Shown in pieces: positions 1-33,965 of a stretch of DNA of 33,965 nucleotides. Under the pieces are notes generated by a model, which was not told the origin of the DNA, did not search any database, and saw only the letters and a program-made list of their open reading frames with translations. Positions within the stretch are counted from its first letter, which is position 1. Each line of letters opens with the position of its first letter. A program made the translations under genes and the position numbers. Source of the stretch: Acidobacteriota bacterium (GTDB lineage: Bacteria; Acidobacteriota; Thermoanaerobaculia; Gp7-AA8); the NCBI GenBank assembly GCA_016184115.1, contig JACPDH010000060.1, forward strand, positions 1 to 33,965. Direction: 5' to 3'.

Positions 1-2328
1 CCCCCATGACGAGAGCCGCGCGAGCAAGTCGCAGATCTCGGGGAGCGGAAACGTCTTCCCACGAAGGATCGGCGCAAAGGTGACGACCGGCGTTCCTTCG
101 CGCCCCACGCCGTCGTAGAGCGCGTCGTTCTGGTGCGACCATGTCGACGCGAGCGGGGCGAGCGTTCCGTCGCGTTCCGCATCCTCGAGCCTGCACGCGA
201 CGACACAGTCTCCGGCGGCGGAGCGAATCTCGAGAGGCTGCGCGTGCATGTCGAGCGCATAGAAGAACGTCTGGCTGTTCCGGAGCGCCGCGGCCGGCGA
301 CGCGAGTTGCACGAGATGCCCAGGGTATTTCGGACAGAATCGTGCAACGACGCCTCCTTCGACGATCAGCTTTCCGAGACCAAGCGCGACCGAAGTGATT
401 CCGTCGTTAGGCGTCTGCGGCGCGATCGGGTAGAAGTTATACGACCGCGTCACCCCGGAAATGTCGGGATAGAAGCGCTCTCCATGCCGCGCGCCAACCA
501 TCCGATGGACGATGACCGCCATCTTTTCGTCCTCGATGCCGAACGAAGTGACCTTCATGTAGTCGCGTGCCGCGCGGAAGAACGTCGATGCGTAGACCCG
601 TCTGATCGTCGCGAGCAACTCCTGGAGCCTCTTCTCGTCATCACCCTCGTTCGGAATCATGCAGGTGAGGTAGACGCCGGCGAACGGATGATATTGCGAG
701 TCCTCGAGCAAGCTCGAGGAGCGCACCGCGAGTGGCTCGCGACAAAGGGCCAGGAACGCCCGGAGCTTCGCGATCGCATCTTTCGGAAACTGGTTCGCGT
801 CGAGAAAGCGTCGCGCAAGCTCTTCGTCGTCGTCGCATGCGAGCGCGAACTCGCGCAGGTGGTTCTGCCCTAGAAACGCATCGAAGACTTCGGTCCCAAT
901 CACAATCCCGGCGGGCACTTCGATCTCCACACCGGTTTGAGACTCGCGCGCTCCCGAGCCGTGGAGCAGCATGTTCACGAAGGCGAGCCCGCGCGCCTTA
1001 CCGCCGACGGAGCCTCCTCCGATGCGCGCGAATGAAACGGCCGGATCGAACGACTCGCTCGAGAACTCCGAGAGGAGTCCCTGCTGACGGATGCGCCGGT
1101 TCTCGCGGAGGTGGCGAAGCAGGTCGGCTCGCATCTCGGCCGTGGATGCGTAATCCGACACGCGCCGCGGTCGCAACCTGGCCGCGAGCGCGAACTCGGT
1201 TCGCGCCTTCAGCCAGTTCGAGAAGTGATTCCTCTCCGCATGGTATCGAACGCTTTCGTCGGGAACACGAATCAACTCTCGCTCGAGCGATGCAAGATCG
1301 ACCGCTCGCCCAACCTCCGTGCCGTCGGGCGTCCGGAAGACGAAGTCCCCAAAACTGAAGTGATCGGTGAGACAACGCCGGAAATCGGCGAGCATCGTCG
1401 CAGATCGTTTGGAAATGAATGTCGCGCCGAGCTCCTCTGCGGCCGCGCTGTAATCGCCCCCTGCCGATTGAAGGACGATGGGCACATCGAAGACCTGGCT
1501 CCGGATCTTCCTCGCGAGCTCGAGCCCCGCTTCCGCGTCCTGTTCGCCACCGCGCGGAAAGGCTACGTCTGTGATTACTCCAAGGATCGAATCGCGGTAT
1601 GCCTCGAACCGCTCCCACGCTTCTTCCCAGTCGAGACACAAGAGGATCTTCGGCCGTCCGCGCATTCGGAGCGATCGGTGCGAGAGGTTGACTCCTTCGG
1701 TGATCAGCCGCTTCGACTGCTTCAACGTCTCGGTGTACAGCAGCGGCAAGAACCAGGAGTACTGCCGAAGGTCATCCTCGACCAGGAGGATGCACTGCAC
1801 GCCGAGCTCCCTCGTGTCGTACTCGGCGTTGATCCTGTCCTCGAGATCCTTGATGATCGCGATGAGAAGCCGGAAGTCACCCTGCCACACGAAGATTCGA
1901 TCGAACACCGACACGTCGCCATGCGTGAGCATGTCGGCGAGCTCGCGGTTGTCGTAAGCGAGAAGTACCACCGGCACATCGAGCTCTGCATCGCGAAGCG
2001 TTCGCGCCAGCTTCAGCGACGTCATGTCTTCGACGTGAGGTGTGGTGATTACGAGATCGAACCTGTGGTTTCCCTGCAGAAGCTCGAGCGCCTCTGCGCC
2101 GCGGGACACGCGGGTCAACTCGGGTGCATGCGATAGGTGGAGGCCGAGGTATTCGTCGCGAATCAACTCGTAGAGGCGCCCTTCCTCTTCGAACAGGTAG
2201 AGGTCGTAGAGGCTCGAGACGAGCAGAACCTCGCGCACGCGGTGGCGCATGAGGTGCTGGAAATCGAGGAGCGGGGCCCCTGCGCCACGTTCGATGAAGC
2301 GAGGATCGTCGAGGAAGTCCTTTGACAT
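1..2328 (-). CDS. Tandem receiver-like domains + PEP/pyruvate-binding (PPDK_N) ATP-grasp protein, 3' end outside window
   Basis: I read 776 codons on the minus strand from the ATG at 2328 to the window edge, with no stop. Residues about 30-160 look like a degenerate receiver domain: the usual phospho-Asp position reads ITTP. Residues about 178-315 look like an intact receiver, with the acidic pair D184/D185, a candidate phospho-acceptor D253 in ITDV and a conserved-type Lys near 306. From about residue 430 comes a PPDK N-terminal ATP-grasp domain, with a GGKARGL nucleotide-binding motif and an AVRSSSLLED motif followed by FAG. The protein is homologous to the two plus-strand genes at 4204 and 5966. 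Its C-terminus is not visible, so I cannot say whether it carries the GPGRWGS module seen in those two. Automated pipelines would probably label it PEP synthase, which the visible architecture does not support. No strong Shine-Dalgarno precedes the start. It is divergent from the dehydrogenase gene at 2718. Confidence 0.85.
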   Translation of the reverse strand, partial: MSKDFLDDPRFIERGAGAPLLDFQHLMRHRVREVLLVSSLYDLYLFEEEGRLYELIRDEYLGLHLSHAPELTRVSRGAEALELLQGNHRFDLVITTPHVEDMTSLKLARTLRDAELDVPVVLLAYDNRELADMLTHGDVSVFDRIFVWQGDFRLLIAIIKDLEDRINAEYDTRELGVQCILLVEDDLRQYSWFLPLLYTETLKQSKRLITEGVNLSHRSLRMRGRPKILLCLDWEEAWERFEAYRDSILGVITDVAFPRGGEQDAEAGLELARKIRSQVFDVPIVLQSAGGDYSAAAEELGATFISKRSATMLADFRRCLTDHFSFGDFVFRTPDGTEVGRAVDLASLERELIRVPDESVRYHAERNHFSNWLKARTEFALAARLRPRRVSDYASTAEMRADLLRHLRENRRIRQQGLLSEFSSESFDPAVSFARIGGGSVGGKARGLAFVNMLLHGSGARESQTGVEIEVPAGIVIGTEVFDAFLGQNHLREFALACDDDEELARRFLDANQFPKDAIAKLRAFLALCREPLAVRSSSLLEDSQYHPFAGVYLTCMIPNEGDDEKRLQELLATIRRVYASTFFRAARDYMKVTSFGIEDEKMAVIVHRMVGARHGERFYPDISGVTRSYNFYPIAPQTPNDGITSVALGLGKLIVEGGVVARFCPKYPGHLVQLASPAAALRNSQTFFYALDMHAQPLEIRSAAGDCVVACRLEDAERDGTLAPLASTWSHQNDALYDGVGREGTPVVTFAPILRGKTFPLPEICDLLARLSSWG

Positions 2329-2363
2329 CACGTCGTTGCCTCAGCTTGTATTTTGCTCCCAAT

Positions 2364-2584
2364 GGGAAAGCGGAATGAGGATTTCGGAGCGCGGACCGAG
2401 GAACCGATGCGCAACTTGCCGAAGCGGAGCTCTTGGGCCCAGACGCTCATATAGAACGCACCAGTTGCGCTGGCGCCGTGACGGTGCCCGTTCATTGGAC
2501 GATTCCCCGCCGCGCACCTCCGCACTCCCGCGCTCCCGTTCCTCGTTTCGCGTTCGACATTCGGCGTTTCGCGTTCCGCGATCT
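2364..2584. repeat. Paired heptad arrays (element 1) in the 389-nt divergent intergenic region
   Basis: This element fills much of the gene-free stretch 2329-2717. Left array: GGA occurs at 2365, 2372, 2379, 2386, 2393 and 2400, exactly every 7 nt. Right array: TTC or TTT occurs at 2539, 2546, 2553, 2560, 2567 and 2574, again every 7 nt and in opposite orientation. The intervening 130 nt show nothing I recognise. The promoters of both divergent genes must lie in or near this element, but I could not place a convincing -10/-35 pair. Confidence 0.7.
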
Positions 2585-2717
2585 CCCCTTGTGTCCCTCG
2601 TCACGTGCCGTTATGTTCAGGGCCACTAGAGTGTGCGGCACGGCTCCGAACAATGGGGCCGTGTGAAATGGGTCTCCGCGTCCGCGGGGGCCAAGAACCA
2701 ACCCGAAAGGTGAATCC

Positions 2718-4004
2718 ATGCAGACCGGCTCCCACAATGCTTTCGAGACGGCACAGAAACAGTTCGACAACGCTGCGGAGATCCTGGGTCTCGACCAGGC
2801 GACGCGCGACCTGCTCCGCACTCCGATGCGCGAGTTTCACTTCAGCATTCCTGTCCGGATGGACGACGGATCGGTGCAGATCTTCAAAGGTTTCCGCGTT
2901 CAGCACAACGACGCCCGAGGCCCCGGCAAGGGGGGCATCCGCTTCCATCCGCTCGAGACCGTCGATACGGTTCGCGCCCTCGCGATGTGGATGACCTGGA
3001 AGTGCGCGGTCGTCGACATCCCGCTCGGCGGATCGAAGGGCGGCGTCATCTGCGATCCGCACAACCTCACCCCGCGCGAGACCGAGCAGCTCTGCCGAGG
3101 ATGGGTGCGCCAGGTCGCGCGGAACGTCGGACCCGTGCAGGACGTCCCGGCGCCCGACGTCATGACCAATCCTCAGAACATGCTCTGGATGCTCGACGAG
3201 TTCGAGGCAATCCACGGCGGGAAGTACCCTGGCTTCATCACCGGCAAGCCGCTCGGCATCGGCGGATCGCAGGGACGCAAGGAAGCGACCGGCTACGGCG
3301 TGGTCTTTACCCTCCGGGAGGCGCTCCGTGAGATGAAGATCGACATCAAGAACACGGTCACGAGCGTGCAGGGCTTCGGCAACGTCTCGCAGTACTCGGT
3401 CGAGCTGATCGAGAAGATGGGCGGCAAGGTGCTTTGCGTCTCGAGCTGGGATCAATCGGAGAAGAAGTCGTTCACGTTCCGGAAGGCGTCGGGCGTGAAG
3501 TTCGATGAGCTGATCGGCATCACCGACCCGTTCGGTGGCATAAGCCGGGCGAAGGCGCAGGAGATCGGATACGAAGTTCTCCCCGGCGACGCGTGGATCG
3601 AGCAGGACGCCGACATTCTCATCCCCGCGGCGCTCGAGCACCAGGTCACGGCCGACAACGTCCCGAAGATCTCGAAGCGCGTGAGGATCATCGTCGAAGG
3701 GGCGAACGGACCAACGACGACCGAAGCCGACGAGATGCTCAAGGCGCGCGGCATCTTCCTGATCCCCGACTTTCTCGCCAACGCGGGTGGCGTAACCTGT
3801 TCGTACTTCGAGCAAGTGCAGTGCAACACGAACTACTTCTGGGAGAAGGACGAAGTCCTCGGCAAGCTCGATACCAAGATGACGTCGGCGTTCCGCGCCG
3901 TCCACGAGATGTCGAAGAAGCGCAACGTCGGAATGCGCGACGCGGCCTATCTCATCGCCGTCAGTCGCGTCGCCCAGGCGTGTCGCGACCGCGGCTGGGT
4001 CTAG
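2718..4004 (+). CDS. Glutamate dehydrogenase, NAD-type (RocG/GudB-like)
   Basis: The protein has 428 residues, the usual size of the hexameric NAD-linked Glu/Leu/Phe/Val dehydrogenase family. It would oxidatively deaminate glutamate to 2-oxoglutarate and ammonia, or run in reverse. The substrate domain shows KGGIRFHP (K71), K95 in MTWK and the catalytic-type Lys107 in LGGSKGG, followed by PAPDV, which carries the conserved Asp. The dinucleotide-binding fold starts at GFGNVSQ, and the C-terminal half has EGANGPTT and FLANAGGV. A clear ribosome-binding site (AAAGGTGA) lies just before the ATG. The gene ends in a strong intrinsic terminator, so it is probably monocistronic. A second, NADP-type enzyme is encoded at 10158-11519. 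Family assignment is firm; the NAD preference is inferred from subfamily resemblance. Confidence 0.93.
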   Translation: MQTGSHNAFETAQKQFDNAAEILGLDQATRDLLRTPMREFHFSIPVRMDDGSVQIFKGFRVQHNDARGPGKGGIRFHPLETVDTVRALAMWMTWKCAVVDIPLGGSKGGVICDPHNLTPRETEQLCRGWVRQVARNVGPVQDVPAPDVMTNPQNMLWMLDEFEAIHGGKYPGFITGKPLGIGGSQGRKEATGYGVVFTLREALREMKIDIKNTVTSVQGFGNVSQYSVELIEKMGGKVLCVSSWDQSEKKSFTFRKASGVKFDELIGITDPFGGISRAKAQEIGYEVLPGDAWIEQDADILIPAALEHQVTADNVPKISKRVRIIVEGANGPTTTEADEMLKARGIFLIPDFLANAGGVTCSYFEQVQCNTNYFWEKDEVLGKLDTKMTSAFRAVHEMSKKRNVGMRDAAYLIAVSRVAQACRDRGWV

Positions 4005-4026
4005 GCCTCAACCTTCGAAGCAACCG

Positions 4027-4060
4027 CGCCCCTCTCCTCCGCACGGAGAGGGGCGTTTTC
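4027..4060 (+). terminator. Intrinsic terminator after the NAD-type glutamate dehydrogenase
   Basis: A perfect 11-bp GC-rich stem (4027-4037 with 4045-4055) with a 7-nt loop is followed by TTTTC. It starts 22 nt after the dehydrogenase stop codon. Confidence 0.88.
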
Positions 4061-4203
4061 GTTGAGGGATGCAGATCGACGCGGATGCGAGCGCGGATGT
4101 CGCGCGATCGCGTTCCCCGGTCACGACGCGATGGCTCAACTCGCTCGCCGGAGGCGCAGAATGTGAGGGGAAGGGAGCGGACCACGCGCCCGCACACGAC
4201 TCG

Positions 4204-5979
4204 ATGCGATCGATCAGCGACGAAGACGTTCTCGGCAACATCGCGCAATTCGACCGTGCGTTCTTCGATCCCCGGCAGCGTTTCAAGCACGTCGGCGCGG
4301 GCAAGTTAGGCGGAAAGGCTCTCGGTCTCGCCTTCGCAGACACGTTGCTCGCCGAGTCGTTTCCGCACGAGCGCTTCCCCGACGTCGAGGTCAGCATCCC
4401 GAGCCTCACGGTGCTCTGCACCGATCTGTTCGACGCATTCGTTCGCCGCAACAAGCTCGATGGTCTCGCGCTCGACACACTGTCGGACGAAGCGATCGCG
4501 GTCGCATTCCAGAAGGGGGACATGCCGGCCGAGATCCTCGGCGACCTTCGCGCCCTCGTCGAGCAGGTGAAGGTGCCGCTCGCGGTGCGCTCCTCGAGCC
4601 TGCTCGAAGACGCTCTCGAGGCACCACTCGCCGGGATCTACGAGACGAAGATGATCCCTAACAACCAGCCATCGGCCGACGAGCGGTTCCGGCGCCTCGT
4701 CGAGGCGATCAAGTTCGTCTGGGCGTCGACCTGGTTCCGGGCAGCGCGCGACTATCTCCGCGCAACGAACCAGTCGCACGACGACGAACGAATGGCGGTC
4801 ATCGTTCAGGAGGTCGTCGGCCGTCGTTTTCAGGATCGCTGGTACCCGCACCTCTCCGGTGTCGCTCGGTCGTACAACTATTACGCGCTCGGGAGGGTTC
4901 GCCCCGACGATGGCGTCTGCAATCTCGCTCTCGGGCTCGGCAAGACGATCGTCGATGGCGGCATCTCGTGGAGTTACAGCCCCGCGTACCCGGCGAACCC
5001 ACCTCCGTTCAACTCGCCGGCCGATCTTCTCAAACAGACACAGACGACGTTCTGGGCCGTGAACATGGGCAAGCCTCCCGCGTGGGATCCGATCCGCGAG
5101 ACCGAGTATCTCGTTGAGTGCGGTCTCGGCGATGCGGAGGATGACGGCGCGCTGCGACTCGTCGCATCGACGTTCGACGCGAGTCGCGGCCGTATCTCGC
5201 CGGGAATCGGGGCGATGGGACCGCGCGTGCTCGACTTTGCGATGCTCCTCGTGTTGCGAGAGCTGCCGATCAACGACATCATCCGCGCGCTGCTCGCCAC
5301 TTGCTCCGAGGCGCTCGATTCTCCCGTCGAGATCGAGCTTGCGATGTCGTTCGATCCAGCACGCTTCGGCCTGCTCCAGGTCCGTCCAATGGCCGTGTCG
5401 CGCGATCGCATCTCGATCGAGGAGAGCGAGCTCGACGCACCGGGAGCGATCGTCGCCTCGGATCGCGCGCTCGGCAACGGAAAGAAGAGCGGCATCCGGC
5501 ACATCGTGTACGTGAGGCCGGAGACGTTCGAAGCGCGGCACACGGCACGAATCGCCACCGAGATCGAGGCGATCAATCTCCGCATGGCCGGCGCGAAGGA
5601 ACCGTACATTCTGATCGGCCCGGGTCGCTGGGGATCGGCCGATCCGTGGCTCGGAATTCCGGTGGCGTGGGGACAGATCTCGAGCGCGCGCGTCATCGTG
5701 GAAGCAATGCTCCCGTCGATGAATGTCGAGCTGAGTCAGGGGTCGCACTTCTTTCATAATCTGACGGGTTTCGAGGTGCTCTACTTCTCCGTACCATCGG
5801 AGAACGCGCGACCGATCGCGTGGCAGTGGCTCGAACGGCAGCAGGCGATCGAGGAGACGGCTCTGGTGCGCCACGTCGTCACGCAAGCGCCGCTCGACGT
5901 TCGCGTCGACGGGCGGACGGGGCGAGGAATCGTCCGGGCCGATGCCAGCGGAGTGAGGGTGACCGATGCAGGATCATGA
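4204..5979 (+). CDS. PEP/pyruvate-binding ATP-grasp protein with GPGRWGS C-terminal module
   Basis: The protein has 591 residues from the ATG at 4204. The frame is open to an ATG at 4069, but that extension has no domain content and lies just after the terminator, so I prefer 4204. The PPDK N-terminal ATP-grasp domain runs from about residue 25 to 410: KLGGKALGL, then AVRSSSLLED (R129), then the closing pair EIELA and LLQVRPM. It is followed by a module of about 150 residues with SGIRHIVYV (H433), IGPGRWGS (near 472) and ELSQGSHFF (H515). The phosphohistidine swivel domain and the PEP-utilising barrel of true PEP synthase or PPDK are absent, so full dikinase chemistry is not expected. The 3' end overlaps the next paralog by 14 nt, which implies translational coupling. 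Actual function unknown. Confidence 0.88.
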   Translation: MRSISDEDVLGNIAQFDRAFFDPRQRFKHVGAGKLGGKALGLAFADTLLAESFPHERFPDVEVSIPSLTVLCTDLFDAFVRRNKLDGLALDTLSDEAIAVAFQKGDMPAEILGDLRALVEQVKVPLAVRSSSLLEDALEAPLAGIYETKMIPNNQPSADERFRRLVEAIKFVWASTWFRAARDYLRATNQSHDDERMAVIVQEVVGRRFQDRWYPHLSGVARSYNYYALGRVRPDDGVCNLALGLGKTIVDGGISWSYSPAYPANPPPFNSPADLLKQTQTTFWAVNMGKPPAWDPIRETEYLVECGLGDAEDDGALRLVASTFDASRGRISPGIGAMGPRVLDFAMLLVLRELPINDIIRALLATCSEALDSPVEIELAMSFDPARFGLLQVRPMAVSRDRISIEESELDAPGAIVASDRALGNGKKSGIRHIVYVRPETFEARHTARIATEIEAINLRMAGAKEPYILIGPGRWGSADPWLGIPVAWGQISSARVIVEAMLPSMNVELSQGSHFFHNLTGFEVLYFSVPSENARPIAWQWLERQQAIEETALVRHVVTQAPLDVRVDGRTGRGIVRADASGVRVTDAGS

Positions 5980-8900
5980 AACGCGGATGGACTCGCTTCT
6001 GCTTGCGCTCAAAGAGCGTGCGAAGGAGCTGAACTGCCTTTACGAAGTCGAAGAGCTCTTCAGCCGGCCCGGCATCTCGCTGACCGAGATCATGGACGGC
6101 GTCGCTCTCGCGATTCCCGCGGGCTGGCAGTATCCCGATGTCTGCGAAGCACGGATCGTATTCGGCGAGATCTCCTGCTCGACAGCGAGGTTTCGTGAAA
6201 CTCCCTGGACGATGAGCACCGACCTCGTGATCCAGGACGAGGTGAGCGGGCGAATCGACGTCTGCTATACCGAAGAGCGTCCCGAGTCGGACGAGGGACC
6301 GTTTCTCAAGGAAGAGCGGAAACTGATCGAGACGATTGCCGACCGCCTCGAGCGACGGATTCTTCACGAGAACCTGCGAAACGTCTTCGAAGACGAGCAG
6401 CGGCGCACCGTCGCCGGCGTCGAGTGGCGGGTGATTCTCGGACTGTTGCGCAAGACGGATCCGAAACTCCTCACGCGGATCACGCGAAAAATGCTGAATC
6501 ACCTCGCGTGGTCGGGCGTCGACGAAGCGAACCTGATCATCGAAGGATTCAGTGCGTCGCTGCGCGGCGGGCGGGACGGCTCGATCATCGATGAGAATCG
6601 ACCGGTGATCCTCACCTCGCGACAGGATCTCCTCGCTCAGACCGACCGCATCTTTACGCTCGCGAGCGAACGGCTTTCCGAAGACGAGATCCTCTCGAAC
6701 ATCCAGAAGTGGATCAAAGAGGATCGCTCGGGCTTTCTCGTTCGGATTCTCGAGAATCCGCAGTCGACCCTCGGCGAGATCACGAACGCGATCGAGCGGT
6801 TTCATCATCTCGCCTCACAGGGGCTCGAGCTCTCGTTCCCTCGCGAACGGGCGTTTCGTGTATCGCTCATCCGCCGTTTGCTCAGCGACGATTCGACGTT
6901 CATCGGAATCGCGAAGCGCTTCATCGACGTCAATGACTTCTACGACTTACTGCGCCGCGTCATCCATCCGACCGGAAGCCATGGCAAGCTCGGAGGCAAG
7001 GCCTCGGGCCTCTTCCTCGCATCGCAAGTGCTCAGGGCAGTCGGGAAGAACAACGAGTTGCTGTCTTGCGTGAAAACGCCGAAGACCTGGTACCTGACGA
7101 GCGATGGCATCCTCAATTTCATCGACACCAATGACCTCGAGGAGATCATCGAGCAGAAGTACGAAGACATCGGGCACGTTCGGCAGGAGTACCCCTACAT
7201 CGTCCACGTCTTCCGGAACTCGCCGCTCCCTCCCGAGATCATCAACGGTCTCTCGGTGGCGCTCGACGATTTCGGCGACACGCCGTTGATCGTCCGAAGC
7301 TCGAGCCTGCTCGAGGATCGAATCGGTGCATCGTTCGCCGGAATGTACAAGAGCCTCTTCATCGCGAATCAGGGGACGAAGCGGGAGCGGCTCGTGGCGC
7401 TTATGGACGCGATCACCGAGGTCTACGCGTCGACCTTCGGTCCCGACCCGATCGAGTACCGGAGCGAGCACGGTCTCGTGGACTTCCATGAAGAGATGGG
7501 AGTTCTCATCCAGGAAGTCGCCGGGACGAGAGTTGGAAAGTACTTCATGCCAGCGTTCGCGGGTGTCGCGTTCAGCAACAACGAGTTCCGCTGGTCGCGC
7601 CGGATCAAGCGCGAGGACGGGCTTGCACGGATGGTCCCGGGCCTTGGAACGCGCGCGGTCGACCGGATGAGCGACGACTACCCCGTTCTCATCGCACCCG
7701 GTCAGCCGACGTTGCGCGTCAATGTGACGACCGACGAGAAGGTGCGCTACTCCCCGCGTAAGGCCGACGTCATCAACCTCGAGACCAACGAGCTCGAGAG
7801 CGTCGACGTGCGGGACCTGATGCGCGAATGCGGGAACGACTTTCCGCTGGTTCAACAACTCGTCTCGCTCCTGCGTGACGACCGGCTCGAGCAAGTCACC
7901 GGCCTAGGCTTCGATCCGGACAAGGACCATGTCGTCGTCACGTTCGAGGGACTCGTCACGCGCACGCGCTTCCTCGAGCAGATTCGCACGATCCTCGACG
8001 CGCTGCAGGCGGAGTTCCACATGCCGGTCGACATTGAGTTCGCACACGACGGCAAGGATCTTTATCTCGTGCAGTGTCGGCCGCAGAGCTACGGTTCGGC
8101 CGCACAACCGGCGACGATTCCCCATGACCTCGACCCCGAACGCGTGATCTTCACCGCCAACCGGTACGTTTCGAACGGCACCGTCTCGGGTATCACGCAC
8201 ATCGTCTACGTCGATCCGTTGCGTTACGCCGAGCTGAGCGCGCGGCAGGATCTGCTCAACGTCGGTCGCGCGATCAGCCGCCTCAACGAGATCCTTCCCA
8301 AACGTCAGTTCATCCTCATGGGCCCTGGGCGGTGGGGGAGTCGCGGCGACATTCGTCTGGGTGTGAGCGTGACCTACTCCGACATCAACGCATCCGCGAT
8401 GCTCATGGAGATCGCGCGCAAGCAGAAGGACTACGTACCCGAGCTTTCGTTCGGAACGCACTTCTTCCAGGACCTCGTCGAAGCATCGATTCGCTACCTT
8501 CCGCTCTACCCGGACGAGAAGGGCATCGTCTTCAACGAGGCGTTCCTCCAGCAGGCAGAGAACATCCTGCCGACGCTTCTCCCGGAGCTCGGGCATCTCT
8601 CGAAGACAATCCGTGTGATCGACGTCCCGCGCTCGACCGGCGGACACACGCTTCAGATTCTGATGAATGGCGAGACCGACGAAGCGGTAGGGTTCCTCAC
8701 CGATGCTCCGATCTCCGCCGCCGACCTTGCCCCGGTGCGGCGCGGCGAGGAGACATCGATGCACATCGAAGACACACACTGGAAGTGGCGTCTGCGGATG
8801 GTGGAGCGTCTCGCTTCGCTTCTCGATCCGAAGCGTTTCGCGGTCAAGGCACTCTACTTGTTCGGAAGTACCAAGAACGCGACCGCAGGACCCGACAGCG

Positions 8901-9148
8901 ACATCGACTTGCTCATCCATTTCACCGGAAGCGAGGGTCAGAGGCGCGATTTGCTCGCGTGGCTCGAGGGCTGGAGCCTGAGCCTCGCCGAGGTCAACTT
9001 CCTCAGGACGGGGCGAAGGCTCGAAGGTCTGCTCGACGCGCACATCATCACCGACGACGACGTGATGCGTCGCACGAGTTTTGCGTCGAAGATCGGTGCG
9101 GCAACCGACGCGGCGAGGCCGCTCCCGATGGGCTCGAGGGTGCGATAG
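5966..9148 (+). CDS. Sensor-like N-terminus + PEP/pyruvate-binding ATP-grasp + GPGRWGS module + nucleotidyltransferase domain
   Basis: The protein has 1060 residues, starting at an ATG inside the upstream gene, with GAGGG six bases before it. Residues 1-150 form a soluble sensor-like domain (motifs IPAGWQYPD and GPFLKEERKLI), which I recall from histidine kinases and related signalling proteins. Residues about 150-320 are a mostly helical linker. The PPDK_N ATP-grasp domain covers about 325-700 (KLGGKASGL, IVRSSSLLED with R444, SFAGMY, and the closing DIEFA and VQCRPQS). The GPGRWGS module follows at about 735-910, with SGITHIVYV (H745), MGPGRWGS (near 786) and SFGTHFF (H832). Residues about 950-1045 form a minimal nucleotidyltransferase domain with GS(x10)DxD (G967, S968, D979, D981). 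No swivel or PEP barrel domain is present. The substrate is unknown. This domain combination is the oddest in the window. Confidence 0.88.
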   Translation: MQDHETRMDSLLLALKERAKELNCLYEVEELFSRPGISLTEIMDGVALAIPAGWQYPDVCEARIVFGEISCSTARFRETPWTMSTDLVIQDEVSGRIDVCYTEERPESDEGPFLKEERKLIETIADRLERRILHENLRNVFEDEQRRTVAGVEWRVILGLLRKTDPKLLTRITRKMLNHLAWSGVDEANLIIEGFSASLRGGRDGSIIDENRPVILTSRQDLLAQTDRIFTLASERLSEDEILSNIQKWIKEDRSGFLVRILENPQSTLGEITNAIERFHHLASQGLELSFPRERAFRVSLIRRLLSDDSTFIGIAKRFIDVNDFYDLLRRVIHPTGSHGKLGGKASGLFLASQVLRAVGKNNELLSCVKTPKTWYLTSDGILNFIDTNDLEEIIEQKYEDIGHVRQEYPYIVHVFRNSPLPPEIINGLSVALDDFGDTPLIVRSSSLLEDRIGASFAGMYKSLFIANQGTKRERLVALMDAITEVYASTFGPDPIEYRSEHGLVDFHEEMGVLIQEVAGTRVGKYFMPAFAGVAFSNNEFRWSRRIKREDGLARMVPGLGTRAVDRMSDDYPVLIAPGQPTLRVNVTTDEKVRYSPRKADVINLETNELESVDVRDLMRECGNDFPLVQQLVSLLRDDRLEQVTGLGFDPDKDHVVVTFEGLVTRTRFLEQIRTILDALQAEFHMPVDIEFAHDGKDLYLVQCRPQSYGSAAQPATIPHDLDPERVIFTANRYVSNGTVSGITHIVYVDPLRYAELSARQDLLNVGRAISRLNEILPKRQFILMGPGRWGSRGDIRLGVSVTYSDINASAMLMEIARKQKDYVPELSFGTHFFQDLVEASIRYLPLYPDEKGIVFNEAFLQQAENILPTLLPELGHLSKTIRVIDVPRSTGGHTLQILMNGETDEAVGFLTDAPISAADLAPVRRGEETSMHIEDTHWKWRLRMVERLASLLDPKRFAVKALYLFGSTKNATAGPDSDIDLLIHFTGSEGQRRDLLAWLEGWSLSLAEVNFLRTGRRLEGLLDAHIITDDDVMRRTSFASKIGAATDAARPLPMGSRVR

Positions 9149-9203
9149 AGTCCGCGCACTTCGTACGAGCGGCGCATCGGAATGTGCCGCCACGGCTCGG
9201 CGC

Positions 9204-10058
9204 CTACACCGGCTTCACCAGCTCCCGTGTCGCGCGCGTCGGATCGTCCAGGTCGAGCCGGATGAGCGCGAGCTCCGGGCCGTCATGCGCGGCCGAGAGC
9301 ATCTCGGTCTCACCGATGCGGTCCCGCCAATGTCCGGTTAGGCGCGCGGATTCGTGGATGTGCCCATGAAGCGTCAGTCGTGGCTGGTGCGCTTCGATGA
9401 AGCGTCGCAGTGCGATGCTCCCGACGTGCACGTCGGACGGTGCGTGATCGACCATGACCCCGTCGAGCGCGGCGCGATCGAGCATCGTCCCGTGCGGGGG
9501 GCCGTGCACGAGCATCACCAGCGAACGCGGCTCGATTCCAAGGGTCAGGTCTGCGAGATCGGCGGCGATCGTGGCCCAGCGCGTCTCGTGCTCGGGAACC
9601 GCAACCGAACGCACCCCGTCCTCGGGCGAGATCGAGCCGGGGTCGACGTAGCGCCCGACATCGTAGCGCTCCCAGTCCTTCAGTCGAAACGGGGTCGGCG
9701 GCACGTACGAGTAGCCGACGATGGTCAACCCGCCCAGGCGAACCCGCTTCACGTGAACGTACTCCCAGAGCCCTTCGCCCTCGCCGGCGCGCATCTCCGC
9801 TTCATGAACCCGCGCATCGTCGTTCCCGAAGATCGCGAAGACGCGCGGGTACGCGCCGCGTAGCGAGGAGCGAAGCGCACGAAATCTCGCGGAAAGGTAC
9901 TCGGTGAGGAACTCGTCGGCTCCGGGGCCGAATCCTTGCGGAAGGAGATCGCCGCCGAGCAACACGACGCCCGGCCGCTCACGCTCGATCGCGGCGAAGA
10001 GCGATTCGTAGCGGGGAACGCGCCCATGCAGGTCGGAAACGAAGAATGTGGCGATCAT
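9204..10058 (-). CDS. Calcineurin-like metallophosphoesterase
   Basis: The protein has 284 residues from the ATG at 10058. The frame stays open to 10127, but the extra 23 residues precede the natural first strand, so I exclude them. The metal-binding motifs of the calcineurin-like fold appear in order: SDLHGR (D9, H11), GGDLLPQG, FGNDD, HGPPHG and HGHIH. There is no signal peptide, so it is probably cytoplasmic. It would hydrolyse a phosphomonoester or phosphodiester, but the substrate cannot be told from sequence. It is convergent with the 1060-residue protein (55-nt gap) and lies 99 nt downstream of gdhA on the same strand. Between the two minus-strand genes is a 9-bp palindrome (10085-10093 with 10110-10118). 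Confidence 0.88.
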   Translation of the reverse strand: MIATFFVSDLHGRVPRYESLFAAIERERPGVVLLGGDLLPQGFGPGADEFLTEYLSARFRALRSSLRGAYPRVFAIFGNDDARVHEAEMRAGEGEGLWEYVHVKRVRLGGLTIVGYSYVPPTPFRLKDWERYDVGRYVDPGSISPEDGVRSVAVPEHETRWATIAADLADLTLGIEPRSLVMLVHGPPHGTMLDRAALDGVMVDHAPSDVHVGSIALRRFIEAHQPRLTLHGHIHESARLTGHWRDRIGETEMLSAAHDGPELALIRLDLDDPTRATRELVKPV

Positions 10059-10157
10059 CGCGATGCGGCCAGGACTCTCGACTCGCGGGCCCGTGAACGT
10101 GAACGCTCCCGGGCCCGCGCCCGGCATTTCATCAGCGGCGGAGAGCCGTGGCCCGCT

Positions 10158-11654
<1,497 letters not shown>

Positions 11655-11760
11655 CTAATCTCGTCGTGATCGTTGCCGGGTGATGAGCAACACTCGATCC
11701 CTGCCTCTTCGATTACGGGCGCATGTGTCCCTCGGAATCGCGTCGTGGTAGAAACGCTCG

Positions 11761-12723
11761 ATGCAATGCCCGAAATGCGGTCTCGATCAGGCGAGCGACC
11801 TGCGGGAGTGCGCTCGCTGCGGGGTGATCTTCGCAAAAGTGCAACGTGCCGAGCCTCACGCAGAGAGACAGGAGCCCGACGAGGATCCGCCGGCAGGAGC
11901 GAGATACACGCCAACGTTCATCCCGGCTCCGCCGGTATTTGCCGACATCGTCGAAGACGGGCGCTTAGGTCGCAGCGAGCTGAAGATCCTTGGCTTCGGA
12001 CTCGTCTCGGCGATCGTCGTCTACGCGCTTCCGTTTCTCCGTTTCGTCTTTTCCGCTCTCGTCACGCTTTTTCACGAGCTCGGTCATGCAGTCGTCTCCT
12101 GGCTGCTGGGACATCCGGCCGTACCGGCGTTCGACTTCGTTTATGGCGGCGGCTTCACACACATGGACAACTTCAAGCTGCCGATCGCGCTTGCGATCGG
12201 CACAACGTGGGCCTGGCTCGCATGGACGGTTCGCGGCAACCGGCGAACGTTCGTGCTCGTTTGCGTCCTCGCGGCATGCTGGCTCTTTGTCGTGTCATCG
12301 GAGTGGCGACGAGGGCTCGTCGTTTCCGCGATGGGGCACGGAGGGGAGGTTCTGCTCGCGTCGATCTTCTTCTACATGGCGCTCGCGAACGTCGGTTTCC
12401 GGATCCCGGAGATCGAACGTCCGGCGGCTGCGTTCTCGGCGTTCTTCGTCGTGATCCACACGATCCACTTCGCCTGGCGGCTCCGAACCGATGCGGACTT
12501 TCTCGCCTGGTATCGCGCGGGTAAGGGCGGCGCCTTGATGAACGACCTCGAGTCGGTCGCGCTCGATCTGCAGATCCACACACCGCTGCACCCAGGGATC
12601 GAAGGAGTGGCGGGTTGGTTGATCGCCTCGTCACTCATTCCGTTTGCGTTCGCGCTGCTGCTCTTCTTCAAGCGGAGCGCCGTCCAGCGGCTCGTCAGCT
12701 CGCTCTTGACGGCCGACGCGTGA
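11761..12723 (+). CDS. Zinc-ribbon plus multi-pass membrane protein with HELGH metalloprotease-like motif
   Basis: The protein has 320 residues. The N-terminus is a four-Cys zinc ribbon (C3, C6, C17, C20) followed by a Pro/Glu-rich linker. From about residue 75 there are several hydrophobic helices. The second carries HELGH (H105, E106, H109), the zinc-binding motif of membrane-embedded M50-type peptidases. A plausible third ligand, such as the Asp of an NPDG-type motif, is not obvious. Further membrane segments lie at about 140-185, 195-215, 225-245 and 280-305. It may be an intramembrane protease or a non-catalytic relative, and no substrate partner is visible nearby. The 3' end overlaps the convergent small gene at 12695 by 29 nt. 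Confidence 0.8.
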   Translation: MQCPKCGLDQASDLRECARCGVIFAKVQRAEPHAERQEPDEDPPAGARYTPTFIPAPPVFADIVEDGRLGRSELKILGFGLVSAIVVYALPFLRFVFSALVTLFHELGHAVVSWLLGHPAVPAFDFVYGGGFTHMDNFKLPIALAIGTTWAWLAWTVRGNRRTFVLVCVLAACWLFVVSSEWRRGLVVSAMGHGGEVLLASIFFYMALANVGFRIPEIERPAAAFSAFFVVIHTIHFAWRLRTDADFLAWYRAGKGGALMNDLESVALDLQIHTPLHPGIEGVAGWLIASSLIPFAFALLLFFKRSAVQRLVSSLLTADA

Positions 12724-12955
12724 GGCCTTCGAGCGCTGCGTCGATCGGAGTCGTCATTCGATCGATTTTCGTAACAACCCAGCTATCGCCGCGCCGTTCG
12801 ATCTCGGTGTAGACGGAGGTCCATTGCGATCCAGTGACGTCCTCACCGAAGCCGTAGACGAGCCCGTCCCACGAGCCTTCGGGGGTTCCTTCGTTTCGAA
12901 GGCGCTCCTCGGCGAGCTGCATGACTTCGATCGGTCCAAGATGATTGCAGGGCAT
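12695..12955 (-). CDS. Small hypothetical protein (86 aa)
   Basis: I do not recognise a family. The reading frame has ordinary protein composition, with GEDVTGSQWTSVY and SWVVTKIDRM, unlike the Arg/Ser-rich shadow frames around it. GGAAG sits five bases before the ATG. It reads as a small soluble alpha/beta protein with no signal peptide or membrane segment. The 3' end overlaps the end of the zinc-ribbon membrane protein gene on the opposite strand by 29 nt, which could be a real convergent overlap or argue against it. Confidence 0.55.
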   Translation of the reverse strand: MPCNHLGPIEVMQLAEERLRNEGTPEGSWDGLVYGFGEDVTGSQWTSVYTEIERRGDSWVVTKIDRMTTPIDAALEGLTRRPSRAS

Positions 12956-13014
12956 GCTGCTTCCATGTCGGGCGCGGGGTTAAAAACTCCCGCTTCCACT
13001 CGCTTCCATTTCGG

Positions 13015-13020
13015 TATAAT
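13015..13020 (+). promoter_or_regulatory. Candidate -10 element (TATAAT)
   Basis: A consensus TATAAT lies upstream of a 190-nt stretch without plus-strand coding signal that ends in a hairpin and T-run. The matching -35 (CTTCCA at 12993-12998, 16-nt spacing) is weak, three of six positions. Confidence 0.35.
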
Positions 13021-13026
13021 ACGTTC

Positions 13027-13210
13027 CTCCGCAGCGAGACGCGTTGCTGGGTGGGCGGATGATAATGAGAGCTTGCGACACGAGTTCCGCGGTTCAAAGC
13101 CTGCCTGAGATGCGTCCTGTGGTTTCCGCCGTCTTCGGTGTTCACGGGTCCCACGGTTGGCCTCTGCCTGCCTGACCCTTCCCCGGCCAACCGTGGGCTC
13201 GTGAATTTTT
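13027..13210 (+). ncRNA. Candidate small non-coding RNA of unknown family
   Basis: The region between the small hypothetical gene and tRNA-Arg (12956-13314, 359 nt) has no convincing CDS. It does have a TATAAT at 13015, about 185 nt before a strong hairpin plus T-run that works only on the plus strand. Internal complementarity is visible, for example GGCGGA near 13052 with TCCGCC near 13120. The size would fit a regulatory RNA such as 6S RNA, but I could not draw the 6S closing stem, so I do not name it. Ends are approximate. Confidence 0.35.
13143..13210 (+). terminator. Intrinsic terminator, long hairpin with T-run
   Basis: A perfect 13-bp stem (13150-13162 with 13185-13197) is extended by CACG/CGTG after a small internal loop and followed by AATTTTT. 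No plus-strand protein gene ends nearby; the closest upstream is at 12723. This is the main argument for a short RNA gene here. Confidence 0.75.
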
Positions 13211-13314
13211 CCTCCCTTTTCTCGCGCGCTGCGCTGTTGTAGAATCCGCCTCCCCGAAGCGGCGGGACGGAAATAAGTTCCAGCCGGTCTGCCTTTTCGT
13301 GGTGGCGTTTCGAC

Positions 13315-13391
13315 GCACCCATAGCTCAATTGGATAGAGCATCTGACTACGGATCAGAAGGTTTGAGGTTCGAGTCCTCATGGGTGCACCA
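13315..13391 (+). tRNA. tRNA-Arg (anticodon ACG)
   Basis: The cloverleaf is complete: acceptor GCACCCA/TGGGTGC, D-arm GCTC/GAGC, anticodon stem TCTGA/TCAGA with loop CTACGGA, T-arm TGAGG/CCTCA with TTCGAGT, and an encoded CCA. The anticodon is ACG, whose A34 is normally converted to inosine by TadA, encoded 57 nt downstream. Confidence 0.97.
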
Positions 13392-13448
13392 AACGACATT
13401 CACCCCGCGGCGGGCACGACAGCCCGCCGTAGCAGTCTTTGACAGGCG

Positions 13449-13901
13449 ATGGATCTGACAGCGTTGATGCAGGAAGCGCTCGTCTTGGCTGCGGAAGCAG
13501 CCGAGGCAGGCGAGGTTCCGATCGGCGCGGTGGTAGCGGACGCGACCGGCACGATCGTTGGTCGGGGCAGGAATGCACGCCAATCGGGTGATCCGCTCGG
13601 TCACGCTGAGATCTATGCGATCCGCGAGGCTGCGGCGGCGATCGGCGATTGGCGGCTCATCGGCACGACCATGGTCGTGACTCTCGAACCGTGCGCGATG
13701 TGCGCCGGTGCAATCGTCAACGCCCGTATCGACCGTGTCGTCTTCGGCGCGCTCGACCCGAAAGCCGGCTTCTGCGGCTCGCTCGGAAACCTCGTGCAGG
13801 ACTCGCGCCTGAACCACCGGGTCGAGCTCGTTCCGGAGTTCATGGCCGAGGAGTCGGCTGAGCTCCTCCAGCAGTTCTTCCGGCGCCTGCGCGCGCGCTG
13901 A
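13449..13901 (+). CDS. tadA: tRNA-specific adenosine deaminase TadA
   Basis: The protein has 150 residues, typical for TadA. The zinc-dependent deaminase motifs are complete: GHAE (H52 as zinc ligand, E54 as proton shuttle) and PCAMC (C82, C85). The enzyme deaminates A34 of tRNA-Arg(ACG) to inosine, allowing reading of CGU, CGC and CGA. Its substrate tRNA is encoded just upstream on the same strand, and co-transcription is possible. In Bacillus, tadA likewise precedes the SRP RNA and dnaX. The alternative, a free-base deaminase such as guanine or cytosine deaminase, is less likely given the motif spacing and context. Confidence 0.95.
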   Translation: MDLTALMQEALVLAAEAAEAGEVPIGAVVADATGTIVGRGRNARQSGDPLGHAEIYAIREAAAAIGDWRLIGTTMVVTLEPCAMCAGAIVNARIDRVVFGALDPKAGFCGSLGNLVQDSRLNHRVELVPEFMAEESAELLQQFFRRLRAR

Positions 13902-13934
13902 TCGGATCCGATAGTCCCAAGCGTCTTCCGGTGC

Positions 13935-14024
<90 letters not shown>

Positions 14025-14103
14025 GAAGACGAAAGGACCAGGCCGCGCTTCATTCCACGCCCAATCGATCGCCTTCCGTGGTGATCTCACAAGGCGAAAC
14101 GAA

Positions 14104-14195
14104 GAGCGGAGAATGATGAATGCAGAACCGAGAGCGGGCTCTACGCCGGCTTCCTGATTCGACATTCTTCACTCTCGGTCTCGGTTTTGGTCTTC
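14104..14195. repeat. Paired heptad arrays (element 2)
   Basis: Left array: GAG/GAA at 14104, 14111, 14118, 14125 and 14132. Right array: TTC, TTC, TTC, CTC, TCT, TTT and TTC at 14151, 14158, 14165, 14172, 14179, 14186 and 14193. Both have an exact 7-nt period in opposite orientation. The right array ends one base before the following tRNA-Ser. Confidence 0.65.
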
Positions 14196-14196
14196 T

Positions 14197-14286
14197 GGAG
14201 AGATGTCCGAGTGGCTTAAGGAGCACGCTTGGAAAGCGTGTGTACGGTAAAACGTACCGTGGGTTCGAATCCCACTCTCTCCGCCA
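14197..14286 (+). tRNA. tRNA-Ser (anticodon GGA)
   Basis: Acceptor GGAGAGA/TCTCTCC, anticodon stem CACGC/GCGTG with loop TTGGAAA giving GGA, a long class II variable arm (GTACGG/CCGTAC-like), T-loop TTCGAAT and an encoded CCA. Confidence 0.96.
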
Positions 14287-14293
14287 TAAAGCG

Positions 14294-14370
14294 GATCTGT
14301 GAATCGCGAGATGGGACTCATCGCCAGTCGATCCGACGTGCGGCATCTCTCGATTCTTCATTCTCAATTC
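14294..14370. repeat. Paired heptad arrays (element 3)
   Basis: Left: GAT, GAA, GAG and GAC at 14294, 14301, 14308 and 14315. Right: CTC, TTC, TTC and TTC at 14347, 14354, 14361 and 14368. The segments at 14301-14313 and 14344-14356 are inverted complements with one mismatch in 13. The element sits between tRNA-Ser(GGA) and the SRP RNA gene. Confidence 0.6.
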
Positions 14371-14389
14371 AAAGGGCTCGCCCGCTGGG

Positions 14390-14493
14390 ATGAGCCCGGG
14401 TCCTGTGCAGCGGAAGCCGTCGAACCTCGTCAGGTCCGGAAGGAAGCAGCGATAAGGCAGCGTCCCCGTGTGCCGCAGCAAACCTGGGCTCTT
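14390..14493 (+). ncRNA. ffs: Signal recognition particle RNA (4.5S type)
   Basis: The conserved SRP domain IV core is present: GTCAGGTCCGGAAGGAAGC, then the AAGGCAG box, then GTGTGCCG. The outer arms AGCCCGGGT (14393-14401) and ACCTGGGCT (14482-14490) close the hairpin. The RNA scaffolds Ffh for co-translational targeting of membrane proteins. The length is about 100 nt, the short bacterial form without an Alu domain. Exact ends are estimated from the closing stem. Confidence 0.95.
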
Positions 14494-14514
14494 CCGAGCG
14501 GCCGAAGCCGCACG

Positions 14515-14616
14515 GAATCGACAATACGGAAGTGAGAATCGAGCGATGAAAGGCGGGTCAAGCATGTCCGTGGTCAATCACTCGCTTCTCGATTCGCAGT
14601 TCTCGGTTCGCTCTTC
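14515..14616. repeat. Paired heptad arrays (element 4)
   Basis: Left: GAA at 14515, CAA at 14522, GAA at 14529 and 14536. Right: TTC at 14586, 14593, 14600, 14607 and 14614, exactly every 7 nt. The right array ends 16 nt before the dnaX start codon. Confidence 0.65.
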
Positions 14617-14631
14617 GAGCGCCACCTCCAC

Positions 14632-16254
14632 ATGGCCTATCAAGCTCTAGCGCGCAAATGGCGCCCGCAGGCGTTCCGCGACATCATCGGCCAGCAGGCG
14701 GTGGTGCGGACGCTGCAGAATGCGATCGAACAGAACCGGATTCATCACGCCTGGCTTTTCTGCGGCGTGCGCGGAGTCGGGAAGACGACGACAGCCCGCA
14801 TCTTCGCCAAAGCGCTCAACTGTCAGAACGGCCCGGCGAAAGAACCGTGCAACGAGTGCACGATCTGTCGGGAGATCACCGAGGGAATTGACCTCGACGT
14901 CCGTGAGATCGACGCGGCGACCTACTCCAAAGCCGAGGACGTTCGCGACCTTCGGGAACTGATGCAGTTCCAGCCCGCGCGCGACCGCCGCCGCATCTTC
15001 ATCATCGACGAAGTCCATTCGCTCTCGGGGCAGGCGTGGAACGCGCTCCTCAAGCAGATCGAGGAGCCACCGCCGCACGTCATCTTCATGATGGCGACGA
15101 CCGAGATGCACAAGATCCCGGCGACGATCCTCTCGCGCGTGCAGCAGCTTGCCCTGCGAAAGATCACGCTCGACGAAGTCGCGGCACGACTCGGTGAGAT
15201 CTGCCGCGCCGAAGGGATGGAGGCGGAGACCGAGGCGCTCTCGATGATTGCCCGTCGAGGCGAGGGAAGCGTTCGCGACTCGCTCTCGCTTCTCGATCAG
15301 GTCATCGCGTTCAGTCCCGGGGCGCTCACGCTCTCCGATGTCGGCTCGATCCTCGGGCTTGCCGACAGCCGGCTCTTTTCACAACTCGCCGCCGCGATCG
15401 CATCGGGCGACTCTCCCCGCATCCTCTCTCTCGTCGACGAAGCTTCCGCGAGCGGCCGTGATTTCAAACTGCTCTACCGAGACCTTCTCGGCTACTTCCG
15501 CAACCTGATGCTCCTCGTCAGCGGTGCTGACTCTTCGATTCTGAAAGCCGACCCCGACGAGCTCGTGTCGCTCGAAGAGCTCCGGTCCGAGTTCTCGGCG
15601 AACGACCTGCTCCGCGTGATCAACATCCTGCTGCGCGATGAGGAAACTGTCGTGCGGAGCGAATCGCAGCGTCTCGCGGTCGAGATCGCGCTCCTGAAGG
15701 CCGCAACCTTTCCGCGCCTGCTCGCCGTCGAAGACGCGCTCGCGGCCGGCGGTTCGCTGCAGCGGACTAGCGCGCAGCCGCCAGCTCCGAGACCGAATGC
15801 TTATGTCGCCCGCGCGGCAACGCCCGGAGAGCGCGCGGGCGCAGAAGATGACGACAACGAACTGCAGCGAGCGGCGCGCGGAGGCGCCGGCGTCGCGCCA
15901 CTCGACCGCTTCCTGGAGCGTGTCGAGGCGCACCGGCGCATCGCGGCAAGCTACCTGCGCAAGGCACGATCGTCCGCGGTGAAGGATGATGCGATCGTCT
16001 TCGAGTTCGCTCCCGACGATTCCTACGCCGCCGATTACCTCGCCGATGCGGAGAATCTCGCGCCGCTCGAGGCAATCGCTACGGAGGTTCTCGGTCGCAA
16101 GATGGCCGTCCGCACCGACGTGAAGTCGCCTGCCCCGGCTCCGGAGCCGCCCGTGAAACAGGGCGCGTCACGCCGCGATGACCCGGTCATTCAAGCATTT
16201 GCAAAACACCTGGGGGGTGAAGTCGTACGCCCTCGGAAGAAATCGAAGGAGTAG
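14632..16254 (+). CDS. dnaX: DNA polymerase III subunits gamma/tau
   Basis: The protein has 540 residues. It is the AAA+ clamp-loader subunit that, with delta and delta-prime, loads the sliding clamp. The N-terminus [10 protein letters not shown] is diagnostic. Walker A is GVRGVGKT (45-52), a zinc module uses C64, C73, C76 and C79, Walker B is IIDEVH (D126, E127) and the sensor region [12 protein letters not shown] follows. Two small deviations: SRVQQ where many homologs have SRCQ, and DEVHSLS in place of DEVHMLS. The C-terminal third (about 370-540) is a low-complexity linker followed by a tau-like domain. I see no A-rich slippery sequence for programmed frameshifting, so only the full-length form is predicted. 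No strong Shine-Dalgarno precedes the ATG. It is followed two bases later by ebfC. Confidence 0.96.
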
Positions 16255-16256
16255 CC

Positions 16257-16556
16257 ATGAACATCAAGCAGATGATGAAGCAGGTCCAGCAGATGCAGGA
16301 GAAGATGCAGCGCGAGATGGCCGAGCTGCGTGTCGAAGGAACTGCCGGCGGCGGTATGGTCAAGGCCGAGATGGGGGGCAACAAGGAGCTTCTCTCGATT
16401 GCGATCGACAAGGAAGCGGTCGACCCCAACGACGTCGAGATGCTGCAGGACCTGATCCTCGCCGCCGTGAACGAGGCGAGCCGCAAGGTCGACGAGGCGA
16501 TGTCCTCGTCGCTCGGCGGCATGACCGGCGGGATGAAGATGCCGGGCCTCTTCTAG
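16257..16556 (+). CDS. ebfC: YbaB/EbfC family nucleoid-associated protein
   Basis: The protein has 99 residues, typical size. The N-terminal helix is rich in Met, Gln and Lys ([13 protein letters not shown]), followed by [16 protein letters not shown] and a C-terminal helix with [10 protein letters not shown]. The family binds DNA as a tweezer-shaped dimer, and its exact role is unsettled. GAAGGAG lies five to six bases before the start and overlaps the end of dnaX. The dnaX-ebfC-recR order is widely conserved. Confidence 0.93.
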
Positions 16557-16558
16557 TG

Positions 16559-16690
16559 GAATTGAGAATTACGAAGTGGACATTTAGAGACGCAAAACAA
16601 GCACTCAATAATCAATCTCGTTAACGGATATAAATAAGACCGCAACGCCAAGGCATTAAACGCATAGTTTTACAATTTTCAATTATCAAA
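16559..16690. repeat. Paired heptad arrays (element 5) with AT-rich interior
   Basis: Left: GAA at 16559, 16566 and 16573, beginning at the ebfC stop. Right: CAA at 16673, 16680 and 16687. The region between (about 16590-16670) is visibly AT-rich against GC-rich neighbours and contains ATATAAATAA. The element fills the ebfC-recR gap almost completely. Confidence 0.55.
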
Positions 16691-16703
16691 GTTTCTAATC
16701 ATC

Positions 16704-17297
16704 ATGACCGCTGCGCCCCTCGCGAACCTGATCAACGAGCTCTCCAGGCTTCCCGGGATCGGGGCGAAGAGCGCGTCGCGGCTCGCCTACCACCTGCTCA
16801 AGCGGCCGGCGGTGGAAGCCGAAGCGCTCGCGCACGCGATCCTCGAGGTCAAGGAGAAGATTCATCGCTGCGGGGTCTGCAACAACATGACCGACGTCGA
16901 GCCGTGCTCGATCTGCTCGGACGCGCGGCGCGACCCTTCGATTCTCTGCGTCGTCGAAGAGGCGTTCAACATCCCGACGGTCGAGGCGACGCGCGACTTC
17001 CGCGGCCTCTACCACGTACTTCTCGGCTCGCTCTCTCCGCTCAAGGGGATCGGGCCTGACGACATCGACGTGGCCGGCGTTGTGAGGCGAGCTCGGAGCG
17101 GCTCGATCCGCGAAGTGATCCTGGCGACCAACCCGAATGTTGAAGGGGAGACGACGGCGCTTTACGTCGCGCAGCAGCTTCGCGGCCTCGAGGTTCGCGT
17201 CACGCGGCTCGCATTCGGACTGCCGGTGGGCGGCGACCTCGAGTATGCCGACCAGGTGACGATGGCGAAAGCGCTCGAAGGGCGGCGCGAAATCTGA
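16704..17297 (+). CDS. recR: Recombination mediator protein RecR
   Basis: The protein has 197 residues, the usual length. It has the N-terminal helix-hairpin-helix (LPGIGAKSA), a four-Cys zinc finger (C56, C59, C68, C71), a Toprim core starting at ILCVVEE and GSLSPLKGIGPDDI, and the C-terminal TRLAFGLPVGGDLEYAD block. With RecF and RecO it loads RecA on gapped DNA. It is third in the dnaX-ebfC-recR cluster but separated from ebfC by 147 nt of repeat-bearing AT-rich sequence, so it may have its own promoter. Confidence 0.96.
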   Translation: MTAAPLANLINELSRLPGIGAKSASRLAYHLLKRPAVEAEALAHAILEVKEKIHRCGVCNNMTDVEPCSICSDARRDPSILCVVEEAFNIPTVEATRDFRGLYHVLLGSLSPLKGIGPDDIDVAGVVRRARSGSIREVILATNPNVEGETTALYVAQQLRGLEVRVTRLAFGLPVGGDLEYADQVTMAKALEGRREI

Positions 17298-17304
17298 CGG
17301 CGCG

Positions 17305-17345
17305 CGGCGCGGAAGCGACGTTCTTCCTTAGTCTTCGCCGCGCCG
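17305..17345 (+). terminator. Possible terminator hairpin after recR
   Basis: CGGCGCG at 17305-17311 pairs with CGCGCCG at 17339-17345, and GAAG/CTTC extends the pairing inside. No clean T-run follows, so the terminator function is uncertain. Confidence 0.35.
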
Positions 17346-17400
17346 TTGTGCTATACATTAGTCCTTTAATTCGCCTTGCATGGATTGATGGATTGACTGA

Positions 17401-17892
17401 ATGGCCGATCTAGTGATGTATGAGGAGGAGTACCAGCAGATCAAGGAGATCCTTGCTCGGCTGCAGAGCGACTCCAACTCCAAAATCGTATTTCTCGTCG
17501 ACAAAAACGGTCAGCAGATCGCTGCGCACGGCGACATGCACGGGGTCGACGCGACTTCCCTCGCTTCGCTCACCGCGGGTAACGTCGCGGCAACCGATGG
17601 ACTCGCAAAGTTGATTGGCGAGAAGGAGTTCTCGATCCTCTTCCACGAAGGGGAGCGCGACAACATCCATATCTCGCTCGTCGCCCAGCGCGTGATCCTC
17701 GTCGTCATTTTCGACGAGCGCTCCTCCCTCGGGCTCGTCCGGCTTCGGGTGAAAAAGGCCTCACAAGAGCTCGAGAAGACGTTCGAGGTCATCGTGACCA
17801 AGGCAGCCGCCGATCAAAGCAGGGAGGGACGATTCGAATCTCCCTTCGCCGAGATCACCGACGAGGACATCGACAGCCTCTTCAGCGAGTAG
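17401..17892 (+). CDS. mglB: MglB-like Roadblock/LC7 GTPase-activating protein
   Basis: The protein has 163 residues with the single Roadblock/LC7 fold: a long first helix (YQQIKEILARL), then KIVFLVDKNGQQIA, an Ala/Thr-rich helix, and the strand pair NIHISLVAQRVILVVIF. The length and the partner gene match MglB, the dimeric GAP of the small GTPase MglA that sets cell polarity in Myxococcus and Thermus. mglA starts 59 nt downstream on the same strand. Acidic C-terminal residues follow the domain. No RBS stands out. Confidence 0.92.
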   Translation: MADLVMYEEEYQQIKEILARLQSDSNSKIVFLVDKNGQQIAAHGDMHGVDATSLASLTAGNVAATDGLAKLIGEKEFSILFHEGERDNIHISLVAQRVILVVIFDERSSLGLVRLRVKKASQELEKTFEVIVTKAAADQSREGRFESPFAEITDEDIDSLFSE

Positions 17893-17951
17893 ACGCCGAC
17901 GCAATCGGCAGCCCGGACATGGCAATCCATCGATAGCGGCGACTTCGAACA

Positions 17952-18536
17952 GTGACATTCATCAACTACGCGGCACGCGAGATCAACTGCAAGATCGTCT
18001 ACTACGGGCCCGGCCTGTGCGGTAAGACGACGAATCTGCAGTGGATCTACGACAAGACGAATCCGCAGGCAAAAGGGAAGCTGATCTCCCTTGCCACGGA
18101 GACCGACCGCACGTTGTTTTTCGATTTCCTGCCGCTCGACCTCGGCACCGTGAAAGGCTTCAAGACCCGCTTTCACCTTTACACCGTCCCCGGTCAGGTC
18201 TTTTATGACGCTTCCCGCAAACTGATCCTCAAAGGGGTCGACGGAGTGGTCTTCGTGGCCGACTCGCAGGAGCCCAGGATGGACTCCAACATCGAGTCGC
18301 TACAGAACCTGGAAAAGAACCTCAAGGAACAGGGCTACGACCTGAACACGATCCCCTACGTGCTTCAGTTCAACAAACGCGACCTGCCGACAGCTCTTCC
18401 GGTCGAGGACATGTACCGACAGCTCAACTACAAGGGCGAGCCGACGTTCGAGGCGGTCGCGATGAACGGAACCGGCGTCTTCGACACGCTGAAGGCCGTC
18501 GCGAAGCTGGTTCTCACCGAGCTCAAGAAGAAGTAG
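17952..18536 (+). CDS. mglA: MglA-like Ras-type GTPase
   Basis: The protein has 194 residues, nearly collinear with Myxococcus MglA as I remember it. The start is GTG, read as the usual M(S/T)FINY N-terminus. The P-loop is [10 protein letters not shown] (19-28), the switch region is [12 protein letters not shown], the G3 motif is TVPGQ instead of DTAGQ as usual for this family, and G4 is NKRD. MglA-GTP marks a cell pole and directs motility or secretion machinery; MglB, encoded just upstream, stimulates its hydrolysis. No motility genes are visible here, so the effector is unknown. yvcK follows after 15 nt. Confidence 0.95.
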
Positions 18537-18551
18537 CGCTTCTTTTCACTC

Positions 18552-19541
18552 ATGAACGTCGTCGCCATTGGCGGAGGCACCGGTCTTTCGACATTGCTCC
18601 GGGGGCTGAAGACGCGCGTCGGCGCGGCCGCGTCGCCTTCGATCTCTTCACTCAGCGCAATCGTCACCGTCACCGATGAAGGGGGAAGCTCCGGCATCCT
18701 GCGCAAGGAGCTCGGCATGTTGCCACCGGGCGACATCCGCAACTGCATCATCGCGCTCGCGCAGGAGGAGCGTCTTCTCTCGCAGCTTTTCGCCTACCGC
18801 TTCGGCTCGGAGGCAGTGCAGGGACACTCGTTCGGGAACCTCGCCCTTGCGGCCCTCACGCGGATTACCGGCAGCTTCGACAAGGCGATTCTCGCCGTTT
18901 CGGAAGTGCTCCGCGTGAACGGCGCTATTTTTCCGTCGACGCTCGCTGACGTGCGCGTCCGCGCGACATGCGCCGATGGCACTGAGCTCGTGGGCGAGCT
19001 CGCGATCAGCGGCGACCCGACCGAGCCTTTGCGTCCGAGGCCGGAGCACGCGCGGATCGTCCACCTCGCAATCGACCCACCAGACGCCGAGCCGATCCCC
19101 GAAGCGCTCGCGGCGATCGACGCCGCGGAGCTGATTCTCATCGGGCCCGGATCGCTCTACACCTCGATCCTCCCGAACCTCGTGATCTGCGGACTCGCCG
19201 ACGCCATCGCACGATCACGCGCACGCCGCGTTTACATCTGCAACGTGATGACCCAACCTGGCGAGACCGATGGGTACAGCGCCGAAGAGCATCTCGCCAC
19301 GATCCTCGATCACGCCGGCCCGATCGTCGACGTGATGATCGTGAATGACCGGCGCCCGTCCGACCGAACGCTCGAAGCCTACGCCTCACAACATCAGCAC
19401 CCCGTGGCCTACGACCCGCTCGCCGTCCAGGCGCTCGGCGTCCGCCCCTTCCTCGCCGACATTATCTCGGAGGGGAACTATGTCCGGCACGACTCCGCGG
19501 CGCTGGCCGAGACAGTGTTCAGGCTGGCAGAGACGCGCTGA
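18552..19541 (+). CDS. yvcK: YvcK/CofD-like protein (gluconeogenesis factor family)
   Basis: The protein has 329 residues. It has the family signatures GGGTGLSTLLRGLK at the N-terminus, VTVTDEGGSSGILR, PPGDIRNC, IGPGSLYTSILPNL and the C-terminal NVMTQPGETDGY. YvcK proteins bind UDP-sugars and influence cell wall synthesis and growth on gluconeogenic substrates. In Firmicutes the gene sits with rapZ and whiA, which are absent here. It is probably co-transcribed with mglA (15-nt gap). Confidence 0.92.
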   Translation: MNVVAIGGGTGLSTLLRGLKTRVGAAASPSISSLSAIVTVTDEGGSSGILRKELGMLPPGDIRNCIIALAQEERLLSQLFAYRFGSEAVQGHSFGNLALAALTRITGSFDKAILAVSEVLRVNGAIFPSTLADVRVRATCADGTELVGELAISGDPTEPLRPRPEHARIVHLAIDPPDAEPIPEALAAIDAAELILIGPGSLYTSILPNLVICGLADAIARSRARRVYICNVMTQPGETDGYSAEEHLATILDHAGPIVDVMIVNDRRPSDRTLEAYASQHQHPVAYDPLAVQALGVRPFLADIISEGNYVRHDSAALAETVFRLAETR

Positions 19542-19543
19542 AC

Positions 19544-19575
19544 AGCAGGCCCATAGCCACGGGCCCAGGCCTGCT
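19544..19575. terminator. Hairpin between convergent yvcK and lysAC
   Basis: AGCAGGCC (19544-19551) pairs with GGCCTGCT (19568-19575) across a 16-nt loop, directly between the two stop codons. There is no T-run on either side, so this is only a possible bidirectional terminator. Confidence 0.4.
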
Positions 19576-22047
19576 TCAGCTAAGCAGCAGCTCTGCCGCC
19601 GGTTCGCGCAGGTTGTAGCTCGAGCTCATCGCGCGTCCGTACGCACCCGCGTTGGCAATGAGGAGGACATCGCCTTCGCGCGGCTCCGGCATCGCCCGCT
19701 CGCTCCCTAACAGATCGCCCGACTCGCAGATCGGGCCGACGACGGTGACTGAAGAGTCCGCCACCTCGCCTGCGCGGGAGAGGTTCACGATCTCGTGCCA
19801 GGCGCCGTAGAGCGCGGGTCGGATGAGCGAGTTCATCCCCGTGTCGACGCCCGCATAGAGCGTCTCACCCTTACCCTTCAGCTGCGTGACGGTCGTCAGC
19901 AACACACCTGCGCGCGCGACGAGATACCTCCCCGGCTCGATCCAGAGATCGAGCTTCGGCCAGGCCGATCGGAGCTCCGCGATGCCGCGGCCGATCGCAC
20001 CGAGGTCGAGCTCGGTCCCGTCGTGCGCATCGGGCACGCCGAGGCCTCCGCCAATGTCGATGATGCGAACGTCCGGAAACCGTGCGGCGAGACCGGCGAG
20101 ACGCTCGTCGAGCTCCTCCAGCGGCACGCCGAATTTCGAGAACTGTCCCGCGGTGCGCACGTGCGCGTGATGACCGCGCCCTTTGCCGAGGTCGACGCGA
20201 ACGAAGAGCTTGCGGTCGCGGAACAGTTCGGGCCACGCGCGCATCGGATGCAGGTTGTCGAGCGTCAGACGGATCCCGCGCTCGAGCGCGTCCGCGTATT
20301 CGTGACGCGGGGCGAAGTTAGGCGTGAAGAGGATCCGATCGAGATCGATCCCAGGAATCAGCTCGAGCACGCGCGCGACCTCCCCGGGCGATACACACTC
20401 GAAGCCGATCCCCGCGCGCTCGAAGCGTTGCAGGATTCCTGGGTGAGGGTTCGCCTTCATCGCGAAGAGGACGCGGTCGATTCCGTCGATGGCGCGAACT
20501 CGTGCCGCGGCCTCGTCGAGCGACCGGCCATCGTAGACATACCGCGGGCTCGCCTCGCGCGCGACCTCGAGTAGTTCCTGCCGGCGCTGCATCCACCACG
20601 GCTCCGATGCAGCGACGGTATCAGTTGCCCCTTCGGAGAGCTCGCGCCACGTCGGCCCGAAGACCGACGCACGCCGTCCGATGAGCAAATGGTGAAGGTC
20701 GCGCGCGAGTCGTTCCGCGTCGCCCTCGTCGACGACAAACGAAAGATTCAGGTCGCTCGCAGCCTGCGAAACGAGGTGGAGACGCAACTCGGAGAAGATC
20801 TCGAGCGCAGGACCGAGCCTGGGGAGGATCGAGCGGATGCGGCGGCCGACGAGGCTGACCGCAGCGCAGCCGGTCACGAAGCTGGCGCGGCAGAGCGGCG
20901 CAAGATCGGCCGCAAGCCCGTCGAGCACTCCAGGCGTGATCGCATTCGCCGTCGGATCGAGCGTCACGGTGACGTTCGTCTCCGAGGTCGATACGAGGTC
21001 GATCGAGAGTCCTCGTCTCTTGAAGCACTCGAACGCGTCGGCAAGGAAGCCAACCTGCTGCCACATGCCGATCGTCTCCATCGACACGAGCGTGATCCCT
21101 TGTTTCACCGACACCGCCTTCACCTGCGGCACGTCGGCGCCGACGGGGCCTATCACTGTTCCGGCAAAGCCTGGACGGCCGGTGCAGAGCACGCGGAGCG
21201 GAATCTTTTGCGCGCGTGCCGGAGCGATGGCGCGCGGATGGAGCACTTTCGCTCCGGTCGTCGCGATCTCCTGTGCCTCGTCATAGTCGAGGTGCTCGAG
21301 AAGGCGTGCGTCGGGAACGACGCGCGGGTCGGCAGAGAACATGCCCGGAACGTCGGTCCAGATCTCGACGCGCCTGGCAGAGAGCTTGGCGCCGAAGTAC
21401 GACGCGGAGGTGTCAGACCCGCCACGCCCGAGGATCACGGTCTCGCCGTTTGCATTGCTCGCAATGAAGCCTTGCGTCACGAGAAGCGAACCGCGCAGCG
21501 CCATCCTTTCGTCGAGCGCCGGGTCGGCATCGAATGCGCACTGCGCCGAAAGGAAGAGGCTCGCGTCGCTCGCGTTCCTGGCTGGCGTCGATACGAGTAG
21601 CTCGCGCGCGTCGACCCATACGGCAGGGAGGCCGCGCGACTCGAGGTAGGCGGCGCCTAGTCTGGTCGCCATGATCTCGCCTAACGCCATCAGCCGCGCA
21701 TGGATGCGCGGACTCGCTTCGCCGAGTAATTGAATCCCCGTGGCAATCTGGCGGAGCTCGGCGAATTCGTGCCCGAGGAGTGCGTCGGCATCGACGCCGA
21801 GGCCGGCGGCGAGCGTCCGGTGCGCCGACTCGATCGCGTCGAGTGACTCGGAAAGATCCTCCGACGCGGCGCGCGTCGCGATTGATTCGAGGCGGTTCGA
21901 GATTCCTGCGAGTGCGGAGTGAACGACGAGGACGCGCTCCCCTTCCCGTATCGCATTGGTGGCCGTCTCCGCGATGAACGCCCAGTTCGGCGCCGTCGAC
22001 ACGCTCGTGCCGCCAAACTTCAGGACGATCCAGCCGGGGGACGACAT
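19576..22047 (-). CDS. lysAC: Bifunctional aspartate kinase / diaminopimelate decarboxylase
   Basis: The protein has 823 residues and fuses the first and last dedicated steps of lysine synthesis. The N-terminal half is aspartokinase (VLKFGGTSV at residue 8, FIASNANGETVILGRGGSD, then ACT domains near 310-450 with SVKQGITLVSMET). The C-terminal half, from about 500, is a PLP-dependent alanine-racemase-fold decarboxylase (AMKANPHPGIL with the PLP Lys, IDIGGGLGVPD, EPGRYLVARAG, GPICESGDLL). I place the start at 22047, where the aspartokinase begins. The frame is open to 22251, but that extension translates the heptad repeat. No Shine-Dalgarno precedes this ATG. Similar fusions are known in Xanthomonadaceae. 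No other lys gene is present nearby. Confidence 0.95.
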   Translation of the reverse strand: MSSPGWIVLKFGGTSVSTAPNWAFIAETATNAIREGERVLVVHSALAGISNRLESIATRAASEDLSESLDAIESAHRTLAAGLGVDADALLGHEFAELRQIATGIQLLGEASPRIHARLMALGEIMATRLGAAYLESRGLPAVWVDARELLVSTPARNASDASLFLSAQCAFDADPALDERMALRGSLLVTQGFIASNANGETVILGRGGSDTSASYFGAKLSARRVEIWTDVPGMFSADPRVVPDARLLEHLDYDEAQEIATTGAKVLHPRAIAPARAQKIPLRVLCTGRPGFAGTVIGPVGADVPQVKAVSVKQGITLVSMETIGMWQQVGFLADAFECFKRRGLSIDLVSTSETNVTVTLDPTANAITPGVLDGLAADLAPLCRASFVTGCAAVSLVGRRIRSILPRLGPALEIFSELRLHLVSQAASDLNLSFVVDEGDAERLARDLHHLLIGRRASVFGPTWRELSEGATDTVAASEPWWMQRRQELLEVAREASPRYVYDGRSLDEAAARVRAIDGIDRVLFAMKANPHPGILQRFERAGIGFECVSPGEVARVLELIPGIDLDRILFTPNFAPRHEYADALERGIRLTLDNLHPMRAWPELFRDRKLFVRVDLGKGRGHHAHVRTAGQFSKFGVPLEELDERLAGLAARFPDVRIIDIGGGLGVPDAHDGTELDLGAIGRGIAELRSAWPKLDLWIEPGRYLVARAGVLLTTVTQLKGKGETLYAGVDTGMNSLIRPALYGAWHEIVNLSRAGEVADSSVTVVGPICESGDLLGSERAMPEPREGDVLLIANAGAYGRAMSSSYNLREPAAELLLS

Positions 22048-22071
22048 GCTTTGGGGGGAGAGGATAGCTCG

Positions 22072-22270
22072 GAAGTACCGAATGCGGAATGCGGAATGCG
22101 GAATGCGGAAACCGAAATGAAAAGTGAAAAGGTAAGGCTGACTCGCGAAGCGTGAAGCGCGTCGTTCAGTGCACTCGAGCCCGCCGATGCGGCACTTCGT
22201 CGCTTCCCATTCCTCACTAGGCATTCTTGGTTTCAGATTCCCCTTCCGCACTCCGCATTCCGCATTCCAT
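22072..22270. repeat. Paired heptad arrays (element 6) between lysAC and yciH
   Basis: Left: GAA at 22080, 22087, 22094, 22101 and 22108 (unit GAATGCG four times in tandem), then less regular GAA at 22119 and 22126. Right: TTC at 22210, 22224, 22232, 22238, 22244, 22258 and 22265, period mostly 7 with ATTCCGC-type units that are the reverse complement of the left unit. It spans most of the 242-nt gap between the divergent starts, so both promoters lie in or beside it. Confidence 0.75.
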
Positions 22271-22289
22271 CTCGTGCTAGTCTGCTATC

Positions 22290-22616
22290 GTGTCCAAACT
22301 CGTCTACACGACCGACCCCGCGCTCGCGAAGAAGTTGCGAGACGAGGGCGAGATGCCGGTGCTGCGTGATCTCGCGCCGGCCGAGCAGACGATCCGCGTG
22401 ACGATCGACCGGAAGCGGCGCAATGGCAAGAGCGTGACCGTCGCCGCAGGCTTCGAACTGACTCCGACATCGCTCACGAAGCTCGCCAGTCAGTTGAAGA
22501 CGCGCTGCGCGGCTGGCGGTCGCGCGAAGCAGGGCGAGATCGAGCTGCAGGGAGAGCACGCCGACCTCGTCGTTGCGCTGCTCACCGGCCTCGGCTATCG
22601 CGTGAAAAAGGGCTGA
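22290..22616 (+). CDS. yciH: YciH/SUI1 family translation factor homolog
   Basis: The protein has 108 residues starting with GTG. It is the bacterial homolog of eukaryotic eIF1 (SUI1 fold): RVTIDRKRRNGKSVTVAAGFE, then the basic turn and KTRCAAGGRAKQGEIELQG, then GYRVKKG at the C-terminus. It is thought to influence start-site selection on the 30S subunit, though the bacterial role is weakly established. It is flanked by repeat element 6 upstream and a 180-nt gap before glmU, in which I see no clear promoter. Confidence 0.93.
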   Translation: MSKLVYTTDPALAKKLRDEGEMPVLRDLAPAEQTIRVTIDRKRRNGKSVTVAAGFELTPTSLTKLASQLKTRCAAGGRAKQGEIELQGEHADLVVALLTGLGYRVKKG

Positions 22617-22796
22617 GACCGGTCCGTCGCAAAGCACCTGAATCTCTCGGCCAGTCGCCCGAGCCTCGTGCTCCACCCCGCCTTGTCGTCGCCGCTCGCA
22701 TTTCGTCACCTGCCTGCAATACCCTCTGACCTTTGGCGTATCACCTGCCTTCGCACCCTGCTGTAAGATTGCCTCACTTTTCGCACAGGCACGAAC

Positions 22797-24191
22797 ATGA
22801 GCGAACGAAGACTGGAAGTCGTGATCCTGGCCGCAGGCCAGGGCAAGCGGATGAAGTCGAAGCGGATCAAGGTGCTCCACCGTGCCGCGGGTCGCGCACT
22901 CGTCGATTATGTGCTCGACATGTCGCTCGCACTTTCGGGGCACGCGCCGGTGATGGTGGTCGGCCACGATCGTGAGGCGGTCGTCGCTCACTGCAGTGAT
23001 CGCGCGCGCTTCGCAACGCAGGAACAACAACTCGGCACGGGGCACGCGGTGCTCCAGGCGGTCAAGCTCCTCGGTGACCTCCGTGGCGCGGACGTGCTCG
23101 TGTTGTCGGGGGACGTTCCACTCACGCGGCCGGAGACGCTACGGGCGCTTCTCGACGAGCACCTCTCACGCGCGCATGGCGTGTCGATGATGACGATGAT
23201 GCTCGACGACGCAGGATCGTATGGCCGCATCGTCCGCGGCCCTGAGGGGAACGTCGAGCGAATCGTCGAAGCGAAGGATGCGTCCGCGGCCGAGCTGAGA
23301 GTTCGCGAGGTCAACGCGGGTATCTATGTCTTCCGCGGCGAGGAACTCGAACGCGATCTCGCCTCACTCTCCGCGACCAACGCGCAGGGCGAGTACTACC
23401 TAACTGACGCCATCGCCACGGCACGACGCCGGAAGGAGTCCGTCGGCGCGCTGATTGCCGAGCCGATCGAGGCGCTCGGTGTGAACTCACGCGCCGACCT
23501 CGCACATGTCGAACGGGAGCTCGTCCGCCGCGCCATCGCGCGCCTGATGTCCGAAGGCGTCACGTTCCGCAACCCCGACAGCGTCACGATCGACGCGCAG
23601 GTTCGCATCGGTCAGGACACCGTCGTCTACCCCTTCGCCGTGCTCGAAGGGGAGACCGTCATCGGTAGTGACTGCGTTGTCGGCCCCGGCGTGCACCTTA
23701 AAGGGTGCCGCATCGGCAACGGCGTCGAGATCAGGACCGGCACTGTCGCGGAGGACTCGACCGTCGCCGATGGCGCCACGGTTGGGCCTTACGCCCACCT
23801 GCGTGGCGGAACCGTCCTCGGCGAAAAGGTCAAAGTCGGCAACTTCGTGGAGACCAAGAAGGCGGTCTTCGGCAAGGGAGCGAAGGCGTCGCACCTTTCG
23901 TACGTCGGCGATGCAGAGATTGGCGCCGACTGCAACATCGGCGCGGGAACGATCACGTGCAACTACGACGGCGTTCAGAAGCACAAGACTGTGCTCGAAG
24001 ACGGCGTATTCATCGGCTCCGACACGCAACTCGTGGCCCCGATTCGTGTCGGCAATGGCGCCTACGTCGGCGCAGGTTCGACGATCACCAAAGACGTGCC
24101 TGCCGGCGCCCTCGCGTTGACGAGAACACCGCAACGGACCATCGAGGGATGGGCCGCACGAAGGCGGTTGGAGCGGGCTGCGAAAAAGTGA
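22797..24191 (+). CDS. glmU: Bifunctional UDP-N-acetylglucosamine pyrophosphorylase / glucosamine-1-phosphate N-acetyltransferase
   Basis: The protein has 464 residues, matching full-length GlmU. The N-terminal uridylyltransferase has ILAAGQGKRMKS (family consensus has GxGTRM; here K replaces T), QQLGTGHAV, LSGDVPLT, YGRIVR and NAGIYVF. The C-terminal left-handed beta-helix acetyltransferase has hexapeptide repeats and the CoA-binding block GAGTITCNYDG, ending with TRTPQRTIEGW. It makes UDP-GlcNAc for peptidoglycan and lipopolysaccharide. The next gene starts 24 nt later. Confidence 0.95.
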   Translation: MSERRLEVVILAAGQGKRMKSKRIKVLHRAAGRALVDYVLDMSLALSGHAPVMVVGHDREAVVAHCSDRARFATQEQQLGTGHAVLQAVKLLGDLRGADVLVLSGDVPLTRPETLRALLDEHLSRAHGVSMMTMMLDDAGSYGRIVRGPEGNVERIVEAKDASAAELRVREVNAGIYVFRGEELERDLASLSATNAQGEYYLTDAIATARRRKESVGALIAEPIEALGVNSRADLAHVERELVRRAIARLMSEGVTFRNPDSVTIDAQVRIGQDTVVYPFAVLEGETVIGSDCVVGPGVHLKGCRIGNGVEIRTGTVAEDSTVADGATVGPYAHLRGGTVLGEKVKVGNFVETKKAVFGKGAKASHLSYVGDAEIGADCNIGAGTITCNYDGVQKHKTVLEDGVFIGSDTQLVAPIRVGNGAYVGAGSTITKDVPAGALALTRTPQRTIEGWAARRRLERAAKK

Positions 24192-24215
24192 CTGTATCCC
24201 GGGGGCTGATCCCAG

Positions 24216-25628
24216 ATGTCCAATAAGCCGTACGATCTCGTTGTCATCGGTGCAGGACCGGCGGGAGTGTCGGGAGCCGCGACCGCGGCCTCATTCGGGC
24301 GGCGCGTCGCACTGATCGAGCGCGACCCTGCTATCGGTGGTGCCGGAATCAATACCGGCACGATTCCATCGAAAACGCTTCGAGAGACGGCGCTCACGCT
24401 TTCGGGGATCCGAGCCCGAAAGCTGCAGATCGACCTCGTGCTGCGGCAGGAAGCGACGATCGCCGACCTGATGCGGCACGAGCGATCAGTGACCGAAAGC
24501 GCGCGCAATCTCCAGCTTCACCGCCTCCGCCATTTCGACGTCGATCTGCTTTACGGCACCGCGAGCTTCGTCGAGCCACACACGGTCAAGGTTAGTCTGC
24601 GCGGAGGAAGCGAGCTGCTGCTCCGCGCAACGAATTTCCTCATCGCGTGCGGCTCCTCGCCTTACCGCCCTCCCGAGTTCCCGTTCGAGGATGACCGCAT
24701 TCACGACTCGGACGAGATTCTCGACCTGGGGAGAATTCCACGAAGTCTCGCGGTCATCGGTGCCGGGGTGATCGGCTGCGAGTACGCATGCACGTTTGCG
24801 GCGCTCGGAACGCGCGTCTGGCTCATCGACAGCCGCTCCGAACTGATGCCGTTTCTCGATCGAGACGTCGCCCGGACGCTCGAGCTCGCGATGGAGCACA
24901 ACGGCGTCGAGCTCGTCTGGAACGAGAAGGTCGCCTCCTGCTCCACTCCCGATGGCGACGAGGTGGTTCTCACCCTCTCCTCGGGACGGAAGATCTTCGC
25001 CGAAGGTGTTCTCGTCGCAGCGGGCCGTACGAGCAACACCGACTCGCTCAATCTTGCGGCCGCAGGCATCAGCCCCGGAAAGCGTGGCGTTTTGAGCGTC
25101 AACGCCTCGTACGAAACGGAAGCTCCTCATATCTACGCCGCGGGCGACGTCATCGGCTTCCCCGCGCTCGCATCGACGAGCATCGAGCAGGCGCGCGTCG
25201 CGATCTGTCACGCGTTCAATCTCGGCTTCGAGAACGAGCTCCCTCACCTTCTGCCGGCCGGCATCTACACGATCCCGGAGGTCAGCGCCCTCGGTGAGAC
25301 CGAGCAGTCACTCAGAGAGCTTGGCATCGAGTACGTCGTTGGCCGCGCGACGTTCATGGATAACCCTCGCGGCAAGATCATCGGCGAAGAGACGGGCTTT
25401 CTGAAACTGATCTTCCGTGCCGACGATATGAAGCTCCTCGGGGCACACGTGATCGGCGAGGAGGCCACGGAGTTGATTCACATCGGCCTCATGGCGATGC
25501 TCTCCGGGTCGGGCGCCGACCTGTTCAATCAGGCCTGCTTCAACTACCCGACCCTTGGCGACCTCTACAAATACGCCACGTACGACGCGATGATGCGAAG
25601 AGAGATGTTGCGAGGAGGACGGGACTGA
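24216..25628 (+). CDS. sthA: Soluble pyridine nucleotide transhydrogenase-like flavoprotein
   Basis: The protein has 470 residues in the class I pyridine nucleotide-disulfide oxidoreductase fold. It has the FAD-binding GAGPAGVSGA, the second GxGxxG at GAGVIGCEYA, the FAD contact YAAGDVIG and a C-terminal dimerisation domain. The motif after the first FAD strand reads GGAGINTGTIPSKTLRE. The GTIPSK form marks transhydrogenases rather than lipoamide dehydrogenase, but here even the first Cys position is Gly, so no redox disulfide is possible. It should exchange hydride between NADPH and NAD. The presence of both NAD- and NADP-type glutamate dehydrogenases in the window fits a need for cofactor balancing, which is my inference. 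Confidence 0.88.
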   Translation: MSNKPYDLVVIGAGPAGVSGAATAASFGRRVALIERDPAIGGAGINTGTIPSKTLRETALTLSGIRARKLQIDLVLRQEATIADLMRHERSVTESARNLQLHRLRHFDVDLLYGTASFVEPHTVKVSLRGGSELLLRATNFLIACGSSPYRPPEFPFEDDRIHDSDEILDLGRIPRSLAVIGAGVIGCEYACTFAALGTRVWLIDSRSELMPFLDRDVARTLELAMEHNGVELVWNEKVASCSTPDGDEVVLTLSSGRKIFAEGVLVAAGRTSNTDSLNLAAAGISPGKRGVLSVNASYETEAPHIYAAGDVIGFPALASTSIEQARVAICHAFNLGFENELPHLLPAGIYTIPEVSALGETEQSLRELGIEYVVGRATFMDNPRGKIIGEETGFLKLIFRADDMKLLGAHVIGEEATELIHIGLMAMLSGSGADLFNQACFNYPTLGDLYKYATYDAMMRREMLRGGRD

Positions 25629-25634
25629 GAGAAC

Positions 25635-25727
25635 GGCCGAAGTGAGAACGCTGAACGCTGAATTGTGAATCCAGAAGGGAAGCGTTTCTGGATTCACAAT
25701 TCAGCGTTCAGCGTTCTCACTTCGGCT
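25635..25727. repeat. Perfect 38-bp inverted repeat made of heptads (element 7), probable bidirectional terminator
   Basis: The arms 25637-25674 and 25688-25725 are perfect reverse complements with a 13-nt loop. GAA occurs at 25639, 25646, 25653, 25660 and 25667, and TTC at 25693, 25700, 25707, 25714 and 25721. Outer pairs G25636-C25726 and G25635-T25727 extend it. CTTTTCT follows on the plus strand. It lies between the convergent ends of sthA and the VWFA gene. Confidence 0.92.
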
Positions 25728-25780
25728 TTTCTCCTCGATCCGTAGAGCGACCCAGCCGCCTACGGTTCGTCGCTTTGACA

Positions 25781-27565
25781 TCAAGGGATGTACCCTCGGA
25801 TCGTCCGTACGACGGCCCCTTCCTTCTTCACCTTCACCGCCACGGTACGATAGGCGCCGTCGCTCTTCGAGGCCTCCGCATAGTAGCCGACGAGGTATTG
25901 CGAGCGCAGGTCGCGTTCGAGCTTGTCATAGGTGTCGGTGAGCCCGTCGACGTTCTTCACGAAGTAGACGACGGCGCCGGTCTCAGCGGCGAGGTTCTTG
26001 ATCGCCGAGGAACCAAGCGAGGAGATTCCGATCGCGATGAAGTAGACGGGCACGCGCGCGGTTCGCACGTACTGCAACATGTCGTTGTACTTCAATCGCG
26101 ATACGGTGTCTTCGCCGTCGGTGACGATGACGAGCGCCTTCCGTCCCGGAATCGATCGAAATCGATAGAGCCCCGTGACGATGGCGTCGTAGAGCGCCGT
26201 GCCGCCATCGGGCTCCGGCATCGTCTCGATCTGACTCGTGAGCGAGCCGAGGTCGCTGAGGAACGGCGAGATGCGCTGCGTCTCCCAGGAGAATCCACCG
26301 AAGAATGCGCGATCGCCAGTCGAGAGTACGTCCTTGAAGAACGCGATTGCGGCCCCTCGTGCCACATCGATACGAGGCTTCATCGAACCGGAGTGATCGA
26401 CGAGCACTCCGATCGAAAGCGGCAGGTTCGATGCGAAGTTGAAGGTCGAGATCTTCTGCGGCTTTCCTTGTTCGAGGATGGTGAAGTCGTCCTTTTCGAG
26501 TCCCGCGATCACGACACCGGCCTTGTCGACGACGTTGACCGGCAGCTCGATGAGATTGACCTGGATCTCTTCGCCGAACCGCTGCCCGTTAAGGAAGAGG
26601 AGGTCGGATGCGAGCTCCTTTCCTTCCGCATCGAGAACGACGGCTGTGATGAACTCGGCACCTTCGAGCGATTTCGTAGGCAGCGAGATCGCGTAGGGCC
26701 CGCGGCTCCATTCCGCGATGCGGCGACTCCCCGCGTCGAGCGTGACTTTCGCGATCGCGGTCGCCGATCCGCCATTCTGGATGCTCACTTTGATGTGCGT
26801 TAGGCCGTCGGGCGTCGCATTCCTGGTCAATTTCGCCTCGACCGGGTTGTCGCGTTCGTTGACGACCCACGCGTCAGCATCGACGAAACGCCCCTTCGGA
26901 TCGAACCCGATCGCGCGAACTTCGACGCGCCGCGGCAGGCTTCCAAGATCGAGCTCTGCCCGGTATGGGGGGCCGTTCTTGGTGAAGATCTTCTTCTCGC
27001 CGATCCAGAACTCGACCTTCTTCACTGGCGGTTCGACATCGACGTCGACGATGAAGAGGTTCGGCGCGAGGTCACGACGCGGAGGACGGATCTTCACTGC
27101 TCCCGCCGTCTCCGAAATGACGCCTTCCGCGAAGATCGCGTCGGCAGTCGCGTCGTCCGACGCGACATACGGCCGTCCCGTCTTCGCAACGTCGATCGTT
27201 GCAGACCCCTTACCGAGAATCATCGGCATCTCATTCTCGATTGGAACCAAAAGGCGAACATCGATGCCCACCGAGCCGGCCGGGAGCGTTTGGATGAATG
27301 CCCACGATCGCGATCCAGCCGGAATCTGATACCGAAACGTGCGCGCAACGACGCCAGCCTGCGCTACGGAGCCCTGAAGCTCGAGTGGCACTCCGGGCGG
27401 CGGCTCAACGCCCTCGAATGCAGCCGTCATGCGCGTCACAATTCCGCTGTCGCCGTCACCTAGCGTCTCGTGCGTAAGCTTGATCGAAGAGGGCGCAGGC
27501 CTCGCGGGCTCTGCGGATGAGGGCAACGCCAAGGCGAGCACGAGCACGACAAAGGCAGTTCGCAT
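25781..27565 (-). CDS. Secreted VWFA-domain protein, acidobacterial VWFA-related type
   Basis: The protein has 594 residues from the ATG at 27565; a GTG three codons earlier (27574) is the alternative. A signal peptide (RTAFVVLVLALALPSSA) predicts export. The middle is beta-rich, with Ig-like segments. At about residues 340-380 is the strand block VNVVDKAGVVIAGLEKDDF, and the VWA domain follows with the metal-site motif DHSGSM, GGTALYDAI and VTDGEDT. This order is what I associate with the VWFA-related family named after Acidobacteria. The role is unknown; such proteins may bind partners in the cell envelope. It is divergent from mobB, which begins under 100 nt away. Confidence 0.88.
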   Translation of the reverse strand: MRTAFVVLVLALALPSSAEPARPAPSSIKLTHETLGDGDSGIVTRMTAAFEGVEPPPGVPLELQGSVAQAGVVARTFRYQIPAGSRSWAFIQTLPAGSVGIDVRLLVPIENEMPMILGKGSATIDVAKTGRPYVASDDATADAIFAEGVISETAGAVKIRPPRRDLAPNLFIVDVDVEPPVKKVEFWIGEKKIFTKNGPPYRAELDLGSLPRRVEVRAIGFDPKGRFVDADAWVVNERDNPVEAKLTRNATPDGLTHIKVSIQNGGSATAIAKVTLDAGSRRIAEWSRGPYAISLPTKSLEGAEFITAVVLDAEGKELASDLLFLNGQRFGEEIQVNLIELPVNVVDKAGVVIAGLEKDDFTILEQGKPQKISTFNFASNLPLSIGVLVDHSGSMKPRIDVARGAAIAFFKDVLSTGDRAFFGGFSWETQRISPFLSDLGSLTSQIETMPEPDGGTALYDAIVTGLYRFRSIPGRKALVIVTDGEDTVSRLKYNDMLQYVRTARVPVYFIAIGISSLGSSAIKNLAAETGAVVYFVKNVDGLTDTYDKLERDLRSQYLVGYYAEASKSDGAYRTVAVKVKKEGAVVRTIRGYIP

Positions 27566-27658
27566 TCCATCCACAACGGTTATGGCGTCTTGGTCGATTC
27601 TCTTTCCGAACGTGCGACACTGGATGTTGACAGCGGCTTACCGTCGCTGGCCACGACC

Positions 27659-28156
27659 ATGCGCAGCACTATCGGGATCATCGGATTCTCACGCTCGGGC
27701 AAGACGACTCTCGCGGTCGCTCTCGTGCGCCACTTCGCCGCGCGCGGCGAGCGTGTCGCATACGTCAAGCATACGCATCACGCCGTCGGTGCGCTCGGCG
27801 ACGAGGGAGACACGCACCTCGCTCGCCTCGCTGGCGCTTCGGTCGTCGTCGCAGCAGACGAGGTAGTCTCGGTCGAGTGGAACGCCGGCGGGCAGATGAG
27901 TGCCCCTGAGCCTTACGATGATCCCGCGATCCTCGTGGGATCGATCGACGCGGACCTCGTCGTCGTCGAGGGCTGGAAGGACCTGCGCCTTTGGCCCGTG
28001 ATCCTCGTGGAACGCGCGGGGATCGAGCGCCTTCGCCCGGCTCCCGCGATTGTTGCGGTTGTCAGCGACACCGAGAGCGAGCTTCCGGTCCCACGCTTCG
28101 CGCCCGACGACCTCGCCGGGATCGCGCGCTTTGTCGATAGAATCGCGAGCGTTTGA
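27659..28156 (+). CDS. mobB: MobB-like molybdopterin-guanine dinucleotide biosynthesis adaptor
   Basis: The protein has 165 residues from the ATG at 27659. A TTG at 27590 would add 23 residues ahead of the first strand and is unlikely. The P-loop is GFSRSGKTT, followed by YVKHTHHAV and DLVVVEGWKDL, the conserved MobB blocks. It is a GTP-binding partner of MobA in adding GMP to molybdopterin. No other molybdenum cofactor genes are in the window, so it is separated from its pathway. The stop overlaps the next start as TGATG, implying coupling. Confidence 0.9.
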   Translation: MRSTIGIIGFSRSGKTTLAVALVRHFAARGERVAYVKHTHHAVGALGDEGDTHLARLAGASVVVAADEVVSVEWNAGGQMSAPEPYDDPAILVGSIDADLVVVEGWKDLRLWPVILVERAGIERLRPAPAIVAVVSDTESELPVPRFAPDDLAGIARFVDRIASV

Positions 28157-29466
28157 TGCGCTATGACACGTTGATCCTCGACCTCGACGGCACGCTCGTC
28201 GACTCCTACGACGCGCTCGCGATTGCCGTGAACCATGCGCGCCAGCATCTCGGCTTTCCCGCGCTCGACAGTGAGAAGATCAAAGGCTTCGTTGGCGATG
28301 GGCTCGAGACTCTTCTCGAGCGCGTCTTTGCTCCCTTACCGGTGCCGTCTCATGCGCGCGAGCTCTTCGAGGAACGCTACGACGCGGTCTGCTGCGCCGA
28401 GTCGCGTCCGCTCGACGGCGTCATTGAAACACTCGCGACGCTTCACGCCCTCGGCGTCCGAATGGCCGTCTGCACGAACAAACCGACGTCGTTCTCCGTG
28501 AAGATCGTCGAACATCTCGGAATCGACCGCTACCTCGACGCCGTCGTCGGACCCGACGTCGCGGGTGCGCGAAAGCCCGACGCGCGTCACGTCGAGGCTG
28601 CACTCGCCGCTGCCGGCGGTTCTCGCGACGCAGCGCTCTTCGTCGGCGACATGCTGGTCGACGTCGACGCGGCTCGGAACGCCGGAATCGCGTGCGCCGT
28701 CGTCGCGACGGGAGCGACGGGAATCGACGTGCTCCGCCGCTCCCAGGCGCGCCACCTGCTCCGCCGCTTTGCCGACCTCGTCGGCGTCGTTACAGGAACG
28801 TCCCGGCGGCGTGGGCCGATGCCCGGCACGCGACTCATCTTCTTCGACGCCGATTCGACACTCGCGGCGATCGAGGGCATCGATGAGCTCGCAGGCGGCA
28901 GCGTGGAGATCGCTGCGCTCACCACCGCGGCGATGAATGGCGAGGTCGCGCTCGGCGAAGTTTACGCGCGACGATTGGAGCTCTTGAGGCCCTCGCGGGG
29001 AGCGGTGGACGAGCTCAGTCGGCGCTACCTCGACACGATGATTCCCGATGCGCCGGAGACGATGGAGGCGCTGCGTGCCGCCGGAATGGAGATCTTCATC
29101 GTGTCGGGAGGCTTCGAGCAGGCGATTCTTCCGCTCGCGGAGAAACTCGGCATCCCGCAGCGGTGCGTTCATGCGGTCCGGCTGGAATTCGACGTTGCGG
29201 GTAACTACGCCGGCTTCGATCGGAGCTCGCCGCTGACGCGAAATGGCGGGAAGGAGACGGTCGTCATGAACGTCCGCGCTCGCTCGAAAGGGAAGGCGGT
29301 GTTCATCGGCGACGGCATCACCGATCTCGAAGCGAAGCCGGCGGTCGAGCTCTTCATCGGCTTTGGCGGCGTCGCGCGGCGCGAACGCGTCTGCGGCGAG
29401 GCCGACGTCTATCTCACGGAACCGCGCCTCACCGCGATTTTGCCACATATTATATTAAAGAAATAA
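28156..29466 (+). CDS. serB: Tandem HAD phosphatases: phosphoglycolate phosphatase-like + phosphoserine phosphatase (SerB)
   Basis: The protein has 436 residues holding two HAD-superfamily phosphatases in one frame. Residues 1-210 resemble Gph: DLDGTLVDS (D9, D11), GFVGDGLETLL, CTNKP, RKPDARH and FVGDMLVDVDAARNAG. Residues about 222-436 match phosphoserine phosphatase of the eukaryote-like type: DADSTLAAIEGIDELAG (D231, D233), IVSGGFEQ, GGK and FIGDGITDLEA followed by FIGFGG. Both catalytic sets look intact. The second half removes phosphate from phosphoserine, the final step of serine synthesis. The SerC-like and SerA genes follow. The Gph-like half may act on 2-phosphoglycolate or another small phosphate. 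The start is fixed by the TGATG overlap with mobB. An internal ATG at 28819 could allow separate translation of the SerB half. Confidence 0.9.
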   Translation: MRYDTLILDLDGTLVDSYDALAIAVNHARQHLGFPALDSEKIKGFVGDGLETLLERVFAPLPVPSHARELFEERYDAVCCAESRPLDGVIETLATLHALGVRMAVCTNKPTSFSVKIVEHLGIDRYLDAVVGPDVAGARKPDARHVEAALAAAGGSRDAALFVGDMLVDVDAARNAGIACAVVATGATGIDVLRRSQARHLLRRFADLVGVVTGTSRRRGPMPGTRLIFFDADSTLAAIEGIDELAGGSVEIAALTTAAMNGEVALGEVYARRLELLRPSRGAVDELSRRYLDTMIPDAPETMEALRAAGMEIFIVSGGFEQAILPLAEKLGIPQRCVHAVRLEFDVAGNYAGFDRSSPLTRNGGKETVVMNVRARSKGKAVFIGDGITDLEAKPAVELFIGFGGVARRERVCGEADVYLTEPRLTAILPHIILKK

Positions 29467-29623
29467 TAATTGGTAATAATTAATATTGTAAATATCACGA
29501 CTACCCTTCGGCTACATAGTTATAAATCGTTTAAACGTACATACTCATGTCAAGCATAGCGTTACCGTAGTCGCTTATTGTTAATCGCGTAATTTTCAAT
29601 TCTCAATTCCCAATCCATACTTC
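29460..29623. repeat. Paired heptad arrays (element 8) with strongly AT-rich interior
   Basis: Left: GAA at 29460, then TAA at 29467, 29474 and 29481. Right: TTT, TTC, TTC, TCC and TTC at 29593, 29600, 29607, 29614 and 29621, ending five bases before the serC-like start. The whole 162-nt gap is far richer in A and T than its surroundings, with runs such as AATAATAATTGG. It interrupts an otherwise tight serB-serC-serA unit. Confidence 0.6.
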
Positions 29624-29628
29624 CGCCG

Positions 29629-30720
29629 ATGTCCGATCCGTGCCGCTACTTCATTCCTGGTCCCGTCTGGGTGCGCTCCGAAGTCCTCGCTGAGATGACG
29701 AGGCCGATGGTCGGACACCGGAGCGGGGAGTTCCGCGCGGTGATGGCGCGAATCTTTCCTGACTTGAAGGCGCTCTTTCGAACAACGCAGCACGCATTCG
29801 TCGCGAGCTGTTCAGGAACCGGGCTCCTGGAGGCAGCGATCGTCAATTGCGTGCCGAGGAGCGTCCTGGTGACGACCTGCGGCGCCTTCTCCGAGCGTTG
29901 GTATTCGATTGCGAACCGGCTCGGCCTCGAAGTTGACAGGCTGGAGCTCGAATGGGGACAGGCGGTCGACCCGGTTCGCCTCGCGGACCATCTCGCCTCG
30001 CGGCGTCATCGGTACGACGCGGTGACGATCACGCACAACGAGACGTCGACCGGAGTGATCAACGACGTCGAGGCGCTCGCCCGCGTCGTGCGCGAGCATT
30101 CGAGCGACACGCTCGTTCTCGTCGATGCGGTCTCCTCGCTCGCGAGCGCGCCGCTCGAATTCGACGCATGGGGCCTCGACGTCTGCGTGGCGTCGAGTCA
30201 GAAGGGAATCGGCGTACCACCAGGCGCCGCGGTCTTCGCCGTATCGGAGCACGCGATGGAGCGGAGCGCGTCAGAGAAGTTCAAAGGGATGTACTTCGAC
30301 TTTCTCGAATTCCGTAAGCACTTCGACGAGAGCGGCAATGTGCCATATACGCCGGCCGTGCCGGTCTACTACGCCCTCGCGGCGCAGCTCGAGCACATTC
30401 TGCGCGCCGAGGGTCTGGAAGCGCGCTGGGCGCGGCACCGCGCCATGCGCGATGCGGTGCTCGCGAAGACGGCGGCACATGCCGACCCTCTCGCGTCGAA
30501 CGGGCACGAGTCACCAAGCGTCACGACTCTCGTGCCTAAGCACGGACGGTCACCTCGGGCGATTGTCGACTCCATGAAGTCACGCGGCTTCACGGTCTCA
30601 GGCGGCTACGGACGAATCAAGGACGACACGTTCCGGATCGGGCACATGGGCGACCTGACTCTCACCGACGTCGAGACGATGCTCGCGGCGCTCGAGGAGG
30701 TGTTCGATGAGTCGAGGTGA
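29629..30720 (+). CDS. serC: Class V PLP aminotransferase, probable phosphoserine aminotransferase
   Basis: The protein has 363 residues of the fold-type I, class V family: FIPGPVWVRSEVL at the N-terminus, MVGHRS, SCSGTGLLEAA for phosphate binding, DAVSSLASAPL with the PLP Asp, and SSQKGIG with the Schiff-base Lys. By sequence it is closer to the alanine-glyoxylate/serine-pyruvate aminotransferase branch than to E. coli SerC. Position between a phosphoserine phosphatase and serA points to 3-phosphohydroxypyruvate as substrate, as in organisms that use this branch for serine synthesis. The substrate is inferred from context. It overlaps serA by 14 nt. Confidence 0.85.
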   Translation: MSDPCRYFIPGPVWVRSEVLAEMTRPMVGHRSGEFRAVMARIFPDLKALFRTTQHAFVASCSGTGLLEAAIVNCVPRSVLVTTCGAFSERWYSIANRLGLEVDRLELEWGQAVDPVRLADHLASRRHRYDAVTITHNETSTGVINDVEALARVVREHSSDTLVLVDAVSSLASAPLEFDAWGLDVCVASSQKGIGVPPGAAVFAVSEHAMERSASEKFKGMYFDFLEFRKHFDESGNVPYTPAVPVYYALAAQLEHILRAEGLEARWARHRAMRDAVLAKTAAHADPLASNGHESPSVTTLVPKHGRSPRAIVDSMKSRGFTVSGGYGRIKDDTFRIGHMGDLTLTDVETMLAALEEVFDESR

Positions 30721-32317
30721 TTCCGTGTCCCAGCCCCGTTTCCGCATCCTCGTCACCGACACACTCGCCGATTCCGGACTCGACCTGCTTCGCAGGCAGT
30801 CCGACGTAGTCCTCGACTATCGTCCCGGCCTCGCGGGTCCGGAGCTTCATCGCGAGATCGCGGCCGCCGACGCAATCGTCACGCGAAGCGGAACGGCGGT
30901 GACCGACGAGCTGCTGTCGCATGCGACGCAGCTTCGCGTGGTGGGACGCGCCGGAGTCGGGCTCGACAACGTCGATGTGGAGGCGGCAACGAGACGCGGC
31001 ATACTCGTCATCAACGCGCCCACGGCCAACATTCTCTCGGCGACCGAGCACACGATGGCGATGATGCTCGCACTCTGTCGGAACGTTCCGGCAGCCGACG
31101 CGTCGGTACGCCTAGGCGAGTGGAAACGGGCAAAGTTCATGGGGACCGAGCTCTCCGGAAAGACGCTCGGCATCATCGGGCTTGGCAGAATCGGCAGTCG
31201 TGTCGCCGAGCGGGCACGCAGCTTCGGCATGCGAATCATCGCGTACGATCCGTACATCGCGACGTTTGCGTTCGAACGGGCCGGGGCGGAGGAAGTCACG
31301 TTCGACACGCTGCTTTCCGAGTCCGATTTCGTCACGGTCCACACGCCGCTGACGGAGGAGACGCGTGGGATGATCCGCGCGGCCGAGATCGGGAAGATGA
31401 AGCCGGGCGTGATGTTCGTCAATTGCGCTCGCGGCGGAATCTACGACGAGAACGATCTCGCTGCCGCACTTCACGAGGGGCAGGTTGCAGGGGCCGCGGT
31501 CGACGTCTATGTCGAGGAGCCGCCGACGGCGGATCATCCGCTGCTCAACGCGCCGAATCTCGTGCTCACTCCGCACATCGGCGCGAACACATGGGAAGCA
31601 CAGGACCGCGTCGCGGTGCAGACGGCCGAAATGGTCGTCGAGGCGCTGCGCGGATCGATCTTCGTCTCTGCCGTGAATCTGCCGTTTGAAGGCGTTGCCG
31701 AGAGTGGCGTTCGCGCCTTGATCAATCTCGCGGAGAAGGTCGGCTCCTTCGCCGGTCAGATCATCCGTGGTGCCGTCGAGGAGATTGCACTCGAGTTGTG
31801 GGGTGTCGAAGAGAAACACGCCAGCATCCTCGCGGTGGGAGCGGTCAAGGGGATTCTCGACCCGGTGCTGAGCGAGTCGATCAATTACGTGAACGCTCTC
31901 GCGGTCGCGCAGCAGCGCGGAATCCAGTGCTCCACGACTGTCCACGAGACGCTGGTCGATTACGCACACCTCGTGACGCTCCGCGTTCGGAGCGACGCCG
32001 AAGAGATGCGCGTTTCCGGCACGCTTTTCGGCGAGAAGAACGCGCGAATCGTCGACGTCAACGCGTTCCAGGTCGAGTTCCGTCCCGCAGGCCACCTCCT
32101 CTACATGGTGAACCACGACGTCCCCGGCGTCGTCGGCAAGGTGGGGACGATTCTCGGGGACCGCGAGATCAACATCGCCGAGTACAACCTCGCCCGGGCG
32201 AGTGAGAAAGGGGTCGCGATGGCGATCGTGACCGTCGACTCGCCTCTCGACGAGGGGACGCTTGCGTTCCTCCGCTCCTTCAAAGAGATGCGAGACGTTA
32301 GGCAGATCCGGCTCTGA
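30707..32317 (+). CDS. serA: D-3-phosphoglycerate dehydrogenase
   Basis: The protein has 536 residues, the long form with an intervening (ASB) domain and a C-terminal ACT domain, as in Mycobacterium SerA. The NAD-binding motif is GLGRIGSRVAERA. The catalytic triad is visible as NCARGG (Arg), VYVEEPP (Glu) and LTPHIGANT (His). The ACT region includes DVPGVVGKVGTIL and NIAEYNLAR, suggesting serine feedback. It catalyses the first committed step of serine synthesis. The ATG at 30707 has GAGGAGGTG five bases upstream, inside the serC-like gene. A GTG at 30725 with its own GAGGTGA is an alternative. Confidence 0.96.
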   Translation: MSRGDSVSQPRFRILVTDTLADSGLDLLRRQSDVVLDYRPGLAGPELHREIAAADAIVTRSGTAVTDELLSHATQLRVVGRAGVGLDNVDVEAATRRGILVINAPTANILSATEHTMAMMLALCRNVPAADASVRLGEWKRAKFMGTELSGKTLGIIGLGRIGSRVAERARSFGMRIIAYDPYIATFAFERAGAEEVTFDTLLSESDFVTVHTPLTEETRGMIRAAEIGKMKPGVMFVNCARGGIYDENDLAAALHEGQVAGAAVDVYVEEPPTADHPLLNAPNLVLTPHIGANTWEAQDRVAVQTAEMVVEALRGSIFVSAVNLPFEGVAESGVRALINLAEKVGSFAGQIIRGAVEEIALELWGVEEKHASILAVGAVKGILDPVLSESINYVNALAVAQQRGIQCSTTVHETLVDYAHLVTLRVRSDAEEMRVSGTLFGEKNARIVDVNAFQVEFRPAGHLLYMVNHDVPGVVGKVGTILGDREINIAEYNLARASEKGVAMAIVTVDSPLDEGTLAFLRSFKEMRDVRQIRL

Positions 32318-32326
32318 TCCGCCGGA

Positions 32327-33965
32327 TCAATCCACGGCCCAGATCTGCGCGGCGTCGCCTCGCAGGCCGAACGCATACGCGACGTCCATCTCGTCCTCCC
32401 AGACGAGGTGAAACCCGCGCACCGGTGCGGGAGGCCCGATCCCGGCGATGGCTGCCTTCCCGTTCGCGAAATAGGCGCGCCACCAGAAGGTCGCCGCTGC
32501 GTCGGGACCCGCTTCGATCCATCCCGTCCCTCGCGCGTACCGGCGCTCGTCGAAACCAGCGATTCTCGCGGTCGCCGCGAGCTGCGCGATCGGGTGGTTG
32601 AGCAGGATGAATGTCACGCCACGATCGCGGCAGTAGCGTCGCAGTGCTTCGTCGTCGGCAGAGAGCAGCGCAGTCGCAGCGGCCTCTAGCTCGCCCGGCT
32701 TGCCCATCGTACCGAAGTTGTCGATCACCACTTGCCGCCCGCTGTAGAACGCGACGAGATGTCCGCGGTCCCAGGGGGCGAGCACTCGCCCGGGAGTCGT
32801 TAGGCTGCGCAGCGCGATCGCCGCGCGGATCGTTGCCTCGGTTTGCACACCAGGCGAGCGGCCGGCCGACGGGAGATAGACGAACGTTGCGATTCCGGGC
32901 GCGAGTACGACGAGAGCCGCGATCCATCCTGCCAGCCGCTTTCGCCCGGCGCGGAACTCTCCGTCGAAGGCGTACGTTCCCGCGAGCGCGATCAGCGGCA
33001 CCGACACGTAGACGAGGCGCCGGCTCGTGATCGCAAGAGCGCCGTAAGAGATCGCGAAGAGCGCGAGTGCGAGACGACTGCGCGATTCGTCTTTGCGCGC
33101 CGCGACGAAGAGAAGCACGGCCGCGACGGTCGGCGCGAGTAGAAGTGCGTCGAGCCAGATCGTCGCCCGATCGTCAAAGAAGGGACGAAACTCGTCGATC
33201 GTCGAAAGCCACCGATCTCCGCCGAAGAATCCGCCCCCCTGCCCGACGACGCTACGGATCGACGGCATGGCGGAGAGAATCACCGCAGGGAGTCCCGCCG
33301 CGACGATTGCCCGCGCGGGCCGCGGCAAGCGCCAGAGCCAAGGCGTCGCGGCGAGCGCCAGCGCAACGGCGGCGCCGCCCAGGAGAAGCGCATGTGGCAC
33401 GCCGAGGAACCAAGCGCTCTCCGGATAATCGGCGGGCAGCGTGAGCCTGTAAGCGCCAATGGCAAGCGTCGGCACCGCGAATCCAATCGCCCCTTCGACC
33501 AGTCGCGCGCGACAGGGCGCGAGAAGCAGCAACACGCCGAAGGCGACGCCGCAGCCGAGAAGCAGCGCGGTCTGTACGAAGAGTGCTGACGTGAGCACGA
33601 TGGCCAGCACGAGCGCGCGTCCCGGGCGAACCGGGCCGCTGGCGTCGCCGGCGATCCACGCGACTGTCGCCGCGATCGCCACCATCAACGGTCCCTCGGC
33701 CACATGGTGATCGAGCCGCGCGAGCTGTGAGACGAAGATCAGCGGCATCGGAACTGCGACTCCCAGCCCCGCAACCAACCCCGCGGGAGCTCCCAGTCTC
33801 CATGCGATCGCCACGCCGAGTGTCGCCGCGAAGATTGCGCCGAGCAGCGGAGCGACCCAGATCGCGACCGCGAGCGCGTCGATACCCGTGAATCCGAGCG
33901 CGCGGAGCAGACTCGCAATCGAGAAGTCCCACAGCGGAGGCCATGGACACCAGGCGCCCGTCACG
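32327..33965 (-). CDS. STT3-like multi-pass membrane glycosyltransferase (GT-C), 5' end outside window
   Basis: There are 545 residues before the edge, with no N-terminus. A GTG at 33964 is in frame, but the protein already starts inside a conserved-looking loop (PWPPLWDFSIASLL), so the true start lies beyond. About ten hydrophobic helices follow, including LDHHVAEGPL, which resembles the acidic loop motif of oligosaccharyltransferases. After the membrane part comes APWDRGHLVAFYSGRQVVIDN, reminiscent of the WWDYG block of STT3/PglB/AglB with one aromatic replaced. It could transfer a lipid-linked glycan to protein or lipid. The missing N-terminus prevents checking the first catalytic Asp. Convergent with serA, with nine bases between stops. 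Confidence 0.75.
   Translation of the reverse strand, partial: VTGAWCPWPPLWDFSIASLLRALGFTGIDALAVAIWVAPLLGAIFAATLGVAIAWRLGAPAGLVAGLGVAVPMPLIFVSQLARLDHHVAEGPLMVAIAATVAWIAGDASGPVRPGRALVLAIVLTSALFVQTALLLGCGVAFGVLLLLAPCRARLVEGAIGFAVPTLAIGAYRLTLPADYPESAWFLGVPHALLLGGAAVALALAATPWLWRLPRPARAIVAAGLPAVILSAMPSIRSVVGQGGGFFGGDRWLSTIDEFRPFFDDRATIWLDALLLAPTVAAVLLFVAARKDESRSRLALALFAISYGALAITSRRLVYVSVPLIALAGTYAFDGEFRAGRKRLAGWIAALVVLAPGIATFVYLPSAGRSPGVQTEATIRAAIALRSLTTPGRVLAPWDRGHLVAFYSGRQVVIDNFGTMGKPGELEAAATALLSADDEALRRYCRDRGVTFILLNHPIAQLAATARIAGFDERRYARGTGWIEAGPDAAATFWWRAYFANGKAAIAGIGPPAPVRGFHLVWEDEMDVAYAFGLRGDAAQIWAVD

Follow-up and report, generated by a model that had tools for sequence, protein, structure and literature searches.

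A genome-wide family of heptad-built intergenic hairpins with coupled arms in a member of the Acidobacteriota (Thermoanaerobaculia)

Contig JACPDH010000060.1 of an Acidobacteriota bacterium (assembly GCA_016184115.1), analysed over its 33,965 nucleotides and referred to here as the window, contains a long perfect hairpin between two convergent genes. This hairpin belongs to a dispersed intergenic family of inverted repeats built from GAANNNN heptads, whose two arms are coupled and which, unlike plain heptad arrays, are placed at stop codons and avoid divergent gaps. The same gap in the sister species often carries a heptad hairpin as well, more often one of another heptad type. It is about evenly balanced whether the window hairpin is a gene-end element of a family-wide class, probably a bidirectional transcript-end structure, with arms rematched by arm-to-arm copying in combination with selection.

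The left arm (25636-25676, + strand) is 41 nt long and consists of GCC, the heptads GAAGTGA, GAACGCT, GAACGCT, GAATTGT and GAATCCA, and a closing GAA. A 9-nt loop (GGGAAGCGT, 25677-25685) separates it from the right arm (25686-25726, - strand), its perfect reverse complement, with 41 bp matched and no mismatch. Past two mismatches, positions 25629-25633 pair with 25729-25733, so the stem extends to 48 bp (25629-25733) when two mismatches are allowed. A sequence-only reading of this DNA had described a perfect 38-bp hairpin at 25635-25727 with five mutually different heptads per arm; the hairpin is real, its coordinates were off by no more than a base or two and the count of five holds, but the arms are slightly longer and GAACGCT occurs twice. 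On the + strand, the stem is followed by TTTTCTCC (25727-25734), with five T in eight nucleotides, whereas the tail on the - strand, CGTTCTCT, is weaker. The RNA fold reaches -95.8 kcal/mol, whereas dinucleotide shuffles give -34.6 +/- 3.8 (z = -16.2), and the DNA fold has a z of -15.1, a stability far outside chance in both cases. No Rfam model matched the hairpin at the gathering score; below it, only microRNA and snoRNA models appeared, and the microRNA-type matches are an artefact that any long perfect stem would give. A terminator scan with a loop limit of 8 nt holds no entry for this hairpin, whose loop has 9 nt.

The hairpin lies near the ends of both neighboring genes and directly past the stop codon of the upstream one (24216-25628, + strand), which ends just ahead of the stem and encodes an SthA/dihydrolipoamide-dehydrogenase-like FAD/NAD protein. 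The convergent gene (25781-27565, - strand) encodes a VWFA-domain-like protein; both names come from reading the translations only. The assignment of the organism to Thermoanaerobaculia follows the label of the closest named genome, whose SthA-like protein is 82% identical.

Other features of the window were recorded alongside. A plain heptad array, (GAATGCG)n at 22080-22119, lies close to the start of a - strand gene (19576-22224) that reads as an aspartokinase and diaminopimelate-decarboxylase-like fusion, and the longer start of this open reading frame adds a spurious repeat N-terminus (IPHSAFRI...) derived from the array. Further arrays without a near partner arm are found at 2528-2580, 14581-14616 and 29591-29614. 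The single open reading frame at 28153-29466 reads as a HAD phosphatase fusion, phosphoglycolate-phosphatase-like and then phosphoserine-phosphatase-like, and is followed by aminotransferase-like and then 3-phosphoglycerate-dehydrogenase-like genes.

A search with the hairpin DNA found about 40 other sites in its own genome (G000). This genome was sampled over 1.04 Mb, taken in pieces, with later contigs partly picked for having matches, a choice that biases element density upward and should leave placement and arm statistics unaffected. A simple script based on a codon model called 836 genes in it and put the coding share at 88%. In this sample of about 1.04 Mb, 51 elements of the type found in the window (type I, arrays and inverted repeats both listed) were found, all of them intergenic and none inside a gene. 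Their arm consensus is GAAGTKA GAACGTA GAACGAT GAANNNN GAAYCCA GAA, with GAACGTA or GAAGTTA as the second heptad and GAACGAT or GAACGCT as the third. The GAA start is nearly invariant, preferred sequences occur at heptads 1, 3 and 5, and heptad 4 is the most variable. The window hairpin is an ordinary member of this genome-wide family. Its arms are perfect, as the sequence-only reading had stressed in calling it the clearest member, but 5 of the 40 scored type I elements are equally perfect at the variable arm positions, and the suggestion that it shows how an element is born finds no support.

The seven-nucleotide period is almost exclusive. Five GAA at 7-nt spacing gave 261 + 206 matches in the same genome, while the pattern written backwards gave 9 + 10, overlapping matches being counted. 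Among intergenic tandem-like arrays with periods from 4 to 21, period 7 accounts for 105, its multiples 14 and 21 come next, and each of the remaining periods is represented at most 4 times; the coding DNA of the 1.04 Mb sample is without a period-7 peak. Within the arms of long inverted repeats, identity at lag 7 is 0.42-0.60, against mostly 0.16-0.31 at other lags (lag 14, a multiple of 7, excepted).

Two palindrome families with other sequences occur in the same genome. The first, of non-heptad type and TGTCATCCTGAGCGAAGCGAAGGATCTCGCAGG-like, is found at G000:C78:68513-68619, C57:206-337 and C81:63256-63372. The second, GGGGTCACACC(G/T)AAAGT..., is found at G000:C112:38546-38624, C78:55610-55688 and C29:15534-15611, and at the start of contig C466 in the sister species G001 (L145).

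The coupling of the two arms is real but loose. Across 40 elements, arms agree with their own partner at 78% of variable heptad positions, whereas arms of different elements agree at 63%; 10,000 arm permutations gave a mean of 62.9% (sd 1.7%) and a maximum of 69.6%. In a gapless alignment of 32 elements, in which the variable loop was swapped for a fixed spacer, 91.7% of stem cells are paired, and both sides have changed in 86 cells. Shuffles gave 33.4 +/- 4.5 such cells (0 of 500 reached the observed value), a contrast that relatedness among elements can inflate; slid controls gave at most 22. The claim that the arms do not evolve independently is thus upheld. An RNA-wobble signature of selection on the stem was looked for and rejected: mismatches in tandem-gap elements, read in the transcribed direction, comprise 17 G-U, 13 A-C and 52 others, and since G-U is not enriched over A-C, RNA-level selection is not visible in these data.

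The hairpins are placed toward the ends of genes. In tandem gaps, their mean relative position is 0.26 on a scale from stop (0) to start (1) (z = -5.2, n = 41), and the median distances are 28 nt to the stop codon and 87 nt to the start codon. Among gaps of residual length 40-199 bp, hairpins occur in 8 of 49 convergent (16%), 25 of 204 tandem (12%) and 1 of 58 divergent ones (2%). Heptad arrays outside hairpins are spread evenly instead (relative position 0.50, n = 53), with 18 of 94 in divergent gaps, and this difference in placement argues that the hairpin form may be connected with transcript ends. The stop-codon bias is repeated in G015, from another genus of the bacterial family (0.23, z = -3.35, n = 13, in a set that includes some non-heptad palindromes). 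The stretches read from two genomes of other families lacked intergenic heptad arrays altogether and had very few hairpins of this sort.

A stable hairpin just 3' of a stop codon, as a terminator would present, is found both in the window (fold z = -16.2) and as the family trend (placement z = -5.2). Support for a terminator function is only indirect and comes from this placement at stop codons. At least five T in eight nucleotides are found at 29% of stem ends in the sense direction and 19% in the antisense direction, against a background of 5%. This enrichment is not clearly directional, and its presence on both sides fits weak bidirectional termination. A strong U-tract is absent from most stems, and since most members thus lack the canonical signal, there is room for 3'-end protection or processing. 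Further observations count against a role at transcript ends: hairpins do occur in divergent gaps (6 in the paired-array set, 9 in the inverted-repeat set), in some hairpin-bearing genes the heptad hairpin is preceded by an ordinary, shorter hairpin resembling a terminator, and the sthA gap outside the genus showed no heptad hairpin among the loci read, one of which (L017) has a 22-bp GC-rich hairpin.

Comparison with the sister species G001, of the same genus, shows how these sites change. Its SthA-like protein is 82% identical, and its gap at the window's locus, partly cut by a contig end, has a type III-like heptad hairpin (left GAAATGAAGAATGAGGAATGA, right AGAATGAGGAATGGAGAATGAGGAACTGA). 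Outside this locus, the genome was probed with the gene ends adjoining 50 hairpins, and 26 gaps were readable. A GAA-heptad hairpin is present in 13 of them, of the same type in three (C30:9920, C30:11433 and C65:66033) and of other types in ten. Type II has the consensus AACAAT (outer) followed by GAATGCA GAACGCA GAATGCA ..., and type III reads GAAACCG AAATGTC GAATGAA GAATGAG .... One further gap (C25:48429) has inverted GTTGTTA heptads, and unrelated palindromes occupy several others. It is thus common for the heptads to be exchanged without loss of pairing, and the sequences would fit both rewriting in place and replacement by another copy. The sequence-only reading had proposed comparing the same gap in a relative: the window's gap holds a different heptad hairpin there, and the same-type orthologues have 3 stem positions changed in both arms but 11 changed in one arm only.

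Some gaps hold palindromes of the other kinds in the sister species. At C8:77482, G001 has a GGGGTCACACC(G/T)AAAGT... palindrome and G000 has heptads, and a palindrome CGCAGGCA(A/G)GAGTGCCTGCGCCAC is found at G001:C601 (L137) and G001:C476 (L150), in gaps that carry a heptad hairpin in G000.

At a wider scale, R2, a covariance model built on type I, matched all 18 searched genomes of the bacterial family, although two were hit weakly, with 2 and 4 matches. Of 23 other genomes in the order and class, it matched almost none. Because each palindrome is scored on both strands and the counts have a ceiling, they do not give numbers of elements. The R2 matches that were read contain genus-specific heptads, for example GAATGAA GAACGCA in G015 and GATGAAG in G004, with two loci off-centre and uninformative. 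Across the phylum, heptad arrays of any kind have a scattered distribution: they occur in 132 of 297 genomes, in many of which the pattern written backwards gives similar counts.

If the hairpins are gene-end elements, the one in the window would serve as a terminator and/or 3'-end protector for both convergent genes. In replication or repair, one arm would serve as the template for its partner through template switching within the hairpin, a published route for making and maintaining perfect stems (PMC8794818), and so the arms would be kept matching; the 7-nt internal repeat may supply many switch points that ease this. Such copying could change several bases in both arms at once, with no need for two separate steps. 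Hairpins that stay paired would be favoured for ending or protecting transcripts, and heptad types could spread between loci through recombination or the insertion of longer copies. A bolder version can be considered improbable: that one bacterial family maintains genome-wide gene-end hairpins in a 7-nt alphabet particular to each species. An active or specialised process, either 7-nt-stepped synthesis or arm-to-arm copying, would then rewrite both arms together, preserving the site and the structure but exchanging the whole sequence.

A possible, though rather doubtful, alternative is that the hairpins are neutral or selfish dispersed palindromic repeats of MITE- or REP-like kind, surviving where promoters are unharmed and with an incidental terminator role; insertions avoiding promoters would also produce the stop-codon bias. 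Type I does have a long form of about 153 bp with the ends CCAATGGCCT...AGGCCATTGG, found at G000:C19:25110-25262 (L100), and a second, similar element lies at G000:C29, ~33053-33210 (L069), with a GC-rich loop (CCCGCCCG-like) common to the long-form copies. In the gap of the latter (C29:33007), G001 has a type II hairpin, whereas G000 has a collapsed remnant of this older type II hairpin with the long-form copy (~150 bp) adjoining it. This looks like an insertion relative to G001, a probable presence/absence case, and type replacement at the same gap would fit insertion turnover too. In short-form elements such as the window hairpin, however, loops and flanks are locus-specific and whole-element copying is not visible, and target duplication has not been demonstrated. 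An origin from RAYT/REP systems was rejected: none of eight Y1_Tnp genes is flanked by a heptad hairpin, and G015 has many hairpins and no Y1_Tnp gene. No GTAG or CGTC tag at the palindrome end is common to the flanks of the 51 elements, as read by eye.

It is unlikely that the hairpins are a functionless product of mutation alone, with 7-nt replication slippage generating arrays and hairpin-templated copying turning them into palindromes. The nearly exclusive period, which includes arrays outside hairpins, speaks for this origin, as does a bacterial heptamer excess tentatively tied to the polymerase-contacted DNA segment (discussed in PMC4692102), and template switching can couple arms without selection (PMC8794818). 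Against it stand the different placement of hairpins and plain arrays, the ordered heptad set common to type I elements at many loci, which independent slippage would not produce, and the R2 matches in every searched genome of one family with almost none in the other families of the class. That the heptads are binding sites of a sequence-specific repeat protein, with the hairpin secondary, would agree with the near-invariant GAA and the position preferences but is very improbable, as the heptad set is often wholly different between species at the same gap and no candidate protein was identified.

Should the gene-end explanation with arm copying hold, these loci would be a natural record of long-stem pairing, in which the blocks are exchanged and the two arms change in concert at sites whose position and structure last. 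The origin of compensatory changes, by two-step selection or arm-to-arm copying, would be testable at many replicate loci in sister genomes, and these bacteria would have a recognisable transcript-end signal. Should it be wrong, the elements are a thoroughly documented family of dispersed repeats, one that breaks up assemblies and creates spurious open reading frames.

A search that excluded most subscription journals found no publication on these elements in Thermoanaerobaculia, but inverted heptamer repeats are a kind already known from Xanthomonas. The GGGAATC-type repeats of that genus are intergenic, have a fixed and a variable part, and form 70-75 inverted, stem-loop-capable pairs per genome, on average 28 nt from the upstream open reading frame against 160 to the downstream one, with few in divergent gaps; in two species, most of the pairs have the same genes as neighbors, although their sequence varies (PMC4692102). 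The G000 elements share the heptad period, the intergenic location and the inverted pairs near the ends of upstream open reading frames, but have a GAANNNN core without G-tracts, unlike the G-rich, quadruplex-forming GGGANTN core. The TAACTGA heptamers of Beggiatoaceae, Cyanobacteria and Bacteroidetes are likewise abundant intergenic heptamers without a known spreading mechanism, but they are arranged as direct repeats, apart from one indirect case, and most of them closely precede start codons (PMC4679880), whereas the hairpins are inverted pairs at stop codons. REP/REPIN elements with their RAYT transposases (PMC3116915, PMC3733652) are similar as high-copy, dispersed short intergenic palindromes; the stems described here are longer and heptad-built, without a GTAG/CGTC tag at the stem foot or an adjoining RAYT. 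Intergenic stem-loops at the 3' ends of coding sequences, including intrinsic terminators, show the same 3'-side concentration (PMC1590033), from which the present stems differ in being about 40 bp long, heptad-built and mostly without a strong U-tract. Beyond the Xanthomonas case, the G000 arms have five ordered heptads, and arm-coupled change and heptad-type replacement at orthologous gaps were measured; such arm-coupled replacement of heptad type at fixed sites appears to be new.
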